Of a stretch of DNA of 64,000 nucleotides, positions 1 through 64,000 are shown one piece after another (the stretch's first letter is position 1; each line of letters starts with the position of its first letter). A program made the translations under genes and the position numbers. The DNA comes from Anaerocolumna cellulosilytica (GTDB lineage Bacteria > Bacillota > Clostridia > Lachnospirales > Lachnospiraceae): assembly GCF_014218335.1 (NCBI RefSeq), contig NZ_AP023367.1, positions 4,087,501-4,151,500 on the forward strand, read 5' to 3'. The notes under the pieces were generated by a model, which did not search any database, was not told where the DNA came from, and saw nothing but the letters and a program-made list of their open reading frames with translations.

Positions 1-312
1 TAGCAGTTATAGGGTTATATAAAGAATTAAATTGCATTATGATTACCCCTTCTTAAGTAAATTCAAATCATCTGTTACTTCAAATTAATCTATCTTGATA
101 ATAACTAATACATCTTCCATCATAAATCTAATTTCTATCTACTTTTACTATTCGATTTTACTCCCATATTTAACTTACTCCAACCAAGAAATAGTAGTCC
201 CAAAAATACCACCCCATCAATAAAGAGAATAACAGTAATATGCTCCAATCATCAGTAAACTCTAGAAATAGATTCTTTATCTAAAACAAAAAGATTCGCT
301 AGAGTAGAATTT
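1..312. other. AT-rich intergenic stretch, no gene seen
   Basis: No reading frame with a ribosome site and no RNA motif was recognised here. It lies downstream of the minus-strand methyltransferase gene and probably continues into whatever sits left of the window. Confidence 0.5.
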
Positions 313-1281
313 TTATTTTTTCCGTGCCTTTATTATTACTGTATGATTAATTATTGTAGCTTTATGTTCAGAATAGTATTTACCCGTAACAGGTGCGGAA
401 TCTGAGTAATCATCGGATTCTTCTATTACTCTTTCTATTTCAAAACCTGAACAGATAAGAGCATTTATGTATGAAGAAATCTTCCAGTTCCTAGTGGTAA
501 AAGATTCTCCAAACTTGATCCACTGTCTCTCCTGTTCTTTCACATATGATTCAGTAATCAGGTACTCGCCGTCTTTCTCTTTTATGCACGGCAGTATTGG
601 GTTATCCCATGAAAAGATGAATCTACCATTTGGCTTAAGATATTTAGAGATAAGTCCAAATACTTTATACAAGTCCTGCGCCCAACCAATGCCATATATA
701 GAGTACACACAATCAAAGTGATGAAATGGAATTCCAGGGTTAACCTCCATTGGAGATAAAAAAAGAGTTGCTTTGACTTTGTTACTCTTTAAATTATCTT
801 TTGCCGCTTCAATTTGTTTTTCCGAAATATCAAGTCCATATAATTCTTTCGCACCCTTTCCTGCTAAATATAGTAATGACCTTCCATCTCCGCATGCAAT
901 TTCAAGAACAGATTTACCCTCTATATCATCAAACAGGCATAATTTATCTTCGGTAGGGGTGTAAGCACCATATTCAGGGAGAATGGTTCCTGTCCATCCA
1001 TTTTTTTGTGCAAGATTCCAGCCTTCGTTATTTTCAGTAAGATTGTCCTTCATTGCCCCCGGAATAACGTCATCTGCACTTTCTATCACACCATGAAAAA
1101 GGGTGTCTATCGTAACATGAAAATAATCTGCAATAATTGGAATCATGCTTATATCCGGATATGTGTTATCATTTTCCCATTTACTTATTGTCTGACATGA
1201 AACATTAAATTTTTCGGACAGTTCTTTCTGACTTACATTCTTCTGATTTCTAAGCTTCTTTATCGTCAAACCAATATTCAT
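313..1281 (-). CDS. XRE-type HTH regulator fused to a SAM-dependent methyltransferase
   Basis: The first ~60 residues are a helix-turn-helix of the XRE/Cro family (LRNQKNVSQKELSEKF, then QTISKWENDNTYPD). After a linker, a class I methyltransferase domain starts near residue 120 with the SAM-binding glycine motif VLEIACGDG and the acidic strand end LYGLDIS. I start the gene at the ATG because a good AGAAGGAG site lies 9 nt upstream; the TTG three codons earlier would abut that site. XRE-methyltransferase fusions are known in Firmicutes, and the methylated substrate is not predictable. It may sense a metabolite or antibiotic through the enzyme domain. It stands alone, with no operon partner. 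Confidence 0.85.
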   Translation of the reverse strand: MNIGLTIKKLRNQKNVSQKELSEKFNVSCQTISKWENDNTYPDISMIPIIADYFHVTIDTLFHGVIESADDVIPGAMKDNLTENNEGWNLAQKNGWTGTILPEYGAYTPTEDKLCLFDDIEGKSVLEIACGDGRSLLYLAGKGAKELYGLDISEKQIEAAKDNLKSNKVKATLFLSPMEVNPGIPFHHFDCVYSIYGIGWAQDLYKVFGLISKYLKPNGRFIFSWDNPILPCIKEKDGEYLITESYVKEQERQWIKFGESFTTRNWKISSYINALICSGFEIERVIEESDDYSDSAPVTGKYYSEHKATIINHTVIIKARKK

Positions 1282-1494
1282 TTCGTACAACTCCTTCTCG
1301 TTTAATTAAGTATAGTATAAATAAAAATTTCTTTATTAGCAATAAACGCATAGGAGATGTTAGGTAACGTGTCTGTTGATTTATTATGTATTGCTTTTTG
1401 ATATCATTGAATGAGTAAGAGCATATTAGAATTGTATTCGAGGCGAAAGGAGATAACCAATACTATTCTAAATTAAAATATAGCGTTTTAACAC

Positions 1495-1651
1495 TTACAT
1501 AAGGATTTGAATATCATGTTCCCTGTCTAAATGATATCCCAACTTTTCTGCTAAAGCTAATGAAGCCGTATTTGCTGCTGACCATGAGGGGTATATACCT
1601 CTCTTTAAACACTCCGTGATTAAAGTTGCCTTCTTCGTTTAATTTAATCAT
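1495..1651 (-). pseudogene. GNAT acetyltransferase remnant
   Basis: A ribosome site (GGAG) and ATG begin a plausible N-terminus (MIKLNEEGNF). A frame change then leads into a typical GNAT C-terminal motif, RGIYPSWSAANTASLALAEK followed by LGYHLDREHDIQILM and a stop. The middle of the gene is missing, so this is an internally deleted acetyltransferase of the type ending in YPSW-x2-AN-x2-S-x2-LA-x-KLGY. It is not functional as it stands. Confidence 0.7.
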
Positions 1652-1800
1652 ATAACTTCTCCGTTCACGTGAATACTATGTGAATTAGTACAATAACTTT
1701 GCCTATTATAGCACTTTCTTTTATGTTTTACAACTTATCCCAATAATGGTGTCAATCCCGTTTTGACTAAAATTCACTCAGTCCACTTAAGTTTTTTCAA

Positions 1801-1847
1801 ATGAATCAGGCTCTGAATAGTAGAATAAAAAGAACAAGAAAAGCTAG
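1801..1847 (+). pseudogene. C-terminal remnant of a tyrosine integrase (copy C)
   Basis: These 47 bp match the last codons of the integrase gene ending at 18167 (atgaatcaggctctgaat against atgaataaggcgctgaat), including the terminal TAG, with one indel. The remainder of the gene is absent. It is followed by the same repeat, terminator and tRNA 3' end as at 18.2 kb, so it marks the end of an older element integrated at the tRNA-Gly next to it. Confidence 0.7.
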
Positions 1848-1865
1848 TGCACATTTGATGCACAT
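1848..1865 (+). repeat. Two TGCACAT repeats phased by 11 bp
   Basis: TGCACAT occurs twice with starts 11 bp apart, directly after the integrase remnant stop. The same arrangement is found at 12365-12382 (first copy TACACAT) and 18168-18185. The helical phasing and the position at an element end suggest integrase binding sites. Confidence 0.6.
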
Positions 1866-1878
1866 ATCAGCGCAACAA

Positions 1879-1905
1879 AAAACCCCTTGAAAATCAAGGG
1901 GTTTT
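1879..1905. terminator. Bidirectional terminator between integrase end and tRNA-Gly
   Basis: The arms AAAACCCCTTGA and TCAAGGGGTTTT surround a 3-nt loop, giving A-runs and T-runs on both sides. It would end the minus-strand tRNA transcript and the plus-strand integrase. Homologous hairpins are present at 12396 and 18199. Confidence 0.85.
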
Positions 1906-1909
1906 CTAA

Positions 1910-1980
1910 GCGCGAGACGGGATTCGAACCCGCGACCCTCGCCTTGGCAAGGCGATACTCCACCACTGAGCCACTCGCGC
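1910..1980 (-). tRNA. tRNA-Gly (GCC)
   Basis: A 71-nt cloverleaf reads on the minus strand. The acceptor arms are GCGCGAG and CTCGCGC, the D-arm contains GGCTCAGTGGTGGAG, the anticodon loop is TTGCCAA with anticodon GCC, and the T-arm is CGGGTTCGAATCCCG. No CCA is encoded. Its sequence is identical to the copy at 18230-18300. It has its own consensus promoter. Confidence 0.97.
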
Positions 1981-2015
1981 ATTTCTAATATTTACATCTC
2001 ACAGAGACAAGTGAA

Positions 2016-2044
2016 ATTATAATACAAATAACTGACTATGTCAA
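2016..2044 (-). promoter_or_regulatory. Promoter of tRNA-Gly copy 1
   Basis: On the minus strand, TTGACA and TATAAT are separated by exactly 17 bp, about 40 bp before the tRNA 5' end. This is a near-perfect vegetative sigma promoter. Confidence 0.85.
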
Positions 2045-2136
2045 TAACTAATTCAAAAAAACATAAAATTTTTTCAAAAATTTCTTCTATAGGAATAATT
2101 TAGCTTTACCACATAAATACCCTTAAAAATAACGAA

Positions 2137-2571
2137 TTAATTGTTATCGCGAGTTAAAAATCGCATCTTACCAGAATTAAGATTGGGCTTCTCTCCAATT
2201 TCGTATTCTGATACATCCATCGCTTTTTTGATTTCACCAGTCAAAGTATCCGCACAAGTTCTGCATATCCGTCCAAATTTAATACTTGTACCACAAGCTT
2301 CACAATTTAAAAATATAGCTGAATTGTCTGGAATAACTAACCTTCCTTCTCTTAAAAAAGCTTTTATTCTGGCTACTCTGACCCCTGTCTCTTTTGATAC
2401 GTCCATTATGGTAGCTGATAAATTTTCATATATATAACTTTTCACTATTTCGAATTGTTCATCATCTTCTTTTTTACACTTAGAACATATTCGTTTTCCT
2501 GTACCCTGGTACCAAAACATACCTCCGCATCTTGCACATGATTGAAGATTTGCTGCTGTATTCTCGTTCAT
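2137..2571 (-). CDS. Zinc-ribbon regulator similar to flagellar-operon protein YvyF (TIGR03826)
   Basis: This 144-residue protein has a zinc-ribbon pair (CARCGGMF with CSKC) near the N-terminus. A central helix-turn-helix-like stretch follows (ATIMDVSKETGVRVARIKAF), then a second Cys-rich pair (CEACGTS with CRTC). This layout matches the YvyF/TIGR03826 proteins encoded beside flagellar regulators in Firmicutes. No flagellar genes are visible here. GAGGTG before the ATG supports the start. Direct function is unproven; a role in flagellar gene control is inferred from the family. Confidence 0.7.
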   Translation of the reverse strand: MNENTAANLQSCARCGGMFWYQGTGKRICSKCKKEDDEQFEIVKSYIYENLSATIMDVSKETGVRVARIKAFLREGRLVIPDNSAIFLNCEACGTSIKFGRICRTCADTLTGEIKKAMDVSEYEIGEKPNLNSGKMRFLTRDNN

Positions 2572-2906
2572 AAACCACCTCTAATATACTATTATTAGGT
2601 TGTACCTTGACTTCTCATAGATTTGTTTTATTTACACCTATATTTAATTATGGATAATATTATTAAAAATAGATAATTTTACATAGTATAATAACACAAA
2701 CGACACAATCTGTAAAGAAACAAGATGTTTCGACATATGTGTTTTTAGTCCTATTTTATGTATCTAATTTTTTTACTTAATTAGATTATTCATTAACACA
2801 ATATTTAAGGCTGCCAAAGAGGAAAAATTACCGAATCGATATATTACGATTGTAGAAAGTTTTACATTCTAACAAAAAAAGGGGGGGATGAAACCAAATA
2901 GCATAT

Positions 2907-2944
2907 AAAAATAATCATTCCTACTAGTAGGAATGATTATTTTT
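2907..2944. repeat. Perfect 38-bp palindrome in a gene-free stretch
   Basis: The left arm contains ATAATCATTCCTACT and the right arm AGTAGGAATGATTAT, flanked by A4 and T4, so the 19-bp arms pair perfectly with no spacer. It looks like a bidirectional terminator. The 640-bp gap around it (2572-3212) otherwise holds only AT-rich sequence and a poly-G tract before a six-codon frame, MKPNSI. Confidence 0.7.
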
Positions 2945-3212
2945 TACTATATTTTTGGACGTCACTTATGTTTGTGACTTAGGTAACTTCATTGTAACTT
3001 ATCCATCTACGAATGTCAATTTTTACTTGATAAAATAAATCAATAAATACCCTAAAATATTAATTTATTAGAACAAGTCTATTTATTGCTCCTTTAATTG
3101 CATAACCCATAATTTATATACTATATATATGTTTTGACTCTTAGAATTATAAATGCTACGAACCATGTAAAACAGACTACCTAACTATAATTATAACAAA
3201 ACAAATCCTCTT

Positions 3213-4097
3213 CTATTCCTCAATCGGTATCCATAATTCCATGGAATTTCTCTCTGGTTTGGTCATATCATACAACTCCATAGCTTTTGGAATTACAGAT
3301 ATCTCTTTTTTGGTTATCCACATGTGCATGTAATTATAAACCTTATAGATCGTATCCGTCACAAGGGTATTAAAATCCTCAGCTTCAAACTTACAAACGA
3401 TGTATTTACCTGAATCTATGGTGCAATTATCCATTCCCTCTATAACAGCAGGCTCCGTTGTCTCAACTCCTGCGTAATAGGTAAATTGATTTTTGTTCCC
3501 CATATTGGTACTGATACCGATTTCGTAGCCTTCTGGTATAAGGTTCTTCATATTTGGCATCATTTCATGCAGCTTATTCCAGACCTCGCTCAAAGGGTCT
3601 ACTTCTGGTGCCTCCATCTTTGCATCTATCGTAAGGCCTGCAAAGTACTTAGGAGATTCCAACGTAAATCTGGTTATTTCTAGTACTATTCCATTTGTTA
3701 CAACTGGAATATCTTCGTCCAGAACCGTATACTGTAATTTAATATCAGGCTGAATGACATGGTGCAATACTACAGGATTCGCTCTATACTCAGAGGGTGT
3801 AATTTTGTAAGCTTCTTTAAAACTGCGGCTAAAGGTTTCATGTGTTTCAAACCCATACTTTAAACAGATTGTAAGAAGATTATCTGTAGAATTCTCTTTT
3901 AGTTCCTCTGCTATTCTTGCCAGTCTTCTAAGCTTCACATATTCCATTGGTGTTTTGTTTACCAGCCGTTTGAACAGCTTCTGAAAATAAAAAGGGGATA
4001 AATTTGCAATTTCTGCTAATGTTTCAATCCGAATCCCTTGATTTAGATTTTCCTCAATATAACCGGTTACTTTCTCAATACATTCCCACGATTCCAT
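3213..4097 (-). CDS. AraC-family regulator with GyrI-like effector domain
   Basis: Residues 1-110 form a double helix-turn-helix of the AraC/XylS type (IRIETLAEIANLSPFYFQKL, then CLKYGFETHETFSRSFKEA). The rest is a GyrI-like/effector-binding domain that usually binds small hydrophobic or cationic ligands. The start is the ATG preceded by GGAGGTT; the upstream TTG lacks spacing. Such proteins commonly activate drug-efflux or detoxification genes. The ClbS/DfsB gene upstream is on the same strand but separated by ~80 bp, so a shared transcript is possible but unproven. Confidence 0.88.
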   Translation of the reverse strand: MESWECIEKVTGYIEENLNQGIRIETLAEIANLSPFYFQKLFKRLVNKTPMEYVKLRRLARIAEELKENSTDNLLTICLKYGFETHETFSRSFKEAYKITPSEYRANPVVLHHVIQPDIKLQYTVLDEDIPVVTNGIVLEITRFTLESPKYFAGLTIDAKMEAPEVDPLSEVWNKLHEMMPNMKNLIPEGYEIGISTNMGNKNQFTYYAGVETTEPAVIEGMDNCTIDSGKYIVCKFEAEDFNTLVTDTIYKVYNYMHMWITKKEISVIPKAMELYDMTKPERNSMELWIPIEE

Positions 4098-4175
4098 AAA
4101 CAACCTCCAAGATTAATTTTAAATTATTGTAGCATAAATTATTAAATTAATCTTGATGAAAAATGTCTTTTATAC

Positions 4176-4694
4176 TTATGCAGTAGTATTAAAGCATTTT
4201 TTCCATTTGCGTATTTTACTTCGAAAGGATTTAAAGGGTGCTACCGTATTAATGTGTACCCACTTCCACATAGGCCAATTAGCATTTGTAATTGTCCATT
4301 TTCTTATACCCGGCTGAAAAAATGCTTTGTCTTCTACCTGTTCTAACCAAGAGATTAGTTCTTCAACATTTCTTTTGAACTCATTGCGCATTTCTAACAG
4401 AGAATACTCTTTATATTTCTCATAAAAGCTTTGATATAATGCACCTAGCTCGTTCCATTTAAATCCGGGTGCCGGAGTTATAACCTCTCTGCCGGCTTTT
4501 TCATCTTCTTCCCAACCTGTAATAAGATTTAGCCACCCCAGCTGATATGCAATCATCTCTTGCGGCGTCTTGTCCACATCATCTACACGTATATCTTTCT
4601 CTGTCTCTAAAATAACGTCAAATTCTCTTTCAAACAGATCTGCTGTTTTTCTTATTTCTAGAATCATTTCATTTTTATTAGTATATTCTCTCAT
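4176..4694 (-). CDS. ClbS/DfsB-family four-helix-bundle protein
   Basis: This 172-residue protein has the DinB-like four-helix bundle layout of the ClbS/DfsB family. Seen features are MIAYQLGWLNLITGWEED in the first half and the terminal KWTITNANWPMWKWVHINTVAPFKSFR. ClbS is the colibactin self-resistance hydrolase, but most members have no known role. The ribosome site (AAGAGTTGAG) is weak. It lies just upstream of the AraC gene, so a co-regulated stress or detoxification function is possible. Confidence 0.8.
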   Translation of the reverse strand: MREYTNKNEMILEIRKTADLFEREFDVILETEKDIRVDDVDKTPQEMIAYQLGWLNLITGWEEDEKAGREVITPAPGFKWNELGALYQSFYEKYKEYSLLEMRNEFKRNVEELISWLEQVEDKAFFQPGIRKWTITNANWPMWKWVHINTVAPFKSFRSKIRKWKKCFNTTA

Positions 4695-4962
4695 ATCTCA
4701 ACTCTTACAATTATGCCTAGCTGGCGAATTCAAATTCCACCTATTAACACCATACTGTTATTATAGTGGTAATAAAATACTTCCGAAAGTGTTGTACAAC
4801 AATTTCATTTGGCATATTGTAGCCTCCTTAATCCATAGTATACACCATCGTTGTGACATCATATTGTCAAGTTATGATATTTCTTTTCTTTCATTAATTA
4901 TAAAGTTCAGGTAATTGTGAATCTCTTTGTTTAGCGTAAATTTACCAGAACTATTAAGTCTA

Positions 4963-5439
4963 TCAATAAAGAAATTCTTCTTCCCAGTTAAAAATACCAG
5001 ACTGTTCTAGACTCTTTGGCCAATGTCTGCACCATTTTGGTACACAGGGCTCTTCGACCCTATCAAGGCTGGGCGTGTATGGCTTAATATCGAGTACGGG
5101 CGTTCCATTATTTGCATCAATGTATGGAACTTCTATAATTCCCTCTTCATAGTTTATATGAATTACCTGAACCGTAGTTAAAGCAATCGGATTCGGACGG
5201 ATTGGTGACCTTGTAGAAAATATTCCCATAACATCTGGTGCCTGTCTATATGGCTGAGGTGTTTCAAGTACTTTCCTCATTTCTTCACTGTCATAATCAC
5301 TAAACCACCAAATGACACTTAGATGGCTGAATCCATCCAAAGCACGCAGCCCTTCTATATACTCCTTATTAAGCGCAATAGTCGTTTCACTTTCCTTGCT
5401 AATGATTGTACCGATTGGTTTTACCTGAAAAGTATTCAT
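4963..5439 (-). CDS. trmO: tRNA (N6-threonylcarbamoyladenosine37-N6)-methyltransferase TrmO
   Basis: The protein is a TrmO/YaeB (UPF0066) family member, which methylates t6A37 in tRNA-Thr using SAM. The family signature FSTRSPIRPNPIALT is intact, as is the N-terminal KPIGTI strand and the LDGFSHLSVIWWF segment. I start it at MNTFQVKPIG because GGAGG lies 7 nt before that ATG; the longer reading frame adds 16 unlikely residues. It has 158 residues, which is the usual single-domain length. It stands alone among regulators. Confidence 0.9.
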   Translation of the reverse strand: MNTFQVKPIGTIISKESETTIALNKEYIEGLRALDGFSHLSVIWWFSDYDSEEMRKVLETPQPYRQAPDVMGIFSTRSPIRPNPIALTTVQVIHINYEEGIIEVPYIDANNGTPVLDIKPYTPSLDRVEEPCVPKWCRHWPKSLEQSGIFNWEEEFLY

Positions 5440-5544
5440 ACTGTTTCCTCCATAAAATTTATTTGCAAAAACAGTGTAAACCCTCACACCATGTGAGAGT
5501 CAATATAAAAACCGTCTTTTAATATTTTCTTCACTAGACGTTTT

Positions 5545-6360
5545 TTATACCTTCTTTAAGGGAATTTGTATTTCAATCAGGTAATTATCTGCATATTCCT
5601 CATTCCACGGCCCTCTATGTACAATTTGTCTGCTTTGTCCTTCCATTTTATACTGATTATGTTCTTGAAGCCATTTGGCAAAGGCACGATATGCTAAAGC
5701 AATGTTATTAAATGAACCATATACCATAGTACATGCCATATTAGAAACCGCCTCCGTATAATGATACGTAAAATCTCCTATACTTCTCGACATTTGGCTC
5801 ACCGGACTACATATCTCAATATCTACATCTCTTTCCTTGTAATCCAAATCGTGATAAATGGTAAAAGTTTCAGTTGATATAGGTATATTGTTTTTCTTTG
5901 CAAAGTCAGACATTTCAATCCATAACTGCCCTTCTGCATAATAATCCGGTACAATACGCCTTAAAGACAACACTTGATAACTGGGGATAGCTTTTATTGA
6001 GACATTATAATGTATATCTATTTTTTTCTGCTTTATATCCTTTTTAGCTAATTCAATTTTACTTAACCTCTCTTGCTCTGCCTTAATCACGCTTTCTATT
6101 TCTAAGTATTTATGTTCAAGCTGTTTTACAATCAATTCGTCACTCCAACGCATAAGCATATTAGATATTTCTGAAACATTGAAACCTAAATCACGCAAGA
6201 ATATTATCTTATTTAAAACAGGAATTTGTTCCGATGTGTATAATCTGTAACTCGTGAACTTATCTGTTTCTGCCGGTTTTAATAACCCCGTTTCGTCATA
6301 GTATCTCAACATTCGGATTGAAACTTGAGTTAGCTTTGAGAATTCACCTATTTTGAACAT
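5545..6360 (-). CDS. MerR-family regulator with GyrI-like effector domain
   Basis: An N-terminal MerR winged helix is evident (FKIGEFSKLTQVSIRMLRYY, then GLLKP and FTSYRLYTSEQ). A coiled-coil dimerisation helix follows (residues ~75-115), then a GyrI-like ligand-binding domain. This is the BmrR/TipA-like architecture, which typically activates efflux genes on ligand binding by distorting a long promoter spacer. GAGGGAG before the ATG confirms the start. No efflux gene is adjacent. Confidence 0.9.
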   Translation of the reverse strand: MFKIGEFSKLTQVSIRMLRYYDETGLLKPAETDKFTSYRLYTSEQIPVLNKIIFLRDLGFNVSEISNMLMRWSDELIVKQLEHKYLEIESVIKAEQERLSKIELAKKDIKQKKIDIHYNVSIKAIPSYQVLSLRRIVPDYYAEGQLWIEMSDFAKKNNIPISTETFTIYHDLDYKERDVDIEICSPVSQMSRSIGDFTYHYTEAVSNMACTMVYGSFNNIALAYRAFAKWLQEHNQYKMEGQSRQIVHRGPWNEEYADNYLIEIQIPLKKV

Positions 6361-6501
6361 TTTTACTCCCTCTGTATATAAATTAATTTAGTATATCAAA
6401 GTATTACTACGAGTATTAATTTACACCCTCTTTCATTAGTCGGTTCTTCTTGTAATTTTAATATAGTATTTCTTACCAATCAATAGTAATCACTAATGGA
6501 A

Positions 6502-6549
6502 CAAAAAACTACTGTAGAACTAATATAAATCACTAATTCTACAGTAGTT
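6502..6549 (-). terminator. Terminator of the pectate lyase gene
   Basis: The arms AACTACTGTAGAA and TTCTACAGTAGTT (13 bp) flank a 16-nt loop and are followed on the minus strand by a run of T. It lies ~45 bp beyond the pectate lyase stop. Confidence 0.8.
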
Positions 6550-6594
6550 CTTCTTATGCTTCTAAACTTTGAAAACTATTCATACCATTATGTA

Positions 6595-7251
6595 TTAATA
6601 AGTGTGTATCTGGGAAGAAGAGGGGAACATCCAATTTGTTTTTACATTGGAGGTACTCATATTCCGATAATACAGTTGGGTCGTTTTACTGTCTGTACGT
6701 GCAACACATTCCTTACCGTTTTTAAATGTACAATTTTCGATATATATTGTGCATTTAAATGTAGAACCACCATTTTGGCGAATTACTTTACCAAAACCAT
6801 CAGCGGTAAAATTCTTAACGGTAAAGGTGCAGGCTTTGTTTAACTGAAAAACTTTATCACTGGCTTTATAAGCAGCGCCGCCATTAATGGTAACACTACC
6901 TTCACCTTTTACAGTTAAAGCATCTTCACCTACATCTTCCCACACTACATTAGTAATAGTATTGTTACCGTAGCAATGTACCCCATCGCACCCAGGAGCA
7001 GCTATACGAACATTTTTAAGATTAGCTCCTTTTTCCAGTTTGAAAATAGGCTTTTGATTTTCGTTCTGACTGCCATCTCCCATACCAACAGCAACAATTG
7101 TTTCGCCTTTTCCATCATAGGTTTCTCCCGCTTTTACTACAATGGTACTGGTAATCGTTTTTGCATCTGCTCTGCTCCAACCAAAAACCCCAACAAATAC
7201 TTGAGCGAACAATAGAGTCACTGCCATAAGCACTTTCAGTTTCTTAGACAT
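6595..7251 (-). CDS. Secreted pectate lyase, polysaccharide lyase family 3
   Basis: A Sec signal peptide ([19 protein letters not shown], ending near ADA) precedes one PL3 right-handed beta-helix domain. It begins at [14 protein letters not shown] and runs through [27 protein letters not shown] and KVIRQNGG to the C-terminus. PL3 enzymes cleave polygalacturonan by Ca2+-dependent beta-elimination. The 218-residue length suits a catalytic domain without carbohydrate-binding modules. GAGGAGG precedes the ATG. It is monocistronic with its own terminator. Confidence 0.92.
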
Positions 7252-7440
7252 AATAATACCTCCTCAAAATATTATTTATATTATTCTATAAGCACACCAT
7301 AAACAGCATTCACCCCAATAACTCCTCCTTTCTGAATATGGTTCTGTTATGGTCCTTATAAAATAAACACCCACTCATCTGACTATCTATGTCCACAGCT
7401 ACCGTTCTGATTTAATTGTAATTAATAGTATATACTGCAA

Positions 7441-7848
7441 TTAGAGCTTTTGAAACCAACGCATTATATAGTACAACGCACTCGGAAATAGAAGGTGCAG
7501 GACTGTTAAAATAATGGTAAGTAATGCTGCACGTTTATGCCATAATAGATAAACAGCCTTTTTCCTCTTGTAAAACAATACTCCAAACAGGACGGTAATA
7601 ATGCACATCATCCAAGCTAAACTTCCTGTATGAAGCCTTAAAGCCCACAGAGCAAGATAACCATGAATTAATGATAGAATAACGAGGCTTATTCCCAGAG
7701 GTTTATGTACTTTACGTAGTTTTTTCACAGCCTGAATGATGCCTTGATTTTTTCCATGAAAGAACCATCGATTAATTTGCCTAAGCCAGTACGGTGATGA
7801 AACTCCAACAAATAAGGCCACATTCAGGATTCCTAGTACCTGATACAT
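7441..7848 (-). CDS. Small four-helix membrane protein with two H-x13-H heme-ligand pairs
   Basis: Four hydrophobic helices span 135 residues. His48 and His62, and His104 and His118, are each separated by 13 residues, the bis-histidine spacing used by b-type membrane cytochromes and ferric-reductase/NOX cores. I infer a minimal transmembrane cytochrome b moving electrons across the membrane. The upstream gene, ending 16 bp away, encodes a cytochrome-b5-like lipoprotein, so the pair probably works together. GGAGGTG supports the start. No flavin domain is attached, so the electron donor is unknown. Confidence 0.65.
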   Translation of the reverse strand: MYQVLGILNVALFVGVSSPYWLRQINRWFFHGKNQGIIQAVKKLRKVHKPLGISLVILSLIHGYLALWALRLHTGSLAWMMCIITVLFGVLFYKRKKAVYLLWHKRAALLTIILTVLHLLFPSALYYIMRWFQKL

Positions 7849-7864
7849 ACAATCACCTCCGAAC

Positions 7865-8206
7865 CTATTCCGCTATCTCACCAACAACCGGCAATTTCGA
7901 AAGTACTGAAGTACCATGTGGTGATATATCCTTAATATTATCCGTAAGGTCTTCGCCAGCAGTGAATCCGTTATGCTCTCCGTTTTCCCACTTCTTACTA
8001 TCTGTTACATCATAAATCACTCCATCTACTGCTATATAAGCCGGATTACCATCTTTTCCGTTGTATTCGGCAAGTTCTTCAATGGTAAGTACAATATTTT
8101 CTACAAGGTCTTTACCATCATTCTTTTGAGACTGTTTACCGCAGCCAACACTAAAAAGCATTAGAAACGAAGCTATCGTTAAAAATATAATTCTATGTTT
8201 TACCAT
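7865..8206 (-). CDS. Cytochrome b5-like heme-binding lipoprotein
   Basis: The signal peptide ends in a lipobox (FSVGC, Cys22), so the protein should be anchored on the outer face of the membrane. Residues ~40-113 match a bacterial cytochrome-b5-like domain: LTIEELAEYNG, AYIAVDGVIYDVTDS, then His78 (GEHNGF) and His97 (SPHG) as likely axial heme ligands. It is followed 16 bp later by the four-helix heme-type membrane protein, suggesting an extracytoplasmic electron-transfer module. AAAGGAG precedes the ATG. Confidence 0.85.
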   Translation of the reverse strand: MVKHRIIFLTIASFLMLFSVGCGKQSQKNDGKDLVENIVLTIEELAEYNGKDGNPAYIAVDGVIYDVTDSKKWENGEHNGFTAGEDLTDNIKDISPHGTSVLSKLPVVGEIAE

Positions 8207-8419
8207 ATGTAATCTCTCCTTTCAAAAACTTACTGTAATATATTGCATTTAACTAGTTATTATCCCTCTTTTTATTCAGATATTATACGTTTTTTTTTAT
8301 TATTGTGAATTTATATCTAGTAAATCTTATTTTTTATGAGGTACTTTACATTATATCATCTTATTGTCATACATTCAATATTTTTTGCTCAATATTAGAA
8401 TTTTTTTCCAATATAATTT

Positions 8420-9283
8420 CTATACATTCTTTGCATTTACATTTAGTCCAGCGGGGCAATATTCCGTACATCTTCCGGAGCCATTTCCCAGACAAAATAT
8501 TTCATTACCGGATATAATAATACCCTTTTCTTTGTATTCCTGAATAATCTGTTCCCGTATAATTCTCACATCCCCCAGAGTTGCAGTTAAGAATTTGCAA
8601 TCGGCACATTCCTTATATTTGCTGAAAACAGTATTTTTCAATTCTCCCTTTACAGCCATTGCCCTGACAAAAGAGTAAAAAAGGATAATTGGCAGAGACT
8701 TGTTCTTAAACACTTTCAAATACACTTCTGAAAGCTCCGTACATACTTTCATTGCTTCAGAGATCAGAGTAGAATAATCCTCAAAATACTTTTTAACCAG
8801 CTCCTTTCTCTCCTTTTGGTATTCCAAAGTATTTTTATAAATGAATCCTTTTTTAATTAGTGAATCATAGATTTTTTTATGCTCTGAATAATATATTTTT
8901 TTTAAACCTTCCTCCTGTTCTGCCATTGATAAAAATACAACCATTTTTTCAATCTCATTTAAATCCTCTATGCAGCTGATATCTTTTTTTTGAAATTCTG
9001 CCTTGGGTACGCCCTTCTCTTCTGGGATGGTCAGCTCTATCTTTTGTAATAAAGTGTTTGTAAACGTAGTCTGACTCTGGTCACCAAATACCTTCGCTGC
9101 TAACTCAAAACGCAGCTCCTTTATATACCTATATGGTGAATATCCCATATACTGTTTAAATTGTTCAATAAAAATTTGTGTTGATAACTCTGCATTTTCA
9201 CTGCATTGATTGACTGTAACATCCTCTGCTATATTCTCATTTATATATTCCATTGTTTCAAATAGGCTTACTAAAGTACTCAT
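8420..9283 (-). CDS. AraC-like HTH fragment joined to a cysteine-rich domain, function unknown
   Basis: The first ~65 residues resemble one half of an AraC DNA-binding domain (YINENIAEDVTVNQCSENAE, then FKQYMGYSPYRYIKELRFEL). The middle is helical. The last 65 residues hold CADC, a central Cys, and C-x7-C-x3-C (ending CTEYCP), which could bind a metal or Fe-S cluster. I do not recognise the whole protein as a named family. It could be a redox- or metal-responsive regulator. A good AAGGAG site supports the start. It lies alone, with a strong terminator upstream. Confidence 0.7.
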   Translation of the reverse strand: MSTLVSLFETMEYINENIAEDVTVNQCSENAELSTQIFIEQFKQYMGYSPYRYIKELRFELAAKVFGDQSQTTFTNTLLQKIELTIPEEKGVPKAEFQKKDISCIEDLNEIEKMVVFLSMAEQEEGLKKIYYSEHKKIYDSLIKKGFIYKNTLEYQKERKELVKKYFEDYSTLISEAMKVCTELSEVYLKVFKNKSLPIILFYSFVRAMAVKGELKNTVFSKYKECADCKFLTATLGDVRIIREQIIQEYKEKGIIISGNEIFCLGNGSGRCTEYCPAGLNVNAKNV

Positions 9284-9337
9284 TGATTATCTCCTTGCTT
9301 CTGTCATTCTAACTAGTTTTATTGCACAATAAAAAGT

Positions 9338-9377
9338 GCTGTCTCAAAACTAAATACTACTTTAGTTTTGAGACAGC
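9338..9377. terminator. Strong inverted repeat upstream of the AraC/Cys-rich gene
   Basis: GCTGTCTCAAAACTAAA and its perfect 17-bp complement flank TACTAC. It follows the P-type ATPase region only loosely, so it may be a terminator or a small mobile palindrome. T-richness on the plus side (CCCCTCTTT) is modest. Confidence 0.5.
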
Positions 9378-9526
9378 CCCTCTTTATCCCAAAAATAATA
9401 TTACAGATTCAAAAATCCGCAAAAATAGTATAACTCGTCATGCAATAGAATAATTACACGAGAAAAATTATACCGAATTTAATACTACTTATCAACTGGT
9501 TTTATCCTTTTGTTTTGAATGATATC

Positions 9527-11938
9527 TTATCCTTTATGAATGTGATTCTTTTTTTTCTTCAACCTCAAATACAAATCATTTATTTTTTCAATACTAATTG
9601 ACAGATACCGAAAAAGGGATTCTGCTGAAAAAGCAAAAATAATCAGTAATAATACACATATCTTGGACATTTCACTTATAGCAAAAAGACGATGAAGAAA
9701 GATTCCGCAAAATGCCAAACCAAAAATATTAAGTATTACTATGCTATATTTTATTTTATTGAGAGGGCTGCTTATCTTGATAAGTATAATAAAGCCCACC
9801 ACTGCCAGGAGCATGGTAGAGGCAGTTGCTATATCATTTTTGGAAAGTAAGAACGCTTCACCGCAAACCACAAGAGAACCTACCGCCAATACATCTGTTA
9901 GGCCTGCCGGAAGTGCTTTAATCATAACATTTTTCAAGAAATGACCTTCAATACGATTTTTATTAGGTTCTAGAGCCAGCATAAATCCAGGAATGCCTAT
10001 AGTAAATATACTAATCAGTGATATTTGAGACGGCTCTAATGGATAAGTAAATGTAAACACCACTGAAAATACAGCCAATAACAGTGAAAATATGTTCTTG
10101 ACCAAAAATAGCACAGCTGAACGTTGTACATTGTTTACAACTTGTCTTCCTTCCAATACCACATCCGGCATATGTGCAAAATCCGAATCCAGAAGAACAA
10201 CTTGCGCTGCCTGCGCTGTAGCTTCACTTCCTGAAGCCATTGCCACGCTGCAATCAGCATCTTTCATTGCCAGAATATCATTTACCCCATCCCCAGTCAT
10301 TGCAACAGTATGTCCTGCCTTTTGAAGCGTCTGCACCAATTTTTGTTTCTGCTTAGGTGTAACCCTTCCAAAAACAGCATATTTTTCTAAAGCACTTGCT
10401 AATTTACTTTCTGTATCTAATATGCTCGCATCAATAAAATTATCTGCATTTTCTATGCCAGCACATTTGGCAACTTCTGATACGGTCTCCGGATTATCTC
10501 CCGATATAACTTTAACAGTAACGCCTTGTTTCTTAAAATAAGAAAAGGTCTCCTGCGCATTTTTACGTAAGGGATTTGTTAGAATAACATATGCTAATGG
10601 TACGACCTTCTCTTTCAAGCCATCCTTTACATTGCTGCCTTCATATTTGCCCAGTATAAGAACCCTATGCCCCTTTTTTACAAAAGCAATAATTTCCGGT
10701 ACGATTAAGTTATAGTCCTCCCGCATGACAAACTCAGGTGCACCCAGAACGAAAGTGCCGTCTTCAAACGTAACACTGCTATACTTGGTAGTTGAAGAAA
10801 ACGGACTACTATCTAGAGGTTTTCGTCTTTCTATATTTTCACATAATGTATTCGTGTACTCTTTTATCGCATGAATAGTAGCGTTATCATCTTGTATAGC
10901 AAATGAGTAGTCCACTAAAAGTTGTTCCAGTTCTTCTTTTGGTATTATTATTCCATTTATTGTTTGGCTTGGCAGAACTTCTTCCACCTGCATTCTTGCT
11001 TCAGTTATTGTACCTGTCTTATCTACGCACAGCACATCAACCCGTGCCAGTGCTTCGATACTTTTCATATCATGAAGAAGGACATGCCTTTTTGCCAATC
11101 GCATAGTACTTAGTGCAAGTGCAATTGTTGTAAGTAGATAAAGCCCTTCCGGTATCATTCCTATAAGAGCTGCCACCATTGAAACAATACTTTTTTGAAT
11201 TGTTTCACCATTCAGATAATATCCCTGATAAAATAAAAGTACACCGATTGGGATGATTCCAATTCCAATCCATTTAACCAGTAAATTAATAGAGCAAATC
11301 ATTTCAGACTGTTCGTCACTACCCACTGTTTTTGCCTCTGCAGTCAGTTTGGATATATATGAATGCTTCCCTACATTCTCTAATTTAGCAAAACACTGCC
11401 CGGATACCACAAAACTTCCGGATAAAAGTTTGTTTCCGCGAACCTTTTCGATTTCATCTGCCTCTCCTGTTAGAAGTGCTTCATTGACCTGTACATTTCC
11501 CTGAACAACAAATGCATCCGCACATATCTGATTTCCGGCTGCAAGTAATACAATATCATCCTTTACTAATTGCTCGGATACAATTTGTTTTTGTACGCCA
11601 TTCCTTATTACAATGGAGTGGGGAGCATTTAAAATATTCATTTTATCAAGTATTTGTTTTGCTCTAAGCTCTTGTACAATCCCAATAATTGTATTTCCGA
11701 TAATAACAGGCAAAAACGTAAGATTCCGGTAAGAACCAACATAGATTAATAATAGGGCTATAATGAAAAAAATTAGGTTAAAATAGGTTAATATATTAGA
11801 TAAAATTATCTCTTTAACTGACTTTCCCGTTGTAATATTCGTATGATTTACAAGTCCTTGCTTAACCCTTTCCTCTACCTCCTCTTCTGTCAGCCCATTG
11901 AATATTATATTTTTTATATCATTTGTCGTATCCCTCAT
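9527..11938 (-). CDS. Cation-transporting P-type ATPase (CtpE/YfgQ-like)
   Basis: An 803-residue P-type ATPase with all core motifs. The actuator motif is LLTGEADE, the TM4 motif is IPEGLY, the phosphorylation site is CVDKTGTITE, and the hinge is MTGDGVNDILAMKDADCS. About ten membrane helices are arranged 2-2-6. The PEGL motif in TM4 and lack of heavy-metal domains place it near CtpE-type enzymes, one of which moves calcium in mycobacteria; the ion here is inferred only. The ATG with AAGAGG 5-6 nt upstream is preferred over the GTG two codons earlier. Monocistronic. Confidence 0.9.
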   Translation of the reverse strand: MRDTTNDIKNIIFNGLTEEEVEERVKQGLVNHTNITTGKSVKEIILSNILTYFNLIFFIIALLLIYVGSYRNLTFLPVIIGNTIIGIVQELRAKQILDKMNILNAPHSIVIRNGVQKQIVSEQLVKDDIVLLAAGNQICADAFVVQGNVQVNEALLTGEADEIEKVRGNKLLSGSFVVSGQCFAKLENVGKHSYISKLTAEAKTVGSDEQSEMICSINLLVKWIGIGIIPIGVLLFYQGYYLNGETIQKSIVSMVAALIGMIPEGLYLLTTIALALSTMRLAKRHVLLHDMKSIEALARVDVLCVDKTGTITEARMQVEEVLPSQTINGIIIPKEELEQLLVDYSFAIQDDNATIHAIKEYTNTLCENIERRKPLDSSPFSSTTKYSSVTFEDGTFVLGAPEFVMREDYNLIVPEIIAFVKKGHRVLILGKYEGSNVKDGLKEKVVPLAYVILTNPLRKNAQETFSYFKKQGVTVKVISGDNPETVSEVAKCAGIENADNFIDASILDTESKLASALEKYAVFGRVTPKQKQKLVQTLQKAGHTVAMTGDGVNDILAMKDADCSVAMASGSEATAQAAQVVLLDSDFAHMPDVVLEGRQVVNNVQRSAVLFLVKNIFSLLLAVFSVVFTFTYPLEPSQISLISIFTIGIPGFMLALEPNKNRIEGHFLKNVMIKALPAGLTDVLAVGSLVVCGEAFLLSKNDIATASTMLLAVVGFIILIKISSPLNKIKYSIVILNIFGLAFCGIFLHRLFAISEMSKICVLLLIIFAFSAESLFRYLSISIEKINDLYLRLKKKKNHIHKG

Positions 11939-12304
11939 CTTCACCTCTTAATCGCGGTTTGTTTGGCTTATAAATTCTTTTAAACCCGTACTATTATTGT
12001 AGATATAGCATATGCAATTTATCTTTTCATTGTATATAACAACATTTAAAACTACAACCAAATTATTCTTAAACTTTCTTAAGCATTCTTTAATATTTGT
12101 AAAAGTCAACCTAAATATAACAAGAAATCAACAAACAGAATCGATGCCTATGGACAAGCATTCTAGTCGTGCGGGCAGGTAATTAAATCTCAGTATCAAA
12201 TCTGAAACATGTTAAATTCCCTATTCTTGTGCTTCCTTAATAAAAATGGGTTGTACTGAGCTGGAAGTATAATGAAAGAAATGAAGAAAAAAGCTTGGAC
12301 TTAG
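11939..12304. other. Gene-free stretch between ATPase and integrase remnant
   Basis: AT-rich sequence that contains the upstream region of the P-type ATPase and, toward the right, sequence probably belonging to a decayed element end. I see no ORF with a credible ribosome site and no RNA motif. Confidence 0.5.
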
Positions 12305-12363
12305 GAAAACCTAAATATCATGAATAAGCTCTGAAAAAGAGCGATAAAAATGAGAAATAAACA
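12305..12363 (+). pseudogene. C-terminal remnant of a tyrosine integrase (copy B)
   Basis: The segment aacctaaatatcatgaataa matches the 3' end of the integrase at 18.1 kb (aacctagatattatgaataa) and continues with divergence and a premature stop. TGCACAT-type repeats, a terminator and a 19-bp tRNA-Gly 3' end follow in the same order. It is the leftover right end of an element that occupied the tRNA before the present one. Confidence 0.65.
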
Positions 12364-12395
12364 GTACACATACGCTGCACATATCTGCACAACAA

Positions 12396-12424
12396 AAAAT
12401 CCCTTGAAAATCAAGGGGTTTTTT
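12396..12424. terminator. Element-end terminator, copy B
   Basis: The arms AAAATCCCTTGA and TCAAGGGGTTTT surround three A residues. It is homologous to the hairpins at 1879 and 18199 and now lies stranded beside a tRNA fragment. Confidence 0.75.
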
Positions 12425-12426
12425 AA

Positions 12427-12445
12427 GCGCGAGACGGGATTCGAA
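12427..12445. repeat. attL: 19-bp copy of the tRNA-Gly 3' end
   Basis: GCGCGAGACGGGATTCGAA is identical to the first 19 plus-strand bases of the tRNA genes at 1910 and 18230, then diverges. This is the direct repeat expected when an element integrates into the tRNA 3' end, and it fixes the left boundary of the mobilizable element. Confidence 0.85.
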
Positions 12446-12557
12446 GACTTCACGATATCCCAAAACCAAGTAAAAAAGGGAGGTTGAAGAGCTCAATTAT
12501 ATCTGCACACTACAAACACACTAAATAAAGATTTTACAATATATAAAATAATATAAG

Positions 12558-14258
12558 CTACATTTCTTCTGGGCATTCAATGCCTAATAATGACATAGAG
12601 TCGCTAATTACTTTTTGTACTGCATTAACTAAGACTATTCGAGATTTCCTAATTTGATCATCAGCTGATAAAATTCTACATTCATGATAAAATTTATTAA
12701 ATAAGTTGGAAAGAGTATAAGCGTATCTTGCGATGATACACGGCTCGAACTTAACAGCCGCATCTTTAACAATATCGGGATATAATGCTAACTTTTTGAC
12801 TAATTCATAACTAATGTCATCTGTTAAATATGTTAAATCAACATCAGTATTATCAATATGTGATTTACGTAATATGCTTTTAGAACGTGCATAAGTATAT
12901 TGGATATATGGTGCTGTCATACCATCAAAATTCAAAACATCATCCCATTTAAAATGAACATCTCTAATAAGTTGATTAGATAAATCGTGAAATATTACTG
13001 CGCCTATTCCAATTTTTTTAGCGGTGTTAATTTTATCTTTTAAATCTGGATTTTTTTCTTGAATAGCATTCAGGGCTCTTGATACAGCTTCATTTAAGAT
13101 ATCTTCAGCATATATTATATTACCTTTTCTGGTTGATAATTTTTCACCATCCATACTTACAAGTCCATATGGGATATGGTATAAATCATTTGCCCATTCA
13201 TATCCCATCAATTCGATAGCTTTAAATACTTGTGAAAAATGAAGCTTTTGTTCCATACCTGTCACATAAATACACTTTTCAAAATTATATGTTTGCTTGC
13301 GATATAAAGCAGCAGCTATGTCACGAGAATGATAAATTGAGCTTCCATCTTTCTTCGTAATTAGGCAAGGTGACATACCATATTCATCTAGACTGATAAT
13401 ATTAGCTCCTTGACTTTCCACAAGAAGTTTCTTATCTTTTAATTCCGAAACAAGAGCTGGAACTTTGTCCATATAAAAGCTTTCGCCTACATAAGAGTCA
13501 AATTCAATATTAAGCATCGTGTATACGCGTTCATATTCTATTAGACTGATGTCTTTGAACCACTGCCATATTGAGAGAGCTTCCTCATCACCATTTTCCA
13601 TTTTAGCAAACCAATCTCTTGCTTCATCATTTAGCGCGGGACTTTTTTCTGCCTCATGCCCGAATTGAATATAAATGCGTAGAAGCTCTTCAATCCCATT
13701 TTCTTCAACCATTTTTTTATTGCTCCACTTTTTATATGCAACAATTAATTTCCCAAATTGTGTACCCCAATCACCTAAATGATTAATACGAACTACTTTA
13801 TATCCTAATTTACTGTATATTTTAGAAAAACTATTACCTATTAATGTGGTTCGTAAATGACCTACATGAAAATTTTTGGCGATATTAGGAGATGAATAGT
13901 CCATACATATAGTTTTACCACTTCCAATATCTGATGAGCCATAGGAAACATTAAAAACATCTGCAATAATTTGATTTATGAAATATATCCTATCAATAAA
14001 TATATTTAAATATCCATTCACTGCTTTTACATCAGAAATCATACTGTCATTATTATTATCCTTTAAATGAGTGCACAGTTCTTCTGCAATTATTTTAGGA
14101 CTCTTTTTTAACATTTTTGCTAAAGTAAAACATGGTAGCGAAAAATCGCCTAATTCAATATTTGATGGGATTTCAATATAACACTCTGTATCGGGTAATG
14201 AAATGCCATAAATATCTTGTATACCAATTTCGATTAAATTAACAACTTTCTGCTTCAT
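12558..14258 (-). CDS. argS: Arginyl-tRNA synthetase carried by a mobile element
   Basis: This 566-residue class I synthetase charges tRNA-Arg. Seen are the ArgRS additional N-terminal domain (residues 1-~105), the HIGH-equivalent HVGH at 131-134 within SPNIAKNFHVGHLRT, the DWGTQFGK segment, the KMSKS-equivalent EKLSTRKGN, and the all-helical DALR anticodon domain ending at the C-terminus. It is full length and apparently intact. It lies inside the tRNA-Gly element and is preceded by an Arg-codon leader peptide and terminator, so it should be induced by shortage of charged tRNA-Arg. It may be a second, resistance-type copy; whether another argS exists outside the window cannot be seen. Confidence 0.93.
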   Translation of the reverse strand: MKQKVVNLIEIGIQDIYGISLPDTECYIEIPSNIELGDFSLPCFTLAKMLKKSPKIIAEELCTHLKDNNNDSMISDVKAVNGYLNIFIDRIYFINQIIADVFNVSYGSSDIGSGKTICMDYSSPNIAKNFHVGHLRTTLIGNSFSKIYSKLGYKVVRINHLGDWGTQFGKLIVAYKKWSNKKMVEENGIEELLRIYIQFGHEAEKSPALNDEARDWFAKMENGDEEALSIWQWFKDISLIEYERVYTMLNIEFDSYVGESFYMDKVPALVSELKDKKLLVESQGANIISLDEYGMSPCLITKKDGSSIYHSRDIAAALYRKQTYNFEKCIYVTGMEQKLHFSQVFKAIELMGYEWANDLYHIPYGLVSMDGEKLSTRKGNIIYAEDILNEAVSRALNAIQEKNPDLKDKINTAKKIGIGAVIFHDLSNQLIRDVHFKWDDVLNFDGMTAPYIQYTYARSKSILRKSHIDNTDVDLTYLTDDISYELVKKLALYPDIVKDAAVKFEPCIIARYAYTLSNLFNKFYHECRILSADDQIRKSRIVLVNAVQKVISDSMSLLGIECPEEM

Positions 14259-14283
14259 AGTTATCTCCTTCTATTATAATAAT

Positions 14284-14328
14284 AAAAAAAGAACCATAAT
14301 AGAATTCAAATTCCTTCTATTACGGTCC
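14284..14328 (-). terminator. Attenuator terminator directly upstream of argS
   Basis: On the minus strand, GGACCGTAATAGAA pairs with TTCTATTATGGTTC and is followed by seven T residues, 26 bp before the argS start codon. Its location between the leader peptide and argS makes it an attenuator. CGGTTACTG just upstream can pair imperfectly with the terminator 5' arm (CAGGACCG) as an antiterminator. Confidence 0.85.
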
Positions 14329-14368
14329 TGTATATTAAGTGCCATATATCAGTAACCGCACAGAAACA

Positions 14369-14423
14369 AGATGTAAACCTTGCAACCATGCGATTAATAG
14401 CTTAGTTACAAGAGGTTACATCT
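14369..14423 (-). promoter_or_regulatory. Leader stem overlapping the leader-peptide end
   Basis: AGATGTAACCTCTTGTAAC, which encodes the last residues of the leader peptide, is largely complementary to GGTTGCAAGGTTTACATCT downstream. A ribosome stalled at the Arg codons would block this stem, whereas one finishing translation would also cover part of it. The exact exclusive structures were not resolved by eye. Confidence 0.6.
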
Positions 14424-14462
14424 GCATCTGCGTCTTAAACAATTACTAATAATATGACTCAT
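14406..14462 (-). CDS. 18-residue Arg-rich leader peptide of argS
   Basis: A strong ribosome site (GGAAAGGAAG) precedes an ATG opening the peptide MSHIISNCLRRRCRCNLL and a stop. Four of its codons are arginine (AGA, CGC, AGA, AGA), concentrated in RRRCR. It lies ~25 nt after the predicted transcription start and is followed by paired segments, a terminator and argS. This is the layout of ribosome-mediated attenuation responding to the charging level of tRNA-Arg. The Cys codons are interspersed, so a Cys response cannot be excluded. Confidence 0.8.
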   Translation of the reverse strand: MSHIISNCLRRRCRCNLL

Positions 14463-14490
14463 AGTATCTTCCTTTCCAATTATTAGGGTT

Positions 14491-14519
14491 ATCTTATCAG
14501 TTAATCTAAATATTGTCAA
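14491..14519 (-). promoter_or_regulatory. Promoter of the argS leader
   Basis: TTGACA and TAAGAT on the minus strand are separated by 17 bp. Transcription should start near 14484, just ahead of the leader-peptide ribosome site. Confidence 0.85.
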
Positions 14520-14702
14520 GAAAATATCTTTTCTTTTTTGTTTTACGTAGATTTTATTCGTATCTTGATGGGTTATGTTCGTAATCTTTTTCATAGAATG
14601 GTCGTTATTATCATCTATAAGTTTATCGTAATGAGTTACAATATTCAAAGTAAACACCTCCTTAAATTCACGTTTATCAACCTCAACGACTTGGAAGTTG
14701 TA

Positions 14703-15233
14703 TTACTTTACTACTTCGAAACATTTTTTTGTGTATTTAATAAAATTGGTAATATTACTTAGTATTCCTTTATGTAGCTTATCACTGGTTTCAATTGCAA
14801 GCTTGAATTGTTCTTGTGTAATATCATTCTTTTCCAGTGCATCTTCCAGTTCATCCATATCATCTACAATTATTTTTCCATCTGGATAAACTACCAAATC
14901 CAAATACAAATCATCAAAATATGGTACTCCATCTATTTTAACTCCTTGTGCTGCTATCATATCTATGTACCACAAAATAATTTCTTCCTTTTCATTCATC
15001 ACTGCGGTAATACAATACCAATCATTTTGTGGTAAAATTGACATCCATTTTATACCCTTATCACAAACAACGATATCCTCCCCGTTGAATTTCCATACTT
15101 GTGCTTCATTTACTTCTCGAATTTCAACAAGTCCAATATATCCTGTAACCAGTTCAGAATCCACCTTACATCCATGCAACACTTTAGCTAGTATACAGTT
15201 CCATTCATCATATGATAGTCTACTTCTTTTCAT
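14703..15233 (-). CDS. DUF402 family protein (Ntdp/FomD-like)
   Basis: The 176-residue protein carries a DUF402 core: WYCITAVMNEKEEIILWYID, PYFDDLYLDLVVYPDGK, then DDMDELEDALEKNDITQEQ. Known DUF402 proteins hydrolyse nucleoside di/triphosphates (Ntdp) or CMP-fosfomycin (FomD) with divalent metals bound by acidic residues such as those in YLDLV and IVDDMDELED. I start it at MKRSRLSYDEWN because GGGGG lies just before that ATG; the longer frame has no ribosome site. It is cargo of the mobile element, upstream of argS but with separate transcription. Its substrate is unknown. Confidence 0.82.
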   Translation of the reverse strand: MKRSRLSYDEWNCILAKVLHGCKVDSELVTGYIGLVEIREVNEAQVWKFNGEDIVVCDKGIKWMSILPQNDWYCITAVMNEKEEIILWYIDMIAAQGVKIDGVPYFDDLYLDLVVYPDGKIIVDDMDELEDALEKNDITQEQFKLAIETSDKLHKGILSNITNFIKYTKKCFEVVK

Positions 15234-15530
15234 TGATATCCCCCATAACTTCAAATTTTTAAGTAAACTCATAAATCATAATACCATATTGATAAAAATA
15301 ATTAAATAAAATTTTCCAATAATCTGGATACACCTTTTATAAATGTGTATCTCCTACACTTTCTAAAATTGTGTACACTTTATTCCGAGTAAAAAATTAA
15401 ATTCAATCGAGTAGCCTTAAAAGCAATGAAATAATAAAGATGCTATACCTTGTGAAGCTTAAATGATAATGGAATAGGCTATACCTATGAATAATCCCAG
15501 ATGATAAGCTGGAGAATACAACGAAGGTCC

Positions 15531-15568
15531 ATGCTGCGCATGGATCCTTCGTTTTTTTGATGTGTGGA
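15531..15568 (+). terminator. Strong terminator between cargo and mobilization genes
   Basis: ACGAAGGTCCATGC and GCATGGATCCTTCGT form a stem with a 3-nt loop and one bulge, followed by seven T. No plus-strand gene ends just before it, so it may terminate an unrecognised short RNA or the decayed end of a lost gene. The preceding 230 bp contains two copies of GCTATACCT (near 15439 and 15477). Confidence 0.8.
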
Positions 15569-15608
15569 TGATGCAAAAGCGTCGCAGACCCCTCGGAGAG
15601 CGAGCAGT

Positions 15609-15636
15609 GCAGTTGTCAAACTGCCCTAGTGAGTTA
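15609..15636 (+). other. Candidate oriT of the MobV system
   Basis: An inverted repeat GCAGTT/AACTGC with a GTCA loop is followed by CCTAGTGAGTTA. The TAGTGNGTTA core resembles the nick region recognised by pMV158-type MobV relaxases (TAGTGTG/TTA, from memory). It lies ~130 bp upstream of the mob gene, the expected place. Confidence 0.55.
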
Positions 15637-15767
15637 ATACAGATAATCTGAAATAAAAGAATTAAAAATCATTTTCTGAAAAAGTCAAAAAAATGCTCCT
15701 TTTAAAAATCGTCTGTCATTTTAATTGATGAAACAGATTAACAAATTTTTTAAAGGAGGAATTTATA

Positions 15768-16836
15768 ATGGCAAACGTTTGCATTGTAAAACATCAAGGA
15801 TACATAAAATCAAAGATGCGATTTCCGTTCCAACATAATTTTAGAATGTTGAAAAACTACGGAAACAAGAATGTCGATGCATCACTCGCCCATCTTAACA
15901 CCTGTATAGTGAATAATCTTAAAGATGGAGAGACCTATCTCACTGCGTTCTATCGTCTGTATCCCAGATATGATAATATTATCTGCCACTGTACATCGTG
16001 ATGAAATTTTTCGACCTCAGGATGAGGAAATGAAAGCTCTCTTTCCAGAAGGTAAGGTAACACCACATATGCATGTGATTGCAATACCCATAGTCTATGA
16101 TAAGAATAAAGAGTACAAGAAAATTTCCATTACAGAATTGTGGAAAGGGAAATTTAGCTATCGTAAATTCAAAGATTATATGTACAATGCAGTCGGCAAA
16201 GAGTATGGCTTTGACCGTGGTGAGATGCATAATTATGGTGAAGCTGAAAAACATTTGGAAGTAGAAGCTTTTAAGATAAAGGAAGCAAAGAAATCTTTGA
16301 ATAATCTCAAAGAAGAAATGAGGATTAGGGAACAGAGGCTAATGGAACAAGCAAAAGAATTAGAGCCAGAAGAACATATATCAGTCTTTAACATTAACAA
16401 TGTAGTAGAGCAGCAAAAAGCTATCAACTTTGCATTGAAAATGGATAAGGATAAGAATGCTCTACTACAGAAAGAAAAAGAAAGCCTAAATCAAACAATA
16501 AAAGATAAGGACGAATTAATTCTTGCCCAAAACCATGAAATTCAAAATAGGGATGAAAAACTCTTTGAAATAAAGAAAGAGCTGTCACTAGAAAAGGAAA
16601 AGACTAATGATATATTGAATATCGAAGTATCAGATGAAAGCCTGCGACAGATTTATCTTGATGAAGCAAAGCAGAAAGTCAAATTGTATGACCGCATGGT
16701 AAGAATTATTAAAGACTTCTTACCAGAATTAATAAAGGCATCGCCTAAATTCATTCGTGAATTATTGGATAATAAGATTCTCCACAAAGAAGATTTACCT
16801 GGGAGACACGAGAACAATCGCCATAAAGGCATATAA
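15768..16836 (+). pseudogene. MobV-family relaxase, frameshifted and internally shortened
   Basis: AAAGGAGG precedes ATG and an N-terminus typical of Pre/Mob proteins (MANVCIVKHQGYIK). The frame ends after 77 residues. A second, overlapping frame continues with the metal-binding relaxase motif (ATVHRDE, then TPHMHVIAIP), a KFKDYMYNAVGKEYGFDRG segment and a long coiled coil (LEVEAFKIKEAKKSLNNLKE onward) to the stop. The distance between the N-terminus and the HxDE motif is shorter than usual, which suggests deletion plus frameshift. MobV proteins nick oriT for conjugative mobilization. Confidence 0.8.
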
Positions 16837-16936
16837 AGTAGCTATTAACAATTTAAGGCAGAATTATAAGCAGACTCTCTGAATCAAAGAATAATTATAA
16901 CAAACAGAAGCCTTTTTTCAAAAGAAGGGTTTCGAT

Positions 16937-18167
16937 ATGTTAAATAATGATAAGACATTGAAAGAAGCAATTAATAATGGTATCCTAACAGTATCAGAAG
17001 TGGATGATATGTTAAAGATGACACGAAAAAAATTAGTAGAACAAAAGCATCCATATGCAATTAACAGCCGTACTAACGGCAGAGTAATCACCACAGTAAG
17101 GGAGGATGGCAAGCTTAAACAAATATCTGCAGTAAGCATGGATGACATGATTGATAAGCTATATCTATTTTACTTTGAGAACAAGAAGAATCTTACCTTA
17201 AATGATTTATTCCCGAAATGGAAAGAAGAACGTCTACAGGACAAAAGCCTTAATATTAAAACTGTCCGACGTGACAATGAGCACTGGAATAAATATTACA
17301 AAGACCATTCCATTATTCAGGTACCGATATCGAAGTTAACAACCAAAATGTTGAATGATTTCTTTAATGCGACCATCACAAAATTTAATCTCTCTGGCAG
17401 AGAATACAACAACATGAAAAGTATCATGATTGCGCTGATGAGGATTTCTATCGATGAAGAGATTATTATGGAAAATCCAATGAATGGAATCTATATCAAG
17501 TCAAAACTCCGTTCTGTAAGAAAAAAGAGTGATGGCTCGAAACTGTATCTTAATGATGGATTCGATACTTTAGATATAATCTGGAAGAAGAAAATACAAT
17601 AGAAGCATTATGTATCCAGCTTATGTTCCAGATTGGTGACCGAATTGGTGAGAATGTTGCGCTTAAATTCTCTGATATCGAATATGGAAAAATAGCGATT
17701 CAAAGGATGGAAGAAAAGGGACTTGTCTTTGATGGAGAAAACTTCAAGAGTGCCGGTGTCCAGATAGTGGAACATCTGAAAAAGGAAAACGATTCGGAGT
17801 ACCGCTTTATCTCTCTTACTGATAAAGCAAAGGAAATCATCAGTAAAGCCAGAAAACTTAATCCTGATGGCGAGTTTATCTTTGAAAGAAATGGGGAACG
17901 ATTGACTGCTAGAGCAGTAACTTACTGGCTATGGAAATATTGCAGAGATGCAGGAATTACGTACAAGAGTCCTCATTGTACAAGAAGAACTACTGCAAGT
18001 CGTTTGAGTACAGAAGGAATGCACTTGATAAGATAAGGGATATGCTTGGACAGGTCGATGAAAGTACTACGCTAGGTTACATTTATAACCCCAATACAGA
18101 GCAAGAGAACCTAGATATTATGAATAAGGCGCTGAATCGTAGCAATAAAAAGAGCCAGAAAAACTAG
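16937..18167 (+). pseudogene. Tyrosine site-specific integrase, two frameshifts
   Basis: Three overlapping frames together encode one integrase. The N-terminal part (LTVSEVDDMLKMTRKKL onward, arm-binding and core-binding regions) stops at 17602. The catalytic part resumes a few bases later with QIGDRIGENVALKF (catalytic Arg) and PHCTRRTTASRL (H-x2-R). A second 1-base shift near 18020 leads to LDKIRDMLGQVDESTT and the tyrosine nucleophile in LGYIYNP. The first shift is in an A-rich run. Its 3' end abuts the attachment site. It should catalyse integration into tRNA-Gly if repaired. Confidence 0.88.
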
Positions 18168-18185
18168 TGCACATATGATGCACAT
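18168..18185 (+). repeat. Two TGCACAT repeats phased by 11 bp, copy A
   Basis: TGCACAT starts at 18168 and 18179, immediately after the integrase stop codon. The positions relative to the gene end, terminator and tRNA are the same in all three copies in the window. Probable integrase or accessory-factor binding sites at the element end. Confidence 0.6.
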
Positions 18186-18198
18186 ATCTGAAAAAAGA

Positions 18199-18226
18199 AA
18201 AATCCCTTGAAAATCAAGGGATTTTT
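18199..18226. terminator. Element-end terminator, copy A
   Basis: AAAATCCCTTGA and TCAAGGGATTTTT form a 12-bp hairpin with A and T runs on both sides. It serves both the converging integrase gene and the tRNA-Gly transcript. Confidence 0.85.
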
Positions 18227-18229
18227 AAA

Positions 18230-18300
18230 GCGCGAGACGGGATTCGAACCCGCGACCCTCGCCTTGGCAAGGCGATACTCCACCACTGAGCCACTCGCGC
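18230..18300 (-). tRNA. tRNA-Gly (GCC), second copy, integration target
   Basis: Identical over 71 nt to the copy at 1910-1980, anticodon GCC. Its 3'-terminal 19 bp form the right attachment site of the mobilizable element, so integration has left the gene intact. It keeps its own promoter. Confidence 0.97.
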
Positions 18301-18339
18301 ACATCTTTTAATATTTGTCGTGTCCTGAACACATAAGTA

Positions 18340-18368
18340 AGTATAATACACGAACCGTATTTTGTCAA
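18340..18368 (-). promoter_or_regulatory. Promoter of tRNA-Gly copy 2
   Basis: TTGACA and TATACT on the minus strand are separated by 17 bp, ~40 bp from the tRNA 5' end. The sequence around it differs from the copy 1 promoter, so the two tRNA genes are separate loci rather than a recent duplication. Confidence 0.85.
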
Positions 18369-18630
18369 CAGTAATTTGCATAATTTTTTATTTAATATAT
18401 TTTTTTTGTATAATTGACACATTTCCCCTCTTCCATTTTTTTGTAAATTTTACTTGAAATATGTCTTAATTAAATATATAATACTATTAGTTTTTCTAGT
18501 AATTATAACTATTTTTCTACATAATCAGAAATATTGACATTTTTAAATTTATTCCGCGACATTTTGCATCCAAGCTCTTGCAAAATAGCCAATATTTATT
18601 AGTAAAATCAAAAGAAAATAATATGTAAAA

Positions 18631-18699
18631 GGCAAACCTGTTAAAAGGCAGGGACGCAAAGCCACGGGCCTAAAGCTATGCTATGGCAGCCGGGTTGCC
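18631..18699 (+). promoter_or_regulatory. Cyclic di-GMP-I (GEMM-I) riboswitch aptamer
   Basis: The P1 ends GGCAAACC and GGGTTGCC pair. Inside are the conserved GGCAGGGACGCAAAGCC block with its GNRA-type tetraloop receptor arrangement, ACGGGCCTAAAG, and ATGGCAGCCGGGTTGCC. This matches the GEMM-I class that binds cyclic di-GMP. GCCATG at the 3' edge of P1 can pair with CATGGC of the following terminator. Ligand-stabilised P1 would therefore favour termination, so I infer an OFF switch. Confidence 0.93.
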
Positions 18700-18714
18700 A
18701 TGATGCTAAGATAA

Positions 18715-18745
18715 ACCATGGCTTTTTTTGTCATGGTCTTTTTTT
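18715..18745 (+). terminator. Riboswitch expression-platform terminator
   Basis: ACCATGGC pairs with GTCATGGT around a T7 loop and is followed by a T run. It lies 15 nt after the aptamer and ~110 bp before the first gene of the operon. Confidence 0.88.
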
Positions 18746-18855
18746 CATCAAAGATTGATTTATACTCTGATTAATCATACTAATTCCAGCAACCCACAGC
18801 TCTTACACATGTAATTTTCTTTTTGATTATTATACAAAAGTAAAGGAGATTAAAT

Positions 18856-19185
18856 ATGAAAAAATTTAGCATTAAAATTGAAGGTGCTACTCTTAAAATT
18901 GTATTAGATGGTGCTTTTGGTGATGAAGACATTGAGGCCTACGGAAAAGAGTATGGAGCAGCCATTTCTAAAATCAATCCAAACCAGTTTACACTTGAAT
19001 TGGATGCCAGAAATATGGGTGTAATTACCCCTGACAAACATGAGAAATTAAAGCAGTTTTTTTTACTTTACAAGCAACAAGGCTTCAAAACCGTAACACT
19101 TCGTATTCAGGACAGTGCCATATTATCCATGCAAGTAAAAAGGCTTGCAAAAGAAGTTGGAATTAATGACTTTAGAATTCTGTAG
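18856..19185 (+). CDS. Small STAS-like protein, first gene of the c-di-GMP-controlled operon
   Basis: This 109-residue protein alternates strands and helices (FSIKIEGATLKIVLDG, FTLELDARNMGV, HEKLKQFFLLYKQQ, TVTLRIQDSAIL, VKRLAKEVGI) in the order of a STAS/anti-sigma-antagonist fold. The match is by pattern only, and no phosphorylatable SpoIIAA-type serine motif is obvious. AAAGGAG precedes the ATG. It is co-directional with the KAS III-like gene 57 bp downstream. It may be a regulatory or scaffold partner; function unknown. Confidence 0.75.
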   Translation: MKKFSIKIEGATLKIVLDGAFGDEDIEAYGKEYGAAISKINPNQFTLELDARNMGVITPDKHEKLKQFFLLYKQQGFKTVTLRIQDSAILSMQVKRLAKEVGINDFRIL

Positions 19186-19242
19186 AACACACCCAGTATC
19201 TTAAGTTCAAGTTCATTCATAAATCAGTTAGGAGGCGGAATA

Positions 19243-20232
19243 TTGATTCAAGTAAAGATTAGAGATATTGCAGTCAGCCACGGTAAAAAAGTTGTCGATA
19301 ATTCTATATACCTTGAACATTTTAAACAGCGCGGTAAGGATGTGGAACATTTCTTAAAGGATGTCATCGGCAGGGACAAACGTTATCTATTTGACACTGA
19401 GGAACAAAGTACCCTGACTCTTTCCCTAGAAGCTATTCAGGCTTTACTTCTAAAAACCGGCCTGACCGGACAAGATTTTGATATGATCATCTTGTCCAGT
19501 CAGTTACCAGAATATATTGCCCCTCCTACCTCCATTAAAATACATAATGTAATTGGAGGTAAGAAGGAATGCATTTGTTACGATATGAATTCTAATTGCT
19601 GCGGTATGGTTCTGGCCTATGAACAAACTGCCAAATACATGTCTGTCAGCCCTAATGTTAGCCGGACTCTATTAATTGGCTGTGATTATATTAATCTTAC
19701 CATTGACCCAGAGGAGGAGAATCTCTATGGACATTATGGAGATGCTGCCTGTGCCGTTATTTTAGAAAAAACCGATGAAGACTGTGGTCTTATTGATTCC
19801 ATCTGTCATGTCAAATCAGAAGGTGTCGATGTGGCACTCTTTCCTGGCTGCGGCTTTTCCAATATGTTTCGAGTAAGGGACAATAAGGAATTATTAATTA
19901 AATTTGATCCTCCTAAGGAAAATGTCCCTGAATCAGCCGTTGATACAATCAAAACAGTTCTTGACCGGAATGGTCTGGCACCCTCTGCTATCTCTATGTT
20001 TTGCTTCTCTCAATATGCCTTAATCAATATTAAAAAAATCAGAGAACAATTGGGCATCGATGAGGAACATAGCTTATATATTGGTGATATTTACGGATAT
20101 ACCGGTACCAGCAGCCCCTTTATCGCTTTATATGAATCTTTGATAAAAGGTTGCATTAAGCGGGGAGACTATGTTCTCCTTTGGACCATTGGCTGTGGCT
20201 CACAAAACATTGGTCTGCTGTGTAAGTTTTAA
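19243..20232 (+). CDS. KAS III (FabH)-like acyl transferase with degenerate triad
   Basis: The 329-residue protein has the thiolase-fold layout of 3-oxoacyl-ACP synthase III. The nucleophile Cys119 (DMNSNCCGM), the GDAACAVIL strand and the glycine-rich C-terminus (GCGSQNIGLL) are present. The expected catalytic His (HQAN in FabH) is replaced by Ser256 (FSQYA) and the Asn (GNTSAAS) by Tyr286 (GYTGTSS). Loss of both suggests acyl transfer without decarboxylative condensation. It starts at TTG, with GGAGGCGG upstream. It probably acts with the acyl ligase encoded 44 bp downstream. Confidence 0.85.
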   Translation: MIQVKIRDIAVSHGKKVVDNSIYLEHFKQRGKDVEHFLKDVIGRDKRYLFDTEEQSTLTLSLEAIQALLLKTGLTGQDFDMIILSSQLPEYIAPPTSIKIHNVIGGKKECICYDMNSNCCGMVLAYEQTAKYMSVSPNVSRTLLIGCDYINLTIDPEEENLYGHYGDAACAVILEKTDEDCGLIDSICHVKSEGVDVALFPGCGFSNMFRVRDNKELLIKFDPPKENVPESAVDTIKTVLDRNGLAPSAISMFCFSQYALINIKKIREQLGIDEEHSLYIGDIYGYTGTSSPFIALYESLIKGCIKRGDYVLLWTIGCGSQNIGLLCKF

Positions 20233-20276
20233 TAACAGCAGGCTATCATCCATAATTTCAGAAAGGGGAGTAAATT

Positions 20277-21923
20277 ATGTATAATTATAATTCATTAGCA
20301 GATGTAATTGATGAGAAATGTTTCGAATTTGGTAACAGAGAAGCCTTGGTTTTTCCTTCACACCAACAGACCTACACGTACATAGGGTTTCAGACATTAA
20401 CTATGGAACTTGCCAAAGGCCTGCTTGCCATTGGCGTAAAAAAAGGAGACCACCTTGCTATATTTTCATTAAATTCTCCTAAATACATTGCACTGGAAAT
20501 AGCAGCCGCAAGAATAGGTGCCGTTTTAGTGTGTATTAATACCAGCAGTACAAAAAGTGAGCTTCTCTATGTCCTCAATCAATCAGAGAGCTCACTTTTA
20601 TTTATTTCAAACGGAGTAAAAGGGAATTCCTATGTAGAGCTATTAAACAGCATCTGTCCTGAACTTGCCGCTAATTCGTTGCAATTAGCAAGCAAGGAGC
20701 TGCCTCATTTAAAAACCGTTGTCATGCTTGATAACATGGAACTCCCCGGCATCCTTCCACTTCACAAGTTGTTAAAAAAGGGAGAAAAAATATCCACCGA
20801 AGAAATCTACATGGTTCAAAAAACCGTATCCTCTAAAGACCCCTTAAATATTTTCTACACCTCCGGTACAACAGGAAATGCCAAAGGGGTTGTCCTAAAT
20901 CACTTTGTCACCGTTAATAATGCAATCTTTTCCGGAGAACGGATGCAATACGAACCCGAAGACAGAGTTTTACTTTGTTTACCTCTATTCCACGTTATTG
21001 GCTGTGTTTTAAGTACCATTGCAGGACTTTTCTACGGCTCAGCCATCGTTATTGCGGAACGCTTTGAAACCAGCAAGATACCCTGCTATATTATGGAAGA
21101 AAGCTGTACCGTTTTGAATGCTGTGCCTACTATGTTCAACTTCTTACTAAACAGCGACTTAAATCCATATGACCTCACTACCCTGAGAAAAGGTTTTATT
21201 GCAGGTTCCTGCTGTAGCGAGGAGCTGCTTTTAAGAATACATAATGAATTAGGGATTGAAACCATTGCTAATCTATACGGACAGACCGAAGCAATCGGAA
21301 TTACCCAGATGGCAGCTGAAGACAGCCTGCACCACAGACTCACTACCATTGGTAGGCCATTACCAGGTGTGGAGGTGAAGGTTATTGATATAACAACCGG
21401 CGAAAGACTTCCCGTAGGTGAAAAGGGTGAATTATGTGTAAAAACCGTTTATTTGATGCAAGGCTATTTCAAAAATCAAGAAGCCACTAACAAAGCAATT
21501 GACATTGATGGCTGGCTTCATACCGGTGACTTGGTAAGTATGGATTATGAAGGTTTTATTACAATAGAAGGTCGTATTAAAGATATTATAATTAGAGGTG
21601 GTGAGAATATCTCCGCAGTGGAAATTGAGAATACCTTAAAACGTCATCCTGGAATCCTAGAGGCTGCTATTATAGGTGTTCCCGATAAACTACTGGGTGA
21701 AGAAATTTGCGCTGTTCTAATCAAAAATACTACATACGCAACTCCTTTGAACAAAGAGACAATTCTTACCTATGCTAAGGGAGAGCTTGCCAAATTTAAG
21801 CTTCCCAAGTATATATTTTTTACAGACTCCCTTCCAATAACCTCGAGTGGTAAAATACGTAAAAATATTCTTAGGGAGCAATTTAATAAGGAATTTGAAA
21901 AACTGATAGCTGTAAAACAATAG
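20277..21923 (+). CDS. AMP-forming acyl-CoA/acyl-acid ligase
   Basis: A 548-residue ANL-superfamily adenylating enzyme. All core motifs are visible: the phosphate loop FYTSGTTGNAKG, the A5 motif LYGQTEA, GWLHTGD, the hinge IKDIIIRGGENI, and the C-terminal catalytic lysine in SSGKIRKN. It would activate a carboxylic acid as an adenylate and load it on CoA or a carrier thiol. It is last in the c-di-GMP riboswitch operon. No acyl-carrier protein gene is nearby, so CoA or the KAS III-like cysteine is the likely acceptor. Confidence 0.92.
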   Translation: MYNYNSLADVIDEKCFEFGNREALVFPSHQQTYTYIGFQTLTMELAKGLLAIGVKKGDHLAIFSLNSPKYIALEIAAARIGAVLVCINTSSTKSELLYVLNQSESSLLFISNGVKGNSYVELLNSICPELAANSLQLASKELPHLKTVVMLDNMELPGILPLHKLLKKGEKISTEEIYMVQKTVSSKDPLNIFYTSGTTGNAKGVVLNHFVTVNNAIFSGERMQYEPEDRVLLCLPLFHVIGCVLSTIAGLFYGSAIVIAERFETSKIPCYIMEESCTVLNAVPTMFNFLLNSDLNPYDLTTLRKGFIAGSCCSEELLLRIHNELGIETIANLYGQTEAIGITQMAAEDSLHHRLTTIGRPLPGVEVKVIDITTGERLPVGEKGELCVKTVYLMQGYFKNQEATNKAIDIDGWLHTGDLVSMDYEGFITIEGRIKDIIIRGGENISAVEIENTLKRHPGILEAAIIGVPDKLLGEEICAVLIKNTTYATPLNKETILTYAKGELAKFKLPKYIFFTDSLPITSSGKIRKNILREQFNKEFEKLIAVKQ

Positions 21924-21962
21924 CCAGCTTATGGCATTGTTATTATTTTAATTCTCATAAAA

Positions 21963-22043
21963 GCTCCATGTCTTTCCTTAATGCCTTTTAAACATGTGCG
22001 CTAAACCAGTTTAAAAGACAATGTATTGCAAAAGACATGGAGC
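21963..22043 (+). terminator. Long nested hairpin ending the acyl-ligase operon
   Basis: The outer arms GCTCCATGTCTTT and AAAGACATGGAGC enclose a second stem, CTTTTAAAC/GTTTAAAAG, and are followed by GTATTTTT. A hairpin with a related arm (CTCCATGAC) ends the foldase gene at 51.3 kb. Confidence 0.7.
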
Positions 22044-22103
22044 GTATTTTTAGTAACTCAAATTTATATATTTAGTGCCCATTACATATAACAGTGTTTG
22101 TGA

Positions 22104-22874
22104 CTACAACAACAGACTGATAATATAATCATTTTTCTTGAAGGACAAATTATTAATATTGTCAACCTTTACAACTCGTACATTCAGCCACAATTCTTCA
22201 GCAGCAACTACTAGATGCGCCAAGCAGATTCCGATATCAATAAGCTTTAATTCGCTTAATATACCTTGCAAAAATATATTTCTTTTACAAAATACGTGAA
22301 TTCGGTTATCATATACCACTAACCTCCATGGTTGACTATTCATACTAGAAGGTGCTAAACGTGCCGCCGATACCATGGTTTTTACATTCTTACCAATCTC
22401 GCTCTTAATAATTGCAATATCAGTTAAAGGAAGCCGCTTTATTCTATCACTTTGCCGATATATTTCATGCTCACCTTCACCAAAAGCCAGTGTTATAACA
22501 TGTTCCTTTTCCTTCAAAGACTCATCAAAAACTGACTTCTTTGCTTTCAGCCTTCCTAAATAACAAGAACCTAACCCTTTTGCAGTTAAATACAATGCTA
22601 TCTGCTGTATCACAAAGCCAGCGTTCATTTGATACCCGGAAGTCTTATCAGAATATAATGACAAATAATAGGGTGATTTCACCGTTATATTACCATTAAA
22701 ATAATGTTTAATATCCTTATGTTCCAGTAATTTATATTCAACGTTTATCCCTTCGAATAACATTGGTATACTTTCCGCAAAAGTTATAATATTGTTAAGT
22801 AATACCTTATCAAGACTATCCATATGAAATTTGCGGATTGTCTTTCTGACAAATATAGCTTCATATAAATTCAT
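22104..22874 (-). CDS. Nitroreductase-family flavoprotein (TM1586-like)
   Basis: A 256-residue nitroreductase-fold protein starts with MNLYEAIFVRKTIRKF. The C-terminal half repeats the FMN-binding motif MVSAARLAPSSMNSQPWRL. This two-lobed arrangement fits the putative TM1586-type nitroreductase family, whose members fuse two halves into a pseudo-dimer. Substrates of this subgroup are unknown; NAD(P)H-dependent reduction is inferred from the fold. GGGAG precedes the ATG. An AraC regulator gene lies 36 bp upstream on the same strand, so they may be co-transcribed. Confidence 0.8.
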   Translation of the reverse strand: MNLYEAIFVRKTIRKFHMDSLDKVLLNNIITFAESIPMLFEGINVEYKLLEHKDIKHYFNGNITVKSPYYLSLYSDKTSGYQMNAGFVIQQIALYLTAKGLGSCYLGRLKAKKSVFDESLKEKEHVITLAFGEGEHEIYRQSDRIKRLPLTDIAIIKSEIGKNVKTMVSAARLAPSSMNSQPWRLVVYDNRIHVFCKRNIFLQGILSELKLIDIGICLAHLVVAAEELWLNVRVVKVDNINNLSFKKNDYIISLLL

Positions 22875-22910
22875 AACTTACTCCCATCTGACTTCTTGCA
22901 TTAGGGTAAA

Positions 22911-23792
22911 TTAAGCCCTGCTCATCTCTTCGGCAATTTTCTCCATGGCTGTTTTTTTATAATATAAAGGAGAGATTCCATAGTATTTTTTAAATAATTT
23001 ACTAAAATGGTATACATCTTCATAACCAACACTGTTGGCTATGCTTTTTATGCTACCGCCTTCTAAAGTAAGCAGGATATCCCTTGCTTTTTCCAGTCTG
23101 ATTTTTATCAAGTAGTTTATTGGCGATTCCCCTGTCTCCTCTTTAAATATCTTTGAAATATACACAGGGCTCAGATACATATTATGTGCAATTTGGTCTA
23201 AAGATATCTTATTTTCATAATTTTCGTTCAGATAATTTATAATTTTTTTCACGGCATAACTCTTATTATAAGATTCAAAATTACAGCTTTTCTGACCTGT
23301 ACTCTCTACCTCCATAATGTCACGCAGCATCATTAGTAAAATCTGGATTAGATGTGCTTTTAGCATAAAATACTTGCCCACCTGACAGGCTTCGTTCTCT
23401 GCAATCATGGCATAACAGTGCTTTGATATCTCCTGTTTTGTCTCTGCCGTAGTATGTAAAACATACCCTCCATCCTTAAGTACAATGGAATTGGGCGGCA
23501 TATTCTTAAACTGAAAGTCTGTAAAACCGGCAAAAAATTCAACCGTCGGCTCCTTGGGATTAACCATTATATTCTGGTGCTTTACCCCTGGGTTACAAAT
23601 AATGACATCCCCTGCTTCCACGTCATATACAATTCCTTCAACCAGATATTTACCCTTGCCGGATAATATATATGTAAATTCTGTAAAATCATGGTCATGA
23701 TAATTGGATTCCGTTAACATCTTTTGCTTGCTGGCAAAAAATATTGTTGGATTTAAATCATAATAGGTAATATCAAATTGGTGCTGGCACAT
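22911..23792 (-). CDS. AraC-family regulator with N-terminal cupin
   Basis: Residues ~1-150 form a cupin-like sensor (YHDHDFTEFTYILSGKGKYL, VEAGDVIICNPGVKHQN). Residues ~185-290 are the AraC double helix-turn-helix (KISLDQIAHNMYLSPVYISK, IKSIANSVGYEDVYHFSKLF). This architecture typically senses sugars. GGAGGAGG precedes the ATG. Located directly upstream of the nitroreductase gene; which genes it controls is not visible. Confidence 0.9.
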   Translation of the reverse strand: MCQHQFDITYYDLNPTIFFASKQKMLTESNYHDHDFTEFTYILSGKGKYLVEGIVYDVEAGDVIICNPGVKHQNIMVNPKEPTVEFFAGFTDFQFKNMPPNSIVLKDGGYVLHTTAETKQEISKHCYAMIAENEACQVGKYFMLKAHLIQILLMMLRDIMEVESTGQKSCNFESYNKSYAVKKIINYLNENYENKISLDQIAHNMYLSPVYISKIFKEETGESPINYLIKIRLEKARDILLTLEGGSIKSIANSVGYEDVYHFSKLFKKYYGISPLYYKKTAMEKIAEEMSRA

Positions 23793-24368
23793 ACGATACC
23801 TCCTCCTTTATCAATATGGTCATTCACGTTTCAGATAAGTTCTATTGAATACTTCCTATTGGTTTATATGATTTGACAGCTCTTTACCTCTTTCTGGTCT
23901 CTTAATCAGAAATAGAGTAAGATACTTCCATAAGAGAGCATTGAATAATTACCGCATGTTTCAATCTATATATACCCTCAAAAGTGGACAATCTTGTAAA
24001 TAGCCATCTAATTAATTCAAAATCAACCCTTTTTACTCAACATATTTATTATAACACCTTTTTTCCAAATGAAAAACACTTTTTAATGGAATTTCTCATC
24101 CATTTTACATTATATAAGGAAGCTTTTCTATTTTCATGGTATTTGGATTATTATTTGTTCAAATCTAGGTGTAAATTCATCTTAAGTTGTACTTGATACA
24201 TGTTAATTATGATGGGTGAGGGTTCATTTAAGAACAAACCGAAAATTTTCGTTATATAACATCTGACATGAATAAAATAACAAAGTACATTTTAATTTTT
24301 AGGAATGAGACTATAATGAAACAGAATCTTATATCGTAACATAAGAAGAATGGGAGGATTTTGTAAAT
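23793..24368. other. Intergenic stretch between divergent genes
   Basis: About 575 bp of AT-rich DNA between the AraC gene and the ABC exporter pair. It should hold both promoters. One 70-codon frame exists, but it lacks a ribosome site and resembles random AT-rich translation. No RNA motif was recognised. Confidence 0.5.
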
Positions 24369-26132
24369 ATGACAGCAATGCAATGGTTTTTTTCATTTTT
24401 GAAAAAATACCGACTCAAGCTACTAATGGCACTTATTTTAGTAACCTTTGCATCAAGTTTAACAATTATTAACCCTTATATCTCGGGTATTATTGTGGAT
24501 GATGTAATAAAAGGAGGACAAAAGGAGTTATTGCCCAGACTGGTTCTGCTCCTGATTATTACTACCCTCGTAAGATCTATCGTAAAGTACATATATCTGG
24601 TGATTTTTGAAACCACCTCTCAGAAAATGCTTTACAGCATGCGCGATTATGTTTATCGTCGGTTTTTAGAAGAAGATTTTACCTTCTACAACAAAAACCG
24701 TACCGGCGATTTAATGTCCCGCCAAACCGGAGACATGGAGGCAATCAGACATTTTGTTGCCTTTGCGATATACAACATTTATGAAAATATATTGTTATTT
24801 TCCATCGCCTTATTTATGATATTTACAGTAGACTATCGGCTTGCTCTGTGTATGATAGCCGTAATGCCTATTACAGCTGTCATTACCAGAAAGCAATTAA
24901 GGGCTATTAAACCGGCCTTTCATAACATAAGACAGCGGTTTTCCAGTTTAAATACCTTTGTTCAGGAAAATGTAAGCGGAAACCGAGTGGTAAAAGCTTT
25001 CGCAAAAGAAGACTTTGAAATCGAAAAATTCAATAAAGAAAATGACAGTTTCCGGGATGCAGAACTTACTGCTGCTTCTATCTGGAGAAAATACGTACCA
25101 ATATTTGAATTTATGGCAAACTTCCTAACCTTTATTCTCTACCTGGTTGGTGGTATTATGGTTGTCAAAGGTTCTATATCCATTGGTAAGATGGTAACTG
25201 TCAGCGGTTATCTTTGGATGCTTAACAATCCCTTAAGAATGGCAGGCTGGTTAGCCAATGATTTTCAGCGTTTTGTAACTTCTGTTGAAAAGATATACTC
25301 AACCATAAAAGAAGATCCCATAATCAAAACACCTTCACATGCTACACCACGAAAACAGCTTCAGGGTGAAATTGAATTCAAACATGTAAATTATCGTGCT
25401 GAGGACGATGTTATCTTAAAGGATATTAATTTTAAAATTTTACCGGGGCAGACGGTAGGTATTATTGGTGCCACCGGTTCCGGTAAATCCACCCTTATGA
25501 ATTTACTCTGCCGTTTCTATGATGTTACCGATGGTGAAATTACCATAGACGGTACTAATGTTAAGGATATGGATTTATATAATTTAAGAAAGAATATCGG
25601 TATGGCTATGCAGGACGTATTTCTTTTCTCCGATACCATAGAGGGTAACATTGCTTACGGCAATCCTAACTGTACTTTTGAAGAAGTTCAGAATGCAGCA
25701 AAAATTGCCAGCGCCGACGCTTTCATTCAGAATATGCCGGAAGGTTATGATACCATTGTAGGTGAGCGGGGTATGGGTCTGTCCGGAGGGCAAAAGCAAA
25801 GAATCTCACTTGCAAGGGCACTCCTTAAGAATCCATCCATCGTTATTCTCGATGACACTACCTCTGCTGTTGACATGGAGACAGAAGCTCATATACAGAA
25901 TGAATTAAATGCCCTTGAAGGCAGAACTGTATTTGTGATTGCCCACAGAATCTCTTCTATAAAAGACGCCGACCTTATATTGGTTCTAGATAACGGAAAA
26001 CTAATTGAATCCGGAAATCATGAAAATCTTATAGCAAAACAAGGTTATTACTACACAGTGTTTAACCATCAGTATGGTGAATTTGATAAATATACAAATA
26101 CAAAGCAAAAAGGAGGAAGCTATAATGGCTAG
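24369..26132 (+). CDS. ABC exporter half-transporter, degenerate ATPase site subunit
   Basis: A 587-residue type IV ABC exporter subunit with six membrane helices (residues ~15-300) and a C-terminal ATPase. The Walker A is GATGSGKST, the signature LSGGQKQRIS, and the Walker B ends ILDDTTSAVD, with Asp where the catalytic Glu usually stands. This marks the degenerate site of heterodimeric exporters such as BmrC/BmrD or TM287/288. It overlaps the partner gene by 8 bp. Probable drug or lipid-like substrate export. Confidence 0.93.
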   Translation: MTAMQWFFSFLKKYRLKLLMALILVTFASSLTIINPYISGIIVDDVIKGGQKELLPRLVLLLIITTLVRSIVKYIYLVIFETTSQKMLYSMRDYVYRRFLEEDFTFYNKNRTGDLMSRQTGDMEAIRHFVAFAIYNIYENILLFSIALFMIFTVDYRLALCMIAVMPITAVITRKQLRAIKPAFHNIRQRFSSLNTFVQENVSGNRVVKAFAKEDFEIEKFNKENDSFRDAELTAASIWRKYVPIFEFMANFLTFILYLVGGIMVVKGSISIGKMVTVSGYLWMLNNPLRMAGWLANDFQRFVTSVEKIYSTIKEDPIIKTPSHATPRKQLQGEIEFKHVNYRAEDDVILKDINFKILPGQTVGIIGATGSGKSTLMNLLCRFYDVTDGEITIDGTNVKDMDLYNLRKNIGMAMQDVFLFSDTIEGNIAYGNPNCTFEEVQNAAKIASADAFIQNMPEGYDTIVGERGMGLSGGQKQRISLARALLKNPSIVILDDTTSAVDMETEAHIQNELNALEGRTVFVIAHRISSIKDADLILVLDNGKLIESGNHENLIAKQGYYYTVFNHQYGEFDKYTNTKQKGGSYNG

Positions 26133-27927
26133 AAATAAATATGATATAGATGAGACTCTCCAATCCGAATTTAGCTTTGAACAATTAAAAAGACTCTATG
26201 CTTATATAAAACCTCATCGCAAGGAAATGCTCATTACGATTCTATTAATGATTACTTCCAGTGCTTTGGGAATGTTTACCCCAAAAATCCTTATGAAGAT
26301 TATGGATGTATATATACCTAATAAGGATATAAATGGTATCATTCGTATCAGCCTTGTACTTCTTTTAATCAACTTTATAGTTGTCGTATTCTTGCGGCTG
26401 AAAATACAAATTACTACCAAATTAGGGCAAACAATCATTCATGAAATTCGAAGCGATATCTTTAACCATCTGCAAGAGCTTCCATTTTCCTACTATGATG
26501 ACAGACCCCATGGTAAAATACAGGTCCGTGTTGTAAACTATGTAAACAGCTTAAGTGATTTACTATCCAATGGTATCGTTAATACAATTACAGAATTGTT
26601 CAGTCTGTTTTTCATAGTAGGTTTTATGTTGTCCATTAATATAAGATTGACACTGGTTTGTATGCTTGGTCTCCCTGCTCTTATGACACTCATCTTTGTT
26701 ATAAAGAAAAAACAGCGAGTTGCCTGGCAGATATCCAGTAACAAATCCTCTAATTTAAATGCCTATATTGCAGAAAGCATTAATGGTATCCGTGTAACAC
26801 AGAGCTTTGTAAGGGAACAAGAAAACATAAAAATATTCAATAGTTTAAGCAGTAACTATAGTTCTGCCTGGATGAATGCAGTAAAATATAACTTCTTACT
26901 GTGGCCTGCAATTGATAATATATCTACTTTAACTACTTCTGCTGTTTATTTTTTGGGTGTAAGCTGGATTAGCCAGGAGATTCCAGGTATTACTGTTGGT
27001 GTATTAATAGCTTTTACGGGTTACATTGGACGTTTCTGGGCTCCGGTAAATACACTTGCCAGCTTTTACAACTCTTTGTTAACAGCCATCTCTTATCTCG
27101 AACGTATCTTTGAAACCATTGATGAACCTGTATTGGTAAAAGATATACCGGATGCTGTTGAAATGCCGCCTATTAAAGGAGACGTAGAATTTAAGGATGT
27201 CTGTTTTAGCTATGAAGATGGTATTCGCATCTTAAATCAAGTAAGCTTTCGGGCTAAACAAGGAGAAAGCTTTGCAATTGTTGGTCCCACAGGTGCCGGT
27301 AAAACCACAATTATTAACTTAATCAGCCGATTTTATAATCTTGACTCGGGACAAATCTTAATTGATGGTGTGGATATCAGCCAAGTAACCATAAAATCCT
27401 TACGAAAACAAATGGGAGTTATGCTTCAGGACAGTTTTATCTTTTCTGGTACTATTATTGATAATATCCGTTATGGTAATATGGAAGCTACTGATGAACA
27501 GGTTATTTTTGCTGCAAAGACTGTATGCGCCCATGACTTTATTATGGAGTTGGAAAATGGTTATTATACCGAAGTAAATGAACGTGGCAGCCGCCTTTCA
27601 GCAGGTCAACGACAATTAATATCATTTGCCAGAGCACTCCTTGCTGACCCTAAGATTTTAATACTGGATGAGGCAACCTCCAGTATAGATACAGAGACTG
27701 AAATTCTCTTGCAGGAAGGACTCACAAAGCTTTTGGCTAACCGTACTTCTTTCATCATTGCCCACAGACTTTCAACCATTAAAAATTCTAGCTGTATTCT
27801 CTACGTGGATAAAGGAATTATACAGGAAATGGGTAACCACGAAACATTAATGAAGCAAAAGGGATATTACCATGAATTATTTGTTTCCCAGTATGATTTC
27901 TTAAATAAAGAAGCTGTTAACAGTTAA
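26125..27927 (+). CDS. ABC exporter half-transporter, catalytically competent subunit
   Basis: The partner of the preceding exporter has six membrane helices and an ATPase with Walker A GPTGAGKTT, signature LSAGQRQ and Walker B ILDEATSSID with the canonical Glu. The variant signature here and the variant Walker B in the partner fall in the same composite site, as in known asymmetric heterodimers. The true start is the ATG overlapping the previous stop (ATGGCTAG), which has AAAGGAGG just upstream; the earlier ATG does not. Translational coupling ensures equal subunits. The operon ends at a terminator 8 bp later. Confidence 0.93.
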   Translation: MARNKYDIDETLQSEFSFEQLKRLYAYIKPHRKEMLITILLMITSSALGMFTPKILMKIMDVYIPNKDINGIIRISLVLLLINFIVVVFLRLKIQITTKLGQTIIHEIRSDIFNHLQELPFSYYDDRPHGKIQVRVVNYVNSLSDLLSNGIVNTITELFSLFFIVGFMLSINIRLTLVCMLGLPALMTLIFVIKKKQRVAWQISSNKSSNLNAYIAESINGIRVTQSFVREQENIKIFNSLSSNYSSAWMNAVKYNFLLWPAIDNISTLTTSAVYFLGVSWISQEIPGITVGVLIAFTGYIGRFWAPVNTLASFYNSLLTAISYLERIFETIDEPVLVKDIPDAVEMPPIKGDVEFKDVCFSYEDGIRILNQVSFRAKQGESFAIVGPTGAGKTTIINLISRFYNLDSGQILIDGVDISQVTIKSLRKQMGVMLQDSFIFSGTIIDNIRYGNMEATDEQVIFAAKTVCAHDFIMELENGYYTEVNERGSRLSAGQRQLISFARALLADPKILILDEATSSIDTETEILLQEGLTKLLANRTSFIIAHRLSTIKNSSCILYVDKGIIQEMGNHETLMKQKGYYHELFVSQYDFLNKEAVNS

Positions 27928-27934
27928 GCATAGA

Positions 27935-27969
27935 AGACCGGAAGAATGAAAAATCCTCCGGTCTTTTTA
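27935..27969 (+). terminator. Terminator of the ABC exporter operon
   Basis: AGACCGGA and TCCGGTCT flank a 14-nt loop and are followed by a T run. Confidence 0.88.
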
Positions 27970-28162
27970 ATATAATTTTACATTTTGATTGTTAATTGTT
28001 CACAGTAACTTAACACTTTCAACAAATTATATACACATATGAATAGTATACTTATAACATAAACAAAGCAGTACTAAGTAAAAATTAATAGTTAAATTAC
28101 ACTTATGATACGCATAAATCAAGGTTCCCCAACCTTGTTGACATATACTTTTTTCATAAAAC

Positions 28163-28186
28163 GGCCGGCAGGATATCCCGCCGGCC
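28163..28186 (-). terminator. GC-rich palindrome beyond the 5'-nucleotidase gene
   Basis: GGCCGGC and GCCGGCC flank a GGATATCC palindrome. The minus strand continues GTTTTATG, a short T run. It is probably the terminator of the 5'-nucleotidase gene ~75 bp upstream in transcription order. Confidence 0.65.
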
Positions 28187-28262
28187 CCTCCTCTTTAAAA
28201 TTTCTTTGCATACCGTGTCTGCTTACAAACGTACTGCACCAATCAAGAGAATGAAGTTGCTT

Positions 28263-30143
28263 TTATTTCCCACTCATCTTAAGCTTCTGCCCGATAAAGA
28301 TACTATCCGGATTTGATATGTTCTCTTTATTCAGCTCATAAATGTCTCTCCATTTGGTCTGGGTACCGTAGAATTTCAGTGATATCTTACTTAAGTTATC
28401 ACCTTTTACAACTACATAAATTGTGTGTTCTTCACTGGATTTACTTTCTGTTTTATTCTTATCCTTTGATACGGCAGTTTCTTTGGTTTCTGCCTTGGAA
28501 TCCGTTTTTGAGCCTGATTTTATATCCGTCTTTGTATTGTTCTTACCGTCTGCTTTTGACTCCCCACTCTTAGAAGGTTCTTCTGTAACTGTTTTTTCCT
28601 CTTCCTTTGACACTTCCAAAACAGTTATGCGACTTTCGTCCTTAGCATTTATGGTTTTCACTTCTTTTATATAATCTATAATTATTTCTTCCATGGAGCC
28701 ATATTCATTGACTGTAGCAAACTCGTTAAACATAGTATAGCCGTCTCCACCAGCTGCCATAAAGTCATTTGTTGCTATCTGGTAGATTTTTTCAGGATTA
28801 ACCCTTTCACCATTTATGACAGCTTTTACAACTCTGCTTCCTGCTGGTTTTGTAACATCAATCTGAAAAGTGATACCGGATACCTGAGGAAATCCTCCCA
28901 GCGTCTCAGGATAAGAAGCTACGCCCACTTCCAGTGCTTCTAACAACGCCTTACCGGTTATATTTTTAGTTACAATAAAATTACCGAAGGGAAATACTGT
29001 AACTAAATCTTTCTTTGTAATAGTACCAATCTCAATAGACGCACGGATTCCTCCGCCATTCGTTATGGCTACATCTGCACCGGTAGCTTTTCGAAAAGCA
29101 TCCGTTGCAAGATTACCAAGATTGGTTTCTTTCGTGCGGACATTCTCTCTGACACCATCTAAATATACAGAAGTCTTACCAACTACCTCAGACAGTAATT
29201 TTTCCTGTGCAGCAGTTATGTCTGCCGCCTCTTTATCTATAGCTTCATCTGTAAGTGTAAAAGCTGAACTATTTACCAATGCCGCTTTCATGTTGCCAGA
29301 CTTATCAATTGCTACCACTCCAATATTTCTTATGTAATCTCCGGTGCTTACAATCAGAGTGTCTTTTACCATCAATCCATCCTGTAAGGTAGTATGACTG
29401 TGACCATCCACAATTAAATCAATTCCCTCAACTTTCTCAGCTACCAGCTTCGAAGTAACCTCACTACTCTCATCCAGACCCAGATGTGCCAGTGAAATAA
29501 TAATCTGTGCACCCGCACTCTTTAATGCTGTTACTTCTTTTTTTGCTGCCTCTACAGGATCTGTAAATTCTATAGTAGTTACATTGTTGGGATTGGTTTT
29601 ATAGGCAGTTTCCGGTGTTGATAACCCGAATATACCGTATTTAACGCCATTTTTTTCTATAATAATGTTATCCTTTAATAAAAGTTCTTTGGTATCCTTT
29701 TTTACTATATTTGCTGAAAGTAATGGAAAATCCATTTTATCCTCTAACTCTAGCAAACGCGTCGTACCATAATTAAAATCATGATTGCCGGGTGTCATTA
29801 CATCATATCCGGCAAGCTTCATAAATTGTACAATACTTTCACCTTTTTCTAAAGTTGCAATAGGAAGACCATGCAGGGTATCACCTGCATCCATTACAAG
29901 TACCTGCGCTCCCTGTTTTTCGTAGTAGGCTCTTAATGCACTGACCGCAGTAAAACCCATATATCCGTTATAACTATCCGGTACTGCTCTTCCATGGCTG
30001 TCATTGGTATGTAAAATCACCGTATAGCCTGTTAAGTCCTGCTTGTCCAGAAATAATGCTTCTTCAGCCGATACTTTTGATACATAGCTGAAACAAAAAC
30101 AAAAAATAAGTAACAATGATAGTACTTTCCCAAAACGTTTCAT
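28263..30143 (-). CDS. Secreted 5'-nucleotidase/cyclic phosphodiesterase with C-terminal LysM
   Basis: The 626-residue protein has a signal peptide (LLLIFCFCFSYVSKVSA), then a calcineurin-like metallophosphatase domain: LHTNDSHGR, VMDAGDTLHG, TPGNHDFNYG and VDGHSHT supply metal ligands. The 5'-nucleotidase C-terminal substrate domain follows (TNGGGIRASIEIG, AAGGDGYTMF). A Lys/Ser/Thr-rich linker (residues ~510-575) leads to one LysM module (VVVKGDNLSKISLKFYG), which should bind peptidoglycan. It would release phosphate and nucleosides from extracellular nucleotides while held at the wall. AGGAGG precedes the ATG at slightly long spacing. Confidence 0.93.
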   Translation of the reverse strand: MKRFGKVLSLLLIFCFCFSYVSKVSAEEALFLDKQDLTGYTVILHTNDSHGRAVPDSYNGYMGFTAVSALRAYYEKQGAQVLVMDAGDTLHGLPIATLEKGESIVQFMKLAGYDVMTPGNHDFNYGTTRLLELEDKMDFPLLSANIVKKDTKELLLKDNIIIEKNGVKYGIFGLSTPETAYKTNPNNVTTIEFTDPVEAAKKEVTALKSAGAQIIISLAHLGLDESSEVTSKLVAEKVEGIDLIVDGHSHTTLQDGLMVKDTLIVSTGDYIRNIGVVAIDKSGNMKAALVNSSAFTLTDEAIDKEAADITAAQEKLLSEVVGKTSVYLDGVRENVRTKETNLGNLATDAFRKATGADVAITNGGGIRASIEIGTITKKDLVTVFPFGNFIVTKNITGKALLEALEVGVASYPETLGGFPQVSGITFQIDVTKPAGSRVVKAVINGERVNPEKIYQIATNDFMAAGGDGYTMFNEFATVNEYGSMEEIIIDYIKEVKTINAKDESRITVLEVSKEEEKTVTEEPSKSGESKADGKNNTKTDIKSGSKTDSKAETKETAVSKDKNKTESKSSEEHTIYVVVKGDNLSKISLKFYGTQTKWRDIYELNKENISNPDSIFIGQKLKMSGK

Positions 30144-30339
30144 TGAATCATTATCCTCCTATTATAAATAATATGTATTAACTCAGACAACCTCTTTTTG
30201 TATTATCCATAAATTGTAAAGTTGTCTTATTAAATTATAATTGAAGACTACTAAATCATCAACCATTAAATGGTAATAATAATGTAAATTTTCAGCTATA
30301 AAACCTTAAAATATTAATTTTTTCTCAATAATATTTTAC

Positions 30340-30368
30340 TTGACTTTCCAAATAAAACCTATTATAAT
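30340..30368 (+). promoter_or_regulatory. Consensus promoter of the 230-nt RNA
   Basis: TTGACT and TATAAT are separated by exactly 17 bp. No protein gene starts within 490 bp downstream, so it appears dedicated to the RNA. Confidence 0.85.
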
Positions 30369-30435
30369 TAAGCATTATTATGTGGCATTGCCACTAGGAA
30401 ACATTTAGACATGTTCCGGAAAGGAGTTGTTAATT

Positions 30436-30468
30436 ATGACTTTAGCTTATATGGTGGTTTTTGACTGA
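30436..30468 (+). CDS. Possible 10-residue peptide within the structured RNA
   Basis: AAAGGAG lies 9 nt before an ATG that opens MTLAYMVVFD and a stop. The ribosome site is part of a predicted pairing with ACTCCT ~80 nt downstream, so translation could be structure-controlled. Without conservation data the peptide is speculative. Confidence 0.3.
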   Translation: MTLAYMVVFD

Positions 30469-30578
30469 ACTGAATATGAGGCGAGGCTTAAGTTGGCTTC
30501 GGACTCCTGCCCTTTCGTGATATGTATGTAAAATAGATACTATTTGAACTTAATCTTCGTTCATAGATTAAATTGCAA

Positions 30579-30603
30579 ACACGCGAATCGACGTGTTTTT
30601 TTT
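30579..30603 (+). terminator. Terminator of the 230-nt RNA
   Basis: ACACG and CGTGT flank CGAATCGA and run into TTTTTTTT. Confidence 0.8.
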
Positions 30604-30800
30604 ATGCTCTTTTTTATCATTTCAGACAGCCACCTAAAGCTGGTTATGAACATCAAAAGAATCTAATTCAGAAAATCCCAGTCAGAAAAGAACGTATGAA
30701 AGGAAATCAAAATACAAATAAAACTTTAATAACTAATGCCAATTGAGTAATAATGACATACAAACTACACTCATAAGGCAAACAATAAAAAAGAAAGGCA

Positions 30801-30852
30801 GCCGCATAAAGAGTATATTTATATCTGCGGCAATAGCATACCCCTATGCTAT
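30801..30852 (+). promoter_or_regulatory. Paired hairpins in the rsgA leader
   Basis: GCCGCA/TGCGGC and ATAGCATA/TATGCTAT form two successive hairpins ending 14 bp before the rsgA start codon. They may influence access to the weak ribosome site (GGTGATGA). Confidence 0.5.
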
Positions 30853-30866
30853 ATAAATGGTGATGA

Positions 30867-31946
30867 ATGATTAATTTATCTGATTACGGTTATCAAGATA
30901 TTTTTGAAAGACAAATAACAGAGAACGAACAACAAACAGGGCTGATACCTGCCAGGGTTACTTCTATACAGAAAGAAAACTATCAGGTAGTATCTGCTTA
31001 TGGTAATAATAACGCCAAGCTAAAAGGCTCTCTTTTTTACCTGGATTCCAAATTTGTGACCTATCCTGCCGTTGGAGATTTTGTGCTGATAAAACCGAAT
31101 TACCAGGGTGATGACATTATATACCGAGTATTAGAGAGACGCACCTGCTTCTCTCGGTTAAATCCCTCACAGCCTAATGCAGTAAATGGCTCTAGTGCTC
31201 AGATTGTGGCTTCTAATTTCGACTATGTATTTGTAATGCTCTCTCTTAATTATGATTTTAATGTACGCAGGGCAGAGAGATATGTTGCCGCCGCCTGGCA
31301 AAGCGGAGGAATACCCATTGTAGTTTTGACAAAGCAGGACTTATGTATAGATTATGAAGAAAAAGCAGCCCTATTGCAATCTGCATTGCCGGGTATTGAT
31401 ATCCACGTTATCAGTGCTCATACCGGCTTTGGTATAGAGAATTTACAAAAATACTTAAAACCCGCTCACACCTTGGTATTTATGGGTTCCTCTGGTATTG
31501 GAAAGTCTTCCCTAATTAATGTTTTGTCCGGCAATGTGCTAATGAAGGTGAATAGCATACGTGAGGAAGACAGCAAAGGCCGTCATACTACCACTTATAG
31601 ACAATTATTCCGTTTAGAGAATGGCGTGCTTTTAATTGACACACCCGGTATGCGTGAACTTGGTATATGGGATGCAGAAGAAGGCATCAGCGAAACTTTT
31701 GCAGATATTGAAGACCTGACTTCCTCCTGTCGTTTTCACAATTGCCGCCATCAAGAAGAACCCGGGTGTGCAGTTAAGGAAGCAATACAAAACGGCTCTC
31801 TCACTAACGAACGATGGAGTTCTTATCTTAAGCTCTTAAAAGAAGCTCGCAGAAGTGCCAGGAAGGCTGCTATGTTAAAAAGTAAAAAAGAAACAACAAA
31901 AACAAGAGAGAAGCATGTGAATTATAACAAAGAAGAATGGTATTAA
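30867..31946 (+). CDS. rsgA: Ribosome small-subunit-dependent GTPase RsgA
   Basis: The 359-residue protein has an N-terminal OB-fold, then a circularly permuted GTPase with motifs in the order TKQD (G4), SAHTG (G5), GSSGIGKSSL (G1), the TTTYRQL switch and DTPGMRELG (G3). A C-terminal zinc knuckle follows (SCRFHNCRHQEEPGCAV). RsgA promotes late maturation of the 30S subunit and is stimulated by it. The basic tail (ARRSARKAAMLKSKK) could bind RNA. Monocistronic, ending at a bidirectional terminator shared with ldh. Confidence 0.95.
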   Translation: MINLSDYGYQDIFERQITENEQQTGLIPARVTSIQKENYQVVSAYGNNNAKLKGSLFYLDSKFVTYPAVGDFVLIKPNYQGDDIIYRVLERRTCFSRLNPSQPNAVNGSSAQIVASNFDYVFVMLSLNYDFNVRRAERYVAAAWQSGGIPIVVLTKQDLCIDYEEKAALLQSALPGIDIHVISAHTGFGIENLQKYLKPAHTLVFMGSSGIGKSSLINVLSGNVLMKVNSIREEDSKGRHTTTYRQLFRLENGVLLIDTPGMRELGIWDAEEGISETFADIEDLTSSCRFHNCRHQEEPGCAVKEAIQNGSLTNERWSSYLKLLKEARRSARKAAMLKSKKETTKTREKHVNYNKEEWY

Positions 31947-31977
31947 GAAGTTAAAACTAGAATTTCAATAAGGAGGA

Positions 31978-32013
31978 TGCCCTAAAAGGACTATGATTCG
32001 CGCTTTTAGGGCA
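31978..32013. terminator. Bidirectional terminator between rsgA and ldh
   Basis: TGCCCTAAAAG and CTTTTAGGGCA form an 11-bp stem with T-rich flanks; the two genes converge on it. Confidence 0.85.
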
Positions 32014-32023
32014 CCTTTTATTA

Positions 32024-32977
32024 CTACATAATTTTATTGGTATATTCTCTTATTACATTAACGGAATGCTTGAACTTAACAAGCTCTTCTTCCGTTAGAT
32101 GAACCTCTACAATATCCTTTACACCACTCCGATTTAAAATAACAGGAACACCGCAGAATACGTCATATTCTCCGAATTCTCCTTCTAATAAAGTGGATAC
32201 CGGAATTATTTTATTTTCATCATTTAAGATTGCCTTAATAATTCCTGCGGCTGTTGTTGCAATTCCATAGCAGGTAGTTCCCTTTACATTTAATATTTCA
32301 AAGCCAACCTTTGTAACCTTTGTAACAATATCATCCAGAATTACATCATCAAACTCTTTGTTATCCTCTAAAATATCTGATATTCTTTTCCCTCCGACGG
32401 TTACATGAGACCAGGGACACATCTGACTGTCACCATGTTCCCCCATAGTATAAGCCTGAACGCTTCTTGGATCCACATTAAAAAGTTCTCCTACAAAATA
32501 TTTAATTCTTGCTGAATCCATAGCAGTACCGGTTCCAATTACTTGATTCTTAGGAAGCCCTGATAACTTATATACATAATGAGCGATAATATCAACCGGG
32601 TTAGATACTATAATAAAATGCCCCCGAAATCCAGCTTCCATAATCGGACTTACAATGGATTTGGCAATATTTGCAGATAGCTCTAGTGTATCTAATCTGG
32701 TCTGTCCTGCCTTTGGGGGAGCACCTGCTGTAATTACAACAATATCCGCATCACCGCAATCCCTGTAATCACCCTCTGTTACTTTTACATTTCGATTCAG
32801 ATATTCAACACAATGGCATAAGTCCATTACTTCACCCTTTGCCTTTTCTTTGTTGATATCAACAATCATAACTTCGTCACATACTCCTTGCGTAATCAGG
32901 CTGAAAGCGGTTGAAGAACCTACCATGCCAGCTCCAACAATTACTACTTTGCTGCGGTTAATTGTCATATATTTCAT
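32024..32977 (-). CDS. ldh: L-lactate dehydrogenase
   Basis: The 317-residue NAD-dependent enzyme reduces pyruvate to lactate. Visible are the Rossmann motif VGAGMVGSST, the NAD-binding VDINKEKAKGE, the substrate loop AGAPPKAGQTRLD with Gln at the lactate-specific position (malate dehydrogenases carry Arg), NPVD, and the catalytic GEHGDS. The start could equally be the ATG three codons later, since AAAGGATAGG serves both. Fermentative role; monocistronic and convergent with rsgA. Confidence 0.92.
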   Translation of the reverse strand: MKYMTINRSKVVIVGAGMVGSSTAFSLITQGVCDEVMIVDINKEKAKGEVMDLCHCVEYLNRNVKVTEGDYRDCGDADIVVITAGAPPKAGQTRLDTLELSANIAKSIVSPIMEAGFRGHFIIVSNPVDIIAHYVYKLSGLPKNQVIGTGTAMDSARIKYFVGELFNVDPRSVQAYTMGEHGDSQMCPWSHVTVGGKRISDILEDNKEFDDVILDDIVTKVTKVGFEILNVKGTTCYGIATTAAGIIKAILNDENKIIPVSTLLEGEFGEYDVFCGVPVILNRSGVKDIVEVHLTEEELVKFKHSVNVIREYTNKIM

Positions 32978-33070
32978 CCTATCCTTTCTTTTAACACCAA
33001 GGGCTATTTACATTCTACTGCCTGCAAACCTCGGGACGCAGGCACAAAGTTCCACTTAAAAATATTTATT

Positions 33071-35452
33071 TTATAGCTTTTCTATATCCCAATCTGTTAC
33101 AATTTGGTTCCGTCCCTTAGACTTGGCCTGGTATAATAACCTGTCCGCCCGGTCAATAAGTACTTTAACCCGGTTGATTCTCGTTCCTGTTAATCCAATG
33201 CTTATGGTGATTTTAAGCTCTTTCTGCTGAAACCTGAAGTTTTCAATACTTAGGCGAATGTTATCTGCTAACTGTCTGGCATCATCTCTTACTATATCCG
33301 GTAATATAATGAGAAATTCTTCTCCGCCGTATCTGCCGGCATAATCCGTATCCCTGATGTTTACTTGAATCAGTTTTGACACTGTATTTAACACTCTGTC
33401 ACCGGTCTGATGACCAAATTGATCATTAATTGTTTTAAAATAGTCAATGTCAAGCATCATTATAAACAAGTTATTCTGATTTATTTCCGATTTATGAATT
33501 TCTGTTTCTAGCAGCTCTATTATATGCTGGTGATTATATAAATTAGTAAGCCCGTCTCTTATTGATTTCTCATGTAATAAATCATTTCTTTTACGAAGTT
33601 CATAATTCATCAGTTCAATTTCTTCTTTGCTGCGCCTTAATGTTTCCTGAACCTTTTTCCGTTCTGTAATATCACGCACCACAAAAACAAATCCAAACGG
33701 TTCATTGGTCTCATCTTTAGCAACAGTCCCATTAACTTCTGCGTCGATACATGTTCCATCCTTCTTTTTGTATTTGTATTCAATAGGCATTATATCTTCC
33801 TGCAAAATTCTGGTGAAATTTTCTCTTACCCTCTCCACATCCTCCTCTAATACAAGCTCAAAGATATTAGAAGGCTGTTCTCCCTTGCCGGTATCATACC
33901 CTAACATGGGATATAAACTTTTATTAGTATAACTGATTTTTCCGCTTACATCTGTAACAACTACCAGGTCAGGTATAGCATCCATTAATTTTCTTAACAT
34001 TTCTTCTGATTTTACAATATGCCCGAGTAATATCTTTTGTTCCGTGATATCCGCCACACAGGAAAGAATTACTTCCTCTCCTTGGAAGTGTACAGGCACC
34101 ATAGTTACCGTTCCTACAAAAATACTTTTATCAAACCTTTTGAATGTAACCTCCCGGTCTCTAACCACTTTACTCTCGTTTAAGTCACTTATAAGACTTT
34201 TACGTATCTCCGGATTCTGATAGCGTTGGATAGCCATTGTTCCCACAAAATCCTCCCGTGATACTTGATATAATTCTTCTGCGTGTTTATTTACATAAAA
34301 GATAGTATTGTCATCTCTTTTCGTGAATATTATAGCAAAAGGTGTAGTCTCTGCCACGGTTCGGAAAAGCTCTTCACTACGACGTAATTTTTCCGCAGTT
34401 ATTTCATGGATTGTAATGACCTGCTTTAGGTTATCAATCAGGCTGATGTCCTGACCCACTATAAGAATACCTAAAAGTATATGGTTTTTGGAATTTACAA
34501 TAGGGGAAATCGACAGATTTAATGGTATCTTTCCACCGTAATTGGTAGTTACCTTAATATCATTTAATTTTACTGTCTTATGTATTAAACTCTTTCGACC
34601 AAAAATTTCCTCTATCTCTTTTGCAGCTAAGATATCTGATATATTAGTATTAATTAATTCTGGAAGTTCATATCCTAATAGTGCATGAACCTGTTTATTT
34701 ACTCGCACTATCTTACCGTTTAAATCAACCACGAAAGTAAGATCCATAATTTCATCAAACATTTCATTTACAATAAGGGTATTGGAATATAGCATAAAAT
34801 TATAACGTATTATGGCGTAATATATCCCCCATAACATAATCAGACAAACAATCTGACTAATATTCGGCATGTTTAAAACTCCTGCGGCCGGCAGGATATA
34901 TTCTATTACCAGATATAAAAGAAACGTGATACAACTAGTAGTAACAATACTCTGTGACTGCTTTCTCTGGATGTTATTCTTTGATTTTCGTCCCCAAACA
35001 TATAAAATGGAGAGACCAGATATTGTGTATATAAGATTATATAGAAAATCGCCATAGTAAAATATGACGCTGATATAGACATTGGTTTCTTTATCCGGCC
35101 AAAAGAACAATGTTGTTAACAGTAAAAAAACTACGGCCGGTAAAAACAACATCGCTTTTACTTTTCTATTGTCACAGTACTTATTATCCGTGATAATTAA
35201 TACTAAATATAAAACAAGTGCAGGAAAAAAACACCATCCAAAGGCAGACAGCTTATTCCACAGGCTGAAATAATAGGCGTTTCGTGCTACATATGCTAAC
35301 GCATAAGTAAACGACCAGAAGGATAAAGAAATCGTAAGCAGTAAAAATACACTACCTATCCTTGACCTTCGGTTTTGTCCATATGTATTAATTCCGACAG
35401 TTAAATAAATTACGGAAGCCAAAGCAGATAAAAAGGAAAACAACTCCATCAT
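33071..35452 (-). CDS. Membrane PAS-GGDEF diguanylate cyclase
   Basis: The N-terminal ~225 residues form a seven-helix sensor of the histidine-kinase 7TM type. Three PAS domains follow (from about residues 235, 360 and 490; the last ends in the PAC-like VVRDITERKKVQ), then a GGDEF domain. The active site is GGEEF at 709-713, and the inhibitory I-site RDTD at 700-703 has the canonical five-residue spacing. It should make cyclic di-GMP under sensory control with product inhibition. It is monocistronic. The cyclic di-GMP-I riboswitch at 18.6 kb is a possible downstream target. Confidence 0.93.
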   Translation of the reverse strand: MMELFSFLSALASVIYLTVGINTYGQNRRSRIGSVFLLLTISLSFWSFTYALAYVARNAYYFSLWNKLSAFGWCFFPALVLYLVLIITDNKYCDNRKVKAMLFLPAVVFLLLTTLFFWPDKETNVYISVIFYYGDFLYNLIYTISGLSILYVWGRKSKNNIQRKQSQSIVTTSCITFLLYLVIEYILPAAGVLNMPNISQIVCLIMLWGIYYAIIRYNFMLYSNTLIVNEMFDEIMDLTFVVDLNGKIVRVNKQVHALLGYELPELINTNISDILAAKEIEEIFGRKSLIHKTVKLNDIKVTTNYGGKIPLNLSISPIVNSKNHILLGILIVGQDISLIDNLKQVITIHEITAEKLRRSEELFRTVAETTPFAIIFTKRDDNTIFYVNKHAEELYQVSREDFVGTMAIQRYQNPEIRKSLISDLNESKVVRDREVTFKRFDKSIFVGTVTMVPVHFQGEEVILSCVADITEQKILLGHIVKSEEMLRKLMDAIPDLVVVTDVSGKISYTNKSLYPMLGYDTGKGEQPSNIFELVLEEDVERVRENFTRILQEDIMPIEYKYKKKDGTCIDAEVNGTVAKDETNEPFGFVFVVRDITERKKVQETLRRSKEEIELMNYELRKRNDLLHEKSIRDGLTNLYNHQHIIELLETEIHKSEINQNNLFIMMLDIDYFKTINDQFGHQTGDRVLNTVSKLIQVNIRDTDYAGRYGGEEFLIILPDIVRDDARQLADNIRLSIENFRFQQKELKITISIGLTGTRINRVKVLIDRADRLLYQAKSKGRNQIVTDWDIEKL

Positions 35453-35724
35453 TATGTAATCACCCGCATAAAACTTAACACTTATCGTTTAGTACCAATT
35501 TTGCTATTTAACTATATCAGAAATAATATTAGGAATCAATTTATTTTTTTATTAAATGCATATTTAAACCCTAAATCTAACAGGTAATGTATTACTATAA
35601 CTATAATAATCTGGTTAAAGAAATAGGTTATTGCAGAATAAATGTACTACCACTTCGGTATTTACATCATATTTTGCAATAACCACATTGTTAACTGCTT
35701 CCTGATTCTTCTATATAACACAAT

Positions 35725-38700
35725 CTATTTATAGTATTCTACTCCTGATTCGAAGATGTATTGATTCTGGTTACCTGTTATGTTGATAGCAACACCGTCC
35801 CCTCTTCTTTCGGAGTGCGCCATTTTGCCTAGCACTCTGCCGTCAGGGCTTGTTATACCCTCTATAGCACAGTAAGAACTATTTGGATTAAAGTCCTCAT
35901 CCATAACCGGATTTCCAGCAAGATCTACATACTGCGTTGCTACCTGCCCATTATCGAATAAAGTCTTAAGCCATTGCTCACTAGCCACAAAACGTCCTTC
36001 ACCATGGGAAGCCGGTATGGTATAAACATCTCCCAGGGAAGCCTTTCTAAGCCAAGGTGATTTGTTGGAAACTACTTTTGTATAGACAGACTTAGAGATA
36101 TGTCTTCCTATCGTATTAGTTGTTAAAGTAGGCGAATCCTCTTTTTGTGGTGTAATTTCACCATATGGAACTAAGCCCAGTTTTATCAGTGCCTGAAAGC
36201 CGTTACATATACCAAGAACTAACCCGTCTCTTTCTTTAAGCAGACGGTTTACGGCTTCCTTTATCCTTTCATTACGAAATGCTGTTGCAATGAATTTACC
36301 GGAACCATCCGGTTCATCTCCTGCGGAGAAGCCTCCCGGGAACATAAGTATCTGTGCCTGTTGTATTGCCTTTTCAAAGGTTTCAACCGATTCCCTTATA
36401 TTGTCCGCCGTCAGGTTTTTAAATACTACTGTCTGAACCTCTGCTCCCGCTGCTTCAAAAGCTCTTAAACTGTCATACTCACAGTTTGTGCCGGGAAATA
36501 CCGGAATGAATACTCTAGGTTTTGCTATCTTTTGTTTGCTGGTATATATTGTTTTTGCATGATATAGTTCTGTCTTAAATGTGTTCGTTTCTGTAAGGGA
36601 ACGAGTTGGATATACTGTTTCCAAGGTACTTCCCCATGCAGTTAAGGCTTCTTCCAGTTCCAGTACTTCACTGCCATATACAAAGGATGGCTCATCTGTT
36701 ACAATACCAGCTTCCTGATATCTTACACCCATATCAGAAAGTATGCTTAAGTCTTCTTCTCTAACTTCTGCAAGTATGGACCCGATAGCCGGTGCAAATA
36801 ACTCCTCTTTTGTAAGTTCTTTATTTATCTTCACACCAAGCTTGTTACCAAAAGCCATTTTACTGACCGCTTCTGCGATACCGTAACTGCCTAAAGCATA
36901 GGCAGAAAGAATGATATTCTTCTTAACTGCTTCATTGAAGTTCTCGTACAAGCCCTTTAGTGTTTCATAATCCGGCAAATCATAAGAATCCCTTGGTAAG
37001 GTGATAACCACTAACCGGCTGCCGGGCTGTTTTAATTCCGGTGTCACGATATCCTGCGCTTTTGCAATATCCACTGCAAAAGATACTAGTGTAGGAGGCA
37101 CATCAATATCCTGGAACGTACCGGACATGCTGTCTTTACCGCCTATGGAGGGCAGTCCAAGTTTCATTTGCGCATCATATGCACCTAACAACGCAGTTAG
37201 AGGTTCTCCCCATCGCTTGGGGTCATTGCCAAGCCTTCTAAAATACTCCTGAAATGTAAAACGAATTTTTTTATAATCGCCACCCGAAGCTACTATTTTA
37301 GCCACAGAGGAAATCACTGCATATACTGCTCCGTGATAGGGGCTCCAACTAGACAAATATGGATCAAAACCATAGCTCATCATCGTAACTGTATCACAGG
37401 CTCCTTTTAAAACCGGCAGTTTGGCAACCATGGTTTGAATCGGTGTTAATTGATATTTACCACCAAAGGGCATGGTCACGGTAGATGCACCAATAGAACT
37501 GTCAAACATTTCTACCAGACCTTTTTTAGAGCATACATTTAATTCTTTTAACAAAGAAACCCACTGTTCTTTGACTGTGTTATCTTCTTTCTTATCTCTT
37601 TTAAAGAAATTTTCCCGTTCCTTAGGAAGGGTTATCACTGCTTCTGCTTCTTGATGAGCTCCGTTGGTATCTAAGAAAGCTCTGGATACATTAACAATTT
37701 CTCTTCCTCTCCACACCATAATTAGCCGAGGCTCTTCCGTTACTCTTGCAACTTCCACTGCCTCTAAATTCTCTTCTGCCGCATAAGCAAGCATCTCTCC
37801 CACTTTCGCTTTATCAACTACTACTGCCATACGTTCCTGGGATTCTGAAATGGCTAACTCTGTTCCGTCAAGACCGGCATATTTCTTTGGGACTTTATCT
37901 AAATCAATGTGTAATCCGTCTGCTAATTCACCAATTGCAACCGATACGCCGCCGGCACCAAAGTCATTGCATTTTTTTATAATACGGCTTACTTCTTCTC
38001 TTCGAAACAAACGTTGCAGCTTTCTCTCTGTGGGCGCATTACCCTTTTGCACTTCTGCACCACAGGTTTCAATAGACTCGGTAGTATGCACTTTAGAGGA
38101 GCCGGTTGCACCGCCGCAGCCATCTCTTCCGGTTCTGCCGCCCAGTAATATAATACTATCCCCAGGGTCTGAACTTTCGCGAATGACATTCTTTCGGGGA
38201 GCTGCACCAAGAACGGCACCGATTTCCATACGTTTTGCTACATAGTTAGGATGATAAATCTCATCTACCAGTCCAGTAGCCAGTCCAATCTGATTGCCGT
38301 AGGAGCTGTATCCACTAGCAGCACCGGTAACGATTTTTCTCTGAGGCAATTTGCCTTTTAAGGTTTCTTTTAAGGATACGGTAGGGTCACCGGCTCCGGT
38401 TACACGCATTGCCTGATATACATACCCCCTGCCAGATAACGGATCTCTGATAGCACCGCCAAGACAGGTAGCAGCTCCACCAAACGGTTCGATTTCTGTC
38501 GGATGATTATGGGTTTCGTTTTTGAAAAATACCAGCCATTCCTGTGTTTCCCCATCAATGTCTACAGGTACAACAATAGAGCAGGCATTGATTTCTTCCG
38601 ATTCTTCCATGTCAGAAAGTTTCCCTTCTGCCTTAAGCTGCTTCATGGCAAGCAGAGCAATATCCATTAAAGAGACATATTTATCGGTTCTTCCTTTATA

Positions 38701-39492
38701 AAGATTTTCCCGCGTCTTTAAATAGACTTCATAAGCATTTTTAATCGGTTCTTTATAATATCCTTCTTCTATCTGAATATTCTTTAATTCTGTTAAAAAT
38801 GTGGTGTGACGGCAATGATCAGACCAATAGGTATCCAGTACCCTTATCTCAGTCATGGATGGATTTCGCTTTTCTTCCTCTACAAAATAATTTTGTATAT
38901 GAAGAAAATCCTGAAAAGTCATGGCAAGATTTAAAGAACTGTATAATTCCTTTAGTTCTGCCCCTGACATGGTAATAAAACCATCAAATATTTTTACATC
39001 GGATGGTTCTTCGAATTTATTTTCCAGCGTAACCGGTTTTTTCTCATCGGTTTCCCTTGAGTCCACAGGATTAATACAATATGCTTTAATTTTTTCAAGT
39101 TCTTCTTCGCTAAATACACCTTTTAACACATAAGTGATTGCTGTGCGAATGATTGGTTCTTCCGTTTCATTTAACAACTTCACACATTGTTCTGCTGAGT
39201 CTGCTCGCTGATCAAATTGGCCGGGAAGATATTCTACAGAAAAATAGCTTTCCCCCTCTTTATAAGGAAAAGTGTCTTCATACAAAAGGTCTACCGGCGG
39301 CTCTGAAAAGACAATACCAAGGGCTTTCTCATAGGTAGCATCACTTATATTCTCTATATCATAACGAATCAGAACCCTGACAGATTCCAGACTCTTCATA
39401 CCAAGATAGCTTATTATTTCACCGAACAATTCCTTTGCCCTGACAGCATAGGGGGCTTTTTTCTCTACATAGATTCTTTTTACGCTGCTCAT
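35725..39492 (-). CDS. purL: Phosphoribosylformylglycinamidine synthase, single-chain PurL
   Basis: The 1255-residue enzyme makes FGAM from FGAR, glutamine and ATP in purine synthesis. It contains the linker and duplicated AIRS-like ATPase halves (YWSDHCRHTTF, NETHNHPTEIEPFGGAATCLGG, then SIGGKDSMSG), followed by a glutaminase domain (FPGTNCEYDS, FPGGFSAGDE, nucleophile in LGICNGFQALIKLG, and SHGEGRF). This is the clostridial fused form, so separate PurQ and PurS are unnecessary. GGAAAGG precedes the ATG. Other pur genes are not adjacent and no purine riboswitch was seen upstream. Confidence 0.96.
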   Translation of the reverse strand: MSSVKRIYVEKKAPYAVRAKELFGEIISYLGMKSLESVRVLIRYDIENISDATYEKALGIVFSEPPVDLLYEDTFPYKEGESYFSVEYLPGQFDQRADSAEQCVKLLNETEEPIIRTAITYVLKGVFSEEELEKIKAYCINPVDSRETDEKKPVTLENKFEEPSDVKIFDGFITMSGAELKELYSSLNLAMTFQDFLHIQNYFVEEEKRNPSMTEIRVLDTYWSDHCRHTTFLTELKNIQIEEGYYKEPIKNAYEVYLKTRENLYKGRTDKYVSLMDIALLAMKQLKAEGKLSDMEESEEINACSIVVPVDIDGETQEWLVFFKNETHNHPTEIEPFGGAATCLGGAIRDPLSGRGYVYQAMRVTGAGDPTVSLKETLKGKLPQRKIVTGAASGYSSYGNQIGLATGLVDEIYHPNYVAKRMEIGAVLGAAPRKNVIRESSDPGDSIILLGGRTGRDGCGGATGSSKVHTTESIETCGAEVQKGNAPTERKLQRLFRREEVSRIIKKCNDFGAGGVSVAIGELADGLHIDLDKVPKKYAGLDGTELAISESQERMAVVVDKAKVGEMLAYAAEENLEAVEVARVTEEPRLIMVWRGREIVNVSRAFLDTNGAHQEAEAVITLPKERENFFKRDKKEDNTVKEQWVSLLKELNVCSKKGLVEMFDSSIGASTVTMPFGGKYQLTPIQTMVAKLPVLKGACDTVTMMSYGFDPYLSSWSPYHGAVYAVISSVAKIVASGGDYKKIRFTFQEYFRRLGNDPKRWGEPLTALLGAYDAQMKLGLPSIGGKDSMSGTFQDIDVPPTLVSFAVDIAKAQDIVTPELKQPGSRLVVITLPRDSYDLPDYETLKGLYENFNEAVKKNIILSAYALGSYGIAEAVSKMAFGNKLGVKINKELTKEELFAPAIGSILAEVREEDLSILSDMGVRYQEAGIVTDEPSFVYGSEVLELEEALTAWGSTLETVYPTRSLTETNTFKTELYHAKTIYTSKQKIAKPRVFIPVFPGTNCEYDSLRAFEAAGAEVQTVVFKNLTADNIRESVETFEKAIQQAQILMFPGGFSAGDEPDGSGKFIATAFRNERIKEAVNRLLKERDGLVLGICNGFQALIKLGLVPYGEITPQKEDSPTLTTNTIGRHISKSVYTKVVSNKSPWLRKASLGDVYTIPASHGEGRFVASEQWLKTLFDNGQVATQYVDLAGNPVMDEDFNPNSSYCAIEGITSPDGRVLGKMAHSERRGDGVAINITGNQNQYIFESGVEYYK

Positions 39493-39756
39493 ATCTGTTA
39501 TCCTTTCCTGTACCGAATTTTTGCCGCAACACCAAGTTATCTTATGTCATTATAACATACGGTGTTTTATAAAAGAAATTAATATATATAAAAGTGTTAA
39601 TAAGTAATACTAATATTTGGTGTGCGCCAGTCCTTTCTTCATGAACGATGGACTATACGCCTATCTTATGAAACCCACTATACAAATACCGGTTTTTGAG
39701 GTAGAATAAAACAAAGGAAAATGATTATTAATGTAACACACAGATGGGAGTTTAAT

Positions 39757-40521
39757 ATGAAAGTTACCTATATACACCATAGCTGTTTTAGCGTAGAAAT
39801 GGAACATGTTATTTTTTTATTCGATTATTACAAAGGTAATCTTCCGGATTTTAACCCGGATAAACATATTTTTGTATTTGCCAGCCACAAACATGGGGAT
39901 CATTTTGACCCTGTTATATTCGACTTAAATGGTAAGTATCCCCATGTTACATTTATTTTATCAAAGGATATACGCATGTCCAAAGGATATATGGAAAAGC
40001 TGCAAATTACAGATGAAATGAAAGAACGCATCCTTTATACTTCAAAAAACGTTACCCTTACGTTACCTGTAGATATTTTTAATGAACCCCTTGATTCTTC
40101 TTTGACTGTTGAAACCCTTACTTCTACCGATGCAGGTGTGGCTTTTATTGTTACGTGGCAGCAACAAACCATTTATCATGCCGGTGATTTAAACTGGTGG
40201 ACCTGGATCGGAGAAGAAACGGATGAGGAATACCAAGATATGACCAATCGATTCCAGAGCGAGATTCAAAAAATTAAGAGCCGCAAATTTGATTTGGCAT
40301 TTCTTCCTTTAGATCCAAGACAAGGAATACGTTTCTATTGGGGATTTGATTATTTTATGAAGAATACGAATACTATTCTTGCTTTCCCTATGCATTTTTG
40401 GCTGGACTATACTGTTATCTCCCAATTAAAGGTTTTAGAAGAAACCAAGGAATATTCTGATAGAGTTATGGATATAAAAGAAGAAGGACAGGTTTTTTAT
40501 ACGAAATCCCCTAATTGTTAA
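39757..40521 (+). CDS. Metallo-beta-lactamase-fold hydrolase
   Basis: A 254-residue protein with the MBL dinuclear metal motif ASHKHGDHFDP and the later ligand in YHAGDLNWW. It resembles UlaG/L-ascorbate-lactonase-like or UPF0173-type hydrolases, but the substrate is unknown. I start it at MKVTYIHHSCF, which has GGGAG 7 nt upstream, rather than at the ATG 12 codons earlier. It begins a co-directional set with the glyoxalase-like and LysR genes. Confidence 0.85.
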   Translation: MKVTYIHHSCFSVEMEHVIFLFDYYKGNLPDFNPDKHIFVFASHKHGDHFDPVIFDLNGKYPHVTFILSKDIRMSKGYMEKLQITDEMKERILYTSKNVTLTLPVDIFNEPLDSSLTVETLTSTDAGVAFIVTWQQQTIYHAGDLNWWTWIGEETDEEYQDMTNRFQSEIQKIKSRKFDLAFLPLDPRQGIRFYWGFDYFMKNTNTILAFPMHFWLDYTVISQLKVLEETKEYSDRVMDIKEEGQVFYTKSPNC

Positions 40522-40595
40522 CACATGCCATCTAAGTTAGTTCAATTGCTTTTTATTCACATGCTCAAAAAATATTATTGAAAGGAACTATATAT

Positions 40596-40964
40596 ATGAA
40601 ATTTAAATTTGCACATAATAACATTAATGTACTGGATTTAGAAAAATCTTTAAATTTTTACGAGGAAGCACTTGGTCTAAAGGAGACCAGAAGAATTGTA
40701 CCAGAAGACGGAAGTTTTATTATTGTTTATCTTGGGGATAGTGAAACCTCCCATCTCTTAGAATTAACTTGGTTAAGTGATTGGGATCATCCTTATGATT
40801 TAGGTGATAATGAATTCCATCTCGCATTTACTGTTGACAATTACGAAGCTGCTTATAAAAAACACAAAGAAATGGGCTGTATCTGCTTTGAAAATCCTAC
40901 CATGGGTATTTATTTTATTAATGATCCTGACGGGTATTGGCTTGAGGTAGTACCCCAGAGATAA
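40596..40964 (+). CDS. Glyoxalase/VOC-family metalloprotein
   Basis: A 122-residue vicinal-oxygen-chelate protein resembling lactoylglutathione lyase. The four expected metal positions are visible: His in FAHNNINV, Glu in HLLELTW, His in EFHLAF and Glu in YWLEVVP. The family removes methylglyoxal-type adducts, though specificity here is unproven. The ATG with AAAGGAA 9 nt upstream is chosen. It precedes the LysR gene by 20 bp and is probably co-transcribed with it. Confidence 0.87.
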   Translation: MKFKFAHNNINVLDLEKSLNFYEEALGLKETRRIVPEDGSFIIVYLGDSETSHLLELTWLSDWDHPYDLGDNEFHLAFTVDNYEAAYKKHKEMGCICFENPTMGIYFINDPDGYWLEVVPQR

Positions 40965-40984
40965 CCCCTGAAAGGAAGCTCCCT

Positions 40985-41866
40985 ATGGATATTAACTACG
41001 AACTTTATAAAGTGTTTTATTATGTTGCCAAAACCTTAAGCTTTTCTGAGGCAGCTGCGTCACTTTTCATATCGCAGTCTGCCGTGAGTCAATCAATTAA
41101 GGTACTGGAAAACAATTTAGGACAGACGCTTTTTATACGAAGTACCAAAAAAGTGACCCTTACCAAAGAAGGCGAACTTTTATACAAGCATATAGAACCT
41201 GCAATCAATCTAATCAGTCGGGGAGAAAACCAGATTTTAGAAGCCTCTGCTCAAGGTGAAAGCCAGCTTCGCCTTGGAGCCAGTGATACCATATGCCGTT
41301 ATTATCTGGTACCTTTTTTAGAAGATTTTCATCGGAAATATCCTGATATACATATAAAGGTTACCAATGGAACTTCTTTTCAATGCGCTAAAATGTTAGA
41401 AACCAATGAGGTAGACATTATTGTAACCAATTCTCCTAATTCTGCTTTAGTTAACAGTATGCACATTGAACCTATTTTAGAGTTTAAAGATGTTTTTATT
41501 GCTAATACAGATTTTTTTCCGGTAAAAGAGGGGCCCCTATCCTTTGATGAGCTTTTACAGTATCCTATTCTGATGCTGACAAAGCATTCTTCTACCAGTG
41601 AATTTCTGCACAACCTATTTTTACAACATTCTCTGGATTTAGTCCCGGCTATTGAGTTAAGCAGTAACGATCTTTTAATTGATTTGGCTAAAATTGGTCT
41701 TGGTGTTGCTTTTATACCTGATTTTTGTATCAGCAACAAAAAAAATAATCTGGTACCGATACATCTAAAAGAATCAATGCCTACTAGAAAGCTGGTAGCT
41801 GCCTATAATGAGAATATTCCTCTCTCCTCCGCAGCAAAATATTTTATTGAACAGCTGGTTAAGTAG
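40985..41866 (+). CDS. LysR-family transcriptional regulator
   Basis: The 293-residue protein has the N-terminal LysR winged helix (FYYVAKTLSFSEAAASLFIS, SAVSQSIKVLENNLGQTLFI) and a periplasmic-binding-like effector domain (SQLRLGASDTICRYYLVPFL onward). It is co-directional with the glyoxalase-like gene and may control that operon. Followed by a strong terminator. Confidence 0.92.
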   Translation: MDINYELYKVFYYVAKTLSFSEAAASLFISQSAVSQSIKVLENNLGQTLFIRSTKKVTLTKEGELLYKHIEPAINLISRGENQILEASAQGESQLRLGASDTICRYYLVPFLEDFHRKYPDIHIKVTNGTSFQCAKMLETNEVDIIVTNSPNSALVNSMHIEPILEFKDVFIANTDFFPVKEGPLSFDELLQYPILMLTKHSSTSEFLHNLFLQHSLDLVPAIELSSNDLLIDLAKIGLGVAFIPDFCISNKKNNLVPIHLKESMPTRKLVAAYNENIPLSSAAKYFIEQLVK

Positions 41867-41913
41867 AAATCGAGCTTCTTTAATTATTCAGATACTAGTG
41901 CTTTTTACAATAG

Positions 41914-41957
41914 AAAAACATCATGACGTTTGCAATTGAACGGCATGATGTTTTTCT
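41914..41957 (+). terminator. Terminator of the LysR operon
   Basis: AAAAACATCATG and CATGATGTTTTT form a 12-bp stem with an 18-nt loop. Confidence 0.87.
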
Positions 41958-42034
41958 TACCTGTATATATCTTACAGGTATCCTTAAATTATACTGGAAG
42001 CTTTCTGTTCTGTTCCTCATAGGATGTTGGAATT

Positions 42035-42253
42035 TTAGTTGCCTTTACTGCTTAGTGGATTGCTTCTTTCCTCAAACCATGCCCCATTGTCTGGGTTGCA
42101 TTCAGACGGCGGTTCCTTAGCAGGTTTGTATACAGTGCCTGACTCTAAGTGTATTGCTCTCATGTTTTTACCGTCTTCTGTCTTATTCTTAAGGGTATCT
42201 TCTGTGGTAGTTGTAATTTTAATGTTCGCATTAAGTTTATCGTTTTCCTGCAT
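42035..42253 (-). CDS. Small hypothetical protein, last gene of the GH36 operon
   Basis: A 72-residue polar protein without a signal peptide or recognised domain (MQENDKLNANIKITTTTEDT onward). AAAAGGAATG precedes the ATG, and it follows the DUF1848 gene by 72 bp on the same strand. The overlap with opposite-strand frames makes it less certain than its neighbours. Confidence 0.55.
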   Translation of the reverse strand: MQENDKLNANIKITTTTEDTLKNKTEDGKNMRAIHLESGTVYKPAKEPPSECNPDNGAWFEERSNPLSSKGN

Positions 42254-42325
42254 AATATCATTCCTTTTCCTGCTTAACTGGTTACCACTTTATAGTTCCC
42301 AGGTTATATTATCCTTATACGCAGT

Positions 42326-43258
42326 TTATAGATTTCCCATGACATAACAATACTTACATCCATGATAGCATTTCATCCCACCCTGACCTTTTGCATATAT
42401 CCCGATATCTCTGCTGTGGGTACAACCGCAGTCTTTTCTTTGTCCGTTATCTTTTGATTTTTTTACCCGTCCTCCAAAGAACTGCATAAGCTGTTCTCCA
42501 TCAATACAATGCCCCTGTTTGATTCCTTCTACCCGTTCTAATAACAGACTTGCGCAGGAATAAAGACTAAAACCATATTTATAAGAAATAGAAGCCATTT
42601 CCTTAAAAAATTCTACTTGTCTTTCTTCTGTAAGGGAGATAATACCATATGCCTCATCGTTTATTATGTGCTTCATGTGACCATATAAATCCAGATATGA
42701 AGTCGTCACTCTGCACTTCTCCATACCAAGAGTTTTTAGATCCCTACACAATCTCTCAAAGGCTAATAATCTTGCCTGCTCCGGTCTGTGCAGAGTCGGA
42801 TTTTTCTCTCCGTGCAAAGAGATAATAACTGGATCAAAGCGAATTGTAAACTGCTCTGGTTTATAGCACTTTAGTAACTCATCCAATATCTGTAAGGTCT
42901 CCCCATAATCAGGAACATAAGGTTCCAGTACATTTGAGTACTGATTGATTGTATACTGAAAATATAAATTATAATTTTTTAGATATCCCGGCTCCTTTTG
43001 CAGATTTTTAAAATTTTTACTCCAAAGGACAATAGAATGAACTTTATCCGGCTGCAATTCTACCTCATAGTACTTGTTTTCAAACCGGGGATTTGGAAGG
43101 GTTATGCTTCCCTTCTCAAGTGTCTCTAACAGCCAGGTATAATAAAAGGCTGGTATGTCTGTCCTTCTGGAAGCTGATATTACCGTAGTCTGTCTCTTGT
43201 TCCTAATGACTTCTTTTGGCATCCCTTCTTCAAATAAACTCAATTGTCCATCTATCAC
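42326..43258 (-). CDS. DUF1848 family protein, probable Fe-S enzyme
   Basis: The 310-residue protein matches DUF1848: VISASRRTDIPAFYYTWLL near the N-terminus, FTIRFDPVI in the middle, and a Cys-rich C-terminus (CGCTHSRDIG, then CYHGCKYCYV). The last cluster resembles a radical-SAM-type CxxxCxxC spaced as C-x3-C-x2-C. Function unknown. It starts at GTG, with AGAGG upstream, just 3 bp after the alpha-galactosidase stop, so translation is likely coupled, although the two activities have no obvious link. Confidence 0.83.
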   Translation of the reverse strand: MIDGQLSLFEEGMPKEVIRNKRQTTVISASRRTDIPAFYYTWLLETLEKGSITLPNPRFENKYYEVELQPDKVHSIVLWSKNFKNLQKEPGYLKNYNLYFQYTINQYSNVLEPYVPDYGETLQILDELLKCYKPEQFTIRFDPVIISLHGEKNPTLHRPEQARLLAFERLCRDLKTLGMEKCRVTTSYLDLYGHMKHIINDEAYGIISLTEERQVEFFKEMASISYKYGFSLYSCASLLLERVEGIKQGHCIDGEQLMQFFGGRVKKSKDNGQRKDCGCTHSRDIGIYAKGQGGMKCYHGCKYCYVMGNL

Positions 43259-43261
43259 TTG

Positions 43262-45454
43262 TTATTCCTCTGCCTTTAAGAGAAACAACACACTCTTAAA
43301 ATCTCCCCAGCCAAAACCTCTGGGCAGTTGAAGTCCAAAATTCATAAGCTGTGTACCTGTCACAGAAGTTTTTCCATTGACGGAGTACGTATATTCTTTA
43401 GCAAGTCCGTTTAAAGGAAATCGGTATAATCTATCATTAGCCGTATAATGTACGAGATAGAAAAATACGGCCGCTTCCCTCTTATCCTCTGACACGTACA
43501 TCCAGCCGGTTATATTTCCTTCAAAAGGACTTAATAATCTGTAAAAATCCCCATACTGAACCAACTGTCTAAGCTCTTTATATAGCGCAATCTGCTCTTT
43601 AACCTCCTGCTTTTCTTCGTCTGACAACTTAGTTACATCCAACTCATAACCAAAATTACCTGCCATTGCTACATGCCCTCTAAATTCCAAGGACGTACTT
43701 CTTCCGGTCTGATGATTAGGAACGGCAGAGACATGGGCTGTCATGGAGCTTGCAGGATATACCAGGCTGGTTCCATATTGTATTTTTAACCGCTCCACCC
43801 CATCCGTGTCGTCACTTGTCCAACCTTGAGGCATATAATACAGTATACCCGGATCAAATCTTCCGCCGCCACCAGAACAGCTTTCAAATAATACCTCAGG
43901 GAACTTATTCGTTAATACCTCCATAACACGATAAACCCCAAGGATATAACGGTGAGCTGTCTCTTTCTGCCTGTTTGCCGGAAGTAAAGCTGAACCTATT
44001 TCGGACATATTTCGGTTCATATCCCATTTTACATAACTAATATTTGCAGTTGAGAGCACTTCTGAAAGCATGGTTATAATGGCCTCTTGTACATCTTCTC
44101 TGGAATAATCAAGAATTGCCTGCTTCCGTCCCAGACTTTTACTTCGGTCTGGCACATGCAGACACCAGTCAGGGTGTGCACGGTATAAATCGCTGTCGGG
44201 CGAAACCATCTCCGGTTCAAACCAAAGTCCAAACCCCATACCATACCCGTTAATCTCCTCAGACAGTATCTTTAATCCACCCGGTAATTTTTCCCGATTC
44301 ACAAACCAATCACCCAGACTGGAATTATCCGTATTCCGCTTACCAAACCAGCCGTCATCCAAAACCAGTAATTCCATTCCAAGCTGCGCTGCTTCTTTTG
44401 CTATATCTTTCAATTTCTGTTCTGTAAAATTAAAATACGTGGCTTCCCAGTTATTTATAAGAATTGGTCTTTCTGCATTTTTGTATTTACCACGTGCCAG
44501 ACGGTTTCTATATAATCGGTGGTAAGTTCTAGACATTTCCCCAAACCCTTTTTTAGAATAAACCATAACAACTTCCGGCGTTTGAAATTCTTCTCCCTCT
44601 TCTAACAACCACTCAAAATCAAAGGGATTGATCCCCATAACTACGCGGGCAGTTTTATACTGTTCAACCTCCACTCCTGCCAGAAAGCTGCCACTGTAAA
44701 CCAAGCTGAATCCATATACCTGTCCGGTATTTTCTGTTGCCTTTTTTTCTGACAGTGCCATAAAGGGATTCTCAGAATGTCCGCTGGCACCTCTACGGCT
44801 TTCAATGGATTGGATCCCATTTACCAAAGATCTTTTTACAATATGACGTTCTCTTCCCCAGCTTCCGGATAGAGTCACTAAATCATAGTCAAAATGGTCA
44901 AAATCCACTGCCATACTGAGCGCTCTGTGTAATCTTAAATTGGTTTCTCCCAGATTCAAAAATTTCACAGATCGTATAATGGCATCGTATTCCTTAAATA
45001 CTGTATAGCTTAAAACAACTTTTAAACCGATTAACCTGTCAGACAGTGTAATAAGTAGTGTTTCTGCTTCATCTTTACTCTCGGTATAAACTGCCGGCAG
45101 TCCTTGTAACACAGGTTTTCCTTTAACAATTTCATAGGATTCATATGTCAGATCTGTGATTCTTGAACCATTCTCTAGCTGTATCATATAAGCCGGCATA
45201 CGTAAATCTGTATTCCCATAAGCCGGATACTCTATTGGTCTGGTATCTAATGAAAAACTATCGTCCTCATCAGGATTGGCATGAAAGGAACCCCTCCCAG
45301 AGGCCAGCTCCATCTCCTCCACTACCGGAAGTTCAATCTTACTCCCCCAATATATGTGTGATAAGTACTTTTCTTTTAATATCTTCATAATATAGGTTGA
45401 ATGTTTTGTTTGTAAAATAAAACTGCTTTGCACTTCATCATATATAATTCCCAT
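43262..45454 (-). CDS. Alpha-galactosidase, GH36
   Basis: A 730-residue cytoplasmic retaining alpha-galactosidase that would cleave raffinose-type oligosaccharides and galactomannan fragments. The N-terminal beta-supersandwich precedes the (beta/alpha)8 barrel. The nucleophile is Asp in VKWDMNR (about residue 478) and the acid/base lies in TSDDTDG (about residue 549). FEPEMVSPDSDLY is also typical. The ATG with AGAGGAG just upstream (MGIIYDEVQ) is chosen over the one nine codons earlier. No signal peptide. It heads a DUF1848-containing operon. Confidence 0.95.
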   Translation of the reverse strand: MGIIYDEVQSSFILQTKHSTYIMKILKEKYLSHIYWGSKIELPVVEEMELASGRGSFHANPDEDDSFSLDTRPIEYPAYGNTDLRMPAYMIQLENGSRITDLTYESYEIVKGKPVLQGLPAVYTESKDEAETLLITLSDRLIGLKVVLSYTVFKEYDAIIRSVKFLNLGETNLRLHRALSMAVDFDHFDYDLVTLSGSWGRERHIVKRSLVNGIQSIESRRGASGHSENPFMALSEKKATENTGQVYGFSLVYSGSFLAGVEVEQYKTARVVMGINPFDFEWLLEEGEEFQTPEVVMVYSKKGFGEMSRTYHRLYRNRLARGKYKNAERPILINNWEATYFNFTEQKLKDIAKEAAQLGMELLVLDDGWFGKRNTDNSSLGDWFVNREKLPGGLKILSEEINGYGMGFGLWFEPEMVSPDSDLYRAHPDWCLHVPDRSKSLGRKQAILDYSREDVQEAIITMLSEVLSTANISYVKWDMNRNMSEIGSALLPANRQKETAHRYILGVYRVMEVLTNKFPEVLFESCSGGGGRFDPGILYYMPQGWTSDDTDGVERLKIQYGTSLVYPASSMTAHVSAVPNHQTGRSTSLEFRGHVAMAGNFGYELDVTKLSDEEKQEVKEQIALYKELRQLVQYGDFYRLLSPFEGNITGWMYVSEDKREAAVFFYLVHYTANDRLYRFPLNGLAKEYTYSVNGKTSVTGTQLMNFGLQLPRGFGWGDFKSVLFLLKAEE

Positions 45455-45840
45455 AAATACTCCTCTCTCCTGTTTCATCAATAAACAATTTAAGGTCTCT
45501 ATTCCTTTGTCTTTTCTTATTGTATACTAAAATATAACCAATAACAATGTAATTTTCATGCTTAAATTTAGCAATTTGTTGAGTCCTCCAAATTGATTTA
45601 ATATTATATTCCTTGTGATTCCTTATGATAATTAACCAATTATAGTACCCGGGTGTAAAACCTCTCACAAATAATATATCAACCATTTTACAATGCAAAC
45701 GACCAAATATACCTGCGTTTTACCAATTGTCATAACCATTAAGTTCTTTTATGTTGTATTCTCCCAGAATAAGTGGTATTATGGTATAGGTTGTTCTTCT
45801 AAAGAAAAATACAAATATAATTTAAGGAGAGTAATTTAAA
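45455..45840. other. Intergenic stretch between GH36 and DUF1622 genes
   Basis: The 386 bp between divergent genes should hold both promoters. No clear consensus pair, RNA motif or supported ORF is visible; a minus-strand 86-codon frame here has no family resemblance and mostly overlaps the GH36 start. Confidence 0.5.
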
Positions 45841-46260
45841 ATGGAAGCGCTTCATAGTTTATTAGCTGAAATCGTTGATTTAGCAATCATTGTATTTGAG
45901 CTAATGGGTGTTGGTGTGTTAATTATTTCAGGTATCCGGGGTATATATTCTTACTTTACTAGGAATCCCTTAACCCGTCTGAATCTTGCAAAGGGTATGG
46001 CCATGGGACTGGAATTTAAACTTGGCAGTGAAATCTTAAGAACTGTTATTGTCAGAGATTTTTCTGAAATTCTAACCGTGGCAGGAATTATTATTTTAAG
46101 AGCCACTCTTACATTTTTAATACATTGGGAAATTAAAAATGAAGAAGCGAATCACGACTTACATGAAACAATTCGTGATGATGATGTGGCAGTTGGAAAA
46201 AAAGAAGAAAATGTTACAAATCAAAAGGTCATAAAATTAGATAAATTAAGCCTGAAATAA
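45841..46260 (+). CDS. DUF1622 membrane protein, copy 1
   Basis: The 139-residue protein has about three hydrophobic helices, one near residues 10-32, another around the MAMGLEFKLGSEILRTV segment and one over TVAGIIILRATLTFLIHW. That central motif is the DUF1622 signature. A hydrophilic tail follows (HETIRDDDVAVGKKEE). Function unknown. AAGGAG precedes the ATG. A close paralogue follows 19 bp later, so the two are co-transcribed and may form a hetero-oligomer. Confidence 0.88.
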   Translation: MEALHSLLAEIVDLAIIVFELMGVGVLIISGIRGIYSYFTRNPLTRLNLAKGMAMGLEFKLGSEILRTVIVRDFSEILTVAGIIILRATLTFLIHWEIKNEEANHDLHETIRDDDVAVGKKEENVTNQKVIKLDKLSLK

Positions 46261-46279
46261 TATATGGAGGTGTAAATAG

Positions 46280-46648
46280 TTGGAAGCCCTACACGAACTT
46301 TTAAAGTTTTTGCATGAGCTGTTAAATGAAACCGTTGATGTTGCAATTCTTTTATTTGAATTTATGGGTGTTATTGTATTATTGATAGCTGGTCTGCATG
46401 GTATTATTGATTATTTCAGAAAGTGTCCTTTAACCCGGTTGAATCTTGCAAAGGGTATGGCCATGGGACTTGAATTTAAGCTTGGCAGCGAGATTTTAAG
46501 AACTGTTGTAGTAAGGGACTATAAAGAATTTATGATTGTTGCAGGTATTATCCTGCTTCGTGGAACCCTTACCTTTTTAATTCACTGGGAAATTAAAAAT
46601 GAAGAAGCTCATCATGATTTTAATAAAAAGTTGGAAGACAAAAGTTGA
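46280..46648 (+). CDS. DUF1622 membrane protein, copy 2
   Basis: A 122-residue paralogue of the preceding protein with the same core (LTRLNLAKGMAMGLEFKLG, IHWEIKNEEA) but a shorter tail and a slightly longer N-terminus. It starts at TTG, with GGAGGTG at good spacing. A 29-base stretch inside the core is identical between the two genes, pointing to recent duplication or gene conversion. Function unknown. Confidence 0.88.
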   Translation: MEALHELLKFLHELLNETVDVAILLFEFMGVIVLLIAGLHGIIDYFRKCPLTRLNLAKGMAMGLEFKLGSEILRTVVVRDYKEFMIVAGIILLRGTLTFLIHWEIKNEEAHHDFNKKLEDKS

Positions 46649-46782
46649 ATAAAAGACATTCAACCCTCTTAGCTTGTAGACCAAAGGTCGCAGATGGAAT
46701 CTAAAAGCCTTAAAAATAACTGCCAATATTACGATCCATTTGCAACTAAAGTATTTACACTTCAGGCAATATACTGTATCAT

Positions 46783-46848
46783 TATAATAACAAGGGTGTC
46801 CTTAAATACTGAGATTCAGGGTGAATTCAGCATTTTGGGATGCCCCTT
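46783..46848 (+). promoter_or_regulatory. Promoter-proximal hairpin upstream of the M14 pair
   Basis: TATAAT at 46783 is followed within a few bases by AAGGGTGTCC, which pairs with GGGATGCCCCTT (wobble and one bulge). The T-rich ACTTTATTTTA follows. It may be a 5' stabilising hairpin, an attenuator, or a terminator for the DUF1622 pair; the -35 region is weak. Confidence 0.4.
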
Positions 46849-46877
46849 TACTTTATTTTAGAAAGGATGAATGTACT

Positions 46878-47819
46878 ATGGTAAAAACCGTATTTTCTAT
46901 TGACCTCCCGGTGTTGGAAAATATGTGCATATTAAAGAACCGATTACAACCTCTTGACTTGACAGGGAATGAAAGACGTGTAAGTATCGTAACCGGTATT
47001 CACGGAGATGAATTAGAGGGACAATATATTTGTTATGAAATTATTCGGAGAATCAAGGAAAATATGGAACATCTCTGTGGTATTATAGATATTTATCCCA
47101 GCCTTAACCCTCTGGGTATGGATTCATTAACTAGGGGTATTCCTGCTTTCGATTTGGATTTAAACCGCTGTTTTCCTGGAAGTAAAGAAGGTGATATGGC
47201 AGAAAATGCTGCTGCTAAAATAGTTGAAGATATTTTAGGCTCCCATTTGTGTATTGATCTTCATTCCAGTAATATATTTTTAAGAGAAATTCCCCAGGTA
47301 AGGATGATTGAAGAAAATGCCTCCATGCTTTTACCTTACGCCAAATTGTTAAATCTTGATTTTGTATGGGTTCATCCTTCTGCAACCGTTCAAAACGCAA
47401 CTCTTGCCCATGCACTAAATACCAATGGTGTACCAACTATTGCTGTAGAAATGGGTACTGGCATGCGTATTACTAAGCAGTTTGGTGACCAGATAACAGA
47501 GGGTATTTTCTGCCTTTTAAAAGAAATCGGTATGTGGAGCGGGGACGTAATTCTTCCAAAGACTCCTATTGTGTCTTCAGAAGGACATAGGGATGTTACG
47601 ATGGTTCATGCAGAAGCCTCAGGCATCTTTCTGCCCGCAGTTAAACATTGGAACAGCATAAAAAAAGGAGATGTTATCGGGGATATTGTTAATACTCTGA
47701 CCGGTGAAATCGAACAGCATATTATCGCCCCCTGCGACGGTATGGTATTTACTCTCAGAGAATATCCGGTTGTGAACAGCGGTTCTTTAATTGTCCGTAT
47801 CTTAGGAGGTGACTTGTAA
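46878..47819 (+). CDS. Zinc-dependent succinylglutamate desuccinylase/aspartoacylase-like protein (M14), active copy
   Basis: A 313-residue M14-like deacylase/carboxypeptidase. The metal ligands His42 and Glu45 (GIHGDELEG) and His129 (CIDLHSS), and the catalytic Glu191 (IAVEMGTG), are present. A C-terminal beta domain (from about residue 235) follows, as in the AstE/aspartoacylase family. The substrate is unknown; an amide or N-acyl amino compound is inferred. I start at MVKTVFSIDL, which has AAAGGA upstream. It overlaps the next gene by one base (TAATG), so they are coupled. Confidence 0.87.
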   Translation: MVKTVFSIDLPVLENMCILKNRLQPLDLTGNERRVSIVTGIHGDELEGQYICYEIIRRIKENMEHLCGIIDIYPSLNPLGMDSLTRGIPAFDLDLNRCFPGSKEGDMAENAAAKIVEDILGSHLCIDLHSSNIFLREIPQVRMIEENASMLLPYAKLLNLDFVWVHPSATVQNATLAHALNTNGVPTIAVEMGTGMRITKQFGDQITEGIFCLLKEIGMWSGDVILPKTPIVSSEGHRDVTMVHAEASGIFLPAVKHWNSIKKGDVIGDIVNTLTGEIEQHIIAPCDGMVFTLREYPVVNSGSLIVRILGGDL

Positions 47820-48754
47820 TGCACAAAGATATTGTTTATTCTGTGAAATCTCCTTTTCGTTCTGAAATGAATATCTTAGGTTACCGTTTCGGTAAAGGCG
47901 AAAAATCAGCCTGTATTGTTGGACCTACCAGGGGCAATGAAGTTCAGCAGCTTTATATCTGCTCTCAGATTATTAAAACCTTATCAAGACTTGAAAAAAC
48001 CGGTGCTATCGTAAATAACAATGAAATTATGGTTATCCCCACTGTCAATCAATACTCTATTAATACAGAAAAACGTTTCTGGGCTATGGATAATACGGAT
48101 ATAAACCGTATGTTTCCCGGTGATGAAGAAGGCGAAACCACCAAAAGAATTGCCGCAGGCATCTTCAATGCAGTTAAAGGATTCAGCTATGGAATCCAGT
48201 TCGCCAGCTTCCATACTCCCGGAGATTTTATTCCCCATGTCAGAATGATGGAAACCGGTTATCAGAATACCAGTTTGGCTAATTTATTCGGACTTCCTTA
48301 TGTGCTGACAAGAAAGCCCCAGCCTATCGATACAGGCACCTTAAACTACAACTGGCAGTTAAACGGTACGAATGCTTTTTCTGTTTATACCAGTGCAACC
48401 GACTACATCGATGAAAAATCAGCAAATCAGGCTGTATCCTCCGTTCTACGCTTTCTTACCAGAATGGGTATAATAAAATATAACTGCCATAACGGCTTTA
48501 TTGCCACTACTTTAGAAGAAGAACTGCTGATGTCCATTCGTGCAGATGTTTCCGGCATTTATAGGCGTTTTAAAGAGCCGGGGGAAGAAGTAACTTTTGG
48601 AGATCTTCTGGCAGAAGTGGTTGACCCCATAGAAGGTGAAGTAAAATCCCAGATAATAGCTCCAAGTGACGGTATTATCTTTTTTGCTCATGGAAAGCCG
48701 CTAGTCATTGAAAATTGTACCGTATATAAGTTAATTCGCAGACTTCACGAGTAA
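47819..48754 (+). CDS. M14-like deacylase paralogue lacking metal and catalytic residues
   Basis: A 311-residue paralogue of the upstream protein with the same length and C-terminal beta domain. The metal-binding HGDE is RGNE (Arg38), and the catalytic Glu position carries FSVYTSATD. His132 remains (ASFHTPG). It is therefore probably a pseudoenzyme that pairs with the active copy, or an enzyme with altered chemistry. Translation is coupled by a TAATG overlap. The ISAs1 element begins 45 bp beyond its stop. Confidence 0.85.
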   Translation: MHKDIVYSVKSPFRSEMNILGYRFGKGEKSACIVGPTRGNEVQQLYICSQIIKTLSRLEKTGAIVNNNEIMVIPTVNQYSINTEKRFWAMDNTDINRMFPGDEEGETTKRIAAGIFNAVKGFSYGIQFASFHTPGDFIPHVRMMETGYQNTSLANLFGLPYVLTRKPQPIDTGTLNYNWQLNGTNAFSVYTSATDYIDEKSANQAVSSVLRFLTRMGIIKYNCHNGFIATTLEEELLMSIRADVSGIYRRFKEPGEEVTFGDLLAEVVDPIEGEVKSQIIAPSDGIIFFAHGKPLVIENCTVYKLIRRLHE

Positions 48755-48799
48755 TACTTGTATAATTTGCCAGAAAATAAGTATATTCTGTGAACTCCT

Positions 48800-50044
48800 C
48801 AAGACAAACGCATGAATATATTTAAAGGTTTATAAGAATAAGGGAAAAGTGTATAATCATTCCAAGGGGGATGAAAAAATGCACAAGACATTGAAATATT
48901 TAGAACAAGTAGAAGATTTAAGACAGAAGAAAAAAATTCTTTACAAGATGAGTGATATTATAGCGCTGGTATTCTTTGCAATGCTGGCAAATGCAGACGA
49001 ATGGATAGCAATAGAAATATTTGGGAAAGAACATGAGAAGTTTCTGCGAAGATATTTGGAGCTTCCAAACGGCATTCCTTCTCACGATACGATTCAACGT
49101 GTATTTAGCATGGTATCCCCAGAGTTTCTTCAGAAATTCCAACTGCTTTGGAATGAGATGCTAAGTAGCGGAGAAGGAGAAAAAATCAAAAAAATCCTCG
49201 CCATTGACGGAAAAACACAATGTGGAAATAGGAACAAAGACCAGAATGCAAACCATATTGTCAGTGCAGTGGACGAGAAAGGAATCTGCCTTGGGCAAAA
49301 GCGAGTAGAAGAAAAGACCAATGAAATTACAGCGATTCCTGAACTGCTTGACGATTTGAACGTGAAAGGTCATATCATTACAACGGATGCAATGGGAACG
49401 CAAACGCAGATTGTAAAGAAGATATGGAAAAAGAAAGCCGATTACGTGCTAGCCCTAAAAGGAAATCAGGGAAGACTTCATGAGGATGTGAAATTATATT
49501 TTGATGATGTTGGATTATTGGAGCAGTGTGCCTATACAAAGACAATAGAGAAAGCGCGAGGCGGCATAGAGAAGCGCGAATACTGGCAGAGTGTAGATAT
49601 TGCATGGCTAGAGCAGAAGAAGGACTGGGCAGGGCTGAAATCCATTGCAATGACACGCAATACTATAGTCAGAAACGAGGTAGAGATAACGGAAACCCGA
49701 TATTTTATAAGTAGTCTACCACTAGAGGTCAGCGAAATTGCCCGAGCGATTCGGGGACATTGGATGGTGGAAAGTTTTCATTGGCATCTGGATGTAACCT
49801 TTCGAGAGGATGACAACCACACCCTTGAAAAGCAGGCAGCATTTAATTTAAATATCATGAGAAAACTGGCATTGAACGTATTAAGGATATATGAATTAAG
49901 GAAAACGCCCATGAGCCTGAAAATGAAACGCTTTGCAATTGGAACGAATCCTGAAAGACACTTGGAAAACATTCTGAATCTGTAATACTTAAAAAAGATA
50001 CATTCAAGTGCTTGTTAATAGAACACATTCATGCGTTTGTCGTG
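48800..50044 (+). mobile_element. Complete ISAs1-family insertion sequence, 1245 bp
   Basis: The ends are CAAGACAAACGCATGAAT and, on the opposite strand, CACGACAAACGCATGAAT, imperfect terminal inverted repeats of about 23 bp (20 matches). The element is flanked by a 10-bp direct repeat, GTGAACTCCT, at 48790-48799 and 50045-50054, as expected of a target duplication. It holds one intact transposase gene. The identical target repeats suggest a recent insertion. Confidence 0.93.
48879..49985 (+). CDS. ISAs1-family DDE transposase
   Basis: The 368-residue protein has the ISAs1 layout: an N-terminal H_repeat-associated domain (LRQKKKILYKMSDIIALVFF), then the DDE core with LAIDGKTQCG (first Asp), IITTDAMGTQ (second Asp) and the C-terminal RGHWMVESFHWHLDVTFRED (Glu). 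The start is the ATG after AAGGGGG; the upstream frame adds ten residues without support. The gene is intact and the element may be active. Confidence 0.95.
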   Translation: MHKTLKYLEQVEDLRQKKKILYKMSDIIALVFFAMLANADEWIAIEIFGKEHEKFLRRYLELPNGIPSHDTIQRVFSMVSPEFLQKFQLLWNEMLSSGEGEKIKKILAIDGKTQCGNRNKDQNANHIVSAVDEKGICLGQKRVEEKTNEITAIPELLDDLNVKGHIITTDAMGTQTQIVKKIWKKKADYVLALKGNQGRLHEDVKLYFDDVGLLEQCAYTKTIEKARGGIEKREYWQSVDIAWLEQKKDWAGLKSIAMTRNTIVRNEVEITETRYFISSLPLEVSEIARAIRGHWMVESFHWHLDVTFREDDNHTLEKQAAFNLNIMRKLALNVLRIYELRKTPMSLKMKRFAIGTNPERHLENILNL

Positions 50045-50063
50045 GTGAACTCCTTTATAAATC

Positions 50064-50091
50064 TTGACATATGTGCAAAATAGTTTAAAAT
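50064..50091 (+). promoter_or_regulatory. Promoter of the PrsA-like gene
   Basis: TTGACA and TAAAAT are 16 bp apart. The -35 box begins only 10 bp beyond the ISAs1 target repeat, so the insertion removed native upstream sequence from beside the promoter. A GAGCGT/ACGCTC hairpin lies in the leader at 50128-50147. Confidence 0.75.
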
Positions 50092-50181
50092 GTAAAGTAT
50101 GTGTATGCTTTTATTTATTTATGCTTGGAGCGTATTAGAAGACGCTCTCGCACTTAAGAATTATAATTTGGAGGAAACCTA

Positions 50182-51252
50182 GTGAAGAAATCAAAAAAAA
50201 TTCTGAACCTCCTGTTAATAGCCTTATTAGCAGTTGGAATGACATTGACAACAGGGTGCAGCAAAAAACAGAATCCTGCCGAATCTTTGGTATTAACTGT
50301 TAATGACCAGAATGTGTACTTAAATGAAATAATGTATTATATTTCTGCTGTTGAAGCCCAAGGTGCCCAATGGGAGCAAATGTACCAGGCCTATTATGGG
50401 TCAAGTTATTGGGATACAGAATACGAAGAAGGCAAGACCATGCGTGACCAGGCAAAAGAATATGTTATGGATACTGCTATCAAATACGAAATTATTTATG
50501 ATAAGGCAGTAAAAGAGAACTATACTTTAACAGAGGATGAGAAGAAACAGGCCGAACGTAACGCAGAAACTATTCTTGCAGAAATGACTGAAGATACTTT
50601 AAAGATTACAGGTTTTACCAAAGAAATCCTTACTAAGGTTCAAGAAAAGCTTATGCTGGGTGAAAAATATTACAGCAAAATTGTAGAAGACCTTCCTATC
50701 GATGATGAAGCTATTAAAGCTGGTATTAAGTTTGAAGATTACAAACAGTACAATACTAAATATATCTTTGCAGCCACTTCCAAACTGGATGAAAGCTACA
50801 ATACAGTTGAGTTAAGTGATGAAGAAAAAGCAGCAGCAAAAACCGCTGTTACTGATGCCCTGAAAAAGGTGAACGAAGGCACTGAATTCGCTGATATTGT
50901 GAAAGATAACGATACGCTTACTACCGCAGATGCTAATTTTGTCTATGAAGACGGAAGCATTGAGAAAGAATATCAGGATGCTGCTATGAAACTGGAGAAT
51001 GGAGCTGTTACAGACAGCATAATAGAAACAGAAACCGGTTATTATATTATAAAGATGGTGAATAATAATTCTTCTGAAAGCTATGACACAGCTGTTGCTG
51101 ATGCTGTTGCCACTGCAGAGGACGAAGGTTTTACTGCTGAGTATAACAAAATAAAAGAAGCTTATACAACTACTATTAACACTAAAGTATGGGATTCTAT
51201 TAAGCTTGGTAATATAACAATTGTCGCAACCACTGAAAGCAAAGATAAATAA
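50182..51252 (+). CDS. PrsA-like peptidyl-prolyl isomerase lipoprotein
   Basis: The signal peptide ends in a lipobox (LTTGC, Cys26). A SurA/PrsA-like N-terminal chaperone region (residues ~35-170) is followed by a divergent parvulin domain (from ~185), which ends at GAVTDSIIETETGYYIIKMV. PrsA proteins help fold secreted enzymes on the outer membrane face, which suits a strain exporting polysaccharidases. It starts at GTG with GGAGG upstream. Monocistronic, with its own promoter and a strong terminator. Confidence 0.88.
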   Translation: MKKSKKILNLLLIALLAVGMTLTTGCSKKQNPAESLVLTVNDQNVYLNEIMYYISAVEAQGAQWEQMYQAYYGSSYWDTEYEEGKTMRDQAKEYVMDTAIKYEIIYDKAVKENYTLTEDEKKQAERNAETILAEMTEDTLKITGFTKEILTKVQEKLMLGEKYYSKIVEDLPIDDEAIKAGIKFEDYKQYNTKYIFAATSKLDESYNTVELSDEEKAAAKTAVTDALKKVNEGTEFADIVKDNDTLTTADANFVYEDGSIEKEYQDAAMKLENGAVTDSIIETETGYYIIKMVNNNSSESYDTAVADAVATAEDEGFTAEYNKIKEAYTTTINTKVWDSIKLGNITIVATTESKDK

Positions 51253-51283
51253 TAAATCATGTAAATTTACTTGATTTATACAT

Positions 51284-51345
51284 AAGAAACTCCATGACTT
51301 TCTTACAACACCTACTCGGTTAGATGAGATGTCATGGAGTTTCTT
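51284..51345. terminator. Bidirectional terminator between foldase and GH3 genes
   Basis: AAGAAACTCCATGAC and GTCATGGAGTTTCTT form a perfect 15-bp stem with a 32-nt loop; the genes converge here. Its arm resembles that of the hairpin at 21963. Confidence 0.87.
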
Positions 51346-51391
51346 CTTTGTACAACACTACTATGGAAACCACGTTTTCTAACCTTTACAA

Positions 51392-54244
51392 CTATACCAA
51401 CCTTAAGGAAAGCAGTGAAACTCTACTCTCTAATACCAAGTATAAGTCATGTATTCCGGTAGTTGTTTTTATTTGTTGGGAACAGCTAACAAAAGCTTCA
51501 CTTCCAAGCGTTATCGGTATTTCGATTGTACAAATCGGCTCTTCTTGTATGGAATCAATATATACAAAAATCCTTCTTCCACCTTCTGCTGTAGCTGCCT
51601 CTAATACTACAGCCGTTCTATTATTCATATTTACCTGTTGGTACTTAAGAATACCGTGCGTGTACTTTGTTACGAGATAATGCTTTGCCAACTTTTTTGA
51701 AAATAACATGGCCACCCCTTCTTTATCATCATAATTGATGGAAGGTGTTGTTTTTTCTAAGGTTTGAGCCGGTATATTCTCTCCATCAATCCAGATCCTA
51801 TGTTCTAACCGGATATCCTCACTGCTGCTGCCTGCCTGGAATATATATTCTCCGCTCTCAACACAAAATTTTTCTCTTGTCACATCATAAAACTGTAGAG
51901 TCTCCTTGTTTATATCAAACGTTATCTCTTTTGTCTCTCCTGCTTCTATATAGATTCTCTGAAAACCGCAAAGTTGTTTTAACGGCCTATCCACGCGGGA
52001 TTTCATAGCTCTAAAATATATTTGTACTACCTCTTCCCCTCCAAATTTAGAAGTATTTTTTACATTCAGGGTTACTTGTATTTTTTCGGAATGTCCATTA
52101 CTGTTCTCTAAAAGCTTTACTATAAGTTTATCATATAAGAATGCTGAATAACTGAGCCCGTGTCCAAATGGGAATAAGGGTTTACCATCATAATATAAAT
52201 ATGTGGTGCGATTTTTTTTTATATCATAATCCATAATATCCGGTAATTCTCGTACTGAAGTATACCAGGTCATAGGTACTCTGCCAGCAGGATTATAACT
52301 TCCATACAGTACCTCAGTCAAAGCTTTTCCAAGCTCTGGTCCGGCATGACATGTATGAAGAATCGCTGGTATATGTATTTTTTCCCAATTCAGGGCATAG
52401 GGATAACTTGCAACCACCACTACAATTGTATTTGGATTCACATCATATACTGCACGAATTAGTTCCTGTTGGTGTTTCGGAAGCACAATATCCTCCCTGT
52501 CATAGCACTCTCTTGCAACCTGCATCGGATCATTTCCAACTATAACGATTGCTGTCTTAGCTTCTCTGGCTAATGCCTTAGCACGTTCGATACCACTGGA
52601 TTGTATCTCAAGCTGAAACTGCTTTTCCTCCGTCATTCTTGAGGGCAAACTACTTTTTAAATAACCATCCTTGTCAATTAAAGCTTCCATACCATTCCAT
52701 AAATTTATGGTAGTATATTCTTCCTGCTTCATATCTGTGAACTTTTTGCAGTTAAACCCTTCCTTAACAAACCAATGATAGGTACTTATTCCAGTAGCTT
52801 TTATTCCTTCTTCCCCTTCATCTCTTAAGAACTTTTTATGGCAGACGGAATAGAAGTTTTGAACATCTCTATCCCAGGAATGGCATTCAAATATTTCCCT
52901 CTCTCCTGGGATGTCCGCTTCTGTAACTACTTCTCCGCTATCCCTGACCGTTAAATAGTTCCCTGTTGCTTTTACCTTAAAGGCAATACGGTCATAGCCG
53001 TTATCATAACTTACGGCCTCTTCTCCTAAATATTCTTTTAACCCTGTTAAAGGTGATACCTGATAGGTAGAAAATCCCGTATACCAGTCGGCATAATTCG
53101 TATCTGCCAATGGTCCGATAACTGCCACTTTCCCACTTTCTTTACTAAGAGGTAATATTCCGCTATTTTTTAGTAATACCATCTGCTCCTTTGCTGCCCT
53201 ATTATTTAAAGCTATATGTTCTTTACAGATTATTATCTGCTCTGATATCTTTGCATAGGGATTCCGGTCTTCAGGGTCAAATTCCCCCAGATGAAAACGG
53301 ACCTTGAGTACTCTTTTCAAGCTCTCGTTTAACTCCGCTTCTGTCAGTAGATTGGTTCGTATGGCTTCCAAAACAGCAGTATATACCAGTTCTTTATCAT
53401 CAGTCATAATATCCGTACCGGCTCGTATGGCAAGTGCTACACTTTCTGCATGGGAATCTACATAGTGATGTTCCGTAATGTTTTGCGAGAAATCACAGCC
53501 GTCACTTACAACAAACTCCAATCCCCACTGGTCTTTGACTACAGTCTTCAATTCCGGATTCAGTATAGCAGGCACTCCAGACAATTCATTATAAGCTGCC
53601 ATAATAGATACAGCTCCTCCTTCCGTGATGGCCGGTTGGAAAGCCTTATAATAGTACTCATGCTTTGTTCGGGGCTCTAGGTTCGCAGAGCATTTGCCCC
53701 TGTCTTTTTCATTATTATTGGCACAAAAATGCTTCAAGGTCGGGGCTGTGAGATAATAAAATTCATCATCCCCTTTCAGTCCCTTCGTATATGCTTTCGT
53801 CATTTCTCCGGTAAGATACGGATCCTCTCCATAAGCTTCTTCGGTTCTTCCCCATCTTGGATCACGCTCCATATCTACAGTAGGGCCCCATACCATTAAC
53901 TTTCCTTTTTTCTCTTTTTGATAATAAACTCTGGTCTCTTTGCCTGCCGCCTCCCCGATTTGATACATCAAATTCGTATCAAAAGTAGCAGCTAAACCAA
54001 TTGGCTGAGGAAATACCGTTGACGGTTCATTACTGCTTCTTCCAACATACCCTCTCGCTATCTCGCAGCCAATCCACCATTCTGAGATACCAAGCCGTTC
54101 AATTCCTTGTTGTTGGGCAGATATAAGTCCTGCCTTTTCCTCTAAAGTAAGTCTGGATATTAAATCATCAATCCGCTCCTTTAAGGGTAAGTCCGGATTC
54201 CAAAAAGGCAAAGTTCTATACTTTGCCATACCTTTTTGTAACAT
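51392..54244 (-). CDS. GH3 beta-glucosidase with inserted domain
   Basis: A 950-residue intracellular GH3 enzyme. The (beta/alpha)8 domain (residues ~25-330) holds the nucleophile Asp248 (EFVVSDGCD) and substrate-binding KHF. The alpha/beta sandwich begins near 350 and resumes after an insertion at ~420-550 (KATGNYLTVRD onward) resembling a beta-trefoil or fascin-like fold. A fibronectin-III-like C-terminal domain (from ~730) follows. No signal peptide. AAAGGAGG precedes the ATG. It ends the transporter operon and would hydrolyse imported beta-glucosides. Confidence 0.92.
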   Translation of the reverse strand: MLQKGMAKYRTLPFWNPDLPLKERIDDLISRLTLEEKAGLISAQQQGIERLGISEWWIGCEIARGYVGRSSNEPSTVFPQPIGLAATFDTNLMYQIGEAAGKETRVYYQKEKKGKLMVWGPTVDMERDPRWGRTEEAYGEDPYLTGEMTKAYTKGLKGDDEFYYLTAPTLKHFCANNNEKDRGKCSANLEPRTKHEYYYKAFQPAITEGGAVSIMAAYNELSGVPAILNPELKTVVKDQWGLEFVVSDGCDFSQNITEHHYVDSHAESVALAIRAGTDIMTDDKELVYTAVLEAIRTNLLTEAELNESLKRVLKVRFHLGEFDPEDRNPYAKISEQIIICKEHIALNNRAAKEQMVLLKNSGILPLSKESGKVAVIGPLADTNYADWYTGFSTYQVSPLTGLKEYLGEEAVSYDNGYDRIAFKVKATGNYLTVRDSGEVVTEADIPGEREIFECHSWDRDVQNFYSVCHKKFLRDEGEEGIKATGISTYHWFVKEGFNCKKFTDMKQEEYTTINLWNGMEALIDKDGYLKSSLPSRMTEEKQFQLEIQSSGIERAKALAREAKTAIVIVGNDPMQVARECYDREDIVLPKHQQELIRAVYDVNPNTIVVVVASYPYALNWEKIHIPAILHTCHAGPELGKALTEVLYGSYNPAGRVPMTWYTSVRELPDIMDYDIKKNRTTYLYYDGKPLFPFGHGLSYSAFLYDKLIVKLLENSNGHSEKIQVTLNVKNTSKFGGEEVVQIYFRAMKSRVDRPLKQLCGFQRIYIEAGETKEITFDINKETLQFYDVTREKFCVESGEYIFQAGSSSEDIRLEHRIWIDGENIPAQTLEKTTPSINYDDKEGVAMLFSKKLAKHYLVTKYTHGILKYQQVNMNNRTAVVLEAATAEGGRRIFVYIDSIQEEPICTIEIPITLGSEAFVSCSQQIKTTTGIHDLYLVLESRVSLLSLRLV

Positions 54245-54312
54245 ATATAACTCCTCCTTTCATAGCTAACACACATAGATATTTAGGTACGGGCTTTAAT
54301 CAACAGGTTCGG

Positions 54313-54990
54313 CTATTCATTGAAATCCTGTACTTTCAGAGACGCTTCATTGGAATGTTCATCCTCCCATTCTCCTTTTAATTGCTCCAACTGTTCAAAT
54401 ATTTTAAGAACATATGCCGATACTATAAAAGTTACGATACCGATTCCAAGAACTATAACAAAGAACAAAGTGGTAGTGGAATAAAAACCAAGAAACAGTA
54501 ATGCTGCTATCAGTATAATTATAATAAGTGTACGGAAAAAATAACGTATGGATATGGCAATTGAATTTAGTAAAATCCTTCCGACCGAATTATTATATCT
54601 TGCCAATAAAGGAAATGCATAAATGAAAGAAAATACATACAGTACGGTAGCTAAAATAGTTACTCCCTGAAAGAATAGTTTCACTTCCTCAGCTTTATAA
54701 AACAACTGATAATAATTTGTTCCAAGAACTACCCCAAAAGCCAGAAAAAGCAGCCATACTATGGTTCCTTGTTTTAGATTTTCATAAAATGCTTTCAAAA
54801 AACTTTTAACAATATAATCTTCTTCGTCCTTTACAAGCTTCATATTCACATAATACACGGCTGTTGTTGCTGCTCCTATTGTTACAATTGGCAGACTGCA
54901 TACAAGCCATAATAGACTCAAAATTAAAATATCCGTTAGTTTTGATAACAGATTGTATAACGGACTGTTCATACTAAAAAAACTCTTCAT
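54313..54990 (-). CDS. YesL-like DUF624 membrane protein
   Basis: The 225-residue protein has about five hydrophobic helices starting with LSLLWLVCSLPIVTIGAATTAVY split by polar residues, the N-terminal DUF624/YesL pattern. YesL-type genes accompany YesM/YesN-controlled sugar ABC transporters, as here. The role is unknown; a membrane accessory of the transporter is inferred. It lies between the binding protein and GH3 genes, after a hairpin. Confidence 0.88.
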   Translation of the reverse strand: MKSFFSMNSPLYNLLSKLTDILILSLLWLVCSLPIVTIGAATTAVYYVNMKLVKDEEDYIVKSFLKAFYENLKQGTIVWLLFLAFGVVLGTNYYQLFYKAEEVKLFFQGVTILATVLYVFSFIYAFPLLARYNNSVGRILLNSIAISIRYFFRTLIIIILIAALLFLGFYSTTTLFFVIVLGIGIVTFIVSAYVLKIFEQLEQLKGEWEDEHSNEASLKVQDFNE

Positions 54991-55020
54991 AATGCCCTCT
55001 TTTTTTTAATAAATATTTAA

Positions 55021-55061
55021 TATGCGTTATATTTTTCCAGGTTTGAAAAATATAACGCATA
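55021..55061 (-). promoter_or_regulatory. 17-bp stem between binding protein and YesL genes
   Basis: TATGCGTTATATTTTTC and its complement flank a short loop. On the minus strand it follows the solute-binding-protein stop with no strong T run, so it may stabilise that mRNA and lower expression of the downstream genes. Confidence 0.65.
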
Positions 55062-55083
55062 GTTATAATCCATTTATATTCGA

Positions 55084-56814
55084 TTAGTCAGCTTTCCAAA
55101 AGGCTGCTTTCTTCTGTATAAGCTCAGTCATCTCTGTATTTGCTTTTTCTAATCCTGCTGCTTTTAGTTTCTCCTGAAATTCCTGCCATAGAGAATCAAA
55201 TTTTTCAGGTGTACTGATGGTTAACTGTACCAAATACTGCCAAGATATCTCATCAGCCTGAGCTACAAAGGAGCTTAACATAGAATCAGTTGGGATTGCT
55301 AACTGCCATACAGCACCATAATCAGATACAGGGAATTCATCTGTCTGAGGGAATATATCTATTAACATTGTTGCTCCCCATGCTTCTACCGCTTTCTTCT
55401 CTGCTGGATTGTAATTAGCAATCTTTGATTCAACAGATACGGTTGTATAAGTCTCTCCATTAGCATCTACGCGTCCGTCACCATATTCCGGAAACGGATA
55501 GGAATGGAATCCAACACCTGTTTTTTTCGAATACTCGGAATCAGATTTGCTGTATTTGTATTCCTCCTCCGGTACATAACGTTTGCCATTGTCATCCAAC
55601 TTATAGTTAATTCCTTCTATTCCCCAGTGGTTTAATATCTGCGCTTCATCAGAACACATCCAGTCTAAAAATTTAATTGCTGCAACCGGATCCTCACATG
55701 CAGTCGTAATTCCGACACCCCATCCTCCTGAATAACCTTGATCCATAAGTGAAGCATTTTTAATATTTTCATTCAAAGATATCGGAAGTCCTGCATAGGA
55801 TCTTTCATACATGTCTGCTGCCAGTAAGGAAGCTACAGCAGTATTATAATCCCAGCTTGCATCAGCCAAACCTAAAACACGGCCGGTTGCTATTTTAGCC
55901 AGATAGTCATCGTGTGTCTGCGTTGCAAATTCCGGATCTAGTAACCCGGTGTTATACATATGATTTAGCCACTTATAATACTCATACTGCCCGTCAGCAG
56001 CATGCTTATAAGTTGCCTGATAGTTGTTGGCATCATCTATAATCCATTGACCATTATCAGCAGCTCCGGAAGCCATTCCGGAAGGATTGGCTAAAGTGAT
56101 ATACCAATGCCAGTCTGTAGTTGATAATGTCATGCCGATGGTGTCATAAGTACTTCCGTCCGGTCCGGTCATTGTAGGATTTTTTGCAATATAATTCTTA
56201 ATGAGCTCTTCATACTCCTGTAGGGTTTTAGGAATGGCATAGCCAGCATCTTCCAACACTGCATACTGAAGCTGCATAGAACCATCCGTAGCATATTTTT
56301 GTGCCCCAACACCATTCGCACCAAGGGCATAAATAGCTGGATCCTCTTCACTGTATTTCAGACGGTTTAACATATCTCCGAAAAGCTTTTTGATATTAGG
56401 ACCATATTGTTCAATCAAGTCTGTTAAATCAATTAAAGCTCCGGCATCAATTAACTGTGTCGTATCCCCTTTTGCATAAATTAAATCAGGATATTCCTGA
56501 GATGCAATCATAAGTGCAATTCTCTGGTCATCTCCATCAATGGGATAATCTGTTTCTAAGGTTACACCTGTACGCTTTGTAATCTCTTGCGCTACCGGGT
56601 CGGTCCAAGGATCCCCTTTACTATCTGCACTGTAAAAGGTAAATGTTTTAGGGACAATTTCTTCTGCATCCTGCGTCGGTCCCGCTCCTTCAGTAACCGG
56701 TGCTGCAGATGGGTCAGTCGAAGTCTGACTGCCTTTGTTTGTCTTACATCCTGCTAAAATTGTGGCAAGCATGGTTACTACCAACAATAGGGATATAATT
56801 TTTTTCTTTTTCAT
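55084..56814 (-). CDS. LplA-type sugar-binding lipoprotein
   Basis: The 576-residue extracellular solute-binding protein has a lipobox (LAGC, Cys23) and an acidic/Thr-rich spacer. Two periplasmic-binding lobes of the family-1 type follow (RIALMIASQEYPDLIYAKG, KFLDWMCSDEAQ). Paired with the two LplB/LplC-type permeases upstream, it captures an oligosaccharide. No ATPase gene is adjacent; such transporters commonly share the MsmK-type ATPase. The sugar is likely a beta-glucoside given the GH3 gene. Confidence 0.92.
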   Translation of the reverse strand: MKKKKIISLLLVVTMLATILAGCKTNKGSQTSTDPSAAPVTEGAGPTQDAEEIVPKTFTFYSADSKGDPWTDPVAQEITKRTGVTLETDYPIDGDDQRIALMIASQEYPDLIYAKGDTTQLIDAGALIDLTDLIEQYGPNIKKLFGDMLNRLKYSEEDPAIYALGANGVGAQKYATDGSMQLQYAVLEDAGYAIPKTLQEYEELIKNYIAKNPTMTGPDGSTYDTIGMTLSTTDWHWYITLANPSGMASGAADNGQWIIDDANNYQATYKHAADGQYEYYKWLNHMYNTGLLDPEFATQTHDDYLAKIATGRVLGLADASWDYNTAVASLLAADMYERSYAGLPISLNENIKNASLMDQGYSGGWGVGITTACEDPVAAIKFLDWMCSDEAQILNHWGIEGINYKLDDNGKRYVPEEEYKYSKSDSEYSKKTGVGFHSYPFPEYGDGRVDANGETYTTVSVESKIANYNPAEKKAVEAWGATMLIDIFPQTDEFPVSDYGAVWQLAIPTDSMLSSFVAQADEISWQYLVQLTISTPEKFDSLWQEFQEKLKAAGLEKANTEMTELIQKKAAFWKAD

Positions 56815-57000
56815 GAATTTTCCCCCAATCTAAATTATTTGGATTTTATTTAATTCCTGTGTTTTTAGAATCTATCCTAGTTGGAACACAATCTTAAGCC
56901 TCAGGTATTTTATATTGTTAAGTGCGTTTTATACCTTATCTTTTTTAATTGAATTCTATCTGAAAGGATTTCTTCTTAGTATTACAGAACTTAAATCAGA

Positions 57001-57912
57001 TTAACTTTTCACCGCCCCAAGGGTCATTCCACCTACAAAGTATTTCTGTAAAAACGGATAAACAACCACAATAGGTACGGTTACAATTACCGTAATTGCC
57101 ATTCTGACAGACTGAGGCGTTATGGTGGCTACGGTTTCAAGGGCTGCTGCCTGATGCATGCTACTCAAATTGATTCCCGTATCATTGAGTATTTCATACA
57201 GTTTGTATTGTAACGTCGGCAGGTTTCTTGCATAAAAATAGGTATCCATAAAAGAGTTCCATTGTCCAACCGCCACAAATAAAGCCACAGTAGCCAGTAC
57301 CGGTTTACACAGAGGTACTATGATTTTATAAAATACAATAAAGTCATTGGCACCATCAATTTGTGCGGATTCCTGTAAGGCTGTTGGCAGTCCGTCTATA
57401 AAGGAACGAACCAAAAGTATGTTATAGACCCATATCAAAGATGGTATAATATATACTAAAAAACTATTGCTTAAACGGAGAGTTCTGGCGATTAGCAGGT
57501 ATTCCGGCACCAGACCACCGCTTACATACATGGTCACTATAAAAATTATGGTAAACAGCTTGTTAAAATAAAAATCTCTTCGGCTGAATACAAATGAAAT
57601 CATGACCGTGGCAGCAAGATTGGTTATTGTTCCAGCTACCGTCCTAAGCACAGATATCAAGAACGGAAATAGTAGTTTTTCTTCCCGAAACAGCTTCTCG
57701 TAATTCGCCCAAGTAAATTTTCTTGGAATGATAAAATTCATCCCTCTAACCGTATCCAGAGAATCATTTAGAGAAATAGCAACCACATTTAAAAACGGAT
57801 ATAAGGTGGCTATTATAACTACAATAAAAAATACCACTAAACAGATGTCAAACGTTGTAATTTTATTTGAGTTTCTTTTGATTTTCCCTTTTTCTTCCTT
57901 TAATTTTACCAT
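57001..57912 (-). CDS. LplC/YtcP-type ABC sugar permease
   Basis: The 303-residue permease has six membrane helices and the EAA loop (ALQESAQIDGANDFIVFYKI) that contacts the ATPase. The N-terminal NKITTFDICLVVFF helix matches the carbohydrate-specific YtcP class. It follows the LplB-type gene by 11 bp and precedes the binding protein. GGAGGG precedes the ATG. Part of the beta-glucoside uptake operon. Confidence 0.94.
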   Translation of the reverse strand: MVKLKEEKGKIKRNSNKITTFDICLVVFFIVVIIATLYPFLNVVAISLNDSLDTVRGMNFIIPRKFTWANYEKLFREEKLLFPFLISVLRTVAGTITNLAATVMISFVFSRRDFYFNKLFTIIFIVTMYVSGGLVPEYLLIARTLRLSNSFLVYIIPSLIWVYNILLVRSFIDGLPTALQESAQIDGANDFIVFYKIIVPLCKPVLATVALFVAVGQWNSFMDTYFYARNLPTLQYKLYEILNDTGINLSSMHQAAALETVATITPQSVRMAITVIVTVPIVVVYPFLQKYFVGGMTLGAVKS

Positions 57913-57923
57913 GCCACTCCCTC

Positions 57924-58904
57924 CTAAACAAGCGAACCTTCGCCAATTTTATTTGCTATTTTATTGGCACCCATTAGCAATAAGAGACTTATTGCTGACT
58001 TAAAGATACCAACTGCCGTACCAAAGGAGTAGTTATTTTCACCAATACCAAACAAATAAGCATACCAATCAAGTACGTTGGCATAGTCTTTTGTTATGGC
58101 ATTACTCATAAGCATCTGTCTCTCCATTCCAATATTTAACACAGAACCTATACTTAGAATAAGCAGCACGATTATTGTAGGGCGTATACCCGGTAAAGTA
58201 ATATGCCACATCCTGCGAAATCTTCCAGCACCGTCTACCTTGGCTGCTTCATAAAGCCCCTGATCTATTCCTGTCATAGCCGATAAATAGATAATGGCAT
58301 CCCAGCCACATTCTTTCCATACATTAACAAGGCATACCACAAACCAGAACCTGGGACCGGTCTGACTTAGAAATTTAATGGGTTCGGAGATGATACCCAT
58401 ACTCATAAGTATTTGATTAAGTACACCGGAATCCTTTAAGAATATCTGCGCAATACTTGCAATAATAACCCAGGACACAAAATGGGGCAGGTATGATATG
58501 GTTTGAGTTAGTTTTTTAAACCGCATTACCCTAAGTTCATTTAAAAGCAAAGCAAAAATTATAGCTGTTGCAAACCCCAGTACGATACTGATACCACTCA
58601 TTGCAAGCGTATTTCTAAGAGCGGCATAAAACATATCTCTGCTAAAAACATCTTTAAAATTCTTTAACCCCACCCATTCTCTTTCCCATACGGGAAGTAC
58701 AAAGGATTTTGGCCTCACGTTCTGAAAAGCCATGCTCCAGCCCCACAAAGGTACATACTTAAATATAATGATCCAAATAATAAAGGGAACCGACATAAAA
58801 TATAAATATCTCTGTTTCCGTATCAGATTCCATGTCAATTTCTGTTTTTTCGGTTTTTGTACCATCATACCGTCTACTTTATGATACTTAATCTTTTTAC
58901 CCAT
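57924..58904 (-). CDS. LplB-type ABC sugar permease, first operon gene
   Basis: The 326-residue permease has six helices and the EAA-type loop (GLYEAAKVDGAGRFRRMWHI), with a basic N-terminus typical of LplB proteins. It is the first gene after a promoter with a hairpin at its 5' end. It forms the transmembrane pore with the LplC-type protein. AGGGGAA precedes the ATG. Confidence 0.94.
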   Translation of the reverse strand: MGKKIKYHKVDGMMVQKPKKQKLTWNLIRKQRYLYFMSVPFIIWIIIFKYVPLWGWSMAFQNVRPKSFVLPVWEREWVGLKNFKDVFSRDMFYAALRNTLAMSGISIVLGFATAIIFALLLNELRVMRFKKLTQTISYLPHFVSWVIIASIAQIFLKDSGVLNQILMSMGIISEPIKFLSQTGPRFWFVVCLVNVWKECGWDAIIYLSAMTGIDQGLYEAAKVDGAGRFRRMWHITLPGIRPTIIVLLILSIGSVLNIGMERQMLMSNAITKDYANVLDWYAYLFGIGENNYSFGTAVGIFKSAISLLLLMGANKIANKIGEGSLV

Positions 58905-58925
58905 ACGGTATTCCCCTTTCCTTCT

Positions 58926-58974
58926 ATAGGAACTGCAAAGCTCTGTTTTGCAGTTCCTATTTTATACTATTATA
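58926..58974 (-). promoter_or_regulatory. Transporter-operon -10 box and 5'-terminal hairpin
   Basis: TATAAT on the minus strand (58969-58974) lacks a good -35 box (TGTTCA), consistent with activation by YesN. The predicted transcript starts almost directly with a 14-bp stem (ATAGGAACTGCAAA and complement, 58926-58960), ending near the lplB ribosome site. A stem at the extreme 5' end would protect the mRNA. Confidence 0.6.
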
Positions 58975-59199
58975 GTAAAGAAAAAAAAAAGTGAACACCC
59001 AAATAAATTTATATATTTTACCCTAATTTTTATATATTTTTCCAGTTTTTTTATTGGATATGATATCTATCTTTTATATAGCCATTTATTCATTGGCACT
59101 ATTGACTATCTTCTTCGTATCCCTCTCAAGTTTTTATATACAGCAATAAAATAATGCTTTCCAAAACATGTATCTTCTGGGTTTTAGAAAGCACAAAAA

Positions 59200-60711
59200 T
59201 TATTTATTTTTAAATTCTTTTGGACTGAGCCCTACATATTTCTTAAACTTAGAATAGAAATAATCAATGTTACTGTAACCCACTTGTTCAGATACCTGAT
59301 ATACTTTTAAATCAGATTCTGTTAACAGCCTTTTGGCATTCTTTATGCGTATGGAGTCCAAAACATTATTAAAGCTTTCACCTGTGCCCTTTTTAAATAT
59401 CTTACCAAGGTAAGCACTATTGTAGTTAAACATCCGGGCAATAGACTCTAATTTCAAGTCAGTCCTGTAGTTTTTTTCCATATAGGTTAACATCCGTTTA
59501 ATCACATTATCAGAGGATGTCCCCCCTACTAAACTGCTTAAATTGATTAAAAATTCATATTCTCTTTCCATTGCTATTTCCAAAGTGTAAGAATTTTTTA
59601 TTAATTCTATCACATCATTAATATCTGTATCATTCTGTTTTTTAATTTCATAGTTTTTTTCGAGCCTATGATGAATTTTAATTAAATTCTGCGTTATCTT
59701 TACCTTTACATCCGCTTCATTCCAAAGATTCACCCTGTAATACTCCCTGCGTCTTTGAAGCACTTCTTTTATTCCTGTTATATCCCCAATCTCTACTAAG
59801 CTGCCTAGGAGGTCAATTAAAGATTCTTCCTGAATGATTTTAGGATTTCGTAAGATAGTAATATCAATGATGTCTGCTTCTTCATACAAAAATTGATAAG
59901 CTGATAACATTTTAGCACATTCATAGGAAAAATGTATATCCTCCCAGTAATTAACGGTATGCCCTAGGGTTATAAACAGTTTATCCTTATTAATATTTCT
60001 CCTTTTATCACTATATTGCTTTAAAATCTCCCGAAACCGTTCATAAGTATAACCCTTTCCGATAAACACTTCTTTATCCTCTAGATATAACCGCTCCACA
60101 TCTCCTAGTAAGGCTGCTTCCTCCTTCCTCATTTCTTCTGGCTCTAACTCTTGGAAAAGTTTACGTTTTTGACTGAGAATTGCCACACTATAGTTATCCA
60201 TATGATAATTCAGACCATACTGCTTTAACTCTCCTCGGATATCCGTACTCTCTACTTTGTATAAAAGGAGTCTGCGAAGCAGTTCTTTTTTAGCTTTTAG
60301 CTCGCTATTACTAAAGTAAGCATCTAAATTCTTCTTAGCTTCTAATTCCTCTACCATATTCCTTATGCTTTCTTCCAGTTCTTCCTCATCAATTGGTTTT
60401 AGCAGATAAGCTCTGACCCCTAAAGAAATTGCCGATTTAGCGAATTCAAAATCTGAATGCCCCGTTAAGATAATAATTTTCCCATCAAAGCCCTGTTCTT
60501 TTGCTTGTTTAATAACTTCAAGACCAGACATTCCCGGCATTTTAATATCGATTAATACTAAATCCGGGTTAAGCGCAATTATTTTTTGCAGACCGTCCTT
60601 TCCGTCACATCCTTCTCCGCAGATGAATAGCCCCATACTTTCCCAGGATAATAAGGTTCTTATACCTTCTCTGACAATTGGCTCATCATCAATGATTAGC
60701 AATTTATACAT
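59200..60711 (-). CDS. YesN-type response regulator with AraC output
   Basis: The 503-residue regulator has a receiver domain (LIIDDEP, phosphoacceptor Asp in VLIDIKMPGMSG, KP in LLKPIDEEE). A helical linker of ~250 residues follows, then an AraC-type double helix-turn-helix (LESIARMFNYNSAYLGKIFK, VSEQVGYSNIDYFYSKFKKY). It should activate the sugar-uptake genes when phosphorylated by the adjacent YesM-like kinase. The ATG with AGGAGG just upstream (MYKLLIID) is chosen over the start eight codons earlier. Co-transcribed with the kinase. Confidence 0.93.
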   Translation of the reverse strand: MYKLLIIDDEPIVREGIRTLLSWESMGLFICGEGCDGKDGLQKIIALNPDLVLIDIKMPGMSGLEVIKQAKEQGFDGKIIILTGHSDFEFAKSAISLGVRAYLLKPIDEEELEESIRNMVEELEAKKNLDAYFSNSELKAKKELLRRLLLYKVESTDIRGELKQYGLNYHMDNYSVAILSQKRKLFQELEPEEMRKEEAALLGDVERLYLEDKEVFIGKGYTYERFREILKQYSDKRRNINKDKLFITLGHTVNYWEDIHFSYECAKMLSAYQFLYEEADIIDITILRNPKIIQEESLIDLLGSLVEIGDITGIKEVLQRRREYYRVNLWNEADVKVKITQNLIKIHHRLEKNYEIKKQNDTDINDVIELIKNSYTLEIAMEREYEFLINLSSLVGGTSSDNVIKRMLTYMEKNYRTDLKLESIARMFNYNSAYLGKIFKKGTGESFNNVLDSIRIKNAKRLLTESDLKVYQVSEQVGYSNIDYFYSKFKKYVGLSPKEFKNK

Positions 60712-60744
60712 AACTTTCCTCCTGTATCGTATCACTTACCTTTT

Positions 60745-62541
60745 TTACTGTATATCGGTAATCCCCTTTGGTAATAGAATGGATACTGAGGTACCCACCT
60801 GTTCTTTGCTGGTTATGGTTAAACCATAGTGCTCTCCATATAATAGCTTAATTCTTTGATGTACATTACTAAGTCCTATATTGCTCTTATGAAGTTCATC
60901 CATATTATTCATATCTTCCCTTAACTGCTCTAGTTTATATTCCGGTATTCCAAGTCCATTATCTATAACATGAATCATTAGATTCTCTTGTTCTTCTATA
61001 TAAATATAGATTTCACCTGTCGCTTCCTTTTCTTCCAGTCCATGAACGAAGGCGTTTTCTACTATGGGCTGAATAATAAGGGGCATAATTTTATACTTGC
61101 TGATATCACAGAATAATTCAATATTAAATTTTATTTTATCTGTAAAACGATATTTCTGAATTTTTAAGTAATACTCAACCAGCTCAAGCTCTGATTTTAA
61201 TGTTACAAGCTTATCACCTACTTCTATATTTCTGCGCATGATTTTAGCCAGCATTTTAACAAGCTCTTCGATTTCATATTCCTTGTTGCAGCGTGCTTTC
61301 ATACGTATAGTTTCCAAGGTATTATAAAGAAAGTGGGGATTTATCTGACTAGCAAGCATTTTAAATTCCACATCTTTTTGCCTGCTGTTTATTTTTTCCG
61401 TTTGTATTTTTTCCTCATATATTGCAGCATAAAGCTTTTGTATACTATCTATCATGGTATACAAATCATCATACAATAATCCTATTTCATCCTTCCCTTC
61501 CATTTTAGTAGGAAAATTAAAATTACCGTTAGCCGCCTTATGCATTTGTTTGTGAAAAAGTTTGACTCGTAGGCTGAATTGATTAGAGAAAAAATAGATT
61601 AAAGTCAGTGACATAACAAAGCTGCATATTATAAATACGAATCCTTCCAGATTTCTGTCATTAGCAGCCTTTAATAAGGTACGGTAGGGCTGAAAGCTTA
61701 CAATAAGGCCTCTGCTTTTTGTCTTTCTGTACTTAAGTGGCATGACTGACATAACGCAGTCTTCCCCCCTGTATGTAACCCGGTTACTGCCATCTCTTTT
61801 ATACTCCTTTATAAGATTCAGTAATTGTTCTTTATCCGTATCCTTTCTATTGGAAATCACTATCTGTTCATCATTCATAACAAATATGGTTTCATATTGC
61901 CGCTTATTGAATAGATCCTCCAAAAGCTGGGTTCGTACCTGTATCATTAGTACACCCACGTTCTTTTTCGCTTTCGTACTTATAAGTCTGGTAAGGCACC
62001 AGTAGCTTCTGCGGTTTATATCATCGTAAACATAATTCCAGACGGAACTACCTCCCGCATTCATTGTTTCCTGATACCAATCCTGTGAAAGTATGCTGTC
62101 GTTAATGCCATAAAACCGGTTGTTGCTGGGTATGGTCTTATTATCCAGATACATTCGAATATTATTAATTTCTTTATAGTAGTAATTCATATAATTGCTA
62201 ATCGTATCGTATGCTATGTAATCCGAAACCATCTCATCATAACTGGAATATTCATTAAATGCTATATGCTCTAACTCATTGTCAAAGTACATTCGCAAAG
62301 ATACATCTGTTATAATTCGCATCGTTTCTATAATACGGTCTGACATAACCGATAGTTCCGATTTCTCGGATGCCTTCGTTTGTTCAATGATTATATTTTG
62401 TGTTCCATTAATCAGGTATGTAATTAAAACCAGAAGGGGAATAAAACCACCGATTATATAGATTGTAATTATTTTTTCACGTATTTTCATATTTAGAATA
62501 AAAGTCTTAAACCTTGCGATAAGCCCTTTTATTGTCCCCAT
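60745..62541 (-). CDS. YesM-type sensor histidine kinase
   Basis: The 598-residue kinase has two membrane helices (residues ~25-45 and ~300-320) around an extracellular sensing domain. A HAMP region follows, then the His_kinase motif (SQINPHFLYNTLETIRM, phospho-His in PHF) and an ATPase domain (IVENAFVHG, DNGLGIP). Such kinases sense extracellular sugars with the binding protein. Located between an exporter gene and its YesN partner on one likely transcript. GGGGAAGG precedes the ATG. Confidence 0.94.
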   Translation of the reverse strand: MGTIKGLIARFKTFILNMKIREKIITIYIIGGFIPLLVLITYLINGTQNIIIEQTKASEKSELSVMSDRIIETMRIITDVSLRMYFDNELEHIAFNEYSSYDEMVSDYIAYDTISNYMNYYYKEINNIRMYLDNKTIPSNNRFYGINDSILSQDWYQETMNAGGSSVWNYVYDDINRRSYWCLTRLISTKAKKNVGVLMIQVRTQLLEDLFNKRQYETIFVMNDEQIVISNRKDTDKEQLLNLIKEYKRDGSNRVTYRGEDCVMSVMPLKYRKTKSRGLIVSFQPYRTLLKAANDRNLEGFVFIICSFVMSLTLIYFFSNQFSLRVKLFHKQMHKAANGNFNFPTKMEGKDEIGLLYDDLYTMIDSIQKLYAAIYEEKIQTEKINSRQKDVEFKMLASQINPHFLYNTLETIRMKARCNKEYEIEELVKMLAKIMRRNIEVGDKLVTLKSELELVEYYLKIQKYRFTDKIKFNIELFCDISKYKIMPLIIQPIVENAFVHGLEEKEATGEIYIYIEEQENLMIHVIDNGLGIPEYKLEQLREDMNNMDELHKSNIGLSNVHQRIKLLYGEHYGLTITSKEQVGTSVSILLPKGITDIQ

Positions 62542-62567
62542 AGTTTACCTTCCCCATTATCCTTAAG

Positions 62568-63638
62568 TTACTTCCTGCCTTTTTCCCAAAAGGTCTCTAT
62601 CTGCTTCTTTGTAATCCCTCTGACGAAATCCCTTTTAATCTTTAAAAAGCTTTCCAAATCATATAATATTAAATACAATATAGCCCGGTTTTCAAACTCC
62701 TCTCTGGTAGCGGGATTCGGTTCTTCCTTATAATCCTCTTTAATAACCTCAAGGTCAAACAAAAGTCTTTCTGCATTGTTATATTCATGAAATTGCGCTC
62801 CGATACATTGTATAAACATAGAAATTGGTTTTACCTGCTTTGGTATCTGTGTCAGAAGACATAACTGCTCTTTTATATGCTCAAGGATTACTAACTGACT
62901 TTTACGCATATCAAAATATTGTATATAATACCGTGTATCACTTAACAAGGTATTATTCATATTGGCATACGCTCCTAATAGGGCATCAGAAAGCAATTGA
63001 TTTAAAACAGCAAATTCCTCCTCCAGACAGCAGCCCATCTTGCAATTTTTTTCTTTGCTGCAATCTGTCATCTCTGAACTTTGTCTCTCAAAGAGGATAC
63101 ATTCTGCCATACTTCCAAGAATGTTCTTCATATGCTGCTCCACCTTGTCCATGTCGGACTTCACTTGCCAAAGCCTGGCCGGAATATATATATTACATAG
63201 AATCCCCACTAAAATTCCAATTCCAAAGATTGCAAGTTCATTACCTATAAACGAGGCTTCCATATTTTTTTCGATTAAAAAATGTGTTACCATAACCGAG
63301 CACATAGATATGCCATCCTGCAAACGCAATAAATAACTGCCGGTAATAAAGACTAATAAAAATAATCCAAATACATGGGTATAGTAACCAATACTTTGAA
63401 ACAACAGATATGCAGCGGTTATTGCGAAAAGAAATGCCAGGAAACGTTTTCCGGCTAATTTCAGAGTTTCTTTTTTTGTATCCTGTATACTAAGCAGAGT
63501 AATTATTCCCGCTGAAGCACTGTACTTTAAACCAAGCACTTCCGCAAGCAATATAGCTATACTGCTGCCTATGGCAATCTTAATAATTTTAATTATATTT
63601 ATCTGGTATTTTTTCAATAATGCCTGACCACTCGCCAA
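62568..63638 (-). CDS. ArAE-type aromatic acid exporter-like protein
   Basis: The 356-residue protein has about six N-terminal helices (IIKIAIGSSIAILLAEVLG, ITAAYLLFQSIGYYTHVFGL and others) and a large soluble C-terminal domain. This resembles the Firmicutes ArAE_1/FUSC family. Family members may export aromatic acids; the substrate is unproven. It starts at TTG with GAGGAGG upstream and lies 26 bp before the YesM gene, so it is probably in the same transcript. An inverted repeat lies in its leader. Confidence 0.82.
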   Translation of the reverse strand: MASGQALLKKYQINIIKIIKIAIGSSIAILLAEVLGLKYSASAGIITLLSIQDTKKETLKLAGKRFLAFLFAITAAYLLFQSIGYYTHVFGLFLLVFITGSYLLRLQDGISMCSVMVTHFLIEKNMEASFIGNELAIFGIGILVGILCNIYIPARLWQVKSDMDKVEQHMKNILGSMAECILFERQSSEMTDCSKEKNCKMGCCLEEEFAVLNQLLSDALLGAYANMNNTLLSDTRYYIQYFDMRKSQLVILEHIKEQLCLLTQIPKQVKPISMFIQCIGAQFHEYNNAERLLFDLEVIKEDYKEEPNPATREEFENRAILYLILYDLESFLKIKRDFVRGITKKQIETFWEKGRK

Positions 63639-63710
63639 TGCTATCGCCTCCTCTATAACTTAACAAAAGCAGACAATTGTGACACACTATCTTAAAGACA
63701 GGAAGTAGAC

Positions 63711-63766
63711 GAAATCACCAAAATAAAGAGGACTTACCACCGCATGAACCTGTTTTTGGTGATTTT
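63711..63766. repeat. Inverted repeat in the leader of the exporter gene
   Basis: AAATCACCAAAA and TTTTGGTGATTT are 12-bp arms around ~29 nt, with GTAG/CTAC able to extend the stem. It lies ~70 bp before the exporter start on the minus strand. It may be an operator or leader RNA structure; no known riboswitch class is matched. Confidence 0.5.
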
Positions 63767-63811
63767 GACTACCTCCATCACATGCACAGACTGTTTCGCA
63801 ATTGACTACTT

Positions 63812-63853
63812 AAGAAAAGGCATATGCTACCTTTGTAACTTATGCCTTTTCTT
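63812..63853. terminator. Strong terminator near the window end
   Basis: AAGAAAAGGCATA and TATGCCTTTTCTT form a 13-bp stem with T-rich flanks. It probably ends a gene to the right of the window and insulates the exporter operon. Confidence 0.8.
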
Positions 63854-64000
63854 CTATTTAAGCTATTATTTTCGTATTTGTCAAGTCTTTCCTAAAGCTG
63901 CCCTTTAATACGACTAGGCAGAGTAAAAGCAATTGGGTTTATCCTAAGATACAAACCAACTCTTCTGTCATAGACATGTCACTACTATCAGGAATCAGGA

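Follow-up and report, generated by a model that had tools for sequence, protein, structure and literature searches.

The argS2 locus and the element around it

The window analyzed here, a stretch of 64,000 nucleotides from the single-contig genome of Anaerocolumna cellulosilytica, contains a gene for a predicted accessory arginyl-tRNA synthetase, argS2 (Table 1). Its 566-aa open frame is intact and the product (ArgRS2) matches the TIGR00456 argS model over its full length (513 bits, cut-off 262), in agreement with the initial annotation. The HIGH-type motif reads HVGH, and the enzyme would be expected to charge tRNA-Arg. The dN/dS ratio against the nearest relative found is 0.10; values for argS2 pairs were between 0.05 and 0.10 in five out of six, the sixth pair being saturated. 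A search of the genome for a second argS, as proposed in the initial annotation, identified one at G000:C1:2820922-2822553 with 31% identity to argS2, which is an extra, divergent copy beside this housekeeping gene. That argS2 is instead simply the one housekeeping argS of the genome, inherited vertically, the outcome that the initial annotation had named as fatal to its own reading, is hardly conceivable: although the sister enzymes that lack a leader are the only ArgRS in their genomes, the second argS refutes this explanation here, and the location of argS2 is not shared within the genus.

Direct repeats of 90 nt (87% identity) bracket the integrase and relaxase genes of the surrounding element. 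As the frames of both genes are interrupted and the relaxase match falls below the cut-off, we regard the element as a remnant. The locus had been described as a tRNA-integrated mobilizable element; the repeats at the tRNA-Gly 3' end agree with the integration, whereas the mobility genes are no longer intact. This decay, like the wider leader class described below, goes beyond what was seen earlier. A short stretch before the left repeat (12305-12328) resembles the integrase end at 18105-18128.

The surroundings of argS2 were compared for nine cases (eight in the genus, one outside it). Only those of G806 and G815 match each other, and all other pairs share less than 400 nt outside argS. As a candidate for an empty integration site, only G805 offered a long flank similar to that of the window; it matches only to the right of the tRNA and has no tRNA in the compared stretch. 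Promoter, leader and argS are common to the window and Herbinix as a single block.

Table 1. Features of the argS2 locus, in coordinates of the window.
Feature	Position	Strand	Basis
Direct repeat, left copy	12356..12445	.	Repeat comparison
argS2, accessory arginyl-tRNA synthetase (predicted)	12558..14258	-	ORF list and profile match
Terminator 3' arm and T run	14284..14298	-	
Segment 4; shared by antiterminator (3' arm) and terminator (5' arm)	14321..14330	-	
Segment 3; partner of segment 2, or of segment 4 in the antiterminator	14350..14370	-	
Segment 2; partner of segment 1 or segment 3	14369..14392	-	
Segment 1, final leader codons with stop; partner of segment 2	14404..14423	-	
Leader peptide ORF MSHIISNCLRRRCRCNLL, 18 aa	14406..14462	-	ATG at 14462, stop ends 14406
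Promoter-like site TTGACA, 17 nt, TAAGAT; TG before -10	14491..14519	-	Motif scan
DUF402 protein gene within element, upstream of leader	14703..15272	-	ORFs, Pfam
Relaxase gene remnant, two overlapping frames; second with weak MobV match below cut-off	15768..16836	+	
Tyrosine integrase gene, frames interrupted	16937..18167	+	ORFs, Pfam
Direct repeat, right copy; its final 19 nt coincide with the 3' end of tRNA-Gly	18159..18248	.	Repeat comparison
tRNA-Gly (GCC), integration target	18229..18300	-	tRNA scan of window

Parts of the leader and their predicted folding

The region upstream of argS2 contains all parts of the attenuation unit that the initial annotation had claimed, and its peptide and helices proved to be conserved. 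The short ORF carries four codons cognate to the synthetase (AGA CGC AGA, then a separate AGA), the helices are mutually exclusive and covarying, and an intrinsic terminator (arms 14329-14321 and 14298-14290, with a T run after them) precedes the gene. The terminator is missing from the list of the genome-feature scan that also gave the promoter-like sites, probably because its loop is longer than the scan allows. Since the promoter scan as a whole was not above chance (30 sites, against 33 expected in shuffled DNA), the promoter-like box rests on its position and on -35-like boxes, read by eye, at a similar place in relatives.

We consider it very likely that argS2 encodes an accessory ArgRS under ribosome-mediated transcription attenuation, induced when Arg-tRNA is undercharged. 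With plentiful Arg-tRNA, the ribosome would reach the leader stop and cover segment 1; segments 2 and 3 would then pair, the antiterminator would be disfavored and the terminator would halt transcription. With scarce Arg-tRNA, the ribosome would stall at the AGA-CGC-AGA run, leaving segment 1 free to pair with segment 2, so that segment 3 could join segment 4 and RNA polymerase could proceed into argS2. We infer that the attenuator works in this way in the cell, where argS2 would sustain charging under inhibition of the housekeeping ArgRS or shortage of arginine.

In masking folds, helix 1:2 forms with the ribosome stalled at the first Arg codon and helix 2:3 with the ribosome at the stop, in 26 of 26 leaders. 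Folds of truncated RNA gave a higher antiterminator on stalling in 25 of 26 Arg leaders (mean 0.91 vs. 0.30); values of 0.77 or above persist at the stop position in L004, L006, L009, L011, and L056, L018 shows no antiterminator in either state, and a cruder first measure gave 0.57 at the stop. Equilibrium folds of the whole leader form the terminator in every ribosome state (mean 1.00), and any switch must therefore be kinetic, acting during transcription.

Conservation of the leader, and leaders with other codons

An alignment of 26 sequences, those of the window and 25 relatives, shows conservation of both the peptide and the helices. The Arg run is present in all aligned leaders (26/26, from loci chosen for having one), the residue after it varies (C, D, E, Q, V, or F), and Arg is encoded by AGA (86), CGT (24), CGC (22), CGA (2), and AGG (2). 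Helix 1:2 has 97.7% of cells paired and 9 doubly changed cells, with 0/500 shuffles as high on either, and 5 of its 17 pairs have changes on both sides; for helix 2:3 the values are 99.0% and 3 (0/500 shuffles). Doubly changed pairs, unlike cells, are often matched by shuffles (51/500 for 1:2, 31/500 for 2:3). Within the Arg class, helix 3:4 shows no double change, and 500/500 shuffles do equally well.

The same RNA scaffold is found with other codons. Spare AspRS genes lie behind a leader with Asp codons (DDD), and AspRS follows in all 30 loci that were selected for having a leader of this type (L201 was judged by eye). An Ile-rich leader precedes an ABC transporter gene in eight genomes of the genus, including A. 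cellulosilytica; the ATPase of this operon is nearest to NCBIfam drrA, below the cut-off. Across Arg, Asp, and one Ile-rich leader, helix 3:4 has 11 doubly changed cells and the terminator 27 (0/500 shuffles for each), with the doubly changed pairs matched by 229/500 and 146/500 shuffles, respectively. In folds of truncated RNA of Asp and Ile leaders, the antiterminator is higher on stalling in 8 of 13 and goes the other way in 2.

These classes bear on two other explanations of the leader. It might act as an arrest peptide whose basic tail responds to a ribosome-targeting drug, rather than as a counter of Arg codons. R-x-R runs can stall macrolide-bound ribosomes, and the C-terminal Leu pair of the peptide is largely conserved; however, the N-termini are not, the C-terminal codons are also constrained by pairing with segment 2, and the Asp class has DDD instead of the Arg run and is associated with AspRS. 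We consider an arrest peptide improbable. More improbable still is that argS2 answers a nuclease toxin cutting tRNA-Arg: cut tRNA-Arg would likewise stall the leader, but an extra ArgRS is no obvious help against cut tRNA and the Asp and Ile-rich leaders would be unexplained. The 64-kb window holds no tRNA-Arg gene, and no toxin was recognized among eight of its proteins scanned with Pfam.

Rfam gave no match above threshold for the leader of the window; Plastid-psbM and the trpB motif appeared sub-threshold (E 0.07 and 0.52) and were taken as chance. Seven members of the leader class had no Rfam match at gathering score. A covariance model of the leader finds further copies. Searching 391 class-wide genomes with it returned the own genome and one weak match (L105, 35 bits), which has no leader peptide and was also taken as chance. 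From a separate search, R3 matches below approximately 35 bits, mostly uninspected, were not counted. Short matches to the C-terminal part of ArgRS (L046, L053-L056, L058) initially suggested small tRNA-binding proteins. This was dropped for L046 and L056, which we read as deletion remnants because leader and terminator survive there; L053, L055, and L058 are less certain as such, and L054 is truncated where its contig ends.

Copy number, descent, and possible roles of argS2

The leader marks extra argS copies. A type-1 argS is also present in 27 of 28 leader-bearing genomes checked, compared to 0 of 18 leaderless ones, where the argS2 relative is the sole argS (18/18); in leader-bearing G207 no second argS was found. 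An ArgRS tree, the second check proposed in the initial annotation, places 24 leader-bearing enzymes in one clade (support 100/99). Four archaeal loci, seven of eleven type-1 rows, and proteins below 480 aa were dropped from this tree, which predates the addition of L145-L148. As leader-bearing and leaderless enzymes form two sister clades, the copy-number contrast may reflect a single event. The core of the original proposal, a non-housekeeping argS behind a conserved Arg-codon attenuator, is upheld; its further suggestions, resistance to ArgRS inhibitors and a response to tRNA-Arg-targeting toxins, are hypotheses, the first of them with indirect support.

The two clades also differ in a motif that we take to lie near the arginine site and to have a role in arginine binding; our literature search found no paper on such a role. 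It reads Y-H-S-R-D in 26 of 28 leader-bearing enzymes (Y-P-S and Y-P-T in the other two) and Y-A-T-R-D in 18 of 19 sister leaderless enzymes. Fixed differences between leader-bearing and leaderless ArgRS, picked after the fact, number nine positions, two of them at 310-311.

In a narrower form of the attenuation reading, ArgRS2 would be a drug-tolerant copy of the target, switched on once the housekeeping enzyme is blocked by a natural ArgRS inhibitor. The scattered placement of argS2, the block in common with Herbinix, and the occurrence of this switch class ahead of both spare AspRS genes and the transporter operon point to this, and the clade-specific motif would fit, but the T to S change is mild and two leader-bearing enzymes deviate. 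On balance we hold drug tolerance to be nearly as probable as not. Alternatively, and independently of any drug, ArgRS2 may have a higher arginine affinity or better rejection of look-alikes and be induced where arginine is sparse. The switch would sense undercharged tRNA whatever the cause, and 10 of 21 leader-bearing loci come from deer, sheep, or buffalo gut, according to record titles. Against this, at most 9 of the 22 contexts share any one neighbor family of argS2 (clusters compared without annotation), and a drug-related role would account at least equally well for the spare AspRS and the transporter with the same switch; we regard such a scarcity enzyme as rather unlikely.

If the drug-tolerant reading is true, there are natural inhibitors of ArgRS and AspRS, still to be found, to which these bacteria are exposed; the leaders would be ready-made biosensors for them. 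We tentatively propose, with some doubt, that Lachnospiraceae possess modular, re-codable attenuators, each sensing the failure of one synthetase via cognate codons and inducing a corresponding rescue function. Arg and Asp leaders would turn on a spare synthetase, Ile-rich leaders an ABC transporter, and others perhaps an acetyltransferase or a nucleosidase. Together they would form an inducible defense against synthetase-targeting antibiotics, and the codons of each leader would reveal the synthetase that is attacked in nature.

Drug-resistant mobile synthetases are known, such as the MupA-type IleRS2 (mupirocin). ArgRS2 is similarly extra, divergent and mobile; it differs in having the attenuator, and its resistance is putative. 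In Streptomyces coelicolor, TrpRS1 is reportedly an auxiliary, indolmycin-resistant enzyme under attenuation. ArgRS2 resembles it as a spare beside a housekeeping synthetase and in its predicted induction by stalling at cognate codons, but concerns another amino acid, another phylum, and mobile DNA, and would be drug-resistant by prediction. Leader-peptide attenuators have been predicted for Streptomyces trpS2 and leuS, also ahead of synthetase genes (PMC1262725). Like the classical trp and his attenuators, they combine a cognate-codon ORF, mutually exclusive helices, and an intrinsic terminator. Leader-peptide attenuation is likewise described for Firmicutes His leaders, one of which is proposed to have moved with its operon, but there it controls histidine biosynthesis operons and not synthetases (PMC9413887). 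Different from the classical cases are the Arg and Asp codons, the occurrence in Lachnospiraceae, the one scaffold with different codons, and the control of accessory synthetases and a transporter operon. Among the matches listed, neither Rfam nor open-licence papers contained Arg- or Asp-codon attenuators on accessory synthetases sharing one scaffold.

T-box riboswitches also control synthetase genes by tRNA charging in this genus, whereas the argS2 leader would sense it via translation of a peptide. The leader of the window has no T-box match by sequence or Rfam model. A first T-box pattern had no hit upstream of argS2 relatives in 45 loci, but it was so strict that the motif found afterwards in L150 and L156 would have escaped it. 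A broader motif occurs in 2 of 85 upstream regions (L030 and L035, neither leader-bearing; four regions were too short to test). The T-box motif is shown by one AspRS of the window's genome and by a different spare argS in G810 and G813. Spare argS genes in the genus thus come with either an Arg leader or a T-box, two sensors for apparently one job.

The argS2 locus and its integrated element

The search for a second argS in the genome (a single contig of 5.43 Mb) identified one at G000:C1:2820922-2822553 (contig 1), with 31% identity to the window copy. We refer to the accessory gene in the window as argS2 (type 2, product ArgRS2) and to the housekeeping-type copy as type-1 argS. The initial annotation had placed argS2 under Arg leader-peptide attenuation, and a promoter-like site, an Arg-codon leader ORF and a terminator were all located between position 14519 and the gene; the promoter scan as a whole showed no enrichment (30 sites, versus 33 expected in shuffled DNA). 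Six pairs were compared for the dN/dS of argS2: five gave 0.05-0.10, although one of these was near saturation, and the sixth was saturated.

Features of the argS2 locus and related leaders in the same genome
Feature	Position	Strand	Remarks
argS2 (arginyl-tRNA synthetase)	12558-14258	-	full-length frame, 566 aa
Leader ORF MSHIISNCLRRRCRCNLL	14462-14406	-	18 codons, four Arg codons
Promoter-like site	14519-14491	-	promoter scan, 5' of argS2
DUF402 protein gene	14703-15272	-	in element, directly upstream of argS leader
Direct repeat, 90 nt	12356-12445 and 18159-18248		copies 87% identical; last 19 nt = tRNA-Gly 3' end
tRNA-Gly gene	18229-18300	-	integration target
Orphan Arg leader L101, MLSLTLSQLRRRDRRKHL, with terminator	G000:C1:2353872-2354043		window's own genome, 2.35 Mb
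Ile-rich leader L207	G000:C1:4279916-4280088		other Ile-rich loci: L171, L176, L180, L183, L185, L209, L210

A tRNA-integrated mobilizable element had also been described. This held for the integration, as direct repeats at tRNA-Gly enclose argS2, the DUF402 gene and relaxase and integrase genes, but not for an intact element, the integrase frames being interrupted and the relaxase a remnant; judged by its sequence, the element is tRNA-integrated and now decayed. To its left, the stretch at 12305-12445 resembles the element's integrase 3' end with an attachment site, which suggests that insertions are stacked at this tRNA-Gly. Another tRNA-Gly (GCC) gene, with an Rfam score equal to that of the integration target, lies at 1909-1980 (-), and a c-di-GMP-I (GGC) riboswitch is found at 18622-18703 (+), right of the tRNA-Gly and 5' of a frame for a small protein at 18856.

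Conservation and predicted switching of the Arg leader

The Arg leader was recognisable in 26 of 89 loci (the window's copy and 25 relatives), four of the 89 having upstream DNA too short for a leader call. Its consensus is ..NSLRRRxRRKLL, in which the residue following the first Arg run is not constant, and the Arg codons used are AGA (86), CGT (24), CGC (22), CGA (2) and AGG (2). The leader RNA comprises segments 1-4, with helices 1:2 and 2:3 as alternatives, helix 3:4 as antiterminator, and segment 4 also serving as the 5' arm of the terminator. In leader alignment A1, helix 1:2 was 97.7% paired with nine doubly changed cells (5 of 17 pairs) and helix 2:3 was 99.0% paired with three (2 of 12 pairs); shuffles reached these cell values in 0 of 500 cases and the doubly changed pair counts in 51 (1:2) and 31 (2:3) of 500. 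The terminator was 97.9% paired without double change, and helix 3:4 was 92.9% paired, showed no double change and did not beat the shuffles. An Rfam search of the leader returned no family above threshold. T-box regulation was considered as well: a T-box-like motif occurred in 2 of 85 upstream regions, both lacking the leader, and in none of the leader-bearing ones. Elsewhere in the genus, G810 (L156) and G813 (L150) carry a different second argS (33% identity to the query) behind a T-box motif.

Read as a sensor, the Arg leader would signal undercharged Arg-tRNA. For fold sampling, the transcript was ended after segment 4 and the RNA was masked up to 13 nt beyond the A-site codon's first base. 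In all 26 leaders, a ribosome placed on the run's first Arg codon left helix 1:2 present and 2:3 absent, and one placed on the stop codon, where the covering of segment 1 is built into the masking scheme, allowed 2:3 to form. The antiterminator rose on stalling in 25 of the 26 (mean 0.91, versus 0.30 at the stop codon and 0.33 with no ribosome; an earlier, cruder measure gave 0.57 at stop). Five leaders (L004, L006, L009, L011 and L056) retained at least 0.77 with the ribosome at stop, and L018 formed no antiterminator in either ribosome state. In full-length leaders the terminator was present in all ribosome states (mean 1.00), so that the choice must fall while RNA polymerase moves.

The same scaffold ahead of other genes

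Covariance model R1 also matched genome G030 (34 bits), where the leader MNFLSVNKLNRDDDR precedes an aspartyl-tRNA synthetase (AspRS) gene, and models R2 and R3, built with G030 and further members, found more loci. Thirty loci in 30 genomes were chosen by eye for a DDD leader, and each of them has AspRS downstream (29 identified by script, L201 by eye). The enzymes of L109 and L120 are of archaeal type, with the NCBIfam name aspartate-tRNA(Asn) ligase; those of L107 and L113 are of bacterial type. A second AspRS, of archaeal type at a threshold of at least 50% identity, was present in 9 of the 15 Asp-leader genomes checked; in one of the nine, G279, the leader sits on a bacterial-type gene. 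G115, G173, G317, G362 and G378 each gave a further, weak match; the frame is about 600 aa long, and from that length, rather than a family model, we take it for a bacterial-type AspRS. In G030 no second AspRS was found. At L125 (G000:C1:1383000-1384100) and L130 (G036), a T-box motif precedes archaeal-type AspRS genes that are separate from the attenuator-bearing ones.

Alignment A4 (12 Asp, one Ile-rich and six Arg leaders) contained 14 doubly changed cells in helix 1:2 (5 of 10 pairs), 11 in helix 3:4 (2 of 6) and 27 in the terminator (5 of 8). Shuffles reached the cell values in 0 of 500 cases and the pair counts in 20, 229 and 146 of 500, respectively. Column 149, paired both in 3:4 and in the terminator, co-changes with both partners in most rows. 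The antiterminator rose on stalling in 8 of 13 Asp/Ile leaders and fell in two; as modelled, their switch is less well supported than that of the Arg leaders. None of seven class members reached the gathering score in Rfam.

Eight genomes of the genus, including that of the window, have an Ile-rich leader (three or four Ile in 15-18 residues) ahead of a gene for an ABC ATPase, with R3 scores of 35-92 bits (one of the eight was in the R3 training set). The signal that this leader reads is uncertain, as its Ile codons are not arranged in a fixed run. The ATPases share 61-80% identity with that of L207, L209 (G805) matching over the first 115 residues only; at L207 the top NCBIfam match is drrA, under the cut-off, and an ABC2_membrane_6 permease follows. 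Further matches are leads only: a leader with an NGNNN end ahead of a methylthioadenosine/adenosylhomocysteine nucleosidase gene (L117, G048), and weak matches of 38-39 bits before an acetyltransferase gene (L202 in G417, tested; L203 in G090, by eye), followed in G417 by a phosphorylase-family gene. The window's chromosome carries the class at least four times: the window's Arg leader, the orphan Arg leader, an Asp leader (L189, with its terminator farther off, by eye) and the ABC operon.

Copy number, spread and loss of argS2

Type-2 argS, defined at ≥55% identity, was present in 20 of 200 family genomes: five with the leader and a type-1 argS, and 15 with neither leader nor other argS. Of 29 genomes reached via the loci, 19 had the leader and full-length argS2; a type-1 argS accompanied it in 18 of these, broken into pieces in G205, whereas G207 yielded none. 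Another four, without the leader, had the type-2 argS only, and six had short argS2 fragments beside type 1. Four more genus genomes (G374, G805, G806 and G814) had leader, argS2 and type-1 argS. Pooled, type-1 argS accompanied 27 of 28 leader-bearing versus 0 of 18 leaderless genomes, one leaderless genome being common to both samples (G221 = G025, identical coordinates) and G306 (leader and argS2) standing outside the tally. In the tree, 24 leader-bearing ArgRS rows form a single clade (100/99) whose sister group is made up of 19 leaderless rows from Lachnospiraceae (100/98), and the contrast in copy number may therefore rest on one event.

The leader-bearing enzymes carry Y-H-S-R-D in 26 of 28 cases (Y-P-S-R-D and Y-P-T-R-D in the other two), the leaderless sisters Y-A-T-R-D in 18 of 19, and both T-box-associated enzymes Y-P-L-R-D instead of Y-x-T-R-D. 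This motif aligns with yeast Tyr347-x-x-x-Asp351, which we take to have a role in arginine binding; a literature search for that role returned no paper.

The closest relative found, L003 (a Herbinix metagenome genome), shares 86% DNA identity confined to 12559-14538, i.e. promoter, leader and argS; five further element frames matched neither L003 nor any of the other loci compared. Surroundings of approximately 14-17 kb were compared for nine places (the window, the orphan leader, G024, G374, G805, G814, G806 and G815 of the genus, and G127). Only G806 and G815 matched at length outside argS (10.9 kb), all other pairs having <400 nt in common. Judged by these surroundings, argS2 may have been transferred several times and in part inherited vertically. 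The argS2 of L009, in a metagenome genome labelled Paenibacillaceae, is very close to that of Lacrimispora, and the label may be wrong.

As to the purpose of the spare ArgRS2, we infer that the inhibitor resistance raised in the initial annotation is a tentative possibility: the scattered placement, the recurrence of this switch on spare AspRS genes and on a transporter, and the altered motif argue for it, but the T-to-S change is mild and the inhibitor itself hypothetical. A role in arginine scarcity appears rather unlikely. For resistance, S. coelicolor TrpRS1 and MupA are the comparison cases. Two papers describe predicted attenuators of Streptomyces trpS2 and leuS (PMC1262725) and His-leader attenuators of Firmicutes his operons (PMC9413887). 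Among the matches listed in the open-licence literature, none concerned a leader peptide of argS or aspS, an additional ArgRS, or a synthetase attenuator in Clostridia or Firmicutes.

The gene also gets lost, since of 36 Arg-leader loci (L090 and L037 apparently being one genome) argS2 follows the leader in 30, is reduced to a remnant in four (L046, L056, L092 and L165) and is absent from two (L098 and L101). L164 (G806) and L165 (G815) have common surroundings; argS2 is intact in the former and mostly deleted in the latter, with the leader kept, which looks like a recent loss. At the orphan leader L101 argS is gone, and a BlaI/BlaR1-like pair lies downstream, apparently with its own promoter (by eye).
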